Shown here: positions 1 through 57,924 of the stretch, piece by piece
Layout of the letters: each line of letters begins with the position of its first letter
Numbering within the stretch: position 1 is the first letter of the stretch
Origin: Planctomycetota bacterium
GTDB lineage: Bacteria > Planctomycetota > Phycisphaerae > Phycisphaerales > UBA5793
Assembly (NCBI GenBank): GCA_963205185.1
Contig: CAUJHZ010000027.1
Span: 1 to 57,924, forward strand
Length of the DNA stretch: 57,924 nt
Direction of reading: 5' to 3'
Notes under the pieces: generated by a model
Seen by the model: only the letters and a program-made list of their open reading frames with translations
The model's database searches: none
What the model was told of the DNA's origin: nothing
Translations under genes and position numbers: made by a program

Positions 1-1
1 G

Positions 2-121
2 CTCCTCGCACTGGGCAAGCCCAAGAAGGCCGCCCTCATCGCCGTCACCCGCAAACTCCTCACCACCATCAACGTCATGATCCGAGACAACCAGCCATGG
101 AATCCTTCAATAAACACTTGA
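2..121 (+). CDS. IS110-family transposase, C-terminal end (partial)
   Basis: The window opens inside an open frame whose last 39 residues read ...LGKPKKAALIAVTRKLLTT... and finish DNQPWNPSINT before TGA. The lysine-rich stretch followed by a helix ending in RDNQPW is typical of the end of IS110/IS116/IS902 transposases (Transposase_20, DEDD-type). Only the C-terminal tail is present, so neither the catalytic residues nor intactness can be judged. Family knowledge: these enzymes use an element-encoded bridge RNA made from one non-coding end. Nothing after the stop can be assigned to that RNA with confidence. Confidence 0.75.
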   Translation, partial: LLALGKPKKAALIAVTRKLLTTINVMIRDNQPWNPSINT

Positions 122-376
122 CTTCAAAGACAGTCGCTACAGGCATCACCTGCCGCACGCTCTAACGTGACTTCCTCCTCGTTTCAGTCACACGACCAAA
201 CCGAATTCGGCCATCAAACCTGCCGGGCCTGCGCCGAGCCTTGTTCTGACCTACGCACCCCGGCAGCTTTGATTCATTCCTCGCTTGCGCGTCGGTCTGG
301 TTCCCATCCTCGCTCACGCTTCGGGCTCGCTTCGACCCTTCGCTCGCCCCCTCCGCTTTCCCGGTTACACTATCCC
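122..376. other. IS110 flank and pyrG upstream region
   Basis: This 255-nt stretch holds the presumed right end of the IS110 element, whose exact boundary is not visible, and the region before pyrG. An open frame runs through it in phase with pyrG from about 167, but its composition (Ser/Arg/Pro-rich, no recognisable domain) and the promoter-like box at 366-371 argue that it is untranslated. No RNA gene is seen. Confidence 0.5.
366..371 (+). promoter_or_regulatory. Candidate -10 box (TACACT) of pyrG, leaderless arrangement
   Basis: TACACT lies 5 nt before the ATG at 377, and no Shine-Dalgarno precedes that ATG. A start of transcription about 6-8 nt after this hexamer would fall on or beside the start codon. 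The -35 region is not recognisable. The same spacing recurs at eight other genes in the window. Confidence 0.45.
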
Positions 377-2359
377 ATGCCCGACCGCTCCGTCTCGCAA
401 AGCCCGCACTCCAACCCCGCGCTCCTTGCTCAGTTTGGTGCTCCTGAGGAGACCACCGAGTACTACTCGCCCGTCCCCAAGGGCTACCAGCCCGGCCGGC
501 ACCGCTACGTCGCCGTGTTCGGCACGGTCATGTCCGGCCTGGGCAAGGGCATCTTCTCCTCATCCATCGCCAAGCTCCTGAAAGACAAGGGCCTCTCGGT
601 CGCCCCGATCAAACTCGAGGGATACCTCAACATCGACGCCGGCACCCTCAACCCCTACCGCCACGGCGAAGTGTTCGTCCTCGACGACGGCACCGAGACG
701 GACATGGACCTGGGCACCTACGAACGCATCCTCGATCAGAACCTCTCCTTTGACAACTTCACCACCGCCGGGCGCATCTACTCGACGATCCTCGACCGCG
801 AGCGGCGCGGCGGCTACCTCGGCCGCGACGTGCAGATGATCCCCCACGTTACCGGCGAGGTGAAACGCATGCTCCGGCAACTGGCGATGACGGGATCGCC
901 CCCACCCCAGCCCTCCCCCGCAAAGCCGGAGGAGGGTGTCAGCGGCGGGCCCGCCGACGTGGTCTTCGTCGAAGTGGGCGGCACCGCGGGCGACTTCGAG
1001 AACGGCTTCTACATCGAAGCCCTGCGCGAACTCGCCTTCGAAGAGGGCCCCGGCAGCGTGTGCTTTGTCGCGCTGACCTACGTCATCGAACCTGAGATCC
1101 TCGGCGAGCAGAAGTCCAAGGCCGCGCAACTGGGCATCAAGCGGCTGCTTGAGGTGGGCATCCAGCCGCACATCGTCGCCTGCCGCGCCAAGAACCCGGT
1201 GACCAACACCGTGCGCCAGAAGATCGCGATGTTCTCCAACGTGCCGCTCAATCGCACGTTTTCGATGCACGATCGCGAGTCGATCTACGTCATCCCTGAT
1301 GCGCTGCGCGCCCAGGGGCTCGACCGGCAGGTGCTTTCGATCCTCAACCTGCATGATCGGGTGAACCAGGTGAGCGAAGACGCGGCCCGCGAGAAGTGGG
1401 GCGGCTTTGTCCACTCACTGACGCGGCCCAAGAAGCACAAGGTCAGCATCGGCATCACCGGCAAGTACGCCGCGCTGCGCGATGCGTATGCGTCCATCGA
1501 CAAAGCGCTCGAACACTGCAGCGCCGAGATCTGCGCTGACATCGACGTGAAGTGGATCGACACGACGGAACTCAACGACAAGAACGTCGCCGCGGCGATG
1601 AAGGGGCTCAACGGCGTGATCGTGCCCGGCGGCTTTGGCGCGCGCGGCGTCGAGGGCAAGATCGCCTGCGTGCGCTACTGCCGCGAGAACCACGTGCCGT
1701 TCATGGGCATCTGCCTCGGCTTCCAGGTGGCGGTGATCGAGTTTGCCCGCAACGTGCTCGGCCTGGGCGGGGCCAATTCGACGGAGTTTGATGCGCAGTG
1801 CGCCGATCCCGTCATCAGCGAACTGCCCGAGCAGAAGCAGATCGAAGGCCTGGGCGGCACGATGCGCCTGGGCGGGCAGGAGATCATCATCGCGGCCGAC
1901 TCGCTCGCCGCGTTTCTCTACCGCGACAGCCGGCAGCGCCGCGAGGCGCACGCCGCCGCCGGCGCCAAGGCGCCGTCGTTTCTCATCCGCGAGCGCTTCC
2001 GCCACCGCTACGAAGTCGAGCCGAAGTACGTCGATCAGCTCGAGGCGGCGGGGATGATCTTCTCGGGCCGGCATCCCAGGCACCCCATCATGCAGGTGCT
2101 CGAACTGCGGCACGGCGATCATCCGTTCTTCATCGGCGGGCAGTTTCACCCTGAACTCACGAGCCGGCCGTTGGGGCCGAATCCGCTGTTTGCCGGGCTG
2201 ATTGCCGCCGCGGCCCAGCACGCCCGGCCGGACCTCAAAGCGGAGGAGGTGTCGGCCCGGTGGCTGCGCCCTTTCGACCCGAGCACGCCGGCAGCCGCGG
2301 CTGAGCCGGACGGGCCGCTGGTCGAGGTCCGCCGCGCCTCTGCGGCGCCGGCGCGGTGA
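377..2359 (+). CDS. pyrG: CTP synthase
   Basis: Glutamine-dependent amination of UTP to CTP, cytosolic, last step of pyrimidine nucleotide synthesis. From the ATG at 377 the protein has 660 residues, longer than the usual 535-550. The synthetase domain opens with GTVMSGLGKGIFSSS (P-loop) and continues KLEGYLNIDAGTLNPYRHGEVF, where most homologues have KLDPYINVDPGTMSP, so this is a divergent branch. The glutaminase domain has the nucleophile in GICLGFQ (Cys446) and His591/Glu593 in FHPEL, so the triad is complete. Residues about 172-191 are a Pro/Ser/Gly-rich insert encoded by a palindromic repeat. The start at 377 is chosen because homology begins soon after it and a -10-like box sits just upstream; an in-frame extension to 167 is possible but unlikely. 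Confidence 0.93.
   Translation: MPDRSVSQSPHSNPALLAQFGAPEETTEYYSPVPKGYQPGRHRYVAVFGTVMSGLGKGIFSSSIAKLLKDKGLSVAPIKLEGYLNIDAGTLNPYRHGEVFVLDDGTETDMDLGTYERILDQNLSFDNFTTAGRIYSTILDRERRGGYLGRDVQMIPHVTGEVKRMLRQLAMTGSPPPQPSPAKPEEGVSGGPADVVFVEVGGTAGDFENGFYIEALRELAFEEGPGSVCFVALTYVIEPEILGEQKSKAAQLGIKRLLEVGIQPHIVACRAKNPVTNTVRQKIAMFSNVPLNRTFSMHDRESIYVIPDALRAQGLDRQVLSILNLHDRVNQVSEDAAREKWGGFVHSLTRPKKHKVSIGITGKYAALRDAYASIDKALEHCSAEICADIDVKWIDTTELNDKNVAAAMKGLNGVIVPGGFGARGVEGKIACVRYCRENHVPFMGICLGFQVAVIEFARNVLGLGGANSTEFDAQCADPVISELPEQKQIEGLGGTMRLGGQEIIIAADSLAAFLYRDSRQRREAHAAAGAKAPSFLIRERFRHRYEVEPKYVDQLEAAGMIFSGRHPRHPIMQVLELRHGDHPFFIGGQFHPELTSRPLGPNPLFAGLIAAAAQHARPDLKAEEVSARWLRPFDPSTPAAAAEPDGPLVEVRRASAAPAR
898..947 (+). 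repeat. Palindromic repeat inserted in frame within pyrG
   Basis: The segment encodes SPPPQPSPAKPEEGVSGG, which interrupts the synthetase domain. At DNA level it is C-rich then G-rich, with CCCTCC (911-916) complementary to GGAGGG (931-936) around a CCCGCAAAG core. It resembles the dispersed palindromes of the type CCCTCACCC...GGAGAGGG seen between genes in many high-GC bacteria. Both reading frame and the flanking homologous sequence are preserved, as expected for a protein-tolerated insertion. Confidence 0.55.
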
Positions 2360-2381
2360 GGCTCGCGCGACTGCAAAACCG

Positions 2382-2409
2382 TTGACCGTCGCCGCTTTGC
2401 GACTACCAT
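2382..2409 (+). promoter_or_regulatory. Candidate sigma-70-type promoter of the tRNA gene
   Basis: TTGACC (2382-2387), a 16-nt spacer and TACCAT (2404-2409) precede the tRNA by 46 nt. It is one of the few places in the window with both a good -35 and a -10. Confidence 0.5.
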
Positions 2410-2455
2410 CCCAACTGCCCGCAGGCCGGCCGCAAGGCCAGCCCGAGGCACGATT

Positions 2456-2529
2456 GGCGGCATAGCTCAGTTGGTTAGAGCGAGGGATTCATAAGCCCTA
2501 GGTCCGTGGTTCGAGTCCACGTGCCGCCA
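2456..2529 (+). tRNA. tRNA with CAT anticodon (elongator Met, or Ile2)
   Basis: A 74-nt cloverleaf: acceptor GGCGGCA/TGCCGCC, D arm GCTC-AGTTGGTTA-GAGC, anticodon loop TTCATAA with CAT, T arm CGTGG-TTCGAGT-CCACG, discriminator A. No CCA is encoded (the next bases are CTT). The anticodon stem AGGGA/GCCCT has an A-G mismatch next to the loop. The paired G1-C72 end excludes initiator tRNA. A CAT anticodon is shared by elongator tRNA-Met and lysidine-modified tRNA-Ile2, and I cannot separate them by eye; Met is more likely. Confidence 0.9.
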
Positions 2530-2581
2530 CTTTCCCAGTCCAGTCGCAGCCAGCGGGTCATCACGATCCGCCGCGCACACG

Positions 2582-3253
2582 TCAGCATGGCAGCGCCTCG
2601 CCGCATTCGGTGCAGACGGGCGGTGTGCCGCGCGGATGATTGCAGGCCGGGCATCTTCCGGCCTGGATTCGCTTCACTCGACGATCTCTCAACCACTGGG
2701 CGCGCAGCGCATGCGCACCTCCAACCAGTCCCGCGTAGAAAAGTGAGTTTGTCACGAATCCCCGCCACAAAGGCAGGTAGGGCAGAATCATCGGGATCTT
2801 CCCCGTTCTCGGGTTCGTGACTTTCTTCTCATCGGAAGCCAGGCCGCCGCGCAGCCGCGGACTGATCGACAGCGACGCCATGACGACCGCCACATCGGGA
2901 TCAGGTATCAGAGTGGCTCCGAACGTGTGCATCGGCCAGCCGCAGCCGATATGCCCGTGTCCCTGGACTTGGTACATGGGCCAGTGCCGCCACCAGTGCG
3001 TCCCCGGATAGAACGGAAGCAGCTCACGCACCTTGGGGGACGAGCGCCACGGCACACTCTCTACGAGATAACTGAAACCGGCGCGGCGGGTGACACTGAC
3101 GACGCGAAAATAGTCTGGGTCAGAACTCAGGCGATACAGGTGGTCTCTCCTGGATACGTCGCCATTCGCGAATACACACCCCCAAGCCAGTGCGACATTC
3201 ACGACCGCGCCGAGCAGCAGGAACACGAAGATGCGCCGCGCCCACTTCAGCAT
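2582..3253 (-). CDS. Small membrane protein with C-terminal zinc ribbon (paralogue 1)
   Basis: From the ATG at 3253 the 223-residue protein has an N-terminal basic stretch and a hydrophobic segment (IFVFLLLGAVVNVALAWG), a middle extracytoplasmic-looking part rich in Trp and Pro, a second hydrophobic segment near residues 165-185, and a C-terminal CPAC...[10 protein letters not shown] ribbon with paired cysteines. It is a close relative of the gene just upstream (3247-3882). The ATG overlaps that gene's stop as ATGCTGA, so translation is probably coupled. Zinc-ribbon membrane proteins of this style are frequent in Planctomycetota, but I know of no assigned function. Confidence 0.7.
   Translation of the reverse strand: MLKWARRIFVFLLLGAVVNVALAWGCVFANGDVSRRDHLYRLSSDPDYFRVVSVTRRAGFSYLVESVPWRSSPKVRELLPFYPGTHWWRHWPMYQVQGHGHIGCGWPMHTFGATLIPDPDVAVVMASLSISPRLRGGLASDEKKVTNPRTGKIPMILPYLPLWRGFVTNSLFYAGLVGGAHALRAQWLRDRRVKRIQAGRCPACNHPRGTPPVCTECGEALPC
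2583..2635. repeat. Direct repeat, copy 1 (3' end of zinc-ribbon gene)
   Basis: This 53-bp stretch matches 3248-3300 at all but two positions. It encodes the end of the zinc ribbon (about 17 codons) in each of the two tandem paralogues. The paralogues are much more divergent elsewhere, so the near-identity of the 3' ends points to recent gene conversion or strong constraint. Confidence 0.8.
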
Positions 3254-3882
3254 GGCAGCGCCTCTCCGCATTCGGTGCAGACGGGCGATGTGCCGCGCGG
3301 GTAGCCGCAGTGAGCGCAGCTACCTCGCTTCCTGCGCGTCATCCCGCGCGTCGCCCGCGCCGAATACACGAGCAGGAACAGGCCAACGCCATAGAACGCA
3401 GTGTTGAACGCGGATCCGCTCCAAATCGGCGTCACTGGGATCAGGCGAAAACTCCTTCCGTCTCCGAACTCCCAACCGCCGTACGTGGCAGAGTCCTCAT
3501 CCGTATTAGATCTGCGGACGGGGTCCGGATTCCAGTCTCGCCAAGCAGTCAGTGTGTACATTGGCCATCCATGGGCCTGGCCCCAGGGCAAAGTCCCAAC
3601 GGCCCCGAATCGTCTGTGCCAAGCGAGCCACCACGGTGTTGTGGAATACGTTCGAAGTGTGGTCAGATCAACCGCATCGGACAGACGATCGCAGACGTGA
3701 ACTTCCTCGCTTCCGAATGCTCGTTGGACGCAGATCAACTCCCAATCCCCGCTCGTAACTCGTTCGTAGCGGACTTCTAGTTCCCTCAGATGGTTTCGTA
3801 GAGCACACCCCCAAGCCACCGCGACATTCACCATCGCGCCCAGCAACAGATACACCAGGATGCGTCGTACCCGCTTCAGCAT
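3247..3882 (-). CDS. Small membrane protein with C-terminal zinc ribbon (paralogue 2)
   Basis: The 211-residue product starts [20 protein letters not shown], parallel to its neighbour [20 protein letters not shown]. It keeps the GWPM motif in the middle, a second hydrophobic segment ([13 protein letters not shown]) and the C-terminal CAHCGYPRG...[10 protein letters not shown] ribbon. An in-frame ATG 18 codons upstream exists, but the one at 3882 aligns with the paralogue and follows a TAGAAT box by 7 nt with no Shine-Dalgarno. Function unknown; topology suggests an inner-membrane protein with a cytoplasmic zinc ribbon. Confidence 0.7.
3248..3300. repeat. Direct repeat, copy 2 (3' end of zinc-ribbon gene)
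   Basis: Second copy of the 53-bp repeat at 2583-2635. Its left edge also supplies the overlapping start codon of the downstream paralogue. Confidence 0.8.
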
Positions 3883-3889
3883 CACCCGG

Positions 3890-3895
3890 ATTCTA
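3890..3895 (-). promoter_or_regulatory. Candidate -10 box (TAGAAT), leaderless arrangement
   Basis: On the minus strand TAGAAT (5 of 6 with TATAAT) ends 7 nt before the ATG at 3882. No Shine-Dalgarno lies between them. Confidence 0.45.
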
Positions 3896-3955
3896 CAGGC
3901 CCGGATACGCACCGATTCGCTCGGCGGCCGGTCCATCCCGCCAGCCTGAAGCCCG

Positions 3956-3961
3956 TACGAT
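3956..3961 (+). promoter_or_regulatory. Candidate -10 box (TACGAT) of the ABC exporter operon
   Basis: TACGAT lies 26 nt before the ATG at 3988. An AAGGA Shine-Dalgarno stands between them about 8 nt before the ATG, so this transcript would have a short leader. No clear -35 is seen. Confidence 0.3.
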
Positions 3962-3987
3962 CCTCCGCACGCGCCAAGGATCGTCCC

Positions 3988-4725
3988 ATGCCCGCCCCCG
4001 TTGCCTCATCGCCTCCAGCCACCGCCGCCGTCTTCCAGGCGCGCGGCCTCACCAAGACCTATCACGTCGGCGAGATCGACATCCAGGCTCTGCGCGGCGT
4101 CGATCTCGATCTCTTCGAAGGCGAGTTCATCGTCCTGCTCGGCCCGTCGGGCAGCGGCAAGTCCACGCTGCTCAACATCCTCGGCGGCCTCGACGTGCCC
4201 ACCGCCGGCACCGTGCGCTACAAGGACCACAACCTCACTGAATATGACGAGGCGGCCCTGACGCGCTATCGCCGCGACCACGTCGGCTTCGTCTTTCAGT
4301 TCTACAACCTCATACCGAGCCTGACCGCGCGCGAGAATGTGGCGCTGGTGACGGATATCGCGCGCGACCCGATGCCGCCCGCCGAGGCGCTGCGGCTGGT
4401 CGGTCTCGGCGAGCGGCTCGATCACTTTCCATCGCAACTGTCCGGCGGCGAGCAGCAGCGCGTCGCCATCGCCCGAGCCGTGGCCAAGCGGCCGCAGGTC
4501 CTGCTCTGCGATGAGCCGACGGGCGCGCTCGACGTGCACACCGGCATCGTCGTCCTCGAAGCCATCGAGAAGGTGAACCGCGAACTCGGCACTGCCACGG
4601 CCGTCATCACGCATAACGCGGTGATCGCCAAGATGGCCGACCGCGTCATCGCGCTCTCCGACGGCCGCATCGCCACGGAACATCGCAACGACACCAAGAC
4701 GGCTGCGAGGGAACTCGAGTGGTAG
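3988..4725 (+). CDS. ABC transporter ATP-binding protein (LolD/MacB type)
   Basis: A 245-residue ATPase driving the FtsX-type permease encoded next. Walker [10 protein letters not shown] is at residues 52-60, the signature [14 protein letters not shown] begins near 151, and Walker [12 protein letters not shown] follows near 172. The Q-loop [10 protein letters not shown] and the pattern of a short ATPase followed by an FtsX permease place it in the LolD/MacB/DevA group. An AAGGA site precedes the ATG. It is first of three genes with permease and adaptor, so the complex probably moves a lipid, lipoprotein or toxic compound across the envelope. The substrate cannot be told. Confidence 0.9.
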
Positions 4726-4863
4726 CGCTCGCTCGCACTCAACCCGGTGGAACGGTCGTCTCGACCGTCATGCAATCCAGTGGAACGCTCGTCTCGACCG
4801 TTGCGATCGTTCGGGCGAGACGCCCGAACCACCTTTCACCAGCCGAATCACTGGAGTGGTAGC
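4717..4863 (+). repeat. Hairpin-rich insert flanked by a 10-bp direct repeat
   Basis: GAGTGGTAGC occurs at 4717-4726 (over the ATPase stop codon) and again at 4854-4863, just before the permease ATG. Between them lie three short hairpins with a TCT or AGA loop: ACGGTCG-TCT-CGACCGT (4752-4768, perfect), AACGCTCG-TCT-CGACCGTT (4783-4801 region, one mismatch) and GTTCGGGCG-AGA-CGCCCGAAC (4809-4829, perfect 9 bp). Removing one repeat plus the insert would bring the permease start within about 10 nt of the ATPase stop, normal operon spacing. This looks like a small non-coding repetitive element inserted with duplication of 10 bp. Confidence 0.55.
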
Positions 4864-4869
4864 CGCCGC

Positions 4870-7239
4870 ATGATCCTCGCCGCGCTCCATCGCAAGCTGA
4901 CGCGCGACCTGTGGTCGATGAAAGGCCAGGCGCTGGCGATCGCGCTGGTCATGGCCAGCGGCATTGCGACGTTCATCCTCTCCGCGGCCACCATGGCCTC
5001 GCTCCAGCAGACGATGGACACGTATTACGATCGGCATGGCTTTGCCGACGTGTTCGCCCAACTCAAGCGCGCGCCCAATCGTCTCGCCCAGCGCATCGCG
5101 GAGATCCCCGGCGTGGCCCAGTTGGACACGCGCGTCGTCGTCAATGTGAATCTGGATGTCGAAGACCTCGCCGAGCCGGCGCTGGGCCGGATCATCTCCG
5201 TGCCCGAATCGCACGAGCCGTGGATCAACGGGCTGTACCTGCGCGAGGGCCGCTACATCGAACCCAACCGGCGCGGCGAGGTGCTGGTCAGCGAAGCGTT
5301 CGCCAAGGTGCACGGCCTCGTGCCCGGCGACACGGTGCGCGCCGTCATCAACGGCCGGCGCGATGTGCTGCGCATCGTCGGCATCGCGCTGAGTCCGGAG
5401 TACGTCTACCAGATCCGGCCCGGCGACATCCTCCCCGACGACAAGCGCTTCGGCGTGTTCTGGATGAGCGAACGCGAACTGGCGCCTGCCTTCGACATGG
5501 AAGGCGCGTTCAACGACGTGAGCCTCATCCTCGAGCCCGGCGCGAGCGAGGCCGAAGTCATCCGCCGCCTCGATGCGCTGCTCGACCCGTACGGCGGCCT
5601 GGGCGCCTACGGCCGGGCCGATCACCCTTCGCACCAGTTCGTCTCCAACGAGCTGCGCGAGTTGCGCGGCATGGCCGTGATCGCGCCGCTCATCTTCCTG
5701 CTCGTCGCCGCGTTCTTGCTCAACGTCGTGTTCACGCGCCTCATCTCAACGCAGCGCGAGCAGATCGCGGCGCTCAAGGCCTTCGGCTACTCCAACTGGC
5801 AGGTCGGCTGGCACTACATGCAGATGGTGCTGGTCATCGCGATCGTCGGCGCCATCATCGGCACGGGCCTGGGCACGTGGATGGGTCGCGGCCTGGCGGT
5901 CATGTACACGCGCTTCTTTCACTTTCCGATCCTGGCGTTTTCGCTGCCGCCGCGCGTGGTCGTAACCGCCATCGGCATCTCGATGGGCGCCGGGTCGATC
6001 GGCACGCTGACGGCAGTCCGGCGCGCCGCCATCCTGCCGCCTGCACAGGCCATGCGCCCCGAGCCGCCCGCGAATTTCAAGCCGACCATTCTCGAGCGCC
6101 TCGGCCTGCAGCGGCTGGTGAGCCCGGCGGCGCGGACAATTCTGCGCGAACTCGAGCGCCGGCCGCTCAAGGCGGCGATCTCCTGCTTCGGCATCGCGAT
6201 GGCTGCGGCAGTGCTCGTCGTGGGCAGCTTTATGAAAGACTCGGTGGACTACGTGCTCGATCTCCAGTTCCGCCGCGCTCAGCGCGAGACGATGACAGTC
6301 ACGCTCAATGAGCCGATCAGCGGCCGGGCGGTGCGCGAGATGCTCCACCTGCCCGGAGTGCTCTCCGCCGAGGCGTTCCGCTCTGTGCCCGCGCGGCTTC
6401 GGCACGGCCACTCCACCCGCCGCGTCGGCGTCACGGCCATTGAGCCGGGAGCGCAGCTCTTCCGCGTCATGGATATCCACGGCGGCCTCGTCGAATTCGA
6501 CCGCGGCGGCCTGTACCTCTCGACCAAGCTCGGCGACATCCTCGGCGCCGGTCCGGGCGACCTGGTCACGCTCGAAGTGCTCGAATCCGAACGGCCCGTC
6601 GTGCAACTGCCCGTCTCCGGGCTAATCGACGACTTCTCCGGCTTGTCCGCCTACATGCGGCTCGACGCCCTGCACCGCCTCATGGGTGAGCAGGACCGCG
6701 TCAGCGGCGCGTACCTGGCCGCGGATGATGCTCGCACCGATCGCCTCTACACCGAACTCAAGAACATGCCCGCCGTCGCCGGCGTGGCGCTCAAGAAGGC
6801 GACGGTCGAGAGTTTCAACAAGGTGATCGCCGAGAATCTGATGCGCATGCGGGCGGCAAACGTGATCTTCGCCGTAATCATCGCATTCGGCGTGGTGTAC
6901 AACAGCGCCCGCATCAGTCTCGCCGAGCGCAGCCGCGAACTGGCCACGCTGCGCGTCATCGGTTTCACGCGCGCGGAGGTTGCGTCGATTCTCATGGGTG
7001 AACTCGCGGTGCTCACGCTCATCGCCATTCCGCTGGGGCTGGCGCTTGGATACACTCTCTCGGCTGCGGTCATCGCCTCTGTCGATTCGGAACTGTTCCG
7101 GATACCCATCGTGGTGAACCGAACAACCTACGGTTTCGCCGCGCTGGTCGTAATCCTCGCCGCGGTGGTTTCGGGCCTCGTCGTGATTCGGCGCATCGCC
7201 CATCTCGATCTGATCGAAGTCCTCAAGACGCGCGGGTGA
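4870..7239 (+). CDS. ABC transporter permease with two FtsX domains
   Basis: A 789-residue inner-membrane protein. An N-terminal membrane segment (residues about 17-38) is followed by a large periplasmic domain, a first FtsX core (three to four membrane helices, residues about 260-385), a second single helix and periplasmic domain, and a final FtsX core (about 660-785) ending HLDLIEVLKTRG. The double-FtsX layout matches large export permeases rather than the four-helix MacB. The start at 4870 is chosen because upstream in-frame sequence is the hairpin insert, and the protein opens MILAALHRKLTRDLWSMKGQ as in relatives. The adaptor gene follows after 3 nt. Confidence 0.88.
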   Translation: MILAALHRKLTRDLWSMKGQALAIALVMASGIATFILSAATMASLQQTMDTYYDRHGFADVFAQLKRAPNRLAQRIAEIPGVAQLDTRVVVNVNLDVEDLAEPALGRIISVPESHEPWINGLYLREGRYIEPNRRGEVLVSEAFAKVHGLVPGDTVRAVINGRRDVLRIVGIALSPEYVYQIRPGDILPDDKRFGVFWMSERELAPAFDMEGAFNDVSLILEPGASEAEVIRRLDALLDPYGGLGAYGRADHPSHQFVSNELRELRGMAVIAPLIFLLVAAFLLNVVFTRLISTQREQIAALKAFGYSNWQVGWHYMQMVLVIAIVGAIIGTGLGTWMGRGLAVMYTRFFHFPILAFSLPPRVVVTAIGISMGAGSIGTLTAVRRAAILPPAQAMRPEPPANFKPTILERLGLQRLVSPAARTILRELERRPLKAAISCFGIAMAAAVLVVGSFMKDSVDYVLDLQFRRAQRETMTVTLNEPISGRAVREMLHLPGVLSAEAFRSVPARLRHGHSTRRVGVTAIEPGAQLFRVMDIHGGLVEFDRGGLYLSTKLGDILGAGPGDLVTLEVLESERPVVQLPVSGLIDDFSGLSAYMRLDALHRLMGEQDRVSGAYLAADDARTDRLYTELKNMPAVAGVALKKATVESFNKVIAENLMRMRAANVIFAVIIAFGVVYNSARISLAERSRELATLRVIGFTRAEVASILMGELAVLTLIAIPLGLALGYTLSAAVIASVDSELFRIPIVVNRTTYGFAALVVILAAVVSGLVVIRRIAHLDLIEVLKTRG

Positions 7240-7242
7240 TTC

Positions 7243-8448
7243 ATGAGAACGCTCATCAATCGAATCATCCTCATCGCCGTGGCGCTGGCCATCGTCGCCG
7301 CGATCGTGTGGGCCTTTCTTCCCCAGCCGGTGCCCGTCGACGTGGCCGAAGTGGTGCGCGGCCCGCTGGAAGTGACGGTCGAAGAAGACGGCCGCACGCG
7401 CATCCGCGACCGCTACGTGGTCTCGGCGCCGCTGACGGCCCAGTTGCAGCGCATCAGCCTCGATGCCGGCGATGAAGTGGTGGCGGGCCAGACCGAACTG
7501 GCCGTGCTCGAGCCGATGGATCCTTCGCTGCTCGATGCCCGCGCAGCCCTTGAGGCCGAGGCCCGCGTCCGCCGCGCGGAGGCGGCGCTCGACCGCACGG
7601 CCGCTGAACTTCAGGCCGCCACGGCGCGGCAGCAGTTCGCTGCGGTGGAACTCGACCGCGTCAAGACCGCCTTCAACCGGCAGGCCGCGAATCAGGTCGA
7701 ACTCGACGCCGCCCAGGTCGCCGATCGCACGGCCCGCGCCGATCTTGACGCCGCCACATTTGCGCGCAAGATCGCCGAATTCGAACTCGAACTCGCCCAG
7801 GCGGCACTGCTTCGCACCCGGCCCGCGGGCGAGGGCGAGAGCAGCAGCGAATATCTCGTCATCCGCTCGCCCATCACCGGTCGCGTACTGCGCGTCATCC
7901 AGGAAAGCGCCGCGGTCGTCAATCCCGGCTCACCGCTGATGGAGCTGGGCAACCCGGCCGATCTCGAAATCGCCGTCGATGTCCTTTCGACCGACGCGGT
8001 GCAGATCGAGCCGGGCGCGCCGGTGCACATCGAGCGCTGGGGAGGCGACGAGCCGCTGGGCGGGGTGGTGCGCCTCGTCGAGCCGCAGGCATTCACGAAG
8101 ATCTCCGCGCTGGGGGTCGAAGAGCAGCGCGTCTACGTCATCATCGACTTCACCGACCCGTTCGACAAGTGGCAGTCGCTCGGCGACGGCTACCGCATTG
8201 AAGCCGGCATCGTCACCTGGCGCGCTGACGACGTCATCAAGGCCCCGGCGGGCGCGCTCTTCCGCCGCGGCCAGCAGTGGGCCGTCTTCGCCGTGCGCGA
8301 TGGCAAAGCCGTGCTCCAGCCGGTCAGCGTCGGCCACCGCACAACGCTCGAAGTCGAGATCCTCGAAGGCCTCGGACCCGGCGAGGTCATCATCATCCAC
8401 CCCAGCGACGAAGTGAGCGAAGGCGCCGCCGTGAAGGCGCGCGAGTAG
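7243..8448 (+). CDS. Periplasmic adaptor (HlyD/RND membrane fusion protein)
   Basis: The 401-residue protein has an N-terminal membrane anchor (residues about 8-26), a first barrel-sandwich half (DRYVVSAPLTAQLQRI...AGDEV), a long alpha-helical hairpin rich in Ala/Glu/Gln (about 95-190), the second half of the lipoyl domain (VIRSPITGRVLRVIQES), and beta-barrel and proximal domains to the end. This is the architecture of HlyD/MacA-like adaptors that join an inner-membrane transporter to an outer-membrane channel. It closes the exporter operon. No outer-membrane factor gene is in view, so the exit duct must be encoded elsewhere. Confidence 0.88.
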   Translation: MRTLINRIILIAVALAIVAAIVWAFLPQPVPVDVAEVVRGPLEVTVEEDGRTRIRDRYVVSAPLTAQLQRISLDAGDEVVAGQTELAVLEPMDPSLLDARAALEAEARVRRAEAALDRTAAELQAATARQQFAAVELDRVKTAFNRQAANQVELDAAQVADRTARADLDAATFARKIAEFELELAQAALLRTRPAGEGESSSEYLVIRSPITGRVLRVIQESAAVVNPGSPLMELGNPADLEIAVDVLSTDAVQIEPGAPVHIERWGGDEPLGGVVRLVEPQAFTKISALGVEEQRVYVIIDFTDPFDKWQSLGDGYRIEAGIVTWRADDVIKAPAGALFRRGQQWAVFAVRDGKAVLQPVSVGHRTTLEVEILEGLGPGEVIIIHPSDEVSEGAAVKARE

Positions 8449-8465
8449 CACTTCCGAAGCCAAAT

Positions 8466-8499
8466 CCAAAAAGCAACGCGACCGCCATGGGCGGCCGCG
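8466..8499 (-). terminator. Terminator, minus strand, second in tandem
   Basis: On the minus strand CGCGGCCGCC-CAT-GGCGGTCGCG (8499-8477, 10 bp with one G-T pair) is followed by TTGCTTTTTGG. It is the farther of two terminator-like hairpins beyond the FG-GAP gene. It also lies just after the adaptor gene, but on the plus strand it lacks a T tract. Confidence 0.5.
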
Positions 8500-8510
8500 C
8501 GCGGGAGGAA

Positions 8511-8553
8511 AGAGAGAAGAAAGGCGCGACGGCCCCTTTCGAGGCCGCGCGCC
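8511..8553 (-). terminator. Terminator, minus strand, first in tandem
   Basis: On the minus strand GGCGCG/CGCGCC plus an inner GGCC/GGCC (8553-8523) form a GC-rich hairpin followed by the pyrimidine tract TTTCTTCTCTCT. It lies about 70 nt after the FG-GAP gene's stop. Confidence 0.5.
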
Positions 8554-8625
8554 AACCGAGTGAAGAATCCGTGGAAAGAGGCAGGCGGGTGTGTCGAACC
8601 ACGCAGCCCGCGTCTTTCCGTATCG

Positions 8626-10065
8626 TCACAGGCCGGCTACGTTGCTCGTGGTGCACGAGCCGCCCTGAATGAGTTGCAGGAATCCACCGCACGCCTGGTT
8701 GCCGGCATTGCCGGAGATTGAGCCGCTGCCGTTGCCAGTCGAGAAGACGCCCGGAGGAGTAACAATCTGAAGCTGGCTACCACTCAGGCCGAGCTGCGTG
8801 CCGGCGCACGGCTGACCGTTGGGAATGACGAAACTGCCTTGCGACGTCGCAAACAGCAGCGCCTGCTGCGCGTTGGGCGCAGCTCCCGACCAGCTGACGG
8901 TCACCTGCCCCGGGCACGTGCCGGTGAGGCTCAGCGTGTAGCCGCCGCCCGTGCAGGTCGTGTTCAGGTGCACGGTGATGTTGTTGCTGTCGCGGTTGCT
9001 CACGACGAGATCGGCCGAGCCGTTGCCGTCGAGATCGCCCGCTTCGGCCGACTCGGGATTGGCGCCACTGGCAAAGAGCGTCGAAGCGCCGAACGCGCCC
9101 GAGCCGTTGTTGAGCAGTACGCCGAAGTTTCCAGAACTCTCGTGCGTCGTGATGAGATCGAGCGAGCCGCTGCAATCGATGTCGGCGACGTTGACGTTGG
9201 ACGTGTCAAGCCCGCCGGTCGGGTAGTGCACGGGGCCGCTGAAAGCCATGCCCCCGCTGGCGAGGAACACTGTGGCGCTCTCGAAGTTGTCGCCGTTGGT
9301 CGCCGCGGCGATGTCATCGCGCCCGCTGCCGTTGAGATCGGCAGCGATGATGCCCTCGGGGCGGCGCTGGCCGCCGACGGAGAGGGTTCCGGCGGGACTG
9401 AATGAGCCGCTGCCGTTGTTGGCGAACAGCGAGATGCTGCGGTCGTCGTGGTTGGAGACGGCCAGGTCGTTGTCGCCATCGCCGTCGAAGTCGCCCAGTG
9501 CCGCGCCGCGCGGCTCGGCGCCGGCCGCCAGGGTCGTCACGGCGAACGAGCCGCTACCGTTATTGATCAGCACACTGGCGCTGTTGCTGTCGCGATTGGC
9601 CACGGCCAGGTCAGCGATGTTGTCTCCATTCAGGTCGGCCACGCTCAGGCCGCGCGGATTGGCTCCGACGGCGAACGAGCCGCTGACCGTGAACGAACCG
9701 GCGTTGTTAATGAGGATGGTGACGCGCCCGGTGTTCTGCAGCGCGACGGCCAGGTCCGCGTCCGTGTCGCCGTCGAAGTCGGCCGCGACGATCGAGCCGG
9801 CGCCGCTTCCACTCGGAAGTTGGATCGAAGCGCTCTGGTTGAGCGAGCCGTTGCCGCTGTTGAGCAGGATGATCACGCGATCGGGCGTGTCAACCGTCAC
9901 GGCCACGTCGAGCCCGCCGGCATTGTCGAAGTTGGCAATCGCAGAGTCGGCGGGCCGCGGGCCAACCGCATAAGGAACCGGGGCCTGGAAACTCACTTGC
10001 CCGAAAGCGCTGGCGCCCAGGAACAGGCTGGGGGCGAGCAAAAGGAATCGTCGTCGAAGTGTCAT
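8626..10065 (-). CDS. Secreted FG-GAP/VCBS-repeat beta-propeller protein with Cys-rich C-terminal module
   Basis: From the ATG at 10065, preceded by GAAAGGAGAGCC, the product has 479 residues. A signal peptide (LLLAPSLFLGASAFGQ) is followed by about six or seven repeats of the form ADFDGDGxxDLAVxNxxxxxxxVLxNNGSGSF, the calcium-binding FG-GAP/VCBS blade of extracellular propellers. The last ~105 residues are a separate module with four cysteines in the motifs CPG, PCAGTxLGL, ACGGFLQL and CTTSNVA; the same module ends the protein at 43079-45517. No PEP-CTERM or other known sorting signal is seen. Function is unknown; such propellers usually bind ligands or surfaces outside the cell. Confidence 0.82.
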   Translation of the reverse strand: MTLRRRFLLLAPSLFLGASAFGQVSFQAPVPYAVGPRPADSAIANFDNAGGLDVAVTVDTPDRVIILLNSGNGSLNQSASIQLPSGSGAGSIVAADFDGDTDADLAVALQNTGRVTILINNAGSFTVSGSFAVGANPRGLSVADLNGDNIADLAVANRDSNSASVLINNGSGSFAVTTLAAGAEPRGAALGDFDGDGDNDLAVSNHDDRSISLFANNGSGSFSPAGTLSVGGQRRPEGIIAADLNGSGRDDIAAATNGDNFESATVFLASGGMAFSGPVHYPTGGLDTSNVNVADIDCSGSLDLITTHESSGNFGVLLNNGSGAFGASTLFASGANPESAEAGDLDGNGSADLVVSNRDSNNITVHLNTTCTGGGYTLSLTGTCPGQVTVSWSGAAPNAQQALLFATSQGSFVIPNGQPCAGTQLGLSGSQLQIVTPPGVFSTGNGSGSISGNAGNQACGGFLQLIQGGSCTTSNVAGL

Positions 10066-10261
10066 GGTGGCTCTCCTTTCGAGGTCTCTCGAAATCGCGA
10101 TGAAGTCCGTCGTGTCCGGCGCCGAGGGGCGGCGCCGACCCAGGCCGGTGGATTGCACGTGCAGTCCTGACTGACCCAGCCTTAGTCGATGGAACGGCGG
10201 TTTGTGAAATGCCCGCCTGCGGCTTTCGCCGCAGGCGGGAGGAGGAGGAAGTGGTGTGGCG

Positions 10262-10687
10262 TTACTGAATCTGCACGAACGAGGCCGAGATGCCCTGCCC
10301 GCCCCGTCCGACGCGGATGACGTCGTCGGTGTTGATGCGCGGGCCGGTGGGGCGGCCGTCGGCGCCGGGCGTGACGCCGAAGATGTCCTTGCGGAACGTG
10401 CCGCGGCCGAAGCCATTGGTCACCATGGTGCCGACGACGCGGCCGTTGATGGTGATCTGCAGAGTCATGTTCTGCGGGGCGTTCTCGACCTGGACCTCGA
10501 GGGTCTGGTCAAGCAGGCCGTTCTCGGGCGACTCTTTGTACTTGGCCTTGAGGACGACCCCGTTCTGCGTGGCGTTGGCTTCCCAGATCTTGTCGTCGGG
10601 GTTCGCCTGGGCCGAAGCGGTGTTGAACGCCATGAGGGCAAGCACGAGAACCGAAAGCAGCGAGGTGATTTTGCGAGCGGAAAACAT
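10262..10687 (-). CDS. Small secreted protein, function unknown
   Basis: A 141-residue product with a clear signal peptide (MFSARKITSLLSVLVLALMAFNTASA) and a mature part of about 115 residues that is polar, Gly/Asn/Asp-rich, has no cysteine and looks beta-stranded (LEVQVENAPQNMTLQITING). AGGAGAG stands 6 nt before the ATG. The gene is notable for a consensus sigma-54 promoter upstream (10792-10809), implying activation by an enhancer-binding regulator. I do not recognise the family. Confidence 0.75.
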   Translation of the reverse strand: MFSARKITSLLSVLVLALMAFNTASAQANPDDKIWEANATQNGVVLKAKYKESPENGLLDQTLEVQVENAPQNMTLQITINGRVVGTMVTNGFGRGTFRKDIFGVTPGADGRPTGPRINTDDVIRVGRGGQGISASFVQIQ

Positions 10688-10791
10688 TGGAAACTCTCCT
10701 GAATTCACTGATGGTGTAGGTGTGGAACAGTTCAGACGATTGAGCACGAGGTGGTGAGTTGCAGGCTCACCGCTGCAGCGAAGGGCCCGAT

Positions 10792-10809
10792 ATGCAAGGC
10801 CCGTGCCAG
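10792..10809 (-). promoter_or_regulatory. Sigma-54 (RpoN) promoter, consensus match
   Basis: The minus strand reads CTGGCACGGGCCTTGCAT, which fits YTGGCACGRNNNTTGCW at every fixed position, with GG at -24 and GC at -12 in the correct 10-nt separation. Expected transcription start is near 10783, about 95 nt before the ATG at 10687. Sigma-54 promoters need an AAA+ activator; one is encoded at 13487-14938. Confidence 0.8.
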
Positions 10810-11090
10810 AATCGCGCCGCGGAGCGGCGATGCGCGCGGCAACAGGCGCGCCGATCCTCGCAAACAAGCACTAATACAGCGGTTTTAAGGGGTTCTTGAG
10901 CCCTTTCCAAGGCAGGAAAGAGACATGAAGACGGGCCCACCAGTCGCGCCGGTGACGGATCCGATCGCGTCCGCTGGCGACCGATTGGTGGTGTTCGGGC
11001 GTAAAACTTTGGCCAGTAGGTTTCCCGATGGAAAGGAATGCCCGTCGAGCAAACGGACGAAAATCGGGGAAGAAACCCTGATTAACTCTC

Positions 11091-11118
11091 TTGCAATGCC
11101 CCCGGTTTTCGATAACAT
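11091..11118 (+). promoter_or_regulatory. Candidate promoter of the prepilin-like gene
   Basis: TTGCAA (11091-11096), a 16-nt spacer and TAACAT (11113-11118) lie about 65 nt before the GTG start at 11183. A TTGACA at 11138-11143 is present too but has no -10 partner at a proper distance. Confidence 0.35.
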
Positions 11119-11182
11119 AGACGCTCGGGTGCAGCGGTTGACACTGCTGCCCGTTTGCGCGTGCCCATGTGGAAGCGAAGAA

Positions 11183-11971
11183 GTGAGAGACTCCTCCACA
11201 TTCCTGACCGCAGGCCGGTTCTCCAGCCGCGCTTTTACGCTGCTTGAGCTGCTGGTGACGATGTCGCTCGTCGCGATCCTCATTTCCCTGCTGGTGCCGG
11301 GCGTGCAGTCCGTCCGCGCTCGATCTCGCGCCTATGCGTGCCAGGTCAACCTGCGCAGCGTGTCATTTGATTTTGCGATCTTCGCCGACTCGTCGCTGCA
11401 CGGCAACCGAGGCGACGATACCGGCGCCACGTTCCGGCTCGAGACTTTCCAGGAATCGCAGTACGGCATCGATGAGTTCTGGCGGCGGCCCGGGTCGGTC
11501 TTCACCGGCGGCGTCGCCGACCTCGGCGTCATGGGCTGCGATGAAGTGCGCGGCGAGATCGTTCTCCGCTCCGATACACCCTGCCGCAGCGGAGCCGTGC
11601 AGCCGGCCCGAAACGTCTCTTATGCCTTCAACCTGCAACTGGACTCGCCGGAGCAGTTTATCGATGGGTTCTGGGTGGCGCGGCAAGTGCCGTTGACTGA
11701 CCGCATCCTCAACTCCCCCGTTGCGCGGCCCGACGAGATCCCGCTCCTGTGGGACATCGACGGCGCGGTCGCGTTTGAGAGAGGCATTACGCCGCACTAC
11801 TCCGCCGCGCCCAGCAAGCCCGGCCGGCCCTATGGCGACGGGCAGGAGTGGTTCCCCTCGCTGCGGCACGGCGGAAACGTCCAGATCGCCGCCCTCGATG
11901 GCTCGGTGCGCGCGACCGATTCGCCGCTGGAAGACAGTGACTGGCGCTGGGATTACCGGCCCGTTCACTGA
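11183..11971 (+). CDS. Prepilin-type (DUF1559-like) secreted protein
   Basis: The start is taken as GTG 11183 because GGAAG stands upstream at proper distance; an ATG at 11096 is the alternative. The 262-residue product carries a type IV prepilin leader, SSRA|FTLLELLVTMSLVAIL, cut before Phe with Glu at position +5, then a helix (VQSVRARSRAYACQVNLRSV). The C-terminal half has RHGGNVQIAALDGSVRA, matching the H-x-G-x-x-N...F-x-D-G-S ending of Planctomycetota DUF1559 pseudopilins. It is likely processed by a prepilin peptidase and assembled in a secretion pseudopilus or surface structure. The -1 residue is Ala rather than the usual Gly. Confidence 0.8.
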   Translation: MRDSSTFLTAGRFSSRAFTLLELLVTMSLVAILISLLVPGVQSVRARSRAYACQVNLRSVSFDFAIFADSSLHGNRGDDTGATFRLETFQESQYGIDEFWRRPGSVFTGGVADLGVMGCDEVRGEIVLRSDTPCRSGAVQPARNVSYAFNLQLDSPEQFIDGFWVARQVPLTDRILNSPVARPDEIPLLWDIDGAVAFERGITPHYSAAPSKPGRPYGDGQEWFPSLRHGGNVQIAALDGSVRATDSPLEDSDWRWDYRPVH

Positions 11972-12002
11972 GCCGTGCTTCCGAGACGCACCGGCGGCTG
12001 AC

Positions 12003-12008
12003 TACACT
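12003..12008 (+). promoter_or_regulatory. Candidate -10 box (TACACT) of the sensor kinase operon
   Basis: TACACT ends 8 nt before the proposed TTG start at 12017 and there is no Shine-Dalgarno. Leaderless translation from TTG would be unusual, so either the start or the promoter could be misplaced. Confidence 0.3.
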
Positions 12009-12016
12009 GTCGTGCT

Positions 12017-13477
12017 TTGAAACTGCTGCAGAAGTTCGCATTGCTGCTTTCACTGCTCGGACTCAGCGTGGTGCTGAGCCTCGGATTTGCCGCGTGGAGC
12101 GTGCAGACCGTCAGCGAGGAGGTCAGCAGCGCCTACAGCGACCTCACCTTCGTCCTCGATCAGCTCGACCGCATCAAGCAGGCGTTCGAGCACGACCTGG
12201 CCGCGATCAACCAGGCCAACGACGGTGGGTCGGCGCTGGTCGAGCGCATCCCGCTCGACACCCAGATCGATCCGGCGGTCGAGGCGCTGCAGGCGACGCC
12301 CGGCTTTCGCCGCCGCGTTGGAGAGAGCACTTCGACGCTCATGATGACGCTGGTCAGCCGGTGCAAGAGTCTTATGGGAGAGTATCAGGACGCGACACTT
12401 GCCGCCGGGCCGTTGCCGAGGGACCATCCCGTGCGCGCCGCGACGCAGGAGCAGTTCGAAGCCACGCACGCGCTCATCGAGCGCGTGCAGGCCCAGTTGC
12501 TGCGCGACGTCGAGATTTCGCTGGTCTACGGCCGCGACCTGCGCGCCATGCTGCTGCGCATCATCGCGGCGTCGCTGGCGTTTTCGGTGCTCGTGGCGCT
12601 GCTGGCGCTGATCCTCCTGCGGCGGTGGGTGCTGGCGCCCATCACCAGTCTGCGGAAGGCGACCGGCGAACTGGCGGCTGGAAACCTGGGCTACCGGCTG
12701 GAGGTGCGCACGGCCGACGAGTTCGGGCAGTTGTCCGGCGAAGTCAACCACATGGCCGAGATGGTCGTCGCCGCCCAGCAGCGGCTGGTCGAACGCGAGC
12801 GGCTTGCGGCCGTCGGTGAACTCGTGCGCCGGCTCGCCCACAACCTGCGCAACCCGCTCGCGGGAATCCGTGGCCTCGCCGAACTGACTCTGGACGAACT
12901 GCCGGCGGACTCGGAGCTGGCCGAGAACCAGACGCGGATCGTCAGTGCCGTGGACCGCTTCGAGAAGTGGCTCGCCGAACTGCTGCGCTCGACCAGCCCC
13001 ATGAAACTGCAGCGCGAGACGATCGCCTCGGGCGAACTGTTCGAGAGCCTGCGCGCCTCACACGCCCCGATGGCCCGGTCGAAGAGGATTGCCCTTGAGT
13101 TTGTTGATGCGGGCCTGCCGCCGTCGTTTCGCGCCGACGCGGCTCACATCGAGCATGCGCTGGTCGCAATCGTCAGCAACGCGATTGAAGCAGCGCCCGA
13201 AGGGGGCAAGGTGCGCGTGACGGCCGGGGTTGAGGAATCGGCCCAGGGGGCGATGGTGTCCATATGCGTGGATGATTCAGGCCCGGGGGTGGCGCCGGAG
13301 GCGTTGGGGCGGATTTTTGTGCCTCACTTCACCACCAAGAAGCACGGGACTGGCATCGGCCTTGCAGTAGCGCACAATGTCATTGCCGCCCACGGGGGGC
13401 GAATCCGCGTCGAACGCTCTGCAGACCTCGGCGGAGCCGCTTTTATCGTGACCTTCCCCGTGGCAGGCGGCGCTTAG
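12017..13477 (+). CDS. Membrane sensor histidine kinase (NtrB-like)
   Basis: The 486-residue protein starts at TTG (MKLLQKFALLLSLLGLSVVL); no ATG or GTG fits better. It has a first membrane helix (7-28), a periplasmic helical sensor region (about 30-180), a second helix (about 183-205), a HAMP domain (RRWVLAPITSLRKATGEL..., 206-258), a HisKA dimerisation segment with the phospho-acceptor His275 in RLAHNLRNPLAGI, and an HATPase domain with N box IVSNAIEAAPEGG, G1 DDSGPG and G2 GTGIGLAVA. It should phosphorylate the response regulator that starts 10 nt after its stop. The signal is unknown; the sensor region is helical rather than PAS-like. Confidence 0.88.
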   Translation: MKLLQKFALLLSLLGLSVVLSLGFAAWSVQTVSEEVSSAYSDLTFVLDQLDRIKQAFEHDLAAINQANDGGSALVERIPLDTQIDPAVEALQATPGFRRRVGESTSTLMMTLVSRCKSLMGEYQDATLAAGPLPRDHPVRAATQEQFEATHALIERVQAQLLRDVEISLVYGRDLRAMLLRIIAASLAFSVLVALLALILLRRWVLAPITSLRKATGELAAGNLGYRLEVRTADEFGQLSGEVNHMAEMVVAAQQRLVERERLAAVGELVRRLAHNLRNPLAGIRGLAELTLDELPADSELAENQTRIVSAVDRFEKWLAELLRSTSPMKLQRETIASGELFESLRASHAPMARSKRIALEFVDAGLPPSFRADAAHIEHALVAIVSNAIEAAPEGGKVRVTAGVEESAQGAMVSICVDDSGPGVAPEALGRIFVPHFTTKKHGTGIGLAVAHNVIAAHGGRIRVERSADLGGAAFIVTFPVAGGA

Positions 13478-13486
13478 GAGCCCGAA

Positions 13487-14938
13487 GTGGCCAAAATTCT
13501 CGTCATCGAAGACGAAGAGAACCTGCGGTACTCGATCAAACGCACCCTGGCCAAGGCCGGGCACGCGGTGTTTGATGCCGATCAGGTGGCGCCTGCTCTG
13601 GAAATCGCCAGCGCACAGGAGCCCGAAGTGGTGATCACGGACCTCAATTTGCGCGGCGGCGACGATGGCCTGGAGATTGTCAAGCGGCTGCGGGCCGAGG
13701 GGCAGAGCGCCGCCGTAGTCGTGATCACCGCGTACGGTTCGGTGGAGACGGCCGTCGAAGCGATCAAACAGGGCGCCGATGAGTTTCTTCAGAAGCCGCT
13801 CTCGATGGAGGAACTCAAGGTCGTCGTCGGGCGCGTCCTCGAGAATCGCAAGGTGCGAAGCCGCCTCGACCTCTACGAGCGCATCGAGCGCTCAAGCCGC
13901 GGTGAAAAAGAAATGCTCGGCGCCAGCCCGGCGTGGCGCAAAACGGTCGAACTCGCTCAGCGCCTGGCCCAGTTGCCGGTCAAATCCGGGACCGAACCGA
14001 CGACCATCCTGCTGCTGGGCGAGACGGGCGTGGGCAAGGGCATGCTGGCGCGGTTCATCCACGAATCCTCGGCCGAGGCGAACGAGCCCTTCGTGCACGT
14101 CAATTGTTCGGCGCTGCCCGCCAATCTCATCGAGGGTGAACTCTTCGGCCACGAGAAAGGCGCCTTCACCGACGCGCGAGAGTCGCGCCAGGGACTCTTC
14201 GAACTGGCCGACGGCGGAACCATCTTTCTTGATGAAATCGGCGACATGCCCATCGAACTGCAGAGCAAACTGCTCATCGTCGTCGAGCAGGGCACCTTCC
14301 GCCGCGTCGGCGGGTCGACGGAGCGGCGCGTGAACATGCGCATCCTCGCCGCGACCAACCATGATCTGAAAGAACGCGCCGAGCGCGACGAGTTTCGCAG
14401 AGATCTGTTCTACCGGCTGAGCGGGCTGACGGTGCCGATCCCCGCCCTGCGCGATCGGCCGGGCGACGCGCTGCTCATTGCCGAATCGCTGCTGGCCGCT
14501 GCGGCTCGCAAGTTTCACCGGGATCGTCTGCACTTCACCGCCGAGACGAAGCGCGCCATCGAAGCGCACAACTGGCCCGGCAACGTGCGCGAACTGGCCA
14601 ACGCCATTCAGCGCGCCGCGCTGCTGGCCGAAGGCGACGCCGTGCAGCCGCACGACCTGGCGCTGGGCAGCACCAGGATTCCATCCGCTGCGCCCGGCGG
14701 CGCCGGCAGCGCCGCCCCGGCCCCGGCCGCCAGCATCGATGGTCTGACATTTGACTTCGATCACGGTTCGTTCACCGCCGAAGCCGTCGAAGAGCGGCTC
14801 ATCCGTGAAGCCCTGCGCCACGCGCGCGGCAATGTCTCGCGCGCGGCCAAACTGCTGGACATGAATCGAAGTTCGCTGCGCTATCGCATCGAGCGCTACA
14901 AGCTCGATGAGTTCATTCAGGAAGTGTCGACGACATGA
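13487..14938 (+). CDS. Sigma-54-dependent response regulator (NtrC family)
   Basis: A GTG start with AGGAG 6 nt upstream gives 483 residues. The receiver domain (1-120) has the phospho-acceptor Asp52 in VITDLNLRGG. The AAA+ domain (about 145-385) has Walker A GETGVGKG (178-185), the sigma-54 contact loop GAFTDA (225-230; the common form is GAFTGA), Walker B GGTIFLDEIGD and the arginine-finger region. The C-terminal Fis-type helix-turn-helix includes NVSRAAKLLDMNRSSLRYRI. It should activate sigma-54 promoters, and the consensus site at 10792-10809 is the only clear one seen in this window. Its stop overlaps the next gene by 4 nt (ATGA). Confidence 0.9.
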   Translation: MAKILVIEDEENLRYSIKRTLAKAGHAVFDADQVAPALEIASAQEPEVVITDLNLRGGDDGLEIVKRLRAEGQSAAVVVITAYGSVETAVEAIKQGADEFLQKPLSMEELKVVVGRVLENRKVRSRLDLYERIERSSRGEKEMLGASPAWRKTVELAQRLAQLPVKSGTEPTTILLLGETGVGKGMLARFIHESSAEANEPFVHVNCSALPANLIEGELFGHEKGAFTDARESRQGLFELADGGTIFLDEIGDMPIELQSKLLIVVEQGTFRRVGGSTERRVNMRILAATNHDLKERAERDEFRRDLFYRLSGLTVPIPALRDRPGDALLIAESLLAAAARKFHRDRLHFTAETKRAIEAHNWPGNVRELANAIQRAALLAEGDAVQPHDLALGSTRIPSAAPGGAGSAAPAPAASIDGLTFDFDHGSFTAEAVEERLIREALRHARGNVSRAAKLLDMNRSSLRYRIERYKLDEFIQEVSTT

Positions 14939-16479
14939 GCCGCATCTGCTTCCATTCCTGCTCACCGGTTTCGCTCTGCCTCGCGGCTGCCGTCGCGGCG
15001 TGCTTCACCGGCGCGTGCCTCGGCGACGACGATCCTCGCACCTATGCCGACCCCCTCGGCGACGCGGTTGTCCGCCGAACCGACTTCGGCGCCGACGGCC
15101 CGCTCAATGCGCAGGCCGGCTTACCTGATCTCCTCGGCATGGCGTATGGCGGATGGACCACCAGTTCTCCCACCACCAATCCCTACAACGGCCGGTGGAT
15201 CGATCCGCGCGACACAAACCTCTTCCGTATCGATCTCGTCTTCGACGGCGTGGTCAACCCTCCCGGGCCGCTCAATCTGCAGGGCGAGGGGTATGACCCC
15301 TTCCGGTACGGCTTGAATCCGGTCTACGGCTACATCGAGTTCGATCTCGACTCGCGCCTCGACACCGGCGGCGAGATCGACAACGTCCGCAACCGCCCGC
15401 TGGGCAACGTGTCGCGCTTCGGCGGACGCTTCGGAGATTCCGTCGGCGAGCGCGCCGCGATTACCGCGGGCGACTTCGACGGCAATCTGCTCACGGCGCC
15501 GCTCGTCGAGCGTTCCGGCGAAGAAATGCACCTGGCTTTCTGCGCCTGTTTCGGCGTCACCATCACGCCGATCAACGATCCAACTCCCAACACGTTCGAC
15601 GCCGGCGACACGTGGATTGTCGCCGGGCGCTTCCTCGCGCGCACGCACGCTTTCAGCCAGTACAGCGGCGCGTTCGGCGGGTCGCGCTCGGGTGAATACG
15701 ACCCGGTCATCAAACTGCGCTTCCAGCATGATGTGCCCAGCGATCGGACGACCATCACGCTTATCCACGGCCTGGACAACAGCGGCACGGCGGCGCTGCT
15801 CGGCCAGGCGACGCAGCCCATCGACTTCAACGCGGGCAATCAGACCAGCATCCTCGAGTTGCTCACCGAGATCCGCTTCACCGCCCAGCACACCAATGAC
15901 CCGGGCCAGGGCACGCCGTTCGATCTGCTCCGCGACTGGGCGGACAACAACCACGCCGAACTCGATGAGTATCTCCGCGTCCAGCAGTGGGAAGTGCTCG
16001 CCCTTGTCGGCACCACTTATGCGCAGGCGCAAAACGATGCGATCCTCGTCTGGACCGATGTCGGACCCGATTTCGGCAAGGGTGATTGCGATGGCGATGG
16101 ATTCGTCAACGGTCAGGATCAGCAGGTGCTGATGACCGCCATCGCCAACTCCGACGGCACTTCATTCGACGCCGATGGCCAGCCGAATGGTCAGACTACC
16201 CTGCGCGATTTCGGCCTCAACTTCGCGCTGTACGATCTCGATTACGACGGCATCATGGGCTCGCTCGATCTCGCCCAGATCGGCTACGAGAAGCCCGGCG
16301 ACGTGAACAGCAACGGCCGCGTGAACCAGTTCGACCTCGCGCTCATCAAGGCGATGCGCGGCTTGCGGGCCGGCCACCCGCTGTTCAATCCAGCGGCGGA
16401 CATGAACCACGACGAGCGCATCGACTCGCTCGACGAGCAGCTCTTCATCGACATGATCGTCGGGAGCGTGCGGCGCTAG
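14935..16479 (+). CDS. Secreted protein with dockerin-like calcium loops
   Basis: The 514-residue product begins with a signal peptide (CLAAAVAACFTGACLG). The body (about 30-380) is beta-rich and unassigned. The C-terminal 135 residues contain four EF-hand-like loops: DCDGDGFVNGQD, DLDYDGIMGSLD, DVNSNGRVNQFD and DMNHDERIDSLD, the dockerin type I pattern common on exported Planctomycetota proteins. The ATGA overlap with the NtrC-type gene suggests co-expression with the two-component pair, so it may be its sensor accessory or simply downstream cargo. Its stop codon shares CTAG with the converging alpha-2-macroglobulin gene. Confidence 0.75.
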   Translation: MSRICFHSCSPVSLCLAAAVAACFTGACLGDDDPRTYADPLGDAVVRRTDFGADGPLNAQAGLPDLLGMAYGGWTTSSPTTNPYNGRWIDPRDTNLFRIDLVFDGVVNPPGPLNLQGEGYDPFRYGLNPVYGYIEFDLDSRLDTGGEIDNVRNRPLGNVSRFGGRFGDSVGERAAITAGDFDGNLLTAPLVERSGEEMHLAFCACFGVTITPINDPTPNTFDAGDTWIVAGRFLARTHAFSQYSGAFGGSRSGEYDPVIKLRFQHDVPSDRTTITLIHGLDNSGTAALLGQATQPIDFNAGNQTSILELLTEIRFTAQHTNDPGQGTPFDLLRDWADNNHAELDEYLRVQQWEVLALVGTTYAQAQNDAILVWTDVGPDFGKGDCDGDGFVNGQDQQVLMTAIANSDGTSFDADGQPNGQTTLRDFGLNFALYDLDYDGIMGSLDLAQIGYEKPGDVNSNGRVNQFDLALIKAMRGLRAGHPLFNPAADMNHDERIDSLDEQLFIDMIVGSVRR

Positions 16480-19400
16480 GGCGTCTCGGGACGTTCCTCC
16501 ACGTTCACGCGAATCTCGCTACTGTTGGCCCGCACCTCCGGCAGGTACATCGCATGGCCGAGCAGCGGCAGGGCGTGGAAGCGGCCGGGCACTTCGGCCC
16601 GCGCTTCGTAGCGCACCTGCCAGTACCCCTGGCCGAGCTGGTCCACGAAGAACGCCACCTTGCGGTCGCGCAGTTCCTGATGCACCCAGCGCGAGCGGCC
16701 CGTCAGATTGCTCGCGTCGCCCGTGATCGACCACGGGTCGAACGCCCGCCGGCCATCCTGATCGGTCGCCTGCCCATCGGCAAAGAGGCGCTGCGCGGCA
16801 GAGTTGGTGAGTTGATGGATGTACATCGATTCGCCGCTGCGGATCTGCGTCGCCTCGAAGCCCGCCGGCTTGAGGTCTTCGAGCACGAGATACTCATAGT
16901 CGTTCTTGGCTTCGATGGTGAGTACGACCTCGACCCGGTCGCCGCTGTTGATGTGGTCTTCATCCCCCAGCGGCACGCGCAGATACTCAACGCCGCTGAG
17001 CAGCGTGGGCGCGGGCACGAGGCGGTAGTAGTCGCGGCGCACGAAAATCTCGTTGCCGGCCGGCGTCACGGGTTCCTCGGTTGAGAAGAACTCCGCCTGG
17101 GCCGCGAAGTAGAGCGCCGTGTCGCCTTCAAGGCGGCGGATGCGGATCGTGTTGGCGCCTGACTGGATGCTCGCCGCCGGCACGGCGAAGACCGCCGGGG
17201 CGCTGAGAATGCTCTCGCGCGTCACCTCCGACTTGCCGACGAGGCGACCGTTGACCATCACCTCATAGCGGCCGGTGGCTTCGAGTTCGCCGCTGGCGCG
17301 AAGGTAGTCGCACAGCGTGAGCACGGCCATGGCGGTGTCGCGCGTGTTGGTCCATTGCGCGCCGCGCCGGTTGCGGATGAGCCAATTCGTCGCAGGCTCG
17401 ATAAGTTCGCTATCGGGCGCGATCGCCAGCAGCGCGCGGAGGCACAGCGTGGTGGACTCAATGCCGCCGTCCCACCAGTAGCGATAGCCGCCTTCGCGCC
17501 CCCAGTGCGCGGTGCCCATGACGGTGGCTGGCGAGCCGTCGGCGTTTTTGACGAGGATCGACTGGTCCGGGCGGTCGTCGCGGATCACGCCGTTTTCGAG
17601 ATTGCGAGCCAGCGTCTGCGCCTGCTCGGCTTTGCCGAGATAATGAGCGCTGAGCGCCAGCAGAGCCCGGCCGGTGGCGCTGAGTTGATCGCGCTTCTGC
17701 CACAGGTTGTCAAACGCCGTCGCGACCGCTGCGTGCGCCTCGAGCGGCTGGCTCGTCGCTTTGCTTGCGGCCAGGGCATGGAGCATCCACGCCTGGAGTT
17801 CCGGCACGTCGCGCGCCGTGTTGAGGCGCTGCACGAGATAGTCCGCGCCGGGTGTGATCATGTCGCCGGCCACGTCGAGTTCCGCCTGCCGCGCCAGCGC
17901 CAAGCCCCAGACGACGTACGCGGTCATGTAGCGGTCGCTCTCGCCGCCTTTCCACCAGCCCCAGCCACCGTCATCGTGCTGCATGTCATCGAGCCGGCTC
18001 AGGCCCGCGGCAACGATCTCGTCGAGTTGATCGAGCCCCTTTGCATCGCCGCGCGGCTGCGCGGGCTTGCCTTGCGCCATCTCGATGCCGCCGAAAGTGC
18101 GATCGGCCACGTCCTCGGCTTCGAGCCCGAGATCGGTCAGTGTGCGATTCACAATCACCGCCGGCAGGAAGCGGCTCATGGTCTGCTCGACGCAGCCGTA
18201 CGGATAGTCGAGCAGGTAAGGCAGGGCGTCGAGCATCGTCACGGCCATGCTTGGCGTGACCTGTACGCTCATGGTCGTCGTGCCGACGCGCCGAGCTTCG
18301 GGAAGTTCGAGCGTCACGATCGCCTGATCGCCTCGCGCCTTGCCGGAGACGGCCACGAATTTGTCGATGCCGTGGTCATGCACGGGGAACGTGGCGCGCA
18401 CGGCGTCGGCGATTTCGGTGTCCTCAATCTTGGTTCGGACGGTGACCGCAGCCGTGCCGCTCTTGTCGGCAATGAACTTGAGATCGAATCGCGTCTCGCC
18501 GCCCGGATCGATGACGCGGCCGGCGCCGGGCGCGAGTCGATCGTGGAAGTTGCCGTCTCCGCCGCGCCGGCCGCGGTAGATCAGGCCCTCCATGTCAACG
18601 AACGGGAGTTGCGAGATGCGCTCGTCCGTGTTGTTGCGGACGATGTAGGAGATGACGAACTCATCGCCGACGGTGATGAAGCGCGGCCCCTGGATGCGCA
18701 CGGTGATGGGCTTGTTGGTGCGCGCCGTGGTCTCACCCATGCCAAACTTCGCGCCCGTCGTATTGGCGCGCGTCTCGGCCTTCCAGCGCGTGAGGGTTTG
18801 CGGGTAGGGGACGGTGACGGCAGCGCTGCCGGTTTCGTCGGTGATCACGCTCGCGTTCCACAAAGCCGTGGCGCGGAAGTCCGTGCGCACGACGATGTCG
18901 GCCGGCGGCTGGCCCTGCTCGGGCGATCCGGCGGGCGGCGCGCCGGCGGCCTCAGACGCCGGGCTGGCCATCGAGTACGCGGCGAAGTCCTCGCTGGATT
19001 TGGCCCTCAACATCTCGCCCGAGTCATCGCGGAAGAAGCCGGTGGAACCGCCGCCTCCAACGGCGGCATTGCTGCGCGCGCCTTCCCTTCCCTCCGCGAC
19101 GAAGCGAGCATCTTCGTACCGACCTGATTCGGTCTTGACAAGGCGAATCAGCGGCAGTTCTTCCAGGCTGCCGTCGGTCATGACGGCGTTGCGCTGCTTG
19201 CGATCGTAAAAGAACGCGCGCGGATCACCGGCGTACGCGCTCTGGATGTACAGCACTGATTCGTCGAACACCGACACCGCGACTTCCGCCGAAGCCGGGC
19301 GGCCTTGGTGGTCGGTCGTCGTGATCTGGAGCGTGCCCTCGGCGCCGGGTTCGTACATCTCCTGGTCTGCCGTAACGGCGACATTGAGAAACTGTTCGAC

Positions 19401-22400
19401 CGGCGGAACGACAATCTCCTCGCTCGTTTGGGACATCTCTGCGCCGCTCACCATCGCCGCCGAGAGGAACACGTTGGGGATGTAGGCGTCGCGCACGTCG
19501 ATGTTGAGGAGTTTGACCGTGCCGGGCACGTGCACGAGTTGCCACTCGTACAACTCCTCGCCTTCGATGGTGAACAGCACATAGCGGTTGCTCGATGAGG
19601 TCGAGATCATGACCGGCGCGGTCGCGCCGGCCGTAAACGTGCCCTTGTCGGCGATGATTTCGACGCCGTCGTTGTGGTAGCCCAGGCTCGCCGTCTGCTG
19701 CGTCGTCACCCACGCTGCCGTTTGCGCCGTCACGGGCGCGAGCGGCGGATCGGGGCTGACCCATTCGATGATGTAGTAGCCTTCGCGCTGGGCGGTGAAA
19801 GCGAACGTCGCCTCGCCGTTCTCATCAGTCACCACCTTCTCCGACGCCACTTTTTCGGAGCGGTACCCGCGAAAGATCGGCTGCCACCGGTGGTGTTCTT
19901 CAGGGCGTGGCGGAGGCGGAAAGACGCCGTACTGCTCGCGCAGCCGCGCGACGCCGTCGAGAAGCACTTCCCGGCCGGCAGGATCGACCCACACCTCATC
20001 CCACCATTGGCGCGTCACCGTCACCGTGCCTTGCACCGCCACCGGAGATCCGTTGGGGTCGAGCGCCTTAATGCTGGTCTCGATCTTGTCGCCGGGCCGG
20101 TGAATCTTGTGCGCCACCTCCGGGTAGACGAAGTAACTCTGCCTCGTCACGCGCACGCTCCCGCTTCCGGTGATCTCGCGCCGCGACAGGTCGGTCACGC
20201 GCGCTTCGATGGTGTATTCGTAGTCCTGATCGGCGTCGAAAGGCGTCTCGAAGGTGATGCGGGCCCGACCCTCGGCGTCAGTCTTGAGTGTCTCAGTCTT
20301 GATCGTCTCGCCGGTCCACCAGCCGTAGTAGTTCCAGCGATCCGAGTCGTCGTAGAGCCACGGGTAGGCGCGCGGCCGCTCGTACGTGTGCCAGAAGGGC
20401 CGCTGCTTGACCACGACCTCCACGTCGGCGCTGGCGACCGGGCCGCCGAAGTAGTATTCAGCGATGATGTCGGCGGTCACGACGTCGCCCATGCGGAACA
20501 GCTGCGGCTTGCCGTCTTCGCCTTCGAGCGGCTTGACCGTCACCATGAACTCCGGCAGTTTGTACTCCTCAAGACGAAACAGCGTAGCAGACGCCACCTG
20601 ATTCTCGTTGCCGGCCGCATCGCGCGTGCTGAACTGGATCGTGTACTCGCCCAGCGGCCAGTCGGACTGGAGTTGCAGCGAGGCGAACGCGCTGCCGAAC
20701 TCACTCAGCTTCGCCTCGCCGTCGAAGACCGCGGTATCGCGCGAATCGACGATGCGGTAGTGCAGCGTCCGTCCGGCGGGGGTGGTCCAGCCGTTCTGAC
20801 TCCAGGTGCGCGCGACGAAGCGATAGTTCGCCGTGTCGCCGGGGCGGTAGGCCGGGCGATCGCTGTGCGCATAGATGCGCCACTGCTCGCTTTCGTCGCT
20901 GCGGTCCCACCAGTAACCGTCGTAGGACGTGAGGATCGTCTGCCGCGCGCCGTCGCCGGCGAGAATGAGCAGACTCACATCCTCCGAGGAGCCGATCGCG
21001 GCCTTGGCCTGCAGATGGGCGATCCCCTGAGCATCGGCCGCGGCGGTGTAGCTGTTACCCGTCCACTGCTGCCCCTCAGATGTCGTGGCGAGATCCCACG
21101 CGCGGAACTGAACATCCGGCGCCGGTGCGCCCGTGAGCGCATCGCACGCGTAGAGCAGCACCTTTTCGCCCCGCCGTTTGGAGATGACCACCAGGTCGCT
21201 CACCAGCACCAGATCGACCACGCGGAGATCCGCTCCCGCCTGAGCCACGAGAATGTACGCGCCGCCCGGCAGCGGCTCATCGAGTTGAATCTGATCAGAC
21301 ATCGGCTCATGCCGGCCCGTGTCGCCGGTCTGTTTTGACCACTTGCGCGCCACCTCCGCGCCGGTTAGATCCACGTGGCGGATCCACGCCTCGGCCACAC
21401 CGCCCGAGGAGTGGCGCCAGTTGTCCGGCTCATCAGATTTCACAGCGCCCGTGAGAGCGGTGCGCTCGCGCAGGTTGACGCGGTAGAGGACGAAGTCGAT
21501 CTGCTCCACATTGCGCCACTGGGCGTCAAACGCGATCTCGGAATTGGGCAGAAAGGCCTGGCTCACGTACACGTTCAGCGCCGGCAGAACGATGTCGTTG
21601 TAACGCCGGAGCACTTCGTCGCGATCAATCTCCTCCGGCTTGAATTCATCGAGCAGGCGCTTGTAGAGTTCGGCGGCACGGACGTAGTCAGGTTTCCAGT
21701 TCCACTGGCCGCTCTCGAGCACGTCGACCTCGCCATAGCGCGTGCACCATTCCGCGAAGGCCATCAGCGCATCCACGTAGCGCGAGTCGCGAGCGCCGGT
21801 TTCAAGCGCCGCTTCGAAGTGCCTGGTGACCTGCTGGATCGAGCGCGGGTCGCGGCCGGTCACGTGGCGCATCTTCATCGCAATCTCAAAGTGCGCGCGG
21901 GTGCGGTCGGATTCGCTTTGCGCGATCTGGAGCACGTTGCGCAGCACGTCGAGCGGGACGACGGTGTATCGGCCGCGCCAGCGCCAGTCGCCTCCCTCGG
22001 CGTCGAGCGCGCGCCAGACGATGGAGATGTAGCGATCGCGCGCGGCGTCAATGTCGCTGCTGTTCGCCCACCACTGCAGCGCCTGCGCGTAGTACGACCA
22101 GGCCGACTGGGCATTCGAGCGGCGGGCGCCCTGCAGCCACGAGTCGCCGAGCGATTCATTGGCCGCCGCCCAGACGAGATCGCGGTCCTCCATCCGATCG
22201 ATTTCATCGACGAGTGCGGTCAGTTGCTTGCGCGCGGCCTGCAGGGAGTCGTCGGCCGCATCGCTCGGCGCAGCGCGCCAGAGCGTGTCTGCCAGGCGGA
22301 AACGCACCCAGCGCTGCTCCGCGGCCGGCACATCGAGCGCTTTCGCCTGCTCGTAGAGTTCGTGCGCCCGGCTGTAGGACTTTTCAGCGTAGAACTGCTC

Positions 22401-22556
22401 GGCCTGCTGCTTGATCTGCTCATAGCGGCCGTCCTGGGCCCGTGCCGATCGAACGCCACCGAAAAGACCGAACAGGAGCGCGGCGAACAGCAGGGTGCGA
22501 ATCAGTGCGGCACCGCGATCCGGCAGGATGCGGGCGGCGGCAGGCGTTGCAGACAT
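16476..22556 (-). CDS. Bacterial alpha-2-macroglobulin family protein with thioester
   Basis: A 2026-residue exported protein, one of the largest in the window. After a signal peptide (TLLFAALLFGLFGGVRSARA) the first ~330 residues are helical and TPR-like (QQAEQFYAEKSYSRAHELYEQAKAL). MG domains follow, with the A2M bait-region neighbourhood, then the thioester motif GCVEQ (Cys1455, codons 18183-18197), and an alpha/alpha-toroid with DDGGWGWWKGG. The thioester should trap attacking proteases covalently in the periplasm or at the surface. Most bacterial homologues are either lipoproteins beside pbpC or much shorter; this one has no lipobox, has a long helical N-terminus and no pbpC beside it. 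GGATGGAG precedes the ATG. Confidence 0.9.
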   Translation of the reverse strand: MSATPAAARILPDRGAALIRTLLFAALLFGLFGGVRSARAQDGRYEQIKQQAEQFYAEKSYSRAHELYEQAKALDVPAAEQRWVRFRLADTLWRAAPSDAADDSLQAARKQLTALVDEIDRMEDRDLVWAAANESLGDSWLQGARRSNAQSAWSYYAQALQWWANSSDIDAARDRYISIVWRALDAEGGDWRWRGRYTVVPLDVLRNVLQIAQSESDRTRAHFEIAMKMRHVTGRDPRSIQQVTRHFEAALETGARDSRYVDALMAFAEWCTRYGEVDVLESGQWNWKPDYVRAAELYKRLLDEFKPEEIDRDEVLRRYNDIVLPALNVYVSQAFLPNSEIAFDAQWRNVEQIDFVLYRVNLRERTALTGAVKSDEPDNWRHSSGGVAEAWIRHVDLTGAEVARKWSKQTGDTGRHEPMSDQIQLDEPLPGGAYILVAQAGADLRVVDLVLVSDLVVISKRRGEKVLLYACDALTGAPAPDVQFRAWDLATTSEGQQWTGNSYTAAADAQGIAHLQAKAAIGSSEDVSLLILAGDGARQTILTSYDGYWWDRSDESEQWRIYAHSDRPAYRPGDTANYRFVARTWSQNGWTTPAGRTLHYRIVDSRDTAVFDGEAKLSEFGSAFASLQLQSDWPLGEYTIQFSTRDAAGNENQVASATLFRLEEYKLPEFMVTVKPLEGEDGKPQLFRMGDVVTADIIAEYYFGGPVASADVEVVVKQRPFWHTYERPRAYPWLYDDSDRWNYYGWWTGETIKTETLKTDAEGRARITFETPFDADQDYEYTIEARVTDLSRREITGSGSVRVTRQSYFVYPEVAHKIHRPGDKIETSIKALDPNGSPVAVQGTVTVTRQWWDEVWVDPAGREVLLDGVARLREQYGVFPPPPRPEEHHRWQPIFRGYRSEKVASEKVVTDENGEATFAFTAQREGYYIIEWVSPDPPLAPVTAQTAAWVTTQQTASLGYHNDGVEIIADKGTFTAGATAPVMISTSSSNRYVLFTIEGEELYEWQLVHVPGTVKLLNIDVRDAYIPNVFLSAAMVSGAEMSQTSEEIVVPPVEQFLNVAVTADQEMYEPGAEGTLQITTTDHQGRPASAEVAVSVFDESVLYIQSAYAGDPRAFFYDRKQRNAVMTDGSLEELPLIRLVKTESGRYEDARFVAEGREGARSNAAVGGGGSTGFFRDDSGEMLRAKSSEDFAAYSMASPASEAAGAPPAGSPEQGQPPADIVVRTDFRATALWNASVITDETGSAAVTVPYPQTLTRWKAETRANTTGAKFGMGETTARTNKPITVRIQGPRFITVGDEFVISYIVRNNTDERISQLPFVDMEGLIYRGRRGGDGNFHDRLAPGAGRVIDPGGETRFDLKFIADKSGTAAVTVRTKIEDTEIADAVRATFPVHDHGIDKFVAVSGKARGDQAIVTLELPEARRVGTTTMSVQVTPSMAVTMLDALPYLLDYPYGCVEQTMSRFLPAVIVNRTLTDLGLEAEDVADRTFGGIEMAQGKPAQPRGDAKGLDQLDEIVAAGLSRLDDMQHDDGGWGWWKGGESDRYMTAYVVWGLALARQAELDVAGDMITPGADYLVQRLNTARDVPELQAWMLHALAASKATSQPLEAHAAVATAFDNLWQKRDQLSATGRALLALSAHYLGKAEQAQTLARNLENGVIRDDRPDQSILVKNADGSPATVMGTAHWGREGGYRYWWDGGIESTTLCLRALLAIAPDSELIEPATNWLIRNRRGAQWTNTRDTAMAVLTLCDYLRASGELEATGRYEVMVNGRLVGKSEVTRESILSAPAVFAVPAASIQSGANTIRIRRLEGDTALYFAAQAEFFSTEEPVTPAGNEIFVRRDYYRLVPAPTLLSGVEYLRVPLGDEDHINSGDRVEVVLTIEAKNDYEYLVLEDLKPAGFEATQIRSGESMYIHQLTNSAAQRLFADGQATDQDGRRAFDPWSITGDASNLTGRSRWVHQELRDRKVAFFVDQLGQGYWQVRYEARAEVPGRFHALPLLGHAMYLPEVRANSSEIRVNVEERPETP

Positions 22557-22853
22557 GGTGCTTCTCCATCCCGGATAGTCGCGTCAACAAATCAGGACGC
22601 ATGAACCCGGCCAATCTTACCCGTTCCGGGCGGTTTCCCCGGCACTCCGTCCCCGCCGGCCAAAGTCCGGTAGGGCGCCGGCGCAGACGGCACCATCGAC
22701 ACGACCGGCGCGGCTTCAAGCGCAACGCAGCCGTATCGCTCGACGCCGCGCCAAACCGTGGCACCCTTGATCTGGTGGAGTTCAGCGCGCGATGCGGCTT
22801 CACCGCCCAGGATCGAGATCGCGCAAAACTGCAGACGCGGAAGGAATCACGTC
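22557..22853. other. Divergent intergenic region
   Basis: 297 nt between the alpha-2-macroglobulin gene and the next secreted protein. Apart from the two Shine-Dalgarno sites I see no convincing promoter hexamers, hairpins or RNA gene. Confidence 0.4.
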
Positions 22854-23843
22854 ATGCGCATGGCAGCGGTAACGGCAGTGTGTGCGACCCTGATGCTCAT
22901 TCAGGCCGGTCCGGCGCACGCCCAGGTGCAGGAGTTCTCCAGCGACGTGGACAACTGGCTTTACAACGCCGACCAGGTGCAGCGATTCGCCTTCGACTCG
23001 TTCTACCCCGGCATTGACGACAAGGGCGATCTCACGCCGCAGACCGTCAGCATCGACCTCGGCGTGACCCAGCTGACCATCACGCGCAACGATGGCGGCG
23101 GCGCGCTGCGCGATGCGAGCATTCCGTTCGGCTGGGTCTCCGATGCGCCGCTCTATGCCACGAGCGGCCCCGGCTCGACGTGGGAGTTCTCCACGCCCAT
23201 CTATTCCTTTTACGTCTACTACGGCTCGCTTTCGATCACGTCCCAGGCGGCCATGAAGCTGTACTCGGGCGGCCAACTCATCGCGACCGTCATGCGCTAC
23301 AGCGGAAGTCTCGACGGCGTGTTCGCCGTCGGCCAGGGGTTCGTTTCGCAGACGCCCATCGACAAGATCGAGTTCTACAAAGCCGGGTCGGGCGATTCGG
23401 TGCTCATCGGCGCTTTCGTGGGCCTTGCCGACGGAGAGCCCTCGCTGGGCACCGTGCGCATCTCCGGCTATCGCGGCCCGCAGGGCGAGGTCGTCGATTA
23501 CGACTTTGCCCTCACCACAACACGCCCCAATCCGTTCAAACTCACCGTCGGCCAGCTCGTCGGCGGACAGGATGCCGACTTCTCCGCGGTCGGCGGCGCG
23601 CCCGCGACTCGCTCTTACCTCATTTATAGTCTGACCGGGCTCGGACAGGTGTACATCCCGCAGCTGAACGTCACGGCGGGGATCCGCAACCCCATTCAGG
23701 CCGGCCCGGCGCGGAACACCGACGCCAACGGCGCCGTCTCGTGGCGCCTTCCCATTCCGGCCAACGCGCGCGGCCGCGATGTATGGTTCCAGGTGCTTCA
23801 GCCGGGCAAGGCGAGCACGGTCGTGGCGACCTGGATCAACTGA
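22854..23843 (+). CDS. Secreted protein, function unknown
   Basis: GGAAGGA stands about 9 nt before the ATG at 22854; a second in-frame ATG two codons on is equally usable. The 329-residue product has a signal peptide (VCATLMLIQAGPAHA) and two probable beta-sandwich parts: residues about 20-185, resembling exported carbohydrate-binding or PEP-CTERM-type domains in style (GSTWEFSTPIYSFYVYYGSL), and a C-terminal Ig-like part (about 215-325; NPFKLTVGQLVGGQDADFSA...). No PEP-CTERM tail. No family can be named with confidence. Confidence 0.7.
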   Translation: MRMAAVTAVCATLMLIQAGPAHAQVQEFSSDVDNWLYNADQVQRFAFDSFYPGIDDKGDLTPQTVSIDLGVTQLTITRNDGGGALRDASIPFGWVSDAPLYATSGPGSTWEFSTPIYSFYVYYGSLSITSQAAMKLYSGGQLIATVMRYSGSLDGVFAVGQGFVSQTPIDKIEFYKAGSGDSVLIGAFVGLADGEPSLGTVRISGYRGPQGEVVDYDFALTTTRPNPFKLTVGQLVGGQDADFSAVGGAPATRSYLIYSLTGLGQVYIPQLNVTAGIRNPIQAGPARNTDANGAVSWRLPIPANARGRDVWFQVLQPGKASTVVATWIN

Positions 23844-23962
23844 GGCGCCAGGCGCCGTGGCCCATCGACCGCCGGCGAAGTGGAGCCGGCGGTGGTTCGG
23901 CCTGCGCTGCTGGGACAAAGACCGGAAAATCGAGAGGTTGATCGCGAAACGGGGATTTCGCC

Positions 23963-23992
23963 TTGCCGCTGGCCTGCCCCCGGCGATACTGT
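23963..23992 (+). promoter_or_regulatory. Candidate promoter upstream of transketolase
   Basis: TTGCCG (23963-23968), an 18-nt spacer and TACTGT (23987-23992) lie about 97 nt before the transketolase ATG. An ATG at 24000 just after it opens an eight-codon frame ending TGA at 24026. Confidence 0.3.
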
Positions 23993-24088
23993 TGCGATCA
24001 TGGGCAGTGGCGCGTGGCACACGTGAAGCATCGCGTGGAGCGCTTGAGCCCGGCTCGTGCGCTCCAGCAACCGAAGGGATCAACCTCC

Positions 24089-26059
24089 ATGTCTTTCGAA
24101 GCAGCCGTCCACGCCAAGACCATTCACCTCGACAAACTTTCGCTGGATATGACGGCTGCCGCCGGCAGCGGCCACCCGAGCAGCGCCATGAGCCTGGGCC
24201 ACATCGTCACGGTACTCATGTACCAGACCATGCGATGGGATCCAAAGAACCCCGCCGATCCTCGCGCCGACCGCCTGGTGCTCAGCGAGGGACACGCGGT
24301 GCCCATCATCTACGCCGCATTTGCCGATCTGGGCGGCTACTTCGGCACGCCCGACAACCTCCGCCCGGTCACGCTTGATGACCTCAAACTCCTGCGGGCG
24401 ACGGCGTCGGAACTCGATGGCCATCCCAACCCCATGGAAGGTTTCCCGTTCTTCGACGCCGCCACTGGCTCGCTCGGCCAAGGGCTCAGCGTCGCGGCCG
24501 GGCTGGCGCTTGCGGCCCGGACCGACGGGCTCGACCGGCGCATTTACTGCCTCATCGGCGACGGCGAGTCGCGCGAAGGGCAGATCTGGGAGGCGATCGA
24601 CTTCATCGCCGACTACAAGCTGAGTTCGGTGCTTCCGATCTTCAACTGCAACGGGGCCGGCCAGTCTGACCGGGTCTCGCCGCAGCAGTCCGCCGAGACG
24701 CTGGCGCGGAAACTCCAGGCCGCCGGCTACGAGGTCAGCACCATCGACGGCCACGACCCGGAGGCGATCCGAAGGAGCCTGCAAACGTTTGTCCAGCAGG
24801 CAGATAGCGGCAAGCCCATGGCCGTCGTCGCCCGCACCGTCAAGGGCTGGGGCTCGGCGACGATGCAGTCGGGCAACTGGCACGGCAAACCGGCCAGCGG
24901 CGAGGCTCTTAATAAAGCCAAGTCCGAACTCGACGAACGCCGCGTCGAACTCGTCAAGAGCATCGGCGTGCCGGAGAACTTCTTCCGCATCACCGCTCCG
25001 ACGGGCGCCGCTCCCGTCCCCGCAGAGCCGGGCGAGACGCCGACCTTCACCGACGCCATGCGCCGATACGACATGCTCTCGATCGTCCAGAAAGGCTCGT
25101 GGGCCACGCGCCGGGCCTACGGCGTCGCGCTGCGGACGCTCGGCCACGCCAACGCGGATGTGGTCGCGCTCGACGCCGACGTGAAAAACTCGACATTCGC
25201 CGAGACGTTCTCAAAAGATTCGGAGCTGGCCAACCGGTTCTTCGAATGCCGCATCGCCGAACAGAACATGTTCTCCGTCGGCGCCGGCTTGAGCGCCGGG
25301 GGCAAGATTCCGTTCTGCTCCACGTTCGCGAAGTTCGTGACGCGCGGCTACGACCAGATCGAAATGGCGATGAATTCCGGGGCAAATCTGAAGATCGTCG
25401 GCTCGCACGCCGGCATCTCGCTCGCCGCCGACGGTCCGAGCCAGATGTCGCTGCCAGATGTCGCCTGGTTCCGCAGCCTTTCCACCATGCGCGATCACCG
25501 CGGCAATCCCGGCTGCTATCTGCTCCAGCCGGCCGATGCGTTTGCCGCCTACGCGCTGACGATGGTCATGGCCGAGTACGAAGGTCTGTGCTACATGCGC
25601 ACGCTGCGCAACGACACCGAATTCCTCTATGACGACAACACGGTCTTCAACCTCGGCGGGTTTGAAGTGCTCACGGAAGGCCGCGACCTGCTCATTGCCG
25701 CGAGCGGCTACATGGTGCACGAGGCGAACAAATGCCTGGACGCGTTGGACAAGGCCGGCATCGACGCCACGCTCGTCGATCTCTACTCGCTGCCGTTCGA
25801 CACCGAGAAGCTGCTCGACCTGGCCAACGCCAACAACGGCATGATCCTGACGATCGAGGACAATTACGGCGGCGGGATCGGCTCGGCTGTGGCTGATGCG
25901 CTGACCGAGGACGGCGGCTCGTTCACCCTTGAGCAGATGTTCGTCCGCCGGATTCCCAAGTCGGCCCGGACTGCGGATGACGAACTCAAGCTCTGCGGGC
26001 TGCACGCGACGGACATCATCCAGCGGGCCTGCCGGATGCTTCAGGTCGTGGAATTGTGA
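24089..26059 (+). CDS. tkt: Transketolase
   Basis: A 656-residue thiamine-diphosphate enzyme that moves two-carbon units between sugar phosphates in the pentose phosphate and Calvin pathways. The N-terminal domain has SGHPSSAMS, the cofactor-binding GDGESREGQIWEA (about residues 157-169) and GHDPEAI. The middle pyrimidine-binding domain has ECRIAEQNM with the catalytic Glu. The pattern LSLDMTAAAGSGHPSSAMS and NGAGQSD recall the animal/archaeal-like branch rather than E. coli TktA. The start at 24089 follows GAAGGGA by about 10 nt. RpiA, another pentose-phosphate enzyme, is encoded at 38377. Confidence 0.92.
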   Translation: MSFEAAVHAKTIHLDKLSLDMTAAAGSGHPSSAMSLGHIVTVLMYQTMRWDPKNPADPRADRLVLSEGHAVPIIYAAFADLGGYFGTPDNLRPVTLDDLKLLRATASELDGHPNPMEGFPFFDAATGSLGQGLSVAAGLALAARTDGLDRRIYCLIGDGESREGQIWEAIDFIADYKLSSVLPIFNCNGAGQSDRVSPQQSAETLARKLQAAGYEVSTIDGHDPEAIRRSLQTFVQQADSGKPMAVVARTVKGWGSATMQSGNWHGKPASGEALNKAKSELDERRVELVKSIGVPENFFRITAPTGAAPVPAEPGETPTFTDAMRRYDMLSIVQKGSWATRRAYGVALRTLGHANADVVALDADVKNSTFAETFSKDSELANRFFECRIAEQNMFSVGAGLSAGGKIPFCSTFAKFVTRGYDQIEMAMNSGANLKIVGSHAGISLAADGPSQMSLPDVAWFRSLSTMRDHRGNPGCYLLQPADAFAAYALTMVMAEYEGLCYMRTLRNDTEFLYDDNTVFNLGGFEVLTEGRDLLIAASGYMVHEANKCLDALDKAGIDATLVDLYSLPFDTEKLLDLANANNGMILTIEDNYGGGIGSAVADALTEDGGSFTLEQMFVRRIPKSARTADDELKLCGLHATDIIQRACRMLQVVEL

Positions 26060-26668
26060 GTCCGAGGTACGGTTATCGGCTCAGGTGAAGCGCCGATTCC
26101 TGATTGCCCAAGTCCTTTGATTCGAGGCAGTTGTGAGAAATGTTGGCCGATTTTGGGCAGAAAAACAACAGGCCTGCCTTGGCATGAGTCGAAAATAGTG
26201 TGAGTTACCGGGTTTGGAAATGTTTACCCGGTTCGACTTGACGGCCCGATAGAGGGTGTCCAGAATATACGAAGTTACGGAACAGTTTGAGTTCTGCGAA
26301 CGTCTTCACAAGGGTGAATCGATCCGGCTGCACGCCAGGGTGCGATGTGTCGAATCGAGGATGGGCTCCGATCTGCAAGTGACAACCCAGACAGGAACCG
26401 CAACGCTCGGGAAACCAGGCGGGTAGGCCTCAGTTCTTAGTTGGCACGCGTCTCGTGAGGCAACACCGCATCGCTGAAAACTTGGAATCATGACGCCGTT
26501 CGTATCGGCTGGTTGGAGCCGGCGAAACAGCGGGCGGCGGATCGATCGGATTGATTGGTTGGAAAAGTACACGTCCTGCTGGACCTTGTTGGTTTCAGCG
26601 TCGTCGGACGGGTGGATGACCAAGGGGCACTCTCACAAAACCAGCCCCGATTCGTTGAAGGAGTAGAC
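26060..26668. other. Long intergenic region before the porin gene
   Basis: 609 nt without a supported gene. It is less GC-rich than its surroundings. TTGACG at 26238 and AATATA at 26264 are 20 nt apart, too far for a normal promoter. TTGGCACG near 26444 matches a sigma-54 -24 element but lacks the -12 GC. A long untranslated leader or small RNA is possible, but no specific fold is visible. Confidence 0.45.
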
Positions 26669-28000
26669 ATGAGTCTCAACAAGAAGGTTGGAGTGCTTGC
26701 GGGTGCTGCGTCAGCCATGGTGGCTGGCGTGTGCTACGGCGGTTCCACCCCAGACACTGACGCACGAATCGCCGCGCTCGAATCCCAGATCGCGCAGCTC
26801 CGCAATGACAGCGCTTCCTGGCTCAATGCCGAGCAGACTCGCGCCCTGGTCCGCGAAACCCTCGCGGACAGCGAGACCCGCGCCAGCCTGCTTCAGAACG
26901 GCGGCACCGCCGGCTATCGCGAAGGCCACGGCTTCTTCCTCAGCAACGAGGATGGCTCGTTCGATGTCAACATCGGCATCAAGAGCCAGTTCCGCGGCAT
27001 CTACAACGACAAGGACTCGGCCGACCAGAGCACCTTCGGCTGGGAAAACTCCCGCACCCGCCTCACGTTTGACGGTCATGCGGGCAACCCGGACCTGACC
27101 TACTTCATCCAGGGCGACTTTGAAGTCAACGGCGGCGCCTTCGTGCTGCTCGACGCGTACGGCAACTGGGCTCTGGGCAATGGTTGGGACTGGGGCTGGG
27201 GTCAGGCGAAGGCTCCGTTCCTTCACGAAACCCTCGGCGGCGAGTTCCAGACCCTCGCGGTTGACAAGTCCTACGTCGAAGCCTGGTTCGGCGCCGGCTA
27301 CACCCAGGGCACCTGGCTGCACTATGCCAATGACACCATGGACTTCTGGGTGTCGTTCAACGACGGCGCCATGATCAGCCCCACCGGCCTCAACGCCGGC
27401 AACCTGAACACGCCGTTCAACACCGATGGCACCGAATGGGCCTTCACGGCTCGCGCTGAGGCGGTCCTCGCCGGCAGCAAGGCTCAGTTCAACGACTACA
27501 CCTCGTGGTCCACGGACGAGACCGGCTTCCTCCTCGGTGGCGCCATCCACTGGCAGGACGGCGAGTACGGCACGGGCGGCGAAGAAGTGCAGTCCTTCTC
27601 GTGGACCGTGGACGCGTCCGCCGAGTTCGGCGCGGCGAACCTCGCGGGCTACATCGTCGGCCTGAGCACCGATCCCAACGCGACCGGAGCCACCGATTAC
27701 GACCAGTGGGGCATCGTCGTTCAGGGCGGTTACCACATCGTCCCCGACAAGTTCGAGATCTTCGGCCGCTGGGAATGGATGGACCTCGACAACGTCGTTG
27801 CTGAGGACAACATCAACCTCCTGACCTTCGGCTTCAACTACTACTTCGGCCGTCAGCACGGCTGGAAGTGGACCACCGACGTCGTCTACGCTCTCGACAG
27901 CATCCCCGTGGGCGCGAGCAACCTCGGCCTGCTGGCTGATGCCGCCGGCGAGGATAACCAGTGGGCGCTCCGCAGCCAGATGCAGGTCGCGATTCCGTAA
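26669..28000 (+). CDS. Outer-membrane porin with N-terminal coiled coil (paralogue 1)
   Basis: AAGGAG lies 6 nt before the ATG. The 443-residue product has a signal peptide (VLAGAASAMVAGVCYG), a short coiled coil (DARIAALESQIAQLRND) as in trimeric porins, a linker ending SLLQNGG, then alternating aromatic beta strands through to a C-terminal ...QMQVAIP strand. The barrel part has the look of OprO/OprP phosphate-selective porins (FGWENSRTRLTFDGHAG, YFIQGDFEVNGGAF). It probably forms a trimeric diffusion channel. A strong terminator follows, so it is transcribed apart from its paralogue at 28252. Confidence 0.85.
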   Translation: MSLNKKVGVLAGAASAMVAGVCYGGSTPDTDARIAALESQIAQLRNDSASWLNAEQTRALVRETLADSETRASLLQNGGTAGYREGHGFFLSNEDGSFDVNIGIKSQFRGIYNDKDSADQSTFGWENSRTRLTFDGHAGNPDLTYFIQGDFEVNGGAFVLLDAYGNWALGNGWDWGWGQAKAPFLHETLGGEFQTLAVDKSYVEAWFGAGYTQGTWLHYANDTMDFWVSFNDGAMISPTGLNAGNLNTPFNTDGTEWAFTARAEAVLAGSKAQFNDYTSWSTDETGFLLGGAIHWQDGEYGTGGEEVQSFSWTVDASAEFGAANLAGYIVGLSTDPNATGATDYDQWGIVVQGGYHIVPDKFEIFGRWEWMDLDNVVAEDNINLLTFGFNYYFGRQHGWKWTTDVVYALDSIPVGASNLGLLADAAGEDNQWALRSQMQVAIP

Positions 28001-28033
28001 TCGCCTCCGAGTCTGACTTGGCAAGGCCTCATC

Positions 28034-28069
28034 AATCGGCCGGTTCTCTGAACCGGCCGATTGTCTTTT
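28034..28069 (+). terminator. Rho-independent terminator of the first porin gene
   Basis: A perfect 13-bp stem AATCGGCCGGTTC/GAACCGGCCGATT (28034-28046 and 28050-28062) with a TCT loop is followed by GTCTTTT. It is one of the two strongest terminators in the window. Confidence 0.85.
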
Positions 28070-28251
28070 CTGGCGCCCTGGGCCCTGAGCGGGAATTTCA
28101 CCCTGATCAGTGCGGCACTTTGGCATCCGCGTTTGATTCGCGGGCGCGACGGTGCAGATAATGCAGCCAGACGGAGCGGGATATCCCGTTGAATCCGCGG
28201 CAAGCGCCGCCTTTCGCTCCGCCGCCGGGCACACATGACGAGAGGAGCACC

Positions 28252-29592
28252 ATGCGTCGAGGTGGATGGATCGGATGCGTGATGGTTGGCGGATCGTTGG
28301 TCGGCGCGAGCGCGGCGGCGGCCGGCGGCCCTGACCTCGATGCGCGCATTGCCGCGATCGAAGCGCAGATCGCAGAGTTGAAGAACGATCGCACTTCGTG
28401 GCTCACGGCGGAACAGACGCGCGGGCTGGTCTCCGAAGCGCTCGCCGACAGCGAGACGAGATCGAGCCTGCTCCAGAACGGCGCGCTGGCCGGCTTCCGA
28501 GAGGGCAAGGGGTTCTTCCTGTCCAACGAAGACGGCTCATTCGATCTCAATCTCTACCTCTACACGCAGTTCCGCGCCGCGTACAACGACCGCCAGAGCC
28601 CCGACCGCAGCACCTTCGGCTTTGAAGAGAACCGGACGGTGATCGGGGCCACGGGCCATGCGGGTTCGCCCGATCTGACCTATGCGATCCAGGGCGCGTT
28701 TGACAAGAACGGCGGCACCTTCGTCCTCGACGACGCCAAGTTCGCCTGGAGCCTCGGCGGCGGATGGCAGTGGGGCTGGGGACAGGGCAAGGCCCCGTTC
28801 CTGCGCGAAGATCTGCTCGGCGACACCAGGGCCCTTGCGGTCGAGCGATCCTACGTGCACGCGCTGACCACCATCAACCGCACCCAGGGCACGTGGCTCA
28901 ACTATCGCGGCGACATCATCGACTTCTGGATATCGTTCAACGACGGCGTCAAGCCCTCCGCCACCGGACCCAACACGCTCAACAAGAACACGGCATTCGG
29001 CTCCGACGGCGTCGAGTGGGCGATGACGTCGCGCGTTCAGGCGCTCGTCGGCGGCGCGTGGAACCAGTTCAACGACTGGACCACCTGGTCCACCGACGAT
29101 CCCGGCTTGCTCGTGGGGGCCGCGGTGCACTGGCAGGACGGCGAGTACGGCACCGGATCGCCCGACGAACTCGAGACGTTCATGTGGACCGTGGATGCCT
29201 CGTTCGAGATGCAGCCAGCCAATCTTGCGGCCTACGTCGTTGGCCTGCACACCAACCCCAACAGCAGTGCGCTGGCGGGGTACGACCAGATCGGCATCGT
29301 GGTGCAGGGGGGCTATCACCTCGTGCCGGACAAGTTCGAGCTCTTCGGCCGCTACGAGTGGTACGACTTCGATGGCGCACTGGCGGGAGTCTCCGCGGAT
29401 GATCAGATATCCATGATCACCCTCGGATTCAACTACTACTTTCGCCAGCACGGCTGGAAGTGGACAACCGACTGGGTGTATGCGTTCGACCAGGTTCCCG
29501 CGAGCGCCGGCGCGCAGAACCTCCTGGCCGACGCCATGGGCGACGACGGGCAATGGGCGATCCGAAGCCAGATGCAGATATCCATTCCATGA
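28252..29592 (+). CDS. Outer-membrane porin with N-terminal coiled coil (paralogue 2)
   Basis: A 446-residue paralogue of the preceding porin with AGAGGAG 5 nt before the ATG. Signal peptide (CVMVGGSLVGASAAAAG), coiled coil (DARIAAIEAQIAELKND), the same TSWLTAEQTRGLV...SLLQNG linker, and collinear barrel strands through to the end (...QMQISIP). The two genes differ enough that they are not a recent duplicate. A separate leader and terminator suggest independent control, perhaps for different solutes. Confidence 0.85.
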   Translation: MRRGGWIGCVMVGGSLVGASAAAAGGPDLDARIAAIEAQIAELKNDRTSWLTAEQTRGLVSEALADSETRSSLLQNGALAGFREGKGFFLSNEDGSFDLNLYLYTQFRAAYNDRQSPDRSTFGFEENRTVIGATGHAGSPDLTYAIQGAFDKNGGTFVLDDAKFAWSLGGGWQWGWGQGKAPFLREDLLGDTRALAVERSYVHALTTINRTQGTWLNYRGDIIDFWISFNDGVKPSATGPNTLNKNTAFGSDGVEWAMTSRVQALVGGAWNQFNDWTTWSTDDPGLLVGAAVHWQDGEYGTGSPDELETFMWTVDASFEMQPANLAAYVVGLHTNPNSSALAGYDQIGIVVQGGYHLVPDKFELFGRYEWYDFDGALAGVSADDQISMITLGFNYYFRQHGWKWTTDWVYAFDQVPASAGAQNLLADAMGDDGQWAIRSQMQISIP

Positions 29593-29736
29593 GAGAGATC
29601 GTTTCCCGCACAGAGCGCAGACAGCGCCGAGCATGACCGCGGCGAGTCCGGATCTCGCGCCCATCGCGATCTCTGCGGTGCGTTCGCACATCACGCGCGG
29701 ACTGGCGGCGTGAACCGTGAGAGAGGATCGGCTGCG

Positions 29737-30165
29737 TCAGTTGCGCGAGGCTCGGATCGGCACGCGACGGAAGAGCAGCATCGCTATCGCGAGCGCGATG
29801 GCGATGCCGACCGCGTCGGCGGCGAAGTCGTCCCAACCCGGGAATCGATCTTGACCCGGCAGCGCCTGGGTGAGTTCATCGACCGCGCCGAGGATCAGCG
29901 CCAGCAGGGCGCTGCGCCGGATGTTGCGCGCGGCAAAGGCTCGCGGCGAGCTGCGATCGACGAGGCGCGAGAGCATGAGCAGGCCCGCGAGGCCGCAAAA
30001 GGCGATGGCGTGCAGGATTTTGTCGAGAGGAATCGGGCCCGGGGCCGCGACGCGCAGGCTCGGCCAGTGGGTGCCGGTGGTCAGTGCGGCGAAGTAAACC
30101 AGAGCGACGCCGCGCCACAACGCCGGTTTGACCGACTCCATCCAACGGACTGCCGCTTCGATCAT
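29737..30165 (-). CDS. VanZ-like membrane protein
   Basis: A 142-residue protein with about four hydrophobic segments. The motifs PLDKILHAIAFCGLAGLL, GAVDELTQALPGQDRFPGWDD and ADAVGIAIALAI are the conserved core of the VanZ/teicoplanin-resistance-like family (K-x-x-H...DE-x-x-Q...R-x-x-x-x-x-D-x-x-x-N/D). The biochemical role of this family is poorly defined. It overlaps the ParA gene by 4 nt (ATGA) and is probably co-translated with it. Confidence 0.8.
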   Translation of the reverse strand: MIEAAVRWMESVKPALWRGVALVYFAALTTGTHWPSLRVAAPGPIPLDKILHAIAFCGLAGLLMLSRLVDRSSPRAFAARNIRRSALLALILGAVDELTQALPGQDRFPGWDDFAADAVGIAIALAIAMLLFRRVPIRASRN

Positions 30166-31085
30166 GGATGCTCGCCGGAATCTCGCGCGCCGATTTCGAC
30201 CGGCGCCGGCGAGCGCGAGATCGTATCGGTGACGACCACCGCAGGCGGCGTCGCCTCCGGGTCCGTTTCGTCAGCCGGCGCGCGCTGGCGCATGATGGAG
30301 GCGGCGAGGGTCTGGTAGTCCTCCGCGCCGGGACAGTGAGCGTCGTAATCGAAGATGGACGCGCCGAAACTCGGGCTTTCCGCGAGTTTGATGTTGCGGC
30401 GCACCGGCGGTCGGATCACTTCGCACTGCCGCCAGGGTACGGGCTGGTCGCGGCACGATTCGAAGAAGGCATCGAGATCGCTCACCACCTCCGATGCCAG
30501 CCGCGTCTGGCCCTCGAACATGCACAGCAGGACGCCGCTGACGCGCAGCGTGGGATTGACCTCCGCACTGATGAGCGACACGGTTTCGAGCAGTTTGCTC
30601 AGGCCCTGCAGCGCCAGGAAGTGAGCCTGCATCGGCACCATGACTTCGCGGGCCAGCACGAGCGCGTTGAGCGTGAGAAGGCCCAGGCTTGGCGGGCAGT
30701 CGATGAGCAGAAAATCGAGGTGCCGAATCGTCGCACATGCGGCGCACTTGCGCGCGAGCCGGGCTGTGCGATCGGGGGCTTGAGCGAGTTCGACCTCGGC
30801 AGCAGCCAGGTCGGTTTCGGCGGGCAGCACGAAGACGTCGTTGCCGGCCTTGACGAGCGCATCCTCGACTCGAATGTCATCGTCCACGAGCACGTCGTAC
30901 ACCGAAGCGCCCTCCGGGGGCACTTCGACGCCGAGGTGAAGGGTGAGATGCGCCTGAGGATCAAGATCGATGACGCCGACCGTGCGTCCGGCTCGAGCCA
31001 GGGCGGCGGCGAGGTTGACGGTGGTGGTCGTCTTGCCCACACCGCCTTTCTGGTTCATAAACGCAATGGTTCGAGTCGCAGCCAT
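30162..31085 (-). CDS. ParA-family ATPase
   Basis: A 307-residue cytosolic ATPase. It opens with the deviant Walker A KGGVGKTTT (signature Lys in KGG), followed by DLDPQAHLTLHLG and LLIDCPPSLGLLTLNAL (Walker B). The C-terminal ~40 residues (after MRQRA) are a Pro/Thr/Glu-rich tail not usual in chromosome-partitioning ParA. No parB or parS is in view and the partner is a VanZ-like membrane protein, so this is an orphan ParA that may position another cargo. CACCTCTCCTGAT upstream gives no strong Shine-Dalgarno. Confidence 0.85.
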   Translation of the reverse strand: MAATRTIAFMNQKGGVGKTTTTVNLAAALARAGRTVGVIDLDPQAHLTLHLGVEVPPEGASVYDVLVDDDIRVEDALVKAGNDVFVLPAETDLAAAEVELAQAPDRTARLARKCAACATIRHLDFLLIDCPPSLGLLTLNALVLAREVMVPMQAHFLALQGLSKLLETVSLISAEVNPTLRVSGVLLCMFEGQTRLASEVVSDLDAFFESCRDQPVPWRQCEVIRPPVRRNIKLAESPSFGASIFDYDAHCPGAEDYQTLAASIMRQRAPADETDPEATPPAVVVTDTISRSPAPVEIGARDSGEHP

Positions 31086-31146
31086 GTCGCCTCGCGAGGT
31101 GGATCAGGAGAGGTGAATCGGAGTTGCGGCAATCTTTGCGCCTTGC

Positions 31147-31152
31147 ATGATA
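31147..31152 (-). promoter_or_regulatory. Candidate -10 box (TATCAT) of the ParA-VanZ operon
   Basis: TATCAT on the minus strand lies about 61 nt before the ATG at 31085. There is no good -35. Confidence 0.3.
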
Positions 31153-31204
31153 TCGGCCGACGACCGCCGGCGCGATGACTGCTTTGCGCGCCCCGCCGCG
31201 GGGG

Positions 31205-31657
31205 TCATTCCGTCTCGGGCTCGCCCTCGATGAGCGACTGCGGGCCCAGGTCGGGCTGGGCGCCGGGGCCGGCGACCATGAACGGCCTCTGGCAGATGAT
31301 CTCCCCGTCCACGCGGAGCGTCACCCAGTACTTGCCCGGCTCGGGAAACTCGAGGTGGCGCAGTTCGACGTTGACATCCGTAATGTGCAGCGGGTTGTCG
31401 AGGCGCATGGGGCCCTTGATTTCGGTGAGGGCGGCGCCGCTGCTGCCGTTCTCGATGGCCAGGGCGACTTCGTACGTCCGCCTGCCGCTCGTCAGCGAGA
31501 AGAGCACGTTCATATGATCGTGCCGGTGGGGAAACGCCTGCGCGTGAATCGTGTTAAACGTGCCGACGATGATGAGCTTCTTGGTTACTTCATCGCGGTA
31601 GACGGCATCGCTGATGATGATCGACAGGCACGACGGCCGCTCAAGCGCTTCAGTCAT
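31205..31657 (-). CDS. Conserved small protein, DUF6941-like
   Basis: A 150-residue soluble protein with the order ISDAVYRDEVTKKLIIVGTF, a conserved FPHRHDHMNVLFSLTSG and a late LEFPEPGKYWVTLRVDG. I associate this pattern from memory with the DUF6941 family of short bacterial proteins, without certainty. The predicted fold is a beta sandwich. ATG 31657 is chosen over an in-frame TTG two codons upstream. It follows a TAACGT box by 6 nt and has no Shine-Dalgarno. Confidence 0.6.
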   Translation of the reverse strand: MTEALERPSCLSIIISDAVYRDEVTKKLIIVGTFNTIHAQAFPHRHDHMNVLFSLTSGRRTYEVALAIENGSSGAALTEIKGPMRLDNPLHITDVNVELRHLEFPEPGKYWVTLRVDGEIICQRPFMVAGPGAQPDLGPQSLIEGEPETE

Positions 31658-31663
31658 GGACAA

Positions 31664-31669
31664 ACGTTA
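31664..31669 (-). promoter_or_regulatory. Candidate -10 box (TAACGT), leaderless arrangement
   Basis: TAACGT ends 6 nt before the ATG at 31657 on the minus strand. It is the weakest match among the leaderless candidates. Confidence 0.3.
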
Positions 31670-31738
31670 CGGCGGGCGGCGAGGCGAGGCCATCGGAACA
31701 TCGCGAGTCGAACACGGAAACCGGTTGCGCGTCGCACC

Positions 31739-31744
31739 TACGCT
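31739..31744 (+). promoter_or_regulatory. Candidate -10 box (TACGCT) of recO, leaderless arrangement
   Basis: TACGCT ends 8 nt before the recO ATG at 31753, with no Shine-Dalgarno between them. Confidence 0.35.
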
Positions 31745-31752
31745 CTTGTGCC

Positions 31753-32529
31753 ATGGCCAACGTGCGCGATGAGGCGATCTGCATTCGACGCTGGGACTTC
31801 TCCGAAACGAGCCAGACCGTCTCGCTGCTGGGCCGCGATCTCGGCGTGCTGCGCGGGATCGCCAAAGGCGCGAAGCGCGAGAAGGGGTCGTTTTCCGGCG
31901 GCATCGAACTGCTCACGCGCGGCGAAGTGCTTGCGATCGTCAAGAAAGGCCGCGATCTCGCCACGCTGACGGACTGGAGCCTGCTGGAGATCTTTCCGGC
32001 GCTGGCGGCGCGGCTCGATGCGCACCGGGCCGGGCTGTATCTGGCCGATCTCGCCGGGCACATGCTCCATGAGGGCGATCCGCACCCCCGGCTTTACGAT
32101 GAACTGCTCGCCGCTTTGCGCGGCCTGGAGGATCCAGCCAATGCGGCGGACGCGGTGCTGAGGTTCCAGTGGGCGCTGCTCGTGGAGACGGGTTATCAGC
32201 CGATTCTCGACCGCGACGCCCGGACCGGGGCGGCGCTGGGAGATGAAGACGGCGCGGCTGCGTTCAGCGCCGAAGCGGGTGGAACTGTCAATATTCACGG
32301 CAATGGCGGCCAATGGCGCGTGCGGACGGCGACGATCGAACTGCTCCGTCGGCTGGAGCGCGGCGAAGCGACCGAGCCGCAGGAGAGCCGCCATAGTACC
32401 GAGGCACTTGAGGAGCACGCCGCGATCGCGGGAAGGGCCAACCGGCTCCTGGCGGCGTATCTGCGTCATCTGATGGGGCGGGAGCTGCCGACGATGCGCC
32501 ACTTCCTGGGTGTCATCGATCCGCGCTGA
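31753..32529 (+). CDS. recO: DNA repair protein RecO
   Basis: A 258-residue recombination mediator that anneals single strands and loads RecA with RecR (RecFOR pathway). The N-terminal OB fold reads DEAICIRRWDFSETSQTVSLLGRDLGVLRGIAKGAKR, the RecO signature, followed by the helical domain and a C-terminal LLAAYLRHLMGRELPTMRHF. In many homologues a four-cysteine zinc site sits in the helical domain around ...LDRDARTG...; here those cysteines are absent. Divergent from the preceding small gene. Confidence 0.85.
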   Translation: MANVRDEAICIRRWDFSETSQTVSLLGRDLGVLRGIAKGAKREKGSFSGGIELLTRGEVLAIVKKGRDLATLTDWSLLEIFPALAARLDAHRAGLYLADLAGHMLHEGDPHPRLYDELLAALRGLEDPANAADAVLRFQWALLVETGYQPILDRDARTGAALGDEDGAAAFSAEAGGTVNIHGNGGQWRVRTATIELLRRLERGEATEPQESRHSTEALEEHAAIAGRANRLLAAYLRHLMGRELPTMRHFLGVIDPR

Positions 32530-32627
32530 GCCAGCTCCGCGCGGCGACACGAAGGTCCTATAACCACCGCAGCGGCAGGTTTTTCTGAGGGAATTGGAGA
32601 TTTTTCGCCATTGCGCCACATCCGGGT

Positions 32628-32657
32628 TGTGCACCGAGGAAAATCTGAGGTATGGTC
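32628..32657 (+). promoter_or_regulatory. Candidate promoter of the PEP-CTERM gene
   Basis: TTGTGC (32628-32633), an 18-nt spacer and TATGGT (32652-32657), each 4 of 6 with the sigma-70 consensus. The leader would be about 180 nt long. Confidence 0.3.
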
Positions 32658-32783
32658 TTAGCCTGCACTGATTGGGGGTGCGTGAGCAGGCAGCTGCATT
32701 GGTGAGACCGTGGCCGCTGCCAGGAAGTATCGGGGGCTGCTCGCGTGATGCGCGGCGGCAACTCAAGGCCTTGGCGAATCCTT

Positions 32784-32820
32784 CTCAAGAAGTGGTTTCT
32801 TGAGTTTCTGTCGACAGAAA
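32784..32820 (+). promoter_or_regulatory. Hairpin plus 16-bp perfect palindrome in the leader
   Basis: CTCAAGAA-GTGGT-TTCTTGAG (32784-32804) forms an 8-bp perfect stem, and directly abutting it TTTCTGTCGACAGAAA (32805-32820) is its own reverse complement. The pair lies 21 nt before the ATG. The palindrome could be a repressor operator, or both could be RNA elements controlling translation of the PEP-CTERM gene. Confidence 0.5.
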
Positions 32821-32841
32821 TTGGTTTTGGAGGAGAAGAAA

Positions 32842-33471
32842 ATGAAGATAGCCTTACTTGCAGGCGCCGCGGCGCTCGCTCTGTCTGGAGCGGCGTTCGG
32901 CGACGTGTGGGCCGAGCAGGGCGATGCCGGACAGTCCATCGCGACTGCCCAGCACACCGTCGGCCTCGGATCGCTGGACGCGATTCGCGGTCATCACGAC
33001 CCCAATGACGTGGACATCTATTGCATCCGCATTCTCGATATCCGGTCCTTCAGTGCGAGCACCGTGGGCGGCACCAGCATCGACACGCAGCTGTTCCTCT
33101 TCGATGCGAACGGCTACGGCGTGACCCACAACGACGATGATCCGGCCGGCGGCAGCCTGCAGTCCAAGATCACCGGCGCGTTCGTCACTTCGCCGGGCCT
33201 CTACTACCTGGCCATCAGCCAGTACAACGCCGATCCGTCGTCGATCTCCGGCTTGATCTGGGCCAACAGCCCGTTCAATGTCGAGCGCGCTCCGGATGGC
33301 CCCGGCGCCGGTGACCCGCTCAACTCGTGGAGCGTTTCGGGCACCACCGACGGCGACTACTCGATCGCTCTCGTCGGCGCGGGTTTCTGCGAAATCCCCG
33401 CTCCCAGCGCGCTGGCGCTGCTCGGACTCGGCGGAATCGCCGCGGCCGGCCGCCGTCGTCGTCAGGCGTGA
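32842..33471 (+). CDS. PEP-CTERM-type exported protein
   Basis: A 209-residue secreted protein: signal peptide (MKIALLAGAAALALSGAAFG), a beta-sandwich body of about 160 residues with the pre-peptidase-like pattern DVDIYCIRI...DTQLFLFDANGYGV and PGLYYLAISQYN, and a C-terminal sorting signal IPAPSALALLGLGGIAAAGRRRRQA (Pro-rich start, one hydrophobic helix, basic end). This tail is recognised by exosortase-type machinery that links export with exopolysaccharide. GGAGGAG precedes the ATG. It is monocistronic: own leader upstream and a terminator downstream. Confidence 0.85.
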   Translation: MKIALLAGAAALALSGAAFGDVWAEQGDAGQSIATAQHTVGLGSLDAIRGHHDPNDVDIYCIRILDIRSFSASTVGGTSIDTQLFLFDANGYGVTHNDDDPAGGSLQSKITGAFVTSPGLYYLAISQYNADPSSISGLIWANSPFNVERAPDGPGAGDPLNSWSVSGTTDGDYSIALVGAGFCEIPAPSALALLGLGGIAAAGRRRRQA

Positions 33472-33526
33472 GAATGACTCGAACGCCAATCGCACGGCAT
33501 GAGCCGCGCGTCTTCGTGCACGACTT

Positions 33527-33568
33527 CAATCGCCCGAACCTCCGTGGCTCGGGCGATTGTCTTTTTCT
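33527..33568 (+). terminator. Rho-independent terminator of the PEP-CTERM gene
   Basis: CAATCGCCCGA (33527-33537) pairs with TCGGGCGATTG (33549-33559), 11 bp, loop of 11 nt, followed by TCTTTTTCT. The T tract runs into the stop codon of the converging gene. Confidence 0.8.
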
Positions 33569-34757
33569 ATTTCTGCTCGCGCAGGCGCTCGGCCCGGTCC
33601 TGGTCGCGGCTCTCCTTGGCCTGGTAGAGTCGTTGCGTGCCTTCTTCGGCCTCGAGGTGTCCGACCGAGGTGTAGTACGTGTGGCCGCGCTGCATGTTCC
33701 AGTGCTCGCCCTTGAGGCCGAGGTCTCCCATGTTCGGCTGCACCTGCTTGACCGAGATGCACTGCGACGTCGGCCGGCGCGCAAAGCCGCGGCCGAGCAT
33801 CGCGCGGCCCAGCGGCGTCGCCTCCTGCGACCACGCCGCCACCTGGTCGCATTTCGCGCTCGCCGCTTCATGCAGCGCGAAACTCAGCAGCAGGTCCACG
33901 ACGTCCTGCCGGCCAGGCAGCGTCCACAGCACATCCACGTAGCAGATGCGCACATCCAGGCGCGTGATGTTGAGGACCAGGCAGCCGATCACCTGTCCGC
34001 CCTCGCGGTAGGCGTAGCACTTGAACGGCACGGCCGCGTCGGTGCGGAACTTGTAGTTCAGCCAGTTCGACTCACCCCAGCCGAAGATGCGGCCGTTCTC
34101 GCCCGGCTTTCGCGCTTCTTTCCACCATTCGTCGAAATCAGCGCCAAAGCGATCAACCGGCGCGATGTCGCCGCTCATCGACGCCGGGGCCTTCCACGAT
34201 CGGCTGATGGGCCCGGGCAGCATCGACGCCAGTGCCGCGGATTTCGTCGCCTTGCTCACCATTCCGCGCAGCGAGATGAGTTTGACCAGTTTCAGATCCT
34301 CCCACACCACGGTGTACTTCATGCGCTTGGTCACGAGGGCGCGCATGTGCGGGGTGGTGATGCTGTAGGTCAGGCGGACCGAGGGCAGGCTGAACGCCTG
34401 CTCGACGCCTTCGGTCATGGCGCGCAGCAGCGCGAGGCTGCGGCAGTCTTCGCGGATGGCCGTGTCCTGGTGCTGGTAGATGAGCGAAAGTTCGCCATCG
34501 ACGGAGTACGGGACGGGATTGGCGCCGATGAATGCGACGATCTCCCCTTCGTGCAGGGCGATGAAGAAGCCGAGGTCCTTCGTGTACGGCCCGCCAAAGA
34601 ACTTCCACTCGAGGTATGAGGGTTCGACGGTGCGTCCGAGACACTCCTTGAGCAGCTTGGGCAGCCGGGCCACGTCGTCGCGCTCAAATCGTCTGATCTC
34701 GAGGTCGCTGACCTTGATTCGCGGCTCGCCGGCCGCCGGTCTGGTATCGCTGGACAC
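33567..34757 (-). CDS. GNAT-like acetyltransferase-fold protein
   Basis: The start is taken as GTG 34757 because AGGAG stands 7 nt upstream; an ATG at 34850 would lack one. The 396-residue product resembles two joined GNAT folds: LEIRRFERDDVARLPKLLKE and a first half with LGFFIALHEGEIVAFIGANPVPY, then a second half with YREGGQVIGCLVLNI and VDVLWTLPGRQDVVDLLLSFAL. Such proteins occur in cell-envelope and exopolysaccharide loci, and the FemAB/GNAT superfamily is the best fit. The substrate is unknown. It diverges from a ketosynthase gene. Confidence 0.6.
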   Translation of the reverse strand: MSSDTRPAAGEPRIKVSDLEIRRFERDDVARLPKLLKECLGRTVEPSYLEWKFFGGPYTKDLGFFIALHEGEIVAFIGANPVPYSVDGELSLIYQHQDTAIREDCRSLALLRAMTEGVEQAFSLPSVRLTYSITTPHMRALVTKRMKYTVVWEDLKLVKLISLRGMVSKATKSAALASMLPGPISRSWKAPASMSGDIAPVDRFGADFDEWWKEARKPGENGRIFGWGESNWLNYKFRTDAAVPFKCYAYREGGQVIGCLVLNITRLDVRICYVDVLWTLPGRQDVVDLLLSFALHEAASAKCDQVAAWSQEATPLGRAMLGRGFARRPTSQCISVKQVQPNMGDLGLKGEHWNMQRGHTYYTSVGHLEAEEGTQRLYQAKESRDQDRAERLREQK

Positions 34758-34824
34758 TGAAACGCTCCTGTGCCGATCGCGTTCGCTCGAACCGCCGGGC
34801 GATTCGCCGACGAGCGGACCGGAG

Positions 34825-34830
34825 ATCATA
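34825..34830 (-). promoter_or_regulatory. Candidate -10 box (TATGAT) of the GNAT-like gene
   Basis: TATGAT on the minus strand (5 of 6) lies 67 nt before the GTG start at 34757. No good -35 is seen. Confidence 0.35.
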
Positions 34831-34922
34831 TCGCAGCCGAATCGAGCCACGCGTCAGTGTTGGGAATTGGTGAACCGTGATCGGCGTCGAATGCCGCAGC
34901 CCACGCCGGCGCTCCTCCTGCG

Positions 34923-34928
34923 TATAGT
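34923..34928 (+). promoter_or_regulatory. Candidate -10 box (TATAGT) of the ketosynthase gene
   Basis: TATAGT (5 of 6) lies 137 nt before the GTG start at 35066. No good -35. The rest of the 308-nt divergent gap (34758-35065) shows no gene. Confidence 0.35.
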
Positions 34929-35065
34929 TGGGCTCCGCGTTCTGGCAGCGCCGTGCGCGGCCGCGGGGCCTCAATCGACAGGTGAGTCTGGACGATAATG
35001 GCCCGGGCGGACCCCGTGCGCACTGACGGCAGCAGCCATGCTGCAAACGACTGGAGACCGGTCTC

Positions 35066-36403
35066 GTGACAGCCCGCAACGCCAAAGGGAACCGAGTCGT
35101 CGTTACCGGCGTCGGAGCGGTCACATGTCTCGGTCTTACCGCTGAGCAGATGTGGTGCGCGCTGCTCGAGGGCAAGTCGGGCATCCGCAAACTCTCCCTT
35201 CCGGACTGCCAGGGATTCGAGATCTCCGTCGCCGGCGAAATCCTTGGCTTTGACCCCGTGGAGATGCTCGGCGCCGAGTGGGCCTACGTCGGCGACCGCT
35301 TTGCGCAGATCGGCCTCGCCGCGGCGCTCGAAGCCATCGAGACTTCCGGGCTCGAGCTGGCCCGCGGGGAACTGAGCCGCGCCGGGGTCGTGCTGGCCAA
35401 CGCGCACTACAACTGCGGCCGCGATGTCTGGGGAGGCAAGGGTCTGCAGTACTTCCCGAACCGCGGCATGGGCACCGACGGAATTGGTGATCTGGTCGAG
35501 ATCGTCTACCGGGACTTCTGCGAGAAGCACAAGGGCTTCACCATCGAGCCCAACATCGTGTACCGGCAGAACCCCGACTACCCGACGCACCTTGTCGCCC
35601 GCTACCTGCGCACCGCCGGCCCGCTGTTCACTGTGAGCAGCGCCTGCGTCAGCGGCGCCAAGACCGTCGAGCGCGGCTTGCGCTGGCTGCGGCGGGGCCA
35701 GTGCGAAGTCGCGCTGTGCGGCGGATGCGAATCGGTTGTCGATCCGTGGGGCATCTGGTTTCTCAACGCCATGCGGGCCCTCACGACCTTCAGCGCCGAT
35801 CCGCAGCACGCGAGTCGGCCGTTCGACCGCGATCGCTCGGGCTTTGTGCTGGCCGAAGGCGCCGGCGTCCTGGTGCTCGAAACGCTCGAGCACGCGCTGC
35901 GGCGCGATGCGCCCATCCTGGCCGAAGTCGTTGGCGCGGGCGGTTCGGCGAATGCGAACAGTCTGTACGCGCCAGAGCCCGTGGGCGACGGCGTGGCCGG
36001 CGCCATGAGAGCCGCGCTTCTCGATGCTCAGATCGACCCTGCGGCCATCGACGTGGTGTTCGCCCATGCGACCTCCACGGGCATCGGCGATCCCGCCGAG
36101 GCTGACGGCATTCGCATCGCGCTCGGTGACGCCGCGCCCCGCGCGAGCGTCACGGCAACGAAGTCGATGATGGGGCACGCCATCGCCGCCGCCGGGGCGC
36201 TGGGCGCGATCCAGTGCGTGCAATCCATTCGCGATGGGGTGGTGCCGCCGATCCTGAATCTCGAGAACGTGGATGAAGCGTGCGCCGGCCTCGACTACGT
36301 GCGCGGTGAGGCGGCCGAGCGGCGCATCGATTACGCGCTCAACAACGCCTTTGGCTTTGGCGGCGCGAACGCGTCGAATATCTTCAAACGATTCACGGGC
36401 TGA
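35066..36403 (+). CDS. Beta-ketoacyl-ACP synthase (FabF-like)
   Basis: A GTG start follows CTGGAG. The 445-residue condensing enzyme has the nucleophile Cys194 in VSSACVSGAK, His334 in FAHATSTGIGDPAEA (usual form NAHGTST) and His371 in TKSMMGHAIAAAG, so the Cys-His-His triad is complete and decarboxylative condensation is expected. Length and motifs fit KAS II/FabF. No acyl-carrier protein, ketoreductase or malonyltransferase gene is adjacent, so it may be a specialised paralogue rather than the housekeeping enzyme. Confidence 0.85.
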   Translation: MTARNAKGNRVVVTGVGAVTCLGLTAEQMWCALLEGKSGIRKLSLPDCQGFEISVAGEILGFDPVEMLGAEWAYVGDRFAQIGLAAALEAIETSGLELARGELSRAGVVLANAHYNCGRDVWGGKGLQYFPNRGMGTDGIGDLVEIVYRDFCEKHKGFTIEPNIVYRQNPDYPTHLVARYLRTAGPLFTVSSACVSGAKTVERGLRWLRRGQCEVALCGGCESVVDPWGIWFLNAMRALTTFSADPQHASRPFDRDRSGFVLAEGAGVLVLETLEHALRRDAPILAEVVGAGGSANANSLYAPEPVGDGVAGAMRAALLDAQIDPAAIDVVFAHATSTGIGDPAEADGIRIALGDAAPRASVTATKSMMGHAIAAAGALGAIQCVQSIRDGVVPPILNLENVDEACAGLDYVRGEAAERRIDYALNNAFGFGGANASNIFKRFTG

Positions 36404-36421
36404 TCCCCCGGCCACTACCAT
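36392..36421 (+). promoter_or_regulatory. Candidate promoter with leader hairpin
   Basis: TTCACG (36392-36397), an 18-nt spacer and TACCAT (36416-36421) span the end of the ketosynthase gene and lie 81 nt before the next ATG. The leader holds a hairpin CGCCCC-GCT-GGGGCG (36448-36462). Confidence 0.35.
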
Positions 36422-36502
36422 CCAAAGGCCACCCTGCGGCAATAACGCGCCCCGCTGGGGCGTTGCGCCACGGCAGGTCGATCGATTCGTGGAGGACACG
36501 CC

Positions 36503-37498
36503 ATGTTGCGCCAGATCGCTCTTTTGACGCTCTGCGGGCTCCTTGCGGCCGCGCCGACTTTCGCGCTCGACGCCGCGGTCCCGCCTTCAGAGGCCGCCGC
36601 GCCGGCGCCGGTGGCCGAGGTTCAGCCGCAGCCGCTGGCGGGTCCGCGCGTGCATCTTTCTGAGGCTCCTGGGGCTGCGATGTCCTTTGGCGCCGACCGG
36701 CCGATCGAGCGCGCCTTCAAAGCAAATCTGCGTCAGTACGCCTCCATTCTCGAGGCGATGGAACTGAGCGAAGAGCAGCGGCGCCAGGCGGAAGCGATCG
36801 TTCAGGAATACCAGCAGGCCACGCAGGCGTATCTCGAAGAGCACGCAGCGGAGTTCCGCAGGCTGCGCTCGATCATCGCGGAGGAAAGCCGATCGGCCAA
36901 TCCTCGCGCTTCGGCCGCGCCAGGGCGCTCCAGCGACCAGCCATCCGATCGCGTGACTGATCGCCGCCCCGCGCCGGCGACGGACCGCGCGACGGACCGT
37001 CCCGCGGCGCGGGGCGATGCGCCCCAGCCCGATGCGCCGCAGCGACCGGCAACGAATGCGGCGCGCGGCGGCCGGACCGACTGGCCCGTTCCCACGGCCA
37101 AAGCGCGCGAAGCGATGGAGCAGATGGCGGCGCTGCGGCAGGGCGCGCCGCCTCAGGAGCCGTACATGAAGCGCCTCTACGAACTGCTCAGCGCCCAGCA
37201 GCAGTTGGAATTCGACCGGCGCCTCGAAGAGATTCGTGCGGCCCAGCAGGAGCAGCAGCTGCGTCGCCGGCTCGCGGCTGCAGGAGTCGCGCCTGAGGCG
37301 ATGGATCAGATGATGGATGGCATGCAACTGGACGAGAGTGGCCGGCCCATGATCGACGAGTCGCAACTTGAGCCGCAGATGCGCGAGCGCCTGCGCCGAG
37401 CCCGCGCCGAGCGTCGGCGCATCCTCGAGAGACGGCAGCGGGCGAACCCGACGCCGCCGAGCCCCGATGAGATCGAGTTTGAACAGCCGCAGCGCTGA
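36503..37498 (+). CDS. Secreted Gln/Arg-rich helical protein with an Asp-Arg-rich linker
   Basis: GTGGAGGACACGCC precedes the ATG. The 331-residue product has a signal peptide (IALLTLCGLLAAAPTFA), a helical segment (about 70-135) with SEEQRRQAEAIVQEYQQATQ, a low-complexity linker (about 140-190) with repeated (S/T)DR(P/V/A/R) units such as ATDRATDRPAARGD, and a second long helical part rich in Gln, Arg and Glu. The helical parts recall periplasmic LTXXQ/CpxP-like or Spy-like chaperones (LSEEQRRQ, LLSAQQQLEFDRRL), which is suggestive only. Confidence 0.65.
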   Translation: MLRQIALLTLCGLLAAAPTFALDAAVPPSEAAAPAPVAEVQPQPLAGPRVHLSEAPGAAMSFGADRPIERAFKANLRQYASILEAMELSEEQRRQAEAIVQEYQQATQAYLEEHAAEFRRLRSIIAEESRSANPRASAAPGRSSDQPSDRVTDRRPAPATDRATDRPAARGDAPQPDAPQRPATNAARGGRTDWPVPTAKAREAMEQMAALRQGAPPQEPYMKRLYELLSAQQQLEFDRRLEEIRAAQQEQQLRRRLAAAGVAPEAMDQMMDGMQLDESGRPMIDESQLEPQMRERLRRARAERRRILERRQRANPTPPSPDEIEFEQPQR

Positions 37499-37519
37499 GC
37501 GCGTTGGATCGGGGCGTCG

Positions 37520-37954
37520 TTACTTCCCGCCGGACGTGTTCAGATCGTCGAGCACCATCTCGCGATATCGCACGAGTTTGCCCTCGGTCCCTTCGGTCTC
37601 GCCGCGACCGTCCGCGGGCTGCGCGACAATGACGTCAAAGAGCTTCATGCGAACCGCCCGGGTCTTCTCATCGACGCTGATGGTGGCGCGTTCGGCGTAG
37701 AGCAGTCCCTGCTTGCCGCTCACGTGCACGCCGCGGAGTTCCTGCGCCTGCGGGTCATAGCGGTCGGCGGAAACGGTAATGCTCAGACCCGGCTGCTTGA
37801 CGCCTTTGAGCATCGAGGCGACCAGGTCGGCTTTGACTTCCGCGGCGCTGCGCGTGTCGCTGCGCCCGCAGCCGCTGAGGCTCACGGCCAGACACAGCGC
37901 GGCCGCAGCCGCCGAAAGTCCACGAAAAACAGTGCGGGCTGAAAGGCTTGGCAT
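37520..37954 (-). CDS. Lipoprotein, function unknown
   Basis: A 144-residue product starting at ATG 37954. The signal peptide ends in a lipobox LAVSLSGCG, so it should be a lipid-anchored envelope protein. The mature part (about 115 residues) contains ELRGVHVSGKQGLLYAERA and VDEKTRAVRMKLFDV, a beta-strand pattern resembling LptC/LptA-like OstA folds, a weak similarity. The gene converges with the preceding secreted-protein gene (22-nt gap). Confidence 0.65.
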   Translation of the reverse strand: MPSLSARTVFRGLSAAAAALCLAVSLSGCGRSDTRSAAEVKADLVASMLKGVKQPGLSITVSADRYDPQAQELRGVHVSGKQGLLYAERATISVDEKTRAVRMKLFDVIVAQPADGRGETEGTEGKLVRYREMVLDDLNTSGGK

Positions 37955-38178
37955 GCGGACGCTCCGGGCGGGCGGTGGTCGTGCCCATGCGCATATCGGC
38001 CGTTTCCGCACGCCAGTTTGGTTATTCCCGAACGTTGCAGGCAAGCGTCATCACGTAGACGGCTCATCCACTCGCAAGGGTTTGAGCATCGGCAATCTCC
38101 TCAGGCGCAATGACGACATCGCTGAAATCGAGTGGAGCGAAATGTTGACGCGACTGGATGACCGCGCTTATGGTTTGC

Positions 38179-38184
38179 TATGAT
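38179..38184 (+). promoter_or_regulatory. Candidate -10 box (TATGAT) upstream of the rpiA leader
   Basis: TATGAT (5 of 6) with a weak TGGATG 18 nt upstream. The RNA would start near 38191. Confidence 0.35.
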
Positions 38185-38303
38185 CTTGACGATCGGCCAT
38201 GTCGCACGACACACCGGTCGAAGGATGGAGAGATGCAGGGCGCGCGTCGGGTTTGCAAGTGGTACCATGCTCCGCACACTTGCACCGGCCGTGCCTGAAC
38301 TTT

Positions 38304-38350
38304 CAAGCGTGTGCGCCGCCTCGACTGACGGCGCACACGCTTGTGCTTTT
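38304..38350 (+). terminator. Terminator-like hairpin in the rpiA leader
   Basis: CAAGCGTGTGCGCCG (38304-38318) is perfectly complementary to CGGCGCACACGCTTG (38329-38343), a 15-bp stem with a 10-nt loop, followed by TGCTTTT. It lies only 33 nt before the rpiA start. Confidence 0.6.
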
Positions 38351-38376
38351 GGCGCCGGGCGCTGCGGAGCGCCGGC

Positions 38377-39084
38377 GTGAACCAGGGCTCGCGCGAGATC
38401 GATCTTCTGGCGCAGGCAGCGGTCGAATCGATCGGCGCCGGCATGACCATCGGACTGGGCACCGGCCGCGCCGCCAGCCGCGGCATACACGCCCTGGCCG
38501 AGAAGGCGAAACGCGAGTCGCTCGAAGTGACATGCGTGGCGACGAGCCGGCGCTCGGCGGAACTGGCGCTTTCGCTGGGGCTGCGCGTCGTGCCAATGCG
38601 CGATGTGGCTCGCGTCGACGTGCTCTTTGACGGCGTCGATGAACTCGAGCCGGGCCTGGCCATGACCAAGGGCGCCGGCGGGGCGATGACGCGCGAGAAG
38701 ATCGTCGCCGATGCGGCCGAACTTCGCATCTATCTCATGGACGAGAGCAAACTCGTGCAGCGCCTGGGCGAGCGCTTCGCCCTGCCCGTCGAAGTCCTAG
38801 AGTTCGGCCTCGCGGCCACCAGCGCCGGCCTCCAGCGCCTCGGCCTGGCGCCTCGGCTGCGCAAGATCGGCGACGAAGCACAGGACTCCTATCTGACCGA
38901 CGAGGGCAATCTCGTGCTCGACTGCGCCTACGGCGAGACGTCGCGCGGCGATCTGCTCCAACTGGCGCGAGACATCGACTCCATCCCCGGCGTCGTCGGC
39001 CACGGCCTGTTCGTCACTCAGGCCGACGTCGTACTCATCGAAAGCGCCGATCGACAGCGGCTGGAGCGGCGGCAGCGGGACTGA
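38377..39084 (+). CDS. rpiA: Ribose-5-phosphate isomerase A
   Basis: A 235-residue cytosolic enzyme interconverting ribose 5-phosphate and ribulose 5-phosphate. Substrate loop GLGTGRAASRGIHAL, the active-site segment DGVDELEPGLAMTKGAGGA followed by MTREKIVADAA, and the late PGVVGHGLFV are the RpiA signatures (DGADE-x-x-x-x-x-x-x-KGGGG in most homologues). The GTG at 38377 is chosen because GGAG stands 7 nt upstream and no ATG fits before the conserved GLGTG. The leader is strongly structured. Confidence 0.88.
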   Translation: MNQGSREIDLLAQAAVESIGAGMTIGLGTGRAASRGIHALAEKAKRESLEVTCVATSRRSAELALSLGLRVVPMRDVARVDVLFDGVDELEPGLAMTKGAGGAMTREKIVADAAELRIYLMDESKLVQRLGERFALPVEVLEFGLAATSAGLQRLGLAPRLRKIGDEAQDSYLTDEGNLVLDCAYGETSRGDLLQLARDIDSIPGVVGHGLFVTQADVVLIESADRQRLERRQRD

Positions 39085-39162
39085 CTCGTTGCGCGACTGT
39101 TGCGCTGCGTCGGCGTCGTCGGCGGTACACTCAATCCTGCTGAATCCCGCAAGGAGACTGCC

Positions 39163-40305
39163 ATGGGCTCTCGGTCGTTCAATGTCGCCGTAGCCATCAC
39201 GCTGATCTTGACCCCGGCTTCAATCGCTCAGGACCCGCCCGACGGGCGATGGTGGCTCGAAGCAGGACTGAAAGCGCATTCGATTCTCATCGATCCGTCT
39301 TCGCTGGCCACGCACGAGATCATCGAGCCGGATGCACATCCCATCGGCGTGCTCTCGCCGGACGGAAAGTCGGTCGCGTTCGTCGGCAGCGAGCCGAATT
39401 CGGATCAGCCATTCGACGTATTCGTCGCCGATGTCGATCTCTCTCAGCCCTCGGGCAAGGCGAATGTTCGCAAGTTGACCACGGGCCAGGAGCGGCCGAC
39501 GAGTCTGCAATGGGTGGCCAGCGGCGATGGGGTGGTGTTCCTGGCCGGGGACGCGACGGTGACTCAGGTGTGGTACGCTTCGATCGCCTCCGGCGCGGGG
39601 CCGTTCCGCATCAGCGACGGCCGGTTTCGCGCCTACAGCCTCTCGGTGCATCCGCTTGGCGACGTGGCGTATCTCGTGCACAAGCGAAGCGAGGGCAAGC
39701 AGCACTTCAAGGATCTGGTCGTTCACACCGTTTCCGATCACGCGCTCAAGAGCGCCGGCGGGACCTTGGGGCGCGTGCCGCTGCGCGATGAGCAGATCTT
39801 CGCCTATGCGATCAGTCCCGACGGCCGGACTCTTGCCTGGAGCGACGCCGGTTCGCTGCATCTGCTCGACCTGCGCCAAACCTCTTCGCGGGAGATCCCG
39901 CTTCAGGGAGTGCATCGCAAACTCCTGAATCACGCGGCCCACAACATCGCGTGGCGGCCGGACGGCCAGGTGCTCGCTCTGCGCTGCGCCTTTATCGGCG
40001 GCGTGATGGAAGTTCCCGACGGGCAGGGCGGCTTCGAACCGCCGCGCATGTTCGCACAGGACAAGATCTTCTTCGTGCCCGTGGCGTGGACGCCGACAGC
40101 CGAGGAGATCAACGTCGGCAAGTCACAGGGGGATTACCCGTCACCCTTTGCCGATGATCCCGCCGCCGACACGTCGCCGCCGGCGGCAGATGAGTCGCGC
40201 CCGTGGTGGGTCGTGGGAATCCCGGAGCGGGTGATTTCGATGCAGTGGGTCGACGCAGAGACGGCGCGGCGGCGCGTTTCCGAGGCGCCCAGCACCATTC
40301 CCTGA
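39163..40305 (+). CDS. Secreted TolB/WD40-like beta-propeller protein
   Basis: AAGGAG precedes the ATG at 39163, with a TACACT box 31 nt upstream. The 380-residue product has a signal peptide (AVAITLILTPASIAQ) and PD40/TolB-type blades with the recurrent signature LSPDGKSVAFVG, ISPDGRTLAWSD and IAWRPDGQVLALR. A proline/aspartate-rich C-terminal part (DYPSPFADDPAADTSPPA) follows. It probably acts as a periplasmic protein-binding propeller; no partner is visible. Confidence 0.7.
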   Translation: MGSRSFNVAVAITLILTPASIAQDPPDGRWWLEAGLKAHSILIDPSSLATHEIIEPDAHPIGVLSPDGKSVAFVGSEPNSDQPFDVFVADVDLSQPSGKANVRKLTTGQERPTSLQWVASGDGVVFLAGDATVTQVWYASIASGAGPFRISDGRFRAYSLSVHPLGDVAYLVHKRSEGKQHFKDLVVHTVSDHALKSAGGTLGRVPLRDEQIFAYAISPDGRTLAWSDAGSLHLLDLRQTSSREIPLQGVHRKLLNHAAHNIAWRPDGQVLALRCAFIGGVMEVPDGQGGFEPPRMFAQDKIFFVPVAWTPTAEEINVGKSQGDYPSPFADDPAADTSPPAADESRPWWVVGIPERVISMQWVDAETARRRVSEAPSTIP

Positions 40306-40307
40306 AT

Positions 40308-41444
40308 TCACGCGCCGGCCACAAGAACTGCCGGTCGGCCGGTGGCCTCGTCGATCGGCCAGTGGCGCATGGAGGTGACGACTTCACACGCCGCGCCATC
40401 GCTCCCCGCGCCCGGCGTGAGGATCGTGTCCTCGCTCTTGGTGCCGGTGATGGAGGGATTCCAGCCGACGAGTTGGCGCGGCTGGACGGTGCGCGTTTCC
40501 TCCGGCGTGGCCTTGAAGTCGCGCAGGTCGTAGCCCATCGGGCCGCCCTGATGGTGCTTGTGCCACTCGTCCTTGTAGCCGCAACGTTCGTACATCTCGA
40601 TGCCTTCGGCGAGGCACTCGGCCCACGTGCGGCCGAGGCGCGTGGCCTCGTGCAGGGCGCGATCCACTTTGCACACGGCTTGGTGGCGACGTTTGAGATC
40701 ATCGGGAAGTGACCGGCCGAAGTGCACGAGGCGCGAGATGGAGACGGTCAGCCCCTTGCGCTGGGCGCACAGCGCAACCATGACCGTGCTCTCGACACGG
40801 TTGCCGGTCGGAATCGGATGGCGATAGCGCTTCAGGCGTTCGTCGGCGGCAATGAGCACCACGGGCGCGAGGATGTTGAACGAGCGCAGTTCGCCGGTGA
40901 GGCGGCCGGCAATCTCGAGTTCGCTCACGCCGGGCTTGACGAAGTGGGTGAGCGTCTCGGCCATGACCAGGGCGGCATCGCGGCCGAGTGATCGCACCGC
41001 CGCGATTTCGCGTTCGGTCAGTGGCGTTCGAATGGGCTGAATCGGGTCCGGGCCGATGTCATCAAAGCCGCAGTTGGAGATATCCGTGCCTGCGACTTTG
41101 AACGCGGAGTCGAGCATCGAATCGAATGAGGCTTCGTACGACCACCAGTTTGGCGCAGCCACGTCCCAGTGCTCTGGATCGAATCGCTCTTCTTCAAGCA
41201 GGCGGTCGCGTTCGATGTTGTCGGTGAGGAGCACCGGCCTGTGCCCGATGGATTCCGCGAACCAGAGGATGGCACCGACGCCGGTCGCGCTGCCGAGATC
41301 GACGTGTACATCGGCGCCGTCTGTCAGCCACGCGATGTTGGCGCGCTTGCGGAGCAGAATCGCATCCATGTTCATCCGACGGCAGAGCGCGCTGAGCCGC
41401 TCACGTTTGATGGGATCGATGCCTGCTGAAAGGTGCTCGCTCAT
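40308..41444 (-). CDS. M24-fold (prolidase/creatinase-like) protein, probably not metal-dependent
   Basis: A 378-residue protein: an N-terminal creatinase-type domain (RRMNMDAILLRKRANIAWLTDG) and a pita-bread domain with EREIAAVRSLGRDAALV and VSELEIAGRLTGEL. Of the five metal ligands of aminopeptidase P/prolidase, both Asp seem replaced (ALCAQRKGLTVSISR where D-x-G...SDxTR is expected) and the first Glu is Asn (WNPSITG for EPG), while a His and the last Glu (KSEDTIL) remain. This suggests a creatinase-like or non-catalytic role. The ATG follows a TACAAT box by 9 nt; a 12-bp hairpin separates the gene from metK upstream. Confidence 0.75.
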   Translation of the reverse strand: MSEHLSAGIDPIKRERLSALCRRMNMDAILLRKRANIAWLTDGADVHVDLGSATGVGAILWFAESIGHRPVLLTDNIERDRLLEEERFDPEHWDVAAPNWWSYEASFDSMLDSAFKVAGTDISNCGFDDIGPDPIQPIRTPLTEREIAAVRSLGRDAALVMAETLTHFVKPGVSELEIAGRLTGELRSFNILAPVVLIAADERLKRYRHPIPTGNRVESTVMVALCAQRKGLTVSISRLVHFGRSLPDDLKRRHQAVCKVDRALHEATRLGRTWAECLAEGIEMYERCGYKDEWHKHHQGGPMGYDLRDFKATPEETRTVQPRQLVGWNPSITGTKSEDTILTPGAGSDGAACEVVTSMRHWPIDEATGRPAVLVAGA

Positions 41445-41453
41445 GGCGAGCGC

Positions 41454-41459
41454 ATTGTA
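41454..41459 (-). promoter_or_regulatory. Candidate -10 box (TACAAT), leaderless arrangement
   Basis: TACAAT (5 of 6) ends 9 nt before the ATG at 41444 on the minus strand; no Shine-Dalgarno. Confidence 0.45.
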
Positions 41460-41462
41460 CAA

Positions 41463-41490
41463 CCAGCCCGGCGCGAGTGCGCCGGGCTGG
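41463..41490 (-). terminator. Hairpin between metK and the M24 gene
   Basis: A perfect 12-bp stem CCAGCCCGGCGC/GCGCCGGGCTGG (41463-41474, 41479-41490) with a 4-nt loop lies 26 nt after the metK stop. On the minus strand it is followed only by TTGTAC, so termination by U tract would be weak. Confidence 0.5.
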
Positions 41491-41515
41491 CATTGATACT
41501 CTGGTGCAACCTGAC

Positions 41516-42769
41516 TCAGTCTTCGCACGCCTTGCGGAGCGCGTCGGCCATGTCGGTCTTCTCCCACGTGAAGCCGCCGTCGGCGTCGGGCGTGCGGCCG
41601 AAATGGCCGTGCGCGGCGGTCTTCAGGTAGATCGGGCGGCGCAGGTTCAGGTGGTTGATCAGGCCGCGCGGCGTGAGGGGGAAGAGTTCGCGCACGGCTT
41701 CTTCGATGCGATGCGGCGCGACCTTGGCCGTGCCGAACGAGTTGACGTGCACGCTGGTCGGCTCAGCGACGCCGATGGCGTAGCTCAACTGGATCTCGAC
41801 CTTGTCGGCGAGATCCGCCGCGACAATGTTCTTGGCGATGTAGCGGGCCATGTACGCGGCGCTGCGATCGACCTTGGTCGGATCCTTGCCGGAGAACGCG
41901 CCGCCGCCGTGCCGCCCCATGCCGCCGTAGGTGTCGACGATGATCTTGCGGCCTGTCAGGCCCACGTCGCCGTGCGGCCCGCCGATTTCAAAGCGGCCCG
42001 TCGGATTAATGTGCACGCGGATTTCGTCGTTCCACCACCGATCGCCGAGCGTCGGCCTGATGATGTGCTCCTTGACGAGCTGGCGCAGTTCGTCCTGCGT
42101 GCTGTCCTTGCTGTAGTAAGGCGAGTGCTGCGTCGAGAGCACGACGGTGTGCACGCGCACCGGCATGTTGTGCCGATCGTACTCGACGGTCACCTGGCTC
42201 TTGGCGTCGGGGCGCAGGCCCTTGATGACTTCCTGCTGGCGCACGTCGGCGTGGCGGTGCACGAGGCGGTGTGCGAGGTGGATCGGCAGGGGCATGAAGG
42301 TGCCGGGGTCAAGTTCTTCCGTCTCGCGGCAGGCGTAGCCGAACATCATGCCCTGGTCGCCGGCGCCTTCGCGATCCACGCCCATGGCGATGTCGGGCGA
42401 TTGCTTTTTGAGGCTGACGAGGACCGCGCAGCTCTTGTCGTCAAAGCACAGGTCAGCGTCGGTGTAGCCGATGTTGCGGATTGTCTCGCGCACGAGATCG
42501 GGCACTTCAACGTAGCCGTCGCACGTGACTTCGCCGGCAACCACGGCCATGCCCGTGCTGACCATCGTCTCGCACGCCACGCGCGACTTCGGATCGACAG
42601 CGAGCATCGCATCGAGCACGGCGTCGGAGATCTGGTCGGCGACCTTGTCCGGGTGGCCCATGCTCACCGACTCGGAGGTGAAGAAGTAGTTCGTGCCGGT
42701 GGGGGTGGCATCCACGGAAGCGGGCTTGGCGGTGGGCATGGCGGAAGTCATGGTACCGGGGCTGGGCAT
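41516..42769 (-). CDS. metK: S-adenosylmethionine synthetase
   Basis: A 417-residue cytosolic enzyme making AdoMet from methionine and ATP. Motifs: [20 protein letters not shown] near residue 36, [26 protein letters not shown] and [19 protein letters not shown], the hexapeptide and P-loop-like signatures of the family. The length is slightly above the usual 385-400 owing to an N-terminal extension of about 25 residues. An in-frame ATG at residue 7 or 11 is a possible alternative. I found no recognisable AdoMet or SAH riboswitch in the upstream 200 nt. Confidence 0.94.
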
Positions 42770-43078
42770 GGGGGACAGGCCTTTCTGCTGCGGGTCTGCT
42801 CAAGAAACGGGAGTGCTCGCCGGCACGTCCGGGCCGGCATTCATCCGTTCATCCGGATAGTTGGATGTAGTGACAGGTCGATGATAGGCTGGTCGCACGG
42901 CGGGGGACAGGGGAGCTGCGCCTGGCTGGCTAGCGATCGAGATTGGCCGGCGTAAGTCATGAGGATTATGGCCTCTTTTCCGAACTTTGCGGATTGGTCG
43001 GTGCCTGGGCAGCGCCCCTTCGGTTAGACTGTAGTAGAAGCCGCTTCTATCATGAATCGAGCAAAGGAGGGTCAGCCG
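42770..43078. other. Divergent region between metK and the propeller gene
   Basis: 309 nt without a gene. On the minus strand GGATGAAC and GGATGAAT stand in tandem beside CCGGATG. A strong AAGGAGG Shine-Dalgarno for the propeller gene is at its right end (about 43065). No riboswitch or RNA gene is seen. Confidence 0.45.
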
Positions 43079-45517
43079 ATGCAGGATCGGGCTCATTCGA
43101 TGGGAGGTGATGCTCGAACGTCGCGCTGCTGGAGCGTGGTGATCGCGCTGAGCGTGGCATGGCTCACGTCGCGCGCGATGGCGCAGTGCGACACATGGGT
43201 CGCCGCCGGACAGGGGTATTGGCAGGGTGGTGAAGTCCAGGCTGTCGTTGAGTACCATGGCGAACTCATCGCCGGTGGTTACTTTACCAACGCCGGTGGA
43301 GCCGAGGCGATGCGGCTGGCGCGCTGGGATGGCCTTGCCTGGCGCCCGTTCGGCGCCGGCGTCAGTGGCACTTCGTTCGTGGGCGTTTCGGCCCTGCTGG
43401 TGAGCGGCGATGACCTGTACATCGGCGGGAGCTTCACCGAAGTGGACGGCGTCCCAGCGGACAATGTTGCCCGGTGGGATGGATTTGAGTGGCACCCCTT
43501 GGGCGATGGTACTGACGGGCCCGTCAAGTGCATGACCATCTTCCAAGACGAACTGCACGTCGGGGGGTACTTCGAGCAGGCAGGCACGATCCGCGCCAAC
43601 GCCGTCGCCCGATGGGACGGCAGTGGATGGCATGCGCTCGAACGCGGCGTGCGACAATACAACGGTTCGCCGGGCGCTGCGCTTGCGCTGGTTGAGTACC
43701 AGGGCGAGCTCGTGGCCGTCGGTGACTTCTTACGCGCCGGATCGGAAATCGTCAATAACGTGGCCCGCTGGAACGGAGCCTCATGGTCAAGCCTTCAGAA
43801 CGGCGCGAACTCCTCCCTCAATACCGCCTGCGTTTTCCAGGATGTCCTTTTCATCGGCGGCTCACTTACCGGCGCGGGCGGCCAGGATGCCCCCGGAGTA
43901 GCGGCTTGGAACGGCCAACGATGGTTTCCCGTCGGAGAAGGGTTCGGCCCCGCCCCTCAATCGCACGACGTGCGCTCTCTTGTGGTTTGGAACGACACGC
44001 TGTGTGCCGGCGGGTCGTTTGAATCGTCCGGTGGTCGCACCGTCTGGCGAGTGGCGGCCTTCGTGAATGGGCAGTGGCAGCCTCTTGGCTCTGGGGCAAG
44101 CTCGCCCGTCTACGCGCTCGGTTCCTACCAGGGCGTCCTGGTCATCGCAGGGTCATTCGCTGAGGTGGACGGCCTTCAAGTCAACTCGATCGCTCGCTGG
44201 AATGGCGAGGCGTGGACGGGCTTCGGCGGCGGCCTCCGGCGCCCCGGCGGTGCGGATGCGCTGACGGAATTCGAAGGGGAACTGGTCGCTTCGGGAACAT
44301 TCTTCGGCCTCCCTGAACAGGGTTTCGGTCCGATTGCGCGCTGGGATGGTCAGACCTGGCGCGGCATACCAGATGGCCAGTCGTTCATCTTGTCCAATAT
44401 TGACAGCCTCGCGGTCTACAACGGTGAACTGATTGCCGGCGGGACGTTTAAGGGCCGCTCAACTCGGTCGATCGTCGCCAGCATAATGCGATGGGATGGC
44501 TCCCGGTGGGATTCACTTGGAGATGGAGTCAACGGGCGGGTTCGATCGCTCCTCGCTCACGCTGGCTTCCTGGTCGCCGGGGGTCACTTTACCGAAGCCG
44601 GTGGCCATGGGGCGGAGCATGTAGCGTTATGGGATGGCGACGACTGGAGATCCATGGGTGCGGGATTGGACAGCACAGTTCTGACCTTGGCGCCATACCA
44701 GAGCAGCGTCGCAGCCGGGGGGTACTTTCGCGCTTCCGGAAGGCGCGACGTGAATCGAGTTGCCTGGTGGGATGGACAGCGCTGGCTTCCTCTCGGAGAA
44801 GGGATGGATGGTGCGGTCGCCTCGCTCGTCGTCTTCAATGGCGATCTCATCGCCGGCGGTGAGTTTCTCAATGCTGGAGGACGGCCGGCGAATCATGTGG
44901 CGCGATGGGATGGCGAACAGTGGCACAGCCTTGGTCTCGGGTTTGACGATGAGGTGGTGGCTCTGGAGGTATACAACGGCGATCTCGTCGCCGTCGGTGA
45001 ATTCTCAACCGCCGACGGAGAGCCGGCTCGGCACGTCGCGCGGTGGGACGGCGTGCGCTGGCGCCCAATGCATCTCGGATTGGGCTTTCCCGCCCTCTCG
45101 CTGCGCACGTATCAGAATGCACTCGTGGTCGTGGGCATGTTTGAAGAGGCGGGAGGCCTGGCAGCGTATGGTTCGGCCCAATGGCGCGATTGCAATCTGA
45201 GCATTCAACTTGACGTGAACACGACATGCCCCGGCGGCGGGCCGATCGAGGTCTCTTGGACCGGCGCGACGCCTGATGCCAGCGTGGCGATCATCTTTGC
45301 CGCCGCCACCGGCAACTTCGCCGTGCCCTACGGCCCATGCGCCGGGACGAGGCTCGGCCTCGGTGCGCAGGCAATCCGCCTTGCGGCGACCGCCCGATCC
45401 GATGCGCAAGGTGCCGGTGCGATTCAGGGGACCGCCCCCCCGGCCGCCTGCGGCGGTTATCTCCAGCTGCTTGATCTGACCACCTGCCAAACGAGCAGCG
45501 TCGCGCGCATCGAGTGA
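43079..45517 (+). CDS. Secreted 13-repeat beta-propeller protein with Cys-rich C-terminal module
   Basis: ATG 43079 is chosen over one nine codons upstream because AAGGAGG stands at proper distance. The 812-residue product has a signal peptide (VIALSVAWLTSRAMAQ), then about 13 repeats of ~50 residues of the form VARWDGxxWxxLGxGxxGxVxAL...GxLxAGGxFxxAGG, which should fold as beta-propeller blades. Residues about 705-812 are the module shared with the FG-GAP protein at 8626-10065, with cysteines in CPGG, PCAGTRLGL, ACGGYLQL and CQTSSVA. There is no PEP-CTERM or dockerin. It is probably a large extracellular or surface protein of unknown ligand. Confidence 0.8.
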   Translation: MQDRAHSMGGDARTSRCWSVVIALSVAWLTSRAMAQCDTWVAAGQGYWQGGEVQAVVEYHGELIAGGYFTNAGGAEAMRLARWDGLAWRPFGAGVSGTSFVGVSALLVSGDDLYIGGSFTEVDGVPADNVARWDGFEWHPLGDGTDGPVKCMTIFQDELHVGGYFEQAGTIRANAVARWDGSGWHALERGVRQYNGSPGAALALVEYQGELVAVGDFLRAGSEIVNNVARWNGASWSSLQNGANSSLNTACVFQDVLFIGGSLTGAGGQDAPGVAAWNGQRWFPVGEGFGPAPQSHDVRSLVVWNDTLCAGGSFESSGGRTVWRVAAFVNGQWQPLGSGASSPVYALGSYQGVLVIAGSFAEVDGLQVNSIARWNGEAWTGFGGGLRRPGGADALTEFEGELVASGTFFGLPEQGFGPIARWDGQTWRGIPDGQSFILSNIDSLAVYNGELIAGGTFKGRSTRSIVASIMRWDGSRWDSLGDGVNGRVRSLLAHAGFLVAGGHFTEAGGHGAEHVALWDGDDWRSMGAGLDSTVLTLAPYQSSVAAGGYFRASGRRDVNRVAWWDGQRWLPLGEGMDGAVASLVVFNGDLIAGGEFLNAGGRPANHVARWDGEQWHSLGLGFDDEVVALEVYNGDLVAVGEFSTADGEPARHVARWDGVRWRPMHLGLGFPALSLRTYQNALVVVGMFEEAGGLAAYGSAQWRDCNLSIQLDVNTTCPGGGPIEVSWTGATPDASVAIIFAAATGNFAVPYGPCAGTRLGLGAQAIRLAATARSDAQGAGAIQGTAPPAACGGYLQLLDLTTCQTSSVARIE

Positions 45518-45593
45518 ACGCTACTGGCCGGCAGCCGCGCGCCGCGTGCTATGAATCAGCACCGATCTACTGGCCGCATTCTGCCGCACTCGC

Positions 45594-45599
45594 TACCGT
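45594..45599 (+). promoter_or_regulatory. Candidate -10 box (TACCGT) of gltX, leaderless arrangement
   Basis: TACCGT ends 9 nt before the gltX ATG; TGGCCG lies 17 nt upstream as a weak -35. No Shine-Dalgarno. Confidence 0.4.
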
Positions 45600-45608
45600 C
45601 CTGCCCTG

Positions 45609-47279
45609 ATGAGTGCTCCATCACATCCACCCATCGTCCGCACGCGCTTTGCCCCCTCTCCCTCCGGTCATCTGCACGTCGGGGGCGCCCGGACGGCCCT
45701 GTTCTGCTGGGCGTTCGCGCATCAGAACCACGGCCGGTTCATTCTGCGCATCGAGGACACCGACCAGAAGCGCAGCAGCGATGCCGCCAGCGTGGGCTTC
45801 CTGCGTGACCTCAAGTGGCTGGGAATCAACTGGGATGAGGGGCCGGAGTTTGAGGACTGCGGCGGCGGCGACTACGGGCCGTACTTCCAGAGCCAGCGCC
45901 TGGAGACCTACACGAAGTACCTCGACCAGCTCGTCGCCGAGGGCAAGGCCTACTACGCCTTCGACACGGCCGCCGAACTCGACGCCAAGCGGGCCGAGGC
46001 GCGCAAAGAGAATCAGAACTACCGCTACGACCGCGCCGGGCTGATGCTGCCGCCCGAAGATGTCGAGAGCCGTCTGAAAGCAGGTGAGCCGGCCGTCATC
46101 CGCTTCAAACTCCCGGAGCAGCCCATCGTCATCCGCGATGAGATCCTCGGCGAGGCGACGATCGCGCCCGGGCAGCTCGATGACTTTGTCATTCGCAAAG
46201 CCGACGGCTATCCGACGTATCACTTCGCGGTGGTGGTCGACGACGAACTCATGCAGGTGACGCACGTGCTCCGGGCCCAGGAGCACTTCATGAACACGGC
46301 CCGGCACATGGTGCTTCAGGATGCGCTGGGCTTTCGCCGGCCCGTCTACGCGCACCTGCCGCTGATCTTCAATCCCGACGGCTCGAAGATGTCCAAGCGC
46401 GACAAGGACAAGGCGCTGCGGGCGGCGGTGCGGGAGAAAGGCATCGACGACCTGAGCGCCGAGTTTCGCACGACGGCGGGGATCGACGAGTGGCTGCGGG
46501 ACAAGGACCGGCAACTCGAGTTTGACAGCGCGCTGATGCTTGCCGACGATCTGAATGTTTCCCTGCCGGAAATCAACGTCGATGACTTCCGCCGCAGCGG
46601 CTACCTGCCCGAGGTGCTGTGCAACTACCTGGCGCTGCTGGGCTGGAACCCCGGCGGCGACGTCGAGAAGTTCGATCGCGACTTTCTCATCGAGAAGTTC
46701 AGTTTCGAGCGCGTGCTCAAGAGCCCGGCAAAGTTTGATCGCGCCAAACTGCTCTCGTTCAACCACGACGCCATCCAGGCGCTCTCGACGGAGCAGTTCG
46801 TGGACTTGTTTCGCGCCCATTGCAACGAGTTTCACACGGAGTTTCTCGAGAAGCTCCCGCCCGAGCACTTCGACCTGCTGGCGGCGGCAAATCACAAGCG
46901 ATCCAAGACGCTCGACGATCAGGTCCGCTCGAGCCGGTTCTTCATCGAGCCCGACGACGCGATCGAATACGACCCGACCGACAAGAGCGCGCGCAGGGCG
47001 ATGCTGGGCGGCGAATCGCCCGGCCGCGCGCATCTCGAGAGTCTCCTGCCGATCCTCGAAGAACAGGAAGACTGGGATGTGGTCTCACTCGAACGGACAA
47101 TCGGGGCATACGTGCAGCAGCACGCAGGCGGCAACCTCGGCAAGGTGGCCCAGCCGCTGCGCGTAGCCGTGACGGGCACCACGATCTCGCCGGCCATCTA
47201 CGAGACGCTGACGATCCTGGGCAAGGTGTCGACGGTAAACCGCATTCGCAGGTGCCTCGACGCTTTTGCGATGGCGTGA
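45609..47279 (+). CDS. gltX: Glutamyl-tRNA synthetase
   Basis: A 556-residue class I synthetase charging tRNA-Glu. The HIGH element is HLHVGG (residues 21-26) after RFAPSPSG, and the KMSKS element is SKMSKR (259-264). The catalytic-core RIEDTD, the connective insertion and a C-terminal helical anticodon domain fit bacterial GluRS, with an extended acidic region compared with the usual 470-490 residues. The next gene is GlnRS, so glutamine tRNA is probably charged directly and this enzyme need not be a non-discriminating one. Confidence 0.92.
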   Translation: MSAPSHPPIVRTRFAPSPSGHLHVGGARTALFCWAFAHQNHGRFILRIEDTDQKRSSDAASVGFLRDLKWLGINWDEGPEFEDCGGGDYGPYFQSQRLETYTKYLDQLVAEGKAYYAFDTAAELDAKRAEARKENQNYRYDRAGLMLPPEDVESRLKAGEPAVIRFKLPEQPIVIRDEILGEATIAPGQLDDFVIRKADGYPTYHFAVVVDDELMQVTHVLRAQEHFMNTARHMVLQDALGFRRPVYAHLPLIFNPDGSKMSKRDKDKALRAAVREKGIDDLSAEFRTTAGIDEWLRDKDRQLEFDSALMLADDLNVSLPEINVDDFRRSGYLPEVLCNYLALLGWNPGGDVEKFDRDFLIEKFSFERVLKSPAKFDRAKLLSFNHDAIQALSTEQFVDLFRAHCNEFHTEFLEKLPPEHFDLLAAANHKRSKTLDDQVRSSRFFIEPDDAIEYDPTDKSARRAMLGGESPGRAHLESLLPILEEQEDWDVVSLERTIGAYVQQHAGGNLGKVAQPLRVAVTGTTISPAIYETLTILGKVSTVNRIRRCLDAFAMA

Positions 47280-47340
47280 TGCCATGGCGCCAGGCGACGA
47301 ACGCACGGTTGCGCCTTCGCCTCGTCGAGTCGCGCGCACC

Positions 47341-47346
47341 TACTAT
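47341..47346 (+). promoter_or_regulatory. Candidate -10 box (TACTAT) of glnS, leaderless arrangement
   Basis: TACTAT ends 8 nt before the glnS ATG at 47355; no Shine-Dalgarno. Confidence 0.4.
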
Positions 47347-47354
47347 TCCCGCCT

Positions 47355-49052
<1,698 letters not shown>

Positions 49053-49094
49053 GGCGATCAGGTCGGGGCGCCGACAGGCGGGAAGGGGCGGCGC

Positions 49095-49601
49095 GTGTCC
49101 AACTACTGTTCACATTGCGGCGCCCGATCGACTGAACACGAGGTCCGTTGCCCTCAGTGCGGAACCAGACGCCTGGCTCGCGGCAGCTGGCTGGCCCACT
49201 TCCTCGATCGTCTGCTCCGCATTTTCCGCCGCAGGCACGGTTCGGCGGTGGTTGCTTCGCGGAGTGAGGTTCCGCTCAAGCCCGGCGCTGAACTCTGGCT
49301 CGACGACGCCTCGGCAGGCGCGTCGCTGCCGTGGGAATCCACGGATGGTCGACTGCCCGATGACCTTCCTGAAGATCTGCGCACTCGACTGCAGGCTCTG
49401 CGGCGAAGCGCCGCCGAGCGCGGCGAGGGCTTTGAGATCAGAACGGCGGCGCAGGAGCTGTACATCTTCACCGACGAGTCCGGACGGCAGCGGCGGTACA
49501 AGTCGATCGAGGAGATGCCGCCTGAAGTGCGGCAGGCTTTCGAACGCTTGAAAGGCCCAGATCGCGAGCAGCGAGATTCGCACTCACAGTGGCCTCTCTG
49601 A
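49095..49601 (+). CDS. Small protein with N-terminal zinc ribbon
   Basis: A GTG start preceded by GGAAGGGG gives 168 residues. The N-terminus is a zinc ribbon, CSHCG...CPQCG (Cys5, 8, 19, 22), then a basic region (FLDRLLRIFRRRHG) and an acidic C-terminal half containing AAQELYIFTDESGRQRRYKSIEEMP. This last part is conserved in style among short Planctomycetota proteins, but no function is known. Confidence 0.65.
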   Translation: MSNYCSHCGARSTEHEVRCPQCGTRRLARGSWLAHFLDRLLRIFRRRHGSAVVASRSEVPLKPGAELWLDDASAGASLPWESTDGRLPDDLPEDLRTRLQALRRSAAERGEGFEIRTAAQELYIFTDESGRQRRYKSIEEMPPEVRQAFERLKGPDREQRDSHSQWPL

Positions 49602-49612
49602 ACGGTTGTTCG

Positions 49613-49618
49613 TACAAT
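49613..49618 (+). promoter_or_regulatory. Candidate -10 box (TACAAT), leaderless arrangement
   Basis: TACAAT (5 of 6) ends 6 nt before the radical SAM ATG at 49625; TGGCCT lies 17 nt upstream as a weak -35. No Shine-Dalgarno. Confidence 0.45.
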
Positions 49619-49624
49619 GTTCGG

Positions 49625-50836
49625 ATGCCGGCTTCGGAGAGCCAGTTCGACGCGAACCATGAATACGCCGACGCCCTGCCCGATGGCGCGCCTCGGGGCC
49701 GGGGCGCAGCACTCAACCCCGGCAACCGGTTTGTCGGCGACCCGAAGCGCGGCATCGTCCGCCGCCTGCACGTGCTCGGCGAGCACCTCGATGACCTCGC
49801 ACGCGATCGCGGCGAGCAAGGGCAGCCGCCGTGCGGCGGACAGGTGCCCACGCGGGTCCGGCCCGACTCGACGCGCACCATTCTCAACTACGTCAACTCG
49901 CCCGATGTCTCCTTCCACTGGTCCATCAATCCCTACCGTGGATGCGAACACGGCTGCATCTACTGCTATGCGCGGCCGGACCACGAGAGGCTCGGCTACT
50001 CCTGCGGTCTTGATTTCGAAACCCGCATCGTCGCCAAGGTCGATGCGCCGCGCCTGCTGCGCCGCGAACTGGCCCATCCGAAGTGGAAGGGCGAGACCAT
50101 CGTCTTCTCCGGCGTTACCGACTGCTATCAGCCGGTCGAGCGCGAGTATCGCCTCACGCGCGGCTGCCTCGAAGTGATCGCCGATTGCCGCCAGCCCGTG
50201 GGCATCATCACCAAGAGCAGTCTCGTCCTGCGCGATCTCGATCTGCTCGCCGAACTGGCCAGGCACCGCGCGGTCCGCGTCGGCCTGAGTGTGACGACGC
50301 TGGACAATCGCCTGGCGTCGAAGATGGAGCCGCGCGCCGCCAGCCCCGCCGAACGCCTCGAAACGCTCGCGGCTCTGCGTGATGCGGGAATCCAGACGTT
50401 CGCCATGATCGCGCCGGTGATTCCCGGCCTCAACGACAGAGAAATACCCGCCATCCTCAAGGCCGTGTCCGAGGCGGGTGTGTCCACCGCGGGTTACATC
50501 CTGCTGCGCTTGCCCCATCAGATCAAGGCGCTGTTCCTGGATTGGCTGCAGCGGCACTACCCGGACCGGGCGGGGCGCGTCGAGTCGCTCTTGCGACAGA
50601 TGCGCGGCGGCGATCTCTACGATCCGGCCTTCGGCGTGCGCCAGCGCGGCAAGGGGCCGATCGCCGGGCAGATCAACGCCATGTTCGAGACCTTCGCCCG
50701 GCGGTTCAAGCTTGACAGCGCGTTGCCGCCTCTCAATCACACGGCGTTTCGCCGGCCCGATCTATCGGACGCGCTCGTCGATCCGGGCTCAGGGCAGATG
50801 TCGCTGTTCGGCTGCGGCGGGCAGGACGGCGGCTGA
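49625..50836 (+). CDS. Radical SAM protein, PA0069 family (SplB-like)
   Basis: A 403-residue protein. The [4Fe-4S] cluster motif is C-x3-C-x2-C (Cys107, 111, 114) in RGCEHGCIYCYARPDHE, the arrangement of spore-photoproduct-lyase-like radical SAM enzymes. It opens with GAPRGRGAALNPGNRF and has the later motifs GVTDCYQPVERE and VIPGLNDREIP seen in the PA0069 family, whose substrate is unknown. An in-frame GTG at 49589 is an alternative start; ATG 49625 fits the -10 box and the family's short N-terminus. Confidence 0.85.
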   Translation: MPASESQFDANHEYADALPDGAPRGRGAALNPGNRFVGDPKRGIVRRLHVLGEHLDDLARDRGEQGQPPCGGQVPTRVRPDSTRTILNYVNSPDVSFHWSINPYRGCEHGCIYCYARPDHERLGYSCGLDFETRIVAKVDAPRLLRRELAHPKWKGETIVFSGVTDCYQPVEREYRLTRGCLEVIADCRQPVGIITKSSLVLRDLDLLAELARHRAVRVGLSVTTLDNRLASKMEPRAASPAERLETLAALRDAGIQTFAMIAPVIPGLNDREIPAILKAVSEAGVSTAGYILLRLPHQIKALFLDWLQRHYPDRAGRVESLLRQMRGGDLYDPAFGVRQRGKGPIAGQINAMFETFARRFKLDSALPPLNHTAFRRPDLSDALVDPGSGQMSLFGCGGQDGG

Positions 50837-50970
50837 TCGTTGCCTGTCCGGCACAACCGCTACAGGTTCCGCCAATCCGCTCCACTTACTGTTTTCACGC
50901 CCGTTTACGGACGAAGTTAATCGTACAGTTTTTCACTGGAGGGCTCGCGCAGAAGCGGGCGTGAACGACG

Positions 50971-51534
50971 ATGCGATTGATTCTCGACAGCCTGATGGCC
51001 GTGGTCCTGGCGGCGCTGTTGGCGGGAATCCTCCTCCACCAGCGGCACGAGCAGCAGCACCAGCGCGATGTGGAGACGGTCCGCGCCAATGTCCGCCTCA
51101 TCCAGCAGCAGGTCATGCTCCAGGCCGCACTCGAACGCGTGCCGCGCAACGAGTATGGATTCCCCATTACGATCGATCCCGAGTGGTTCGGCGAAGTCGT
51201 GCCGCGCAATCCGCTCGTGGGCACGGGACACCCCTGGATGGAAGTGGCCAGCGCCGAAGAGGCGCGGCTGATTCATCCGCCGGTGCGCACCGCCGACGAA
51301 GCGCTCGCCTGCTTCTGGTACAACCCGGTGACGGGCGTCGTGCGCGCTCGCGTGCCGCAGGGCGTCAGCGACGAACGGACGCTCCAGACGTACAACTTCG
51401 TGAACGGCTGCAACCTGCCGAGCCTGTTCGCCAGCGGTGCGGGCAGCGGCGCAGCGCCGGCCCGCGGCAAGCCCGCGCGGGCGCTGGGGGCCGTCGATGT
51501 GAAGAGCCAGTCACTCGCGTCAGCGCGACACTGA
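50971..51534 (+). CDS. Membrane-anchored protein, function unknown
   Basis: A 187-residue product with an N-terminal hydrophobic helix (LILDSLMAVVLAALLAGILL, residues 3-22), a coiled helix (RHEQQHQRDVETVRANVRLIQQQV) and a soluble domain with PRNEYGFPITIDPEWFG and FWYNPVTGVVRARVP. The helix-plus-coil start resembles a pseudopilin or a single-pass anchor without the prepilin cleavage motif. The C-terminal tail is Ala/Gly/Arg-rich. No Shine-Dalgarno is near the ATG. Confidence 0.6.
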   Translation: MRLILDSLMAVVLAALLAGILLHQRHEQQHQRDVETVRANVRLIQQQVMLQAALERVPRNEYGFPITIDPEWFGEVVPRNPLVGTGHPWMEVASAEEARLIHPPVRTADEALACFWYNPVTGVVRARVPQGVSDERTLQTYNFVNGCNLPSLFASGAGSGAAPARGKPARALGAVDVKSQSLASARH

Positions 51535-51572
51535 GCGGTCCATCTCAAATCAGCGCGCCGGCCCGCGACAAC

Positions 51573-51947
51573 TCAGCGGTCGCAGTGGTCGTACTCGTGG
51601 TAGTGGCCGCAGCGGTCGCAGTAATAGCGGTCATGGCGGTAGCGATCGTCATGGCGGCGGCCGTCTTCCCGGTACCCGTAGTCGTATCGATCGGAGTAGC
51701 GCGATTCGCGGGCTTTGTTCTTGTCGCTCTCGTTGCCGATGACGTAGCCCGCGCCGGCGCCCACCGCGGTGCCGATGAGCGTTCCCGTGGTGTTTTGCCC
51801 GATCGCCTGCCCCGCCAGGGCGCCGAGCCCGGCGCCGATGAGCCCACCCGTCTGGGCGTCGCTCTGGCAGCCGGCCAGCACCAGCGCCGAAGCGCCGGCG
51901 GAAATGAGGGTCGTGCTGCGGATGGCGTTGATCATGCTGCCTTTCAT
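51573..51947 (-). CDS. Glycine-zipper lipoprotein with His/Tyr/Asp/Cys-rich tail
   Basis: AGGAGAG precedes the ATG at 51947. The 124-residue product has a signal peptide with lipobox LVLAGC, a glycine-zipper membrane segment (GLIGAGLGALAGQAIG... GTAVGAGAGYVIGN) as in the Rick_17kDa/YMGG outer-membrane lipoprotein family, and a C-terminal 35-residue tail dominated by His, Tyr, Asp and Arg with two to three cysteines (YYCDRCGHYHEYDHCDR). The tail could bind metal; the zipper part probably packs in the outer membrane. Confidence 0.75.
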   Translation of the reverse strand: MKGSMINAIRSTTLISAGASALVLAGCQSDAQTGGLIGAGLGALAGQAIGQNTTGTLIGTAVGAGAGYVIGNESDKNKARESRYSDRYDYGYREDGRRHDDRYRHDRYYCDRCGHYHEYDHCDR

Positions 51948-52133
51948 CGAATTCTCTCCTGGAATCGTGGGCCTTCGAGAGGGCGCGCCAGGCGGCAAGC
52001 CGCCGCCTCAATCAGAGATGCGCCTTGCCGAAGGGGTATTCCATCTTCGAGACCCGCTCGGCCGAGGTTTCACGCTGCATTGCCCGGTGGGCGAATTGGC
52101 AGCCGCCCGGCTGAAAGATCGACGCCGGCGAAC

Positions 52134-52139
52134 TACGAT
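52134..52139 (+). promoter_or_regulatory. Candidate -10 box (TACGAT) of the trpB operon
   Basis: TACGAT lies 57 nt before the next ATG (52197), which has its own GGAGGA Shine-Dalgarno. No good -35. Confidence 0.3.
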
Positions 52140-52196
52140 CGACTTCACTCGTCCCGGCGCCTGTACCCCGCCGGCGCTCCCGGAGGATGAATCCTG

Positions 52197-52952
52197 ATGG
52201 CCATACAGAGCAGACTTGCCACCGGCTACTGGTTGCGCAAGGCCATCCTGACGGTGCTGTTTCTCGCCTTCGGCCTGTGGGCCGCCTACGACGGCTGGGT
52301 GCTCTTCCCCGCCCAGGCCCAGCGCTGGAAGGAGTACGACGAAGTCTACCGGCCGCTCGAAGCCCGCGTTCGCGCCGGCGAGCCGCTCATCGGCGAGGAA
52401 TCGCGCACGTACAACACGCTGAAGGCGAAGTACCCCCAGCCGCCCACCGAACGCACGGACATGGACGTGGCGTTGCAGCGATGGGGCATCCTGCCGCTGT
52501 GTGTGGGAATCAGCGTGCTGTTTGTCGTGACGTGGATCATCTCCGCCCGGCGCGTGTACACCTACAACGACGACGGCAGCCTGATCGCGCCCGAGGGAAC
52601 GTTCACGGCCGATGAGATGACCGGCATCGACATGACCCGCTGGATGTCCAAATCCATCGCCATGCTCGAGATCAACGGCGGTCCCAAGGGAGGCGGCCAG
52701 GCGGTGAAACTTGACGCCTGGATCTACGCCGAACTCGAAGATGTGATCGACGCCCTCAACCGGCGCTTTCACCCCGAGGAGTACCGGTCCCCGCCTGCCG
52801 ACACCGACCAGCCCGAGGGCGAGGCCGAAGAGGCTTCGGTCGAGCAGGTGTCCGGCCTGCTCGAGACCGACGGCGGCGCCGAAGCGATTGACGTCGAAGA
52901 CGACGAAGGCGAGTTCGACGAAAAGCAGCGCTCGGCCGGCACGGGTGGGTGA
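52197..52952 (+). CDS. Two-helix membrane protein, function unknown
   Basis: GGAGGA stands about 11 nt before the ATG. The 251-residue product has two hydrophobic helices (residues 17-36 and about 98-118) that enclose a short loop, a soluble beta-rich part (YTYNDDGSLIAPEGTFTADEMTGIDM and ...WIYAELEDVIDALNRRFHPEEY), and a long acidic C-terminal tail rich in Glu and Asp. trpB starts 27 nt after its stop, so they may share an mRNA, but no link in function is obvious. Confidence 0.65.
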   Translation: MAIQSRLATGYWLRKAILTVLFLAFGLWAAYDGWVLFPAQAQRWKEYDEVYRPLEARVRAGEPLIGEESRTYNTLKAKYPQPPTERTDMDVALQRWGILPLCVGISVLFVVTWIISARRVYTYNDDGSLIAPEGTFTADEMTGIDMTRWMSKSIAMLEINGGPKGGGQAVKLDAWIYAELEDVIDALNRRFHPEEYRSPPADTDQPEGEAEEASVEQVSGLLETDGGAEAIDVEDDEGEFDEKQRSAGTGG

Positions 52953-52979
52953 TCCATTGGCCGCGGCGGGAATCGCTCC

Positions 52980-54197
52980 ATGACGTCCAATGCATCCGCA
53001 AGCGCCGTGCCCAATGATCGCGGCCGCTTTGGCGTGTTCGGCGGCAGGTACGTGCCCGAGACGCTCGTTGCGGCCCTCGACGAACTTGCCCTTGAGTACG
53101 CACGGGCCCGCGAAGACGAGTCCTTTCAGGATGAACTGGGTGAACTGCTGCGCACCTACGTCGGGCGCCCGACGCCGCTCTATCTCGCCCGGCGGCTGAG
53201 CGAATACGCCGGCGGCGCGCGGATCTGGCTCAAGCGCGAAGACCTGGCGCACACCGGCGCGCACAAGATCAACAACACCATCGGCCAGGCGCTGCTGACG
53301 CGGCGGATGGGAAAGAAGCGCGTCATCGCCGAAACCGGCGCCGGTCAGCACGGCGTGGCGACCGCCACCGCTGCGGCGCACTTCGGCTTGTCCTGCGATG
53401 TCTACATGGGCAGTGAAGACATGCGCCGCCAACGCCTCAACGTGGTGCGCATGCAACTGCTGGGCGCGCGCGTGATCGCCGTGGATAGCGGCTCGCGCAC
53501 CCTCAAGGACGCCACCAACGAAGCGATGCGCGACTGGATGGCGTCGGTCGAAACGACGCACTACATCCTCGGCTCGGTCGTGGGACCGCATCCCTTTCCG
53601 CTCATCGTGCGCGATTTTCAGTCCGTCATCGGCCGCGAGTGCCGCGCCCAGTGCCTCGGGCAGATCGGCGCGTTGCCTGAGGTCGTCGTGGCGTGCGTCG
53701 GCGGCGGGAGCAACGCGGCGGGCATCTTTCATCCCTTCATTGGTGACGCGTCGGTCCGGCTGGTGGGCGTCGAAGCGGGAGGCCGGAGCGCGGCGGAAGG
53801 CGAGCACGCCGCGCCGCTGTCGCATGGCCGCCCGGGCGTGCTGCACGGCTCGCTCAGTTACGTCCTGCAGAGCGAAGACGGGCAGACGAGCCTCGTGCAC
53901 TCCATCTCAGCGGGGCTCGACTATCCTGGCGTCGGACCCGAGCACAGTTATTGGCGCGACGCCGGCCGGGTCGAATACTGCACCGCCGGTGACGCCGAAG
54001 CACTTGAGGCGTTTTCACTGCTGGCCCGCACCGAGGGGCTGATCCCGGCCCTGGAGAGCGCGCACGCCATCGCCCGCGCGGTGGATCTCGCCGGCCGACT
54101 CGCCCCGAGCGCCAACGTCGTCGTGAACCTGTCCGGTCGCGGCGACAAGGATGTGGATGAAGCCGCCCGGCTCATCGAGGCAGGGAAACGGCCCTAA
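52980..54197 (+). CDS. trpB: Tryptophan synthase beta subunit
   Basis: A 405-residue pyridoxal-phosphate enzyme that condenses indole and serine to tryptophan. The PLP lysine is Lys96 in HTGAHKINN; the phosphate-binding GGGSNA loop and the [14 protein letters not shown] motif are present, and SEDGQ...[17 protein letters not shown] is the conserved late segment of TrpB1. It normally pairs with TrpA, but no trpA or other trp gene is adjacent. It may share a transcript with the membrane-protein gene before it. Confidence 0.94.
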
Positions 54198-54542
54198 TCC
54201 TTCCGGCCGCAGCACCAACATATTGTGCTAAAGCTGTTATCGGGCACCACATTTTGTGTTACAGCGGCCGAGCCGGCTGGAATTGCATCATGGGCGGCGG
54301 CACCCTCGACCGATAACTTAAACATCCGACCACGACGCGTCGGAAGATCCACCGGCGGCGCCACTGCTCTGCCGAGCCCTTCAATGGGGTGGTGCCGCGA
54401 CGCTTGGTGGATCCAACTGGTTCGACGGCTGCCGGCCGACGAATCGTCCGGCAGACTCGAATCTGCGAGTCGAGAAGCCACGTGTGCTGTCTTCGCGTCT
54501 GCATGGGTGCCGCACGAAGGCAGAACTGGAAAGAGGTCCCCC
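54198..54542. other. Intergenic region after trpB
   Basis: 345 nt with no supported gene. A frame runs through from 54225 but codes for low-complexity sequence without a domain. Small hairpins such as GACTCG-AATCTG-CGAGTC (about 54453-54470) are seen. I find no terminator with a U tract and no c-di-GMP riboswitch, though a PilZ gene follows. Confidence 0.45.
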
Positions 54543-55055
54543 ATGAACAGCCACAACTCATCATCACAGGAAACGCTCTGTTCGAGCCTGCTGCTGCAGG
54601 ACCGGCGCGCCGATGCGCGACGCCGCTGCCGCGCTGCGGTATGGATTCTCGACGATGACCTGACACGCGTCACGGAGTTTGCCACTGCCGTCGACATCTC
54701 GCGCGGCGGCGTGGCGCTGTGCCTTCACACCGACGAAACGCTTACGCTCGAGTCGCTGCATCCGGGCCGCGAGTGGCTCGTCATCCTCGACGACCCCAGC
54801 GGTCTCGAGCCGCTGGCGACGAACCGCACGGCGATCATTCGGCTCCTGCGATCCGATTGCGATGGGCACGGCAACATCCGTATTGCCTGCGCTTTTGCAG
54901 CGCGGCAGGTGGGTCGCTGCCTGCCGAAGCGGGCCGGCGCAGGGGCGCGGTCTGCTGAGCCGCCGAGCGATTGCATCGCCGGCGATCTGCTCGACGAACT
55001 GGCCGAGCGGCTGGCGCGCGAATTGACCGCCGAGCAGCGGGCCCAGCGGATCTGA
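54543..55055 (+). CDS. PilZ-domain protein
   Basis: A 170-residue protein; GGAAAGAGG precedes the ATG. The c-di-GMP-binding pattern of PilZ is present: RRADARRR near residue 21 (R-x-x-x-R) and, about 30 residues later, DISRGGVALCL (D/N-x-S-x-x-G), followed by beta strands and a helical C-terminus (DLLDELAERLARELTAEQ). It probably responds to c-di-GMP to control motility, secretion or polysaccharide. No diguanylate cyclase or PDE gene is in view. Confidence 0.75.
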   Translation: MNSHNSSSQETLCSSLLLQDRRADARRRCRAAVWILDDDLTRVTEFATAVDISRGGVALCLHTDETLTLESLHPGREWLVILDDPSGLEPLATNRTAIIRLLRSDCDGHGNIRIACAFAARQVGRCLPKRAGAGARSAEPPSDCIAGDLLDELAERLARELTAEQRAQRI

Positions 55056-55319
55056 CCGCCACCCGACCTGCGGCCGACGGCTCTGACGTCCGCATAACCT
55101 GATGCGCCGGCGGGGCTGCCGCCGGCGCTGCGCCGAATCGCATTGAATGCCTCTGCGGATCGTGCCGATCTTTCCGACAAGGTACAGCCCGTTGCGGTGG
55201 GTCCGGTGGCCGCCGCGGCGGCTTGCCAGCCGCGACGCGCGGTGCGCAGTTCCGAGACGAGCGGCGTCGGCGATCGGCTCGTCGTCGAGCATCGGTCGGC
55301 TCACGCGCGGGGATTGGCC

Positions 55320-56765
55320 ATGGCTCAACATTCCGCCCGAGCAGAACTCCAGGTGATCGTCGCCAAGGATGCGCTCACGGCGGATCTCTCCATCCCGCAC
55401 AACGTCTGCGCTGAACAGTTCTGCGTCGATGGCCTCACCGCAGCGCTTCGCTCGGCCGGCGTCGAGATCACCGACGCCGTCACCGCGCGGCTCGCCGAAC
55501 TGGTCGCCGATCCTCCCGCGTGCGACGCTTCGCATCGCGTCACCGTCGCCCAAGCGATCCAGCCCGAGCACGGCGCCGACGGCCGTGTCGAATGGCTCAT
55601 CGAAGAAGAGCACAAGCCGCACATCAAGCCAGACGGCAGCATTTCGTTTTACGAGCAGAGCGCCTACACGATGGTCAGCGCCGGGCAGGTCATCGCGCGC
55701 ATCGTGCCGCCCGAGCCCGGCCGCCCCGGCCGCAACGTGCTCGGCGAGCCGATTCCGGCCAAGGACGGCCAGCCCGCCGACGTCAAACTTGACGAGACCA
55801 TCATCATCAACGACCAGGCCGAACTCGTGGCGCAGCTCGACGGCGTGTTCATGCGCGAGCGCGGCCGGCCGACCATCCGACAGATTCTCGAAGTGTCCGG
55901 CTACGTTGACTTCTCGACGGGCAACATCGACTTTCACGGCGACGTCGTGGTGCGCAAGGGCGTGCGCGACCTGTTCAAAGTTCGCGCCACCGGCCGCATC
56001 GAAGTGCGCGGCCTCGTCGAAGCCGCCACGCTCGATTGCGACGGCGATCTCGTCCTGGCCGGCGGAGTCGCGGGTCGCGAGCACGCGCTCATCCGATCGC
56101 AGAGCAACATCATCGCGCGCTATCTCAACGGCACGCGGATCGAAGTGCAGGGCGATCTGCTCTTCGAAAAGGAGATGATCGGCTGCGACGCGCTGGTGCG
56201 CGGCCGGGTCGTCTCGCAGCAGGGTTCGATCATCGGCGGCACGCTCGCCGGCGCCAAAGGGATGGAAATCGCCGTACTCGGCAGCCCCGCCGGCGTTGAG
56301 ACGACGATCCAGCTCGGCTCGCTGCCGCTGCTCCGCGCCCGGGTGCGCAAGCTCGAAGACGTGGTGAACCAGCTGGGCCACGTGCTGACGGCGCTCGTGC
56401 AGCAGCGCGAGCAGCTCGTCGCGCCGTCCAAGCGATTGCCTGCCGCGACGCGCGAGCGGCTCATCAAGGTGACTGAAGACATCCGCACCGCCGACGAGCA
56501 GCGCAAGGAAGCGCAGCGCAAGCACGACGAGGCGGCAGCGCTGATCGAGACGCTGCTGGCCTACGAAGCAACGATCACCAAGATGCTGCACGTGGGGGTG
56601 GTGTTCGGCATCAGCCGCCAGCCGATGCGCGTGCACATGGATGTGCTTGGCCCGCTGGTCATCCGCATCGCCGAGAGCGGCCAGGTGCTGGTGTGTCCCC
56701 AAGGCGCCGCCCCGATCCCCATCGAGAAGATCACCCGCCCGCACCGCCCGGCCGAAGCGGCATAG
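55320..56765 (+). CDS. FapA family protein (DUF342)
   Basis: A 481-residue protein with an N-terminal domain (about 1-105), a FapA core with GRPGRNVLGEPIPAKDGQP, a right-handed beta-helix (about 190-310; GNIDFHGDVVVRKGV...GRIEVRGLVEAATLDCDGDLVLAGGV), a long coiled coil (about 340-420), and a terminal beta part. This is the layout of DUF342/FapA proteins, which bind polysaccharide or membranes in other bacteria. The start at 55320 is chosen because similarity begins there; an in-frame extension to 55143 is low-complexity. The PilZ gene lies about 260 nt upstream. Confidence 0.8.
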   Translation: MAQHSARAELQVIVAKDALTADLSIPHNVCAEQFCVDGLTAALRSAGVEITDAVTARLAELVADPPACDASHRVTVAQAIQPEHGADGRVEWLIEEEHKPHIKPDGSISFYEQSAYTMVSAGQVIARIVPPEPGRPGRNVLGEPIPAKDGQPADVKLDETIIINDQAELVAQLDGVFMRERGRPTIRQILEVSGYVDFSTGNIDFHGDVVVRKGVRDLFKVRATGRIEVRGLVEAATLDCDGDLVLAGGVAGREHALIRSQSNIIARYLNGTRIEVQGDLLFEKEMIGCDALVRGRVVSQQGSIIGGTLAGAKGMEIAVLGSPAGVETTIQLGSLPLLRARVRKLEDVVNQLGHVLTALVQQREQLVAPSKRLPAATRERLIKVTEDIRTADEQRKEAQRKHDEAAALIETLLAYEATITKMLHVGVVFGISRQPMRVHMDVLGPLVIRIAESGQVLVCPQGAAPIPIEKITRPHRPAEAA

Positions 56766-56838
56766 CGGCGAGTGCGCCGATTTCGCGAATCTGAAGCAAA
56801 AAACCGCCGCGTTCGCGCCGAAGTGTGCCGGAATTGGT

Positions 56839-56876
56839 TATATTTGGGTGGTCTGCCGACGCCATGAGCCGTCGGC
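56839..56876 (+). promoter_or_regulatory. Candidate -10 box and leader hairpin of the kelch gene
   Basis: TATATT (56839-56844) is a good -10 without a clear -35. GCCGACG-CCATGAGC-CGTCGGC (56855-56876) forms a perfect 7-bp stem in the presumed leader, 23 nt before the ATG. Confidence 0.4.
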
Positions 56877-56899
56877 GTAAGTACGAAAGAGGTTCTCAC

Positions 56900-57799
56900 A
56901 TGCGGCTGGCGCCACTCGGACACGGAGGCGGCATCGCGCGGGCGTACGGGTTGATCGTTGCCGTCGCGATGTTGTGGAACGGAGCATCAAGTCTCGGCCA
57001 GCCCTGTGCGGACTGGGTGCAGCGAGATGATGCCAATCCTGATTGGCCGCGCGCTCTGAGCGGACCCGCCATGACATTTGAACGATCCCAACAGCAGATA
57101 CTCGTCGTCGGCCGGTACTACGGTGGTAACTCGACTGAAACATGGGGTTGGGACGGAAGTGGATGGCAGTTTCTCTCGCCAGGCGAATTGCCTGCGCGGA
57201 ATGCCCACGTCATGGCATATGACACCGCGCGTGACACCGCCGTCCTCTTCGGGGGTATCGTCGGTCGCGATCCAGTGCAGGAAACATGGGAACGAGGATC
57301 CTCCGGGGTGTGGACGCTCGTATCGTCTACCGGTCCGCCTCCTCGCTTTTCCACTGCGATGGCGTACGACGCGCGACGAGGCGTAACCGTGCTCTTCGGA
57401 GGATACTCGTCAAGCACTCGGGAATTGGGAGACACTTGGGAGTGGGACGGCCAAGTCTGGACCCATGTTGCCGACTCGGGGCCGAGTCGGCGCGACTCGC
57501 ACGCGATGGCGTACGACAGCCAGCGCGGGGTAACGGTGCTTTATGGCGGCTCTGGCCCCTCCCAACGCCACACGGACACTTGGGAGTGGGACGGCGCGGA
57601 GTGGACCCTCGTGGATGAAGTCGGCCTTGGAGCCCGTGCGGGAGCCAAGATGACCTACGACGAACAGCGCGGGCACTCTCTCTTGTTCGGCGGCGAAGAT
57701 GAGACAGGAGCAGACCGGGAGGATCTCTGGGCGTGGGATGGCGAACAGTGGAGGCTACTCAGCACGGCCGGCCCCGGTTCAGATCTAGAGCGTTCCTAA
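56900..57799 (+). CDS. Secreted kelch-like propeller protein, C-terminus probably cut by an IS630 insertion
   Basis: GAAAGAGG precedes the ATG at 56900. The 299-residue frame has a signal peptide (IVAVAMLWNGASSLGQ) and about five kelch-type repeats with the core DTWEWDGxxWTxVxxxGPxxRxxHAMAYDxxRGVTVLFGG. It stops shortly after the last blade, with GSDLERS. The final codons lie within what seems to be the left end of an IS630 element that begins after the TA at 57786-57787, so the natural protein was probably longer. By analogy with the propeller at 43079 it may have lost more blades and a C-terminal module. Confidence 0.7.
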   Translation: MRLAPLGHGGGIARAYGLIVAVAMLWNGASSLGQPCADWVQRDDANPDWPRALSGPAMTFERSQQQILVVGRYYGGNSTETWGWDGSGWQFLSPGELPARNAHVMAYDTARDTAVLFGGIVGRDPVQETWERGSSGVWTLVSSTGPPPRFSTAMAYDARRGVTVLFGGYSSSTRELGDTWEWDGQVWTHVADSGPSRRDSHAMAYDSQRGVTVLYGGSGPSQRHTDTWEWDGAEWTLVDEVGLGARAGAKMTYDEQRGHSLLFGGEDETGADREDLWAWDGEQWRLLSTAGPGSDLERS

Positions 57800-57924
57800 T
57801 CCAAGCGTAGCGCGGTTCGGCGCTTGTTCGGTTGCGCCAGGCGGCGGCGTCATCTATGGTGTGTGCGACTCATGTTCGAGTCGGACAAGGAGCCAGGATG
57901 GCTGGACCGTATTCGAAGGATCTG
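57788..57924 (+). mobile_element. IS630-family insertion sequence, left end (partial)
   Basis: GAGCGTTCCTAATCCAAG begins right after a TA dinucleotide (57786-57787). IS630 elements insert at TA and have terminal repeats starting with GAGCG-like sequence. The element is followed by a transposase start at 57898 and continues beyond the window. Confidence 0.6.
57898..57924 (+). CDS. IS630-family transposase, N-terminus (partial)
   Basis: Only nine codons are in the window: MAGPYSKDL, preceded by AGGAGCC. This is the characteristic opening of IS630 transposases (MAxPYSxDLRxRV, the start of their helix-turn-helix). The rest lies outside the window, so integrity is unknown. Confidence 0.7.

Follow-up and report, generated by a model that had tools for sequence, protein, structure and literature searches.

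The C-terminal domain reported here constitutes an undescribed superfamily of Planctomycetota, and it probably acts as a folded tag by which exported proteins are sorted to, or anchored in, the cell envelope; the kind of element, a C-terminal sorting or anchor signal, is already known. Its terminal position, the diversity of its cargo, the paired loss of its cysteines and its exchange with the PEP-CTERM signal are supported by sequence, the signal peptides of its carriers by a crude test and its Ig-like fold by prediction. The domain came to attention in a stretch of 57,924 nucleotides (here called the window) from a Phycisphaerales genome, where a preliminary description had pointed to a four-cysteine module at the ends of two exported propeller proteins.

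The first copy of this four-cysteine (C4) domain lies at positions 8629-8943 of the minus strand, running to the stop codon at 8628-8626, and its cysteines, in the order described beforehand, are residues 501, 537, 576 and 588 of protein P0001 (residues 20, 56, 95 and 107 of the modelled segment). The open reading frame that it ends spans 8626-10416 on the minus strand. The protein likely starts at 10065 (MTLRRRFLLLAPSLFLGASAFGQ), the 117 residues of the frame upstream of this point are probably not protein, and the host with this start (8626-10065, minus strand) consists of a signal peptide, FG-GAP repeats and the C4 domain. The same order of cysteines recurs in the second copy (45194-45514, plus strand), which ends an 821-aa Rax2/DUF5122-like propeller protein (43052-45517, plus strand) composed of a likely signal peptide, propeller repeats and the C4 domain. 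Homology between the two is clear from BLASTP, which aligned 115 aa at 41% identity with E=4e-26, and Pfam confirmed that the repeats preceding them belong to different families, FG-GAP (FG-GAP_3) in the first host and Rax2/DUF5122 in the second. This likeness is not due to chance, since about 114 copies are present in the same genome, nearly all of them 2-6 residues before the stop codon. A third relative at 23535-23840 (plus strand, up to the stop codon) had been missed: it is a cysteine-free member of a variant, A2, homologous to C4, and its host, a 361-aa ORF (22758-23843, plus strand), carries a signal peptide near MRMAAVTAVCATLMLIQAGPAHAQ and a cargo without Pfam match. The window also encodes another C-terminal module, a type I dockerin at the end of a 514-aa exported protein (14935-16476, plus strand), as well as a bacterial alpha-2-macroglobulin of 2026 aa with bait region, TED and MG10 domains (16479-22556, minus strand).

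A single-sequence search of the genome of the window (G000, Phycisphaerales, 4.55 Mb, 97% complete) gave 114 C4 matches. By an iterated profile run on 72 stretches, 71 from G000 and one from its relative G005, together with the window, we recovered 148 domains in 147 ORFs: 106 with at least four cysteines (C4), 34 with three or fewer, and 8 truncated or otherwise atypical. Contig starts truncate two of the 34, which are C4 copies; the remaining 32 make up alignment A2, a variant with 0 or 2 cysteines, while A1 is the alignment of the C4 domains. Comparison of the two profiles with hhalign gave a probability of 98.6 and E=5.5e-16 over 95 columns and, judged by this homology and by the terminal position common to both, C4 and A2 are one superfamily. 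When the whole genome was searched with A2, 125 matches were found at E<=1e-5. By our count, about 20 of these overlap C4 matches and about 105, including some fragments, do not; the combined number is therefore about 220 matches, given here as ~200 domains, so that the two copies first reported turned out to be a large undercount.

The position of the domain within its carriers is nearly invariant. Four of the 148 domains run off a contig end; of the 144 others, whose 3' end is known, 142 lie within 18 residues of the stop codon, and in the C4 group the distance is 2-6 residues. The module is C-terminal with two exceptions, namely, in L041, the inner of two copies in tandem, and a C4-like domain (L084:8994-9266, minus strand) followed by 107 cysteine-rich residues before the stop. 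Signal peptides are enriched: a crude, home-made test, applied identically to both sets, scores 88 of 103 C4 carriers, compared with 185 among the 613 remaining ORFs of these loci. Some 20 carriers measure no more than 130-200 residues and pass directly from signal peptide to domain, with no cargo between them. Stand-alone C4 mini-genes are also arranged in arrays (L016:254-2239 and L054:9397-10338), in which they alternate with fragments coding the last ~50 residues of an A2 domain; the units of the repeated block are 81-83% identical at the DNA level, as if a unit of A2 tail and C4 gene had been duplicated. A different repeat, of 134-149 bases and 94-96% identical, is found at L016:37-185 and at the ends of contigs C36, C50, C28, C72 and C38. 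Its reverse strand resembles what we take to be the start of a transposase, and the assembly therefore probably breaks at an insertion element.

We analyzed the cysteine pattern in 251 aligned full-span domains, which are related to one another and hence are not independent observations. All four cysteines are present in 184 and none in 29; 28 retain just the second and fourth, and a single domain (L093) has just the first and third. Six were scored as lacking the first cysteine, which is in fact present but shifted in the alignment, and three are odd: L135 has the third and fourth only, L132 the first and second (its tail was read out of frame), and L116, which is cut short, the first only. 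Because the cysteines are lost in these matched sets, two disulfides are likely, one joining the first with the third and the other the second with the fourth. This agrees with the two disulfides suspected beforehand and assigns the partners.

Structure prediction by AlphaFold2 gave confident models (pLDDT 88.9 for A1 and 94.6 for A2), both of them beta-sandwiches, and C4 and A2 domains are accordingly predicted to be Ig-like. Foldseek returned no PDB match at E<=0.001 with either model. With VIA-align, where Z under 8 may mean merely a common arrangement, the C4 model matched first the Fn3 domains of Pel3 and PelI (Z 8.8-8.3; 8.8 for Pel3 and 8.5 for PelI, 81 residues, rmsd 2.4), and the A2 model matched Nir2, neocarzinostatin-type and other Ig-like folds with Z up to 9.9. 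Because these matches are at the common Ig/Fn3 level, our claim extends to the class of fold but to no particular relative. Type IX C-terminal domain (CTD) structures do not appear in the structure-match lists, an absence that is informative neither way. A PDB sequence search found no match with A1 and, with A2, a weak one to the neocarzinostatin family protein C-1027 (E=0.0029). The neocarzinostatin apoproteins (C-1027, macromomycin) thus resemble A2 both in this weak profile match and in structure (VIA Z 8.5-8.8 over ~90 residues), but they are chromophore carriers, A1 has no PDB match, and neither C4 nor A2 has a Pfam match.

The rank of the pectate lyase domains bears on the alternative that the domain is recognized by type II secretion, the secretin complex reading it as it reads the Fn3 domain of PelI/Pel3. 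The latter is the best structural match of the C4 model, is Fn3-like and carries an export signal, loop 3 of this Fn3 being a key type II secretion signal (PMC7949064), and GspD-like secretins were detected in all nine genomes searched. However, Ig/Fn3 folds that are unrelated to each other also reach a Z near 8, genomes lacking the tag possess secretins no less than those with it, and the PelI domain is N-terminal, whereas ours is C-terminal; the Fn3 family is also absent among the Pfam matches of C4 and A2 domains, and the likeness is one of common fold. We consider recognition by type II secretion very unlikely. This estimate overlaps with that of the sorting reading itself, because type II secretion is one specific form of a tag read by a machine.

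No named family was known for the module, and none emerged. Pfam searches with 76 C4 and 32 A2 domains at E<=1 gave no convincing family match, NCBIfam searches with 79 C4 and 30 A2 full-length carriers found no family for the domain, nor did PHROGs, and no description of it was found in the open literature. The profile searches linked the two copies first noticed and matched no existing sorting or carbohydrate-binding family. The closest analogy is with the type A CTDs of type IX secretion, which are Ig-like domains of ~80-110 residues, C-terminal after a Sec signal peptide and attached to many diverse cargoes (PMC4804311, PMC10202324). The CTD (PF18962, TIGR04183) resembles our domain in size, in C-terminal position after a signal peptide, in copy number and in the fold class predicted for the latter, the seven-stranded Ig-like sandwich of type IX CTDs having a possible counterpart in our confident Ig-like models; it differs in that the C4 form has four conserved cysteines, in its host, which here is Planctomycetota, and in giving no sequence match. 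If the domain were a diverged type IX CTD, with a type IX machine present, its likeness to type A CTDs in size, position and Ig-like fold class would be explained (PMC4804311, PMC10202324). Yet PF18962 or any other Pfam model was matched convincingly by none of the 76 C4 and 32 A2 domains, and the type A and type B models (PF18962/TIGR04183 and PF13585/TIGR04131) had no Pfam or NCBIfam match with C4 or A2, including the 79 and 30 full-length carriers. SprA, moreover, was not matched in 8 genomes, in a search without working positive control in which control genomes were silent too, and type IX secretion is reported as restricted to Bacteroidota (PMC10202324). A type IX origin is therefore barely credible.

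The carriers were examined for what precedes the domain. Clustering by similarity divides the 119 carriers longer than 200 residues into 68 groups, of which 46 hold a single member. Among the families matched on C4 carriers are Kelch, SBBP, FG-GAP, subtilase, CHRD, beta-helix and choice-of-anchor B, J and Q; M14 carboxypeptidase, BNR and HAF repeats are further ones matched on A2 carriers. Members of the NCBI choice-of-anchor families end in differing anchor signals; our tables show these families by name alone. The original picture of a mobile domain at the ends of exported propellers thus stands in that the domain is C-terminal and common to unrelated exported proteins, but it is not tied to propellers: subtilases, carboxypeptidases, beta-helices, Ig-like and choice-of-anchor proteins carry it as well, and ~20 proteins have no cargo at all. 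The domain tree requires 19 changes for 9 cargo families, with a minimum of 8; this hints at shuffling among cargo families, although the domain is short. A glycine-rich linker was dropped as a feature because its enrichment ahead of C4 is only weak (1.76 per 10 aa, compared with 1.25).

Among the signals already known, PEP-CTERM/exosortase (PF07589, PF09721) is likewise a C-terminal tag on many signal-peptide proteins, and on the same cargo. PEP-CTERM is a short motif with a transmembrane helix and basic residues (PMC1569441), whereas the C4/A2 domain is soluble and folded, without the helix; indeed, its C-termini are soluble and beta-strand-like, and PF07589 is not among the families matched. 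We removed the tails of the PEP-CTERM proteins of G000, of a congener and of a genome of a sister family and compared the remainder with C4/A2 cargo. Three cargo types in G000 bear both kinds of tail, a C4/A2-type domain and PEP-CTERM. The cargo of the C4-tagged protein L031:8754-9632 is 71.5% identical over 144 aa to that of the frame at 32749-33468 of the window (plus strand, stop to stop), whose protein likely starts at an internal Met (MKIALLAGAAALALSGAAFG) and ends in PEP-CTERM (EIPAPSALALLGLGGIAAAGRRRRQA). Between L020 (domain) and L219 (PEP-CTERM) the cargo is 71% identical over 203 aa, and L037 and L040 (domain) share 46-50% over ~180 aa with L221 (PEP-CTERM). In full alignments, cargo homology stops at the tail junction, as in GAGFG-NAGGYFLSISGQCPG versus GAGFC-EIPAPSALALLGLGG. 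At L060, two adjacent genes, 66% identical over 693 aa, end in C4 and A2 tails, respectively. As read from these alignments, the swap shows an exchange of position and says nothing on the identity of the destination.

This exchange on homologous cargo is our main ground for seeing in the domain a sorting or anchoring tag, the role guessed in the preliminary description and the best reading now. Two other explanations were weighed against it. The domain could be a ligand-binding or adhesive Ig-like module, terminal by chance, that binds a matrix polymer, cells or itself and gives its carrier an activity rather than an address. The Ig-like fold is compatible with such a module, as are the stand-alone proteins of signal peptide and domain, some in tandem arrays, but binding modules are usually also internal and multiple, whereas this domain occurs once per protein and is almost always terminal, and its exchange with an established sorting tag is exact at the junction, on very different cargo. 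We regard a binding module of this sort as quite improbable. Alternatively, the domain could cap exported repeat proteins, serving their folding or stability by protecting the C-terminus, with no part in localization; this would suit a compact, disulfide-locked terminal domain and the many repeat proteins among the cargo. A cap seems a poor candidate, given that the domain is found also on compact enzymes and on proteins without cargo, and that its exchange with PEP-CTERM, a membrane-spanning tag, would be left unexplained. Some observations do count against the tag reading: no partner family recurs beside tagged genes in a neighbour-gene survey of ~1.2 Mb with crude gene calls, one copy has the 107-residue extension, and one tandem pair exists.

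The domain has a patchy distribution in the phylum. By single-sequence search, four congeners of G000 have from 73 to at least 116 copies each and one other genus of the same family has 44, while 35 genomes from other families of the order have none. Among 294 genomes of the phylum, with 15 candidates scored per genome, A1 matched 17 and A2 matched 42, mostly in family f62 with scattered others; with the same scoring, no genome listed from the same class outside f1, the family of the window genome, matched. A contig search with a closer set (A3), which reaches near relatives only, named Phycisphaerales UBA5793 and the MAGs PLA1, PLA5 and PNC21 as carrying the domain; the label of PLA1, Vicinamibacteraceae, is taken as a mislabel. 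PEP-CTERM matches number 11, 17, 15 and 3 in the tag-rich genomes G000, G001, G003 and G005, against 86 and 19 in G010 and G006, same-order genomes without the tag; G000 possesses both systems, with 2 exosortase matches beside its 11 PEP-CTERM matches. It is suggestive that the tag has largely replaced PEP-CTERM in the lineage of the window genome, and suggestive only, because the genomes are few.

Two candidates for a partner of the tag were rejected: the secretins, for their equal presence in genomes without it, and VKOR, found only in G000, G003 and G010, the last of which has no tag. At L235 (G000:C61:45500-57500) there is a secretin-like open frame of ~3569 aa, matched on the minus strand at G000:C61:46141-56478, which combines a C-terminal domain of the GspD type with numerous tandem matches to the secretin N-domain. 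Such frames measure 3568-3580 aa among congeners and are longer in G010 (4217 aa) and G006 (4754 aa).

As a sorting or anchoring tag, the domain would work in three steps. The carrier would be exported by Sec, the tag would fold and be oxidised in the periplasm, and the folded tag would then be recognized, its cargo passing to, or staying at, the outer membrane or surface. Recognition may take one of two modes. A putative outer-membrane export or attachment machine, by analogy with that of the type IX C-terminal domain, could read the tag, which we hold to be quite possible, if somewhat short of even. Direct binding of the tag to an envelope polymer is rather unlikely, although the ~20 stand-alone proteins of signal peptide and tag speak for this mode, being more easily understood as binding or coat proteins than as bearers of a mere export signal.

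A wider proposal, which we put forward tentatively and at well under an even chance, is that Planctomycetota have an outer-membrane export and attachment system of their own, neither type IX nor exosortase, whose substrates carry this folded, disulfide-locked Ig-like tail, and that family f1 moved most of its surface proteome to it from PEP-CTERM. As the distribution in the phylum is patchy, the partner of the tag can be searched for by phylogenetic profiling, and the natural PEP-CTERM swaps are ready matched pairs for experiment. If the sorting reading is true, much of the cell surface in an uncultured group of planctomycetes would be defined by a tag that ~200 proteins of a single genome carry. 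The existence of such a folded tag with disulfides beyond the Bacteroidota would then imply that C-terminal Ig-like sorting has more than one origin or a broader range than hitherto assumed.

Follow-up and report, generated by a model that had tools for sequence, protein, structure and literature searches.

An almost strictly C-terminal module with a predicted immunoglobulin-like fold on putatively exported Planctomycetota proteins, possibly involved in their sorting or attachment

The window analysed here, a stretch of 57,924 nucleotides from a Planctomycetota genome (GCA_963205185.1, contig CAUJHZ010000027.1), carries two copies of a cysteine-containing module which belong to a large family of C-terminal domains. 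Instead of the two-copy feature reported in the initial annotation, this module is distributed over the whole genome, with 111 copies assigned to a first class (class I) and about 27 more divergent ones to a second (class II), and represents an apparently undescribed domain, predicted to be immunoglobulin (Ig)-like, located almost strictly at the C-terminus of its carriers. The likeliest of the roles considered, to which we give about an even chance, is the sorting or attachment of these carriers, in a manner resembling the C-terminal domains (CTDs) of the type IX secretion system (T9SS) but without membership of that family. The features of the window are the following.

8626 to 8934, minus strand: class I C-terminal module, copy 1 (search and alignment match)
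8626 to 10416, minus strand: host of copy 1, 596 residues, FG-GAP repeat protein with the C-terminal module (open reading frame and Pfam)
43052 to 45517, plus strand: host of copy 2, 821 residues, signal-peptide-like start, beta-propeller repeats (Rax2 / DUF5122), then the module
45206 to 45517, plus strand: class I C-terminal module, copy 2, four cysteines, running up to the stop codon
56825 to 57799, plus strand: kelch-repeat protein truncated by an insertion element (Pfam), its remainder likely on contig C46
57785 to 57924, no strand assigned: left end of an IS630-type element, bases 57791-57924 being 100% identical at seven places of the genome including the window

The four pairs of motifs quoted in the initial annotation could all be located, in frame, in the terminal parts of the open reading frames (ORFs) 43052-45517 (+) and 8626-10416 (-). 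According to an ad hoc signal-peptide rule, the host of copy 2 probably starts near 43100; its module, of about 104 residues, begins around 45206, some 15 bases inside the start first proposed, and ends at the stop codon. In a pairwise alignment, copies 1 and 2 are identical at 45 of 99 aligned residues, 19 of these 45 being encoded by the same codon. Since their nucleotide identity is only 54% (57, 68 and 37% at the three codon positions), they are old relatives and not recent DNA duplicates, and the opposition initially made between selection and duplication is valid for this pair. Chance likeness is excluded by a search of the same genome with the module only, which retrieved copy 1 at an E-value of 1.1e-19; for the five best paralogues the E-values lie between 6e-34 and 3e-32.

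The genome of the window (G000; 4.55 Mb, 76 contigs) was found to hold many more copies, which the initial annotation had proposed to look for. The module-only query hit 142 places at E ≤ 1, and a profile built from 31 copies gave at least 139 matches at E ≤ 0.01 (150 of 234 candidates scored). The frames of 138 retrieved matches were each read, with the limit of class I drawn at E ≤ 6.1e-8. Six of the 111 class I modules are cut by a contig end, and for 89 of the 111 the portion read contains exactly four cysteines. Class II modules mostly possess two cysteines and mostly end with C-x-x-S-N/Q-x-V-x-x-x-F, 0-11 residues from the stop; the first of the 27 is intermediate, with four cysteines. 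The comparison of the two class profiles (hhalign 98.3%) supports the homology of both classes.

An additional copy is related to the kelch gene interrupted at the end of the window. A full-length copy of the IS630-type element on C35, which contains HTH_Tnp_IS630 and DDE_3, supplies the right end of the element. The same right end is found on C46, with 123 of 123 preceding bases identical, directly followed by an open kelch frame of 431 codons with a class I module (rank 64) at its end. C46 fits as the other half in its TA target and reading frame and, as judged by eye, in the phase of the repeats, so that it likely carries the remainder of the kelch gene, the left part of the element being present at seven places. 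The hint given in the initial annotation, that the missing end of the kelch protein beyond the element might hold another copy, thus led to a kelch frame with the module. C73, where an orphan module stands behind a transposase-like end, was rejected as the remainder as its element differs from that of the window; this piece has no Pfam match.

All six genomes analysed from the family carry the module, with at least 116, 127, 146, 116, 81 and 60 matches, respectively (E ≤ 1e-5; 150 candidates scored per genome). Among 392 sampled Planctomycetota genomes, 15 were positive with the class I profile (E ≤ 1e-5; 12 candidates scored per genome), two of them from the genus, 11 from the family f61 and two others; G058 and G074 are counted in these 15, yet their matching copy suits class II better. 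The class II profile was positive in 42 of the 392 genomes and 35 of 267 genera (12-13 candidates scored per genome), and two f61 genomes hold 70 and 67 class II copies. No genome from the other families of the same order was positive with either profile in this sample of 392 (12-13 candidates scored per genome), and no module was found on plasmids. Among named records, the module occurs in Phycisphaerales bacterium UBA5793, in "uncultured planctomycete isolate PLA5" and in the MAG PLA1, which from their match coordinates are probably G303, G395 and G393; such genomes originate presumably from anammox-type reactors. A genus search and coinciding coordinates group the genome of the window with these Planctomycetota. 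The MAG PLA1 is titled Vicinamibacteraceae (WYBR01 records, L072 and others) and displays many module copies; this title is probably wrong. Searches of Pfam, NCBIfam and PDB sequences returned no significant match covering the module, and no description of it was found in the titles and abstract openings of the openly licensed literature.

The position of the module is highly constrained. In the genome of the window, 108 of the 109 class I copies whose frame reaches a stop codon end 0-4 residues before it, the single non-terminal one (C25:130990) being followed by 106 further residues. Of the 111 closed modules from other genomes, 109 end at most 12 residues from the stop and two are not terminal, including the internal module of L051 (genome G317), which has 138 residues downstream. 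No protein with two modules was detected with the class I (0/136) or the class II profile (0/112), and the last residues of the module are conserved across passengers. These passengers are diverse: a Pfam scan of 104 class I proteins identified 31 families, none of them, among the matches listed, in more than eight proteins, with kelch, SBBP, FG-GAP, DUF4394, subtilase and other types represented and many repeat or propeller proteins. Under the ad hoc rule, a signal-peptide-like start was predicted for 94/102 complete class I frames and 25/26 class II frames, versus 35/78 module-free control ORFs from three family genomes; when it had to lie within the first 60 codons, the proportions were 73/102, 23/26 and 18/78, respectively. 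A looser rule retained 95/102 class I frames.

Some carriers have no passenger at all, as 19 of the 102 complete class I proteins consist of a signal peptide and the module (124-136 residues). These stand-alone copies are mostly arranged in tandem groups of two to five, on C57, C59, C7 and C1 as well as on C51 of the related genome G303, in clusters surrounded by genes which by eye appear housekeeping-like. For one of these groups, the neighbouring genes are shared between two species, and an orthologous pair from it shows a dN/dS of 0.20. Most stand-alone copies have lower class I profile scores than fused copies, and no single subunit dominates. On C7, C56 and C18 of G000, class II proteins resembling by eye the C-terminal part of subtilases (L172, L171, L250) adjoin class I modules, which are stand-alone on C7 and C56.

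The AlphaFold model obtained with a 41-row alignment is all-beta, with eight strands (pLDDT 92.1, pTM 0.82). Neither Foldseek against the PDB nor a search of a viral structure library gave a match at E ≤ 0.001. With VIA-align, neocarzinostatin was on top (Z 10.1, rmsd 2.5, 87 residues aligned), tied within 1 with unrelated Ig-like structures; it was followed by the C-terminal domain of Nir2 (9.8), NKp46 (9.3) and pectate lyase (9.0), and antibody domains scored around 8. T9SS CTD structures did not appear among the matches listed in these fold searches, which does not argue against a resemblance. The predicted fold is an Ig-like sandwich and nothing more specific. Profile searches with class I gave no match in the PDB at E ≤ 10 and none in Pfam at E ≤ 1. 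For class II, the neocarzinostatin family (PF00960) was reached in one of 25 members at a Pfam E-value of 0.05, and the PDB profile search listed actinoxanthin at 0.13 and neocarzinostatin at 0.35-0.39, an unrelated pilin being better at 0.048, none of these values being significant. The best weak Pfam score of class II was for Peptidase_C25_C (PF03785), a gingipain-type Ig-like domain, at a non-significant E-value of 0.005 in 1/25; it thus concerns a single class II member, and the class I module has no match to this family.

The four cysteine columns were compared in 244 aligned modules: 176 have all four, 51 only C51 and C100, 12 none and five another pattern, these five including L107, which is cut by a contig end, and L087, where the match stops short. 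As cysteines are kept or lost mostly as pairs, C14 is probably bonded to C88 and C51 to C100, a pairing deduced from co-variation, not from geometry, among rows related by descent. The disulfide partners of neocarzinostatin differ from these. The disulfide-fixed fold first proposed for the module is therefore only partly retained: the all-beta self-folding prediction and the pairwise co-variation agree with it, but disulfides are dispensable across the family, with one pair in 51/244 and neither in 12/244. A four-row alignment of the zero-cysteine variant yielded a model with a pLDDT of 37.5, and its profile matches that of class II (hhalign 98.8%); judging from this profile comparison only, the fold would persist without cysteines. 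Zero-cysteine variants were observed as nearby gene pairs in relatives of the family (L090:5409-7131 and L093:5390-7109).

Module and passenger have different histories at the DNA level in several pairs. In three related proteins from C63, C35 and C28, of which the one scanned contains FG-GAP_2, the DNA of the modules is 91-95% identical (dS 0.16-0.41) and that of the passengers 50-54% (dS from 1.9 to saturated), and two neighbours on C44 have a module 94% identical (dS 0.17) for 27% residue identity of their passengers. Copying at the DNA level, rightly dismissed for the window pair in the initial annotation, does occur elsewhere. Between the window copy and L072, from a related genome, the residue identity is 87.5% for the module and 41-42% for the passenger; the module has a dS of 0.55 and a dN/dS of 0.125, which indicates strong purifying selection on the aligned sequences of this pair, and the passenger dS exceeds 2. 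In 25-codon bins counted from the C-terminus of seven pairs, identity ranges from 0.67 to 1.0 in the final 100-125 codons and falls to 0.36-0.68 in the bin that follows; immediately beyond the stop, six pairs show 0.20-0.35 and one C44 pair 0.98. Concordant control pairs have similar module and passenger dS (L090/L093, 0.39 and 0.44; L088/L100, 0.45 and 0.53; L082/L092, 0.44 and 0.47), and one reverse case was found, C44:61467 against C76:272869, with passengers 80% and modules 74% identical in DNA. Because identity is much higher in the module DNA than in the passenger DNA and the change falls at the module edge, these alignments indicate that the module moves, or is converted, between genes as a unit, i.e. 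as a DNA cassette. This discordance constitutes a clear case of spread or conversion of a C-terminal module by recombination. Two contigs of G000, C34 (5-256) and C6 (5-256), open inside near-identical modules (L155 and L125, 98% in DNA), and the high identity of modules may itself break the assembly.

The CTD of type IX secretion is Ig-like. The review PMC10202324 depicts it as the secretion signal, of types A, B and C, on proteins restricted to Bacteroidota. The module resembles it as a conserved C-terminal domain present in more than one class on many unrelated Sec-exported proteins, and differs from it by its four-cysteine class, its stand-alone copies and its carriers, which are Planctomycetota. 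The location of a type IX CTD, C-terminal on a Sec-exported passenger, was also found for the module, export being predicted by the ad hoc rule. Among the 104 class I proteins compared with NCBIfam (E ≤ 0.001, 18 families matched), none matched the type A and B sorting domains TIGR04183 and TIGR04131. The only match named after T9SS was NF052323, in one member, at an E-value of 1.4e-5 and far below its cut-off; in the FG-GAP protein of the window, a match of this kind covers residues 256-351, outside the module. As no curated T9SS sorting model fits, T9SS membership is not claimed. Like the PEP-CTERM, LPXTG and GlyGly-CTERM tails presented in PMC3237569, the module is a C-terminal homology region common to many exported proteins. 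Those tails are tripartite and include a helix, whereas the module is predicted to be a folded domain and ends only 0-4 residues short of the stop codon, and neither a terminal hydrophobic helix nor a basic cluster was observed in the last 14 residues of the 138 frames inspected. In the window, a 223-residue ORF at 32800-33471 (+) has a terminal PEP-CTERM motif exactly at the Pfam gathering score, so that the genome may possess an exosortase-type system alongside the module. A type IV pilin-like N-terminal methylation motif is present in the ORF at 10925-11971 (+).

Candidates for a cognate machinery were searched in genomes with and without the module. SprA was matched in 0/18 genomes, but also in 0/14 controls. 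C25 peptidases were detected in 6/6 family genomes, 3/4 f61 genomes and 0/12 order-mates (22 genomes), by a search that was also silent in control genomes, and neither of the two encoded by the genome of the window bears a module. One C25 peptidase gene (G000:C35:60186-61361, minus strand) adjoins a stand-alone module (61711-62010, plus strand). Peptidase_C25 was rejected as a specific partner: it occurs phylum-wide in 186/392 genomes, including other families of the order, and in 25/42 genomes with class II versus 161/350 without (Fisher p = 0.10). VKOR, involved in disulfide formation, shows no correlation with the module (2/6 family genomes, 0/4 f61, 6/12 order-mates). The neighbourhoods of class II genes were also compared in 17 genomes with one to five copies (20 loci, some of which are truncated at contig ends; 254 ORFs chosen on composition), following the strategy of PMC3237569. 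Five neighbour groups recur in three to six genomes, namely two of FG-GAP proteins, one each of protein kinases and of ECF sigma factors, and a last one without Pfam match, and no convincing partner was found among them in these 17 low-copy genomes. The group without Pfam match, a secreted-looking family, was observed near class II genes of three genomes (L275:10258-11622, L278:13706-14932 and L286:7494-8837, all on the minus strand).

The terminal position, the single module per protein, the export signals, the diversity of passengers and the family-wide abundance are thus characteristic of a C-terminal domain that serves in sorting or attachment. Functions of this type have precedents; for the domain itself, none of the libraries searched returned a significant match. 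We infer a mechanism in which passengers would be exported by Sec and the module would fold in the periplasm, where class I would acquire two disulfides, probably between C14 and C88 and between C51 and C100. The folded module, together with its conserved C-terminal edge C-x-T-S-N-V-x-x-I, could then be recognised by an envelope machine or a surface scaffold, by which propellers, kelch and FG-GAP proteins, subtilases and other passengers would be brought to the cell surface or kept there. Recombination would spread the module between genes and renew it as a DNA cassette. Against this reading stand the failure to find a cognate machine among the candidates searched and the few non-terminal copies, one of 109 here and two of 111 in other genomes. 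The 19/102 proteins limited to a signal peptide and the module go unexplained by a mere sorting tag, and these stand-alone copies leave room for a role in a matrix or in co-assembly: they could polymerise into a surface layer or matrix, where passengers would be displayed through their module joining the lattice. This explanation, ranked second and possible although rather doubtful, agrees with the frequency of the stand-alone copies, their tandem groups of two to five, one of which keeps the same neighbours in two species, and the dN/dS of 0.20 of the orthologous pair. On the other hand, most of them score below the fused copies, none appears as a dominant subunit, and a lattice domain need not be limited to the C-terminus.

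A ligand-binding domain, docking secreted proteins on extracellular material through a polysaccharide, a lipid or a small molecule, would be in line with the Ig-like fold, the presence of neocarzinostatin-type binding proteins among the structural neighbours and the many repeat and propeller passengers. Binding modules are usually also internal, N-terminal or in tandem, which is opposed to the 108/109 terminal copies and the 0/136 proteins with two modules, and Nir2, NKp46 and pectate lyase are tied with neocarzinostatin or near it, so that this match may reflect the fold only; we regard such a function as unlikely. It is less probable still that the module has no dedicated role other than a stable C-terminal cap which would protect exported proteins from proteolysis and spread by duplication. 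The patchy distribution, the copying at the DNA level and the tolerated loss of cysteines would suit such a cap, but the last residues are conserved across passengers and the pair tested displays strong purifying selection.

Sorting or attachment of the passengers hence remains our preferred reading. The finding of at least 139 matches in one genome, without significant Pfam or NCBIfam match, hints at a main protein route to the surface or to the outside in these Planctomycetota. With a probability that we estimate as somewhat short of even, this family and the separately expanded f61 could possess an undescribed sorting or surface-display system on a scale similar to that of type IX secretion; it would recognise a folded C-terminal domain with disulfides, and new passengers would be re-tagged with this domain as a DNA cassette by recombination. 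If the module is indeed a sorting domain, a predicted location would be gained for every protein that carries it.
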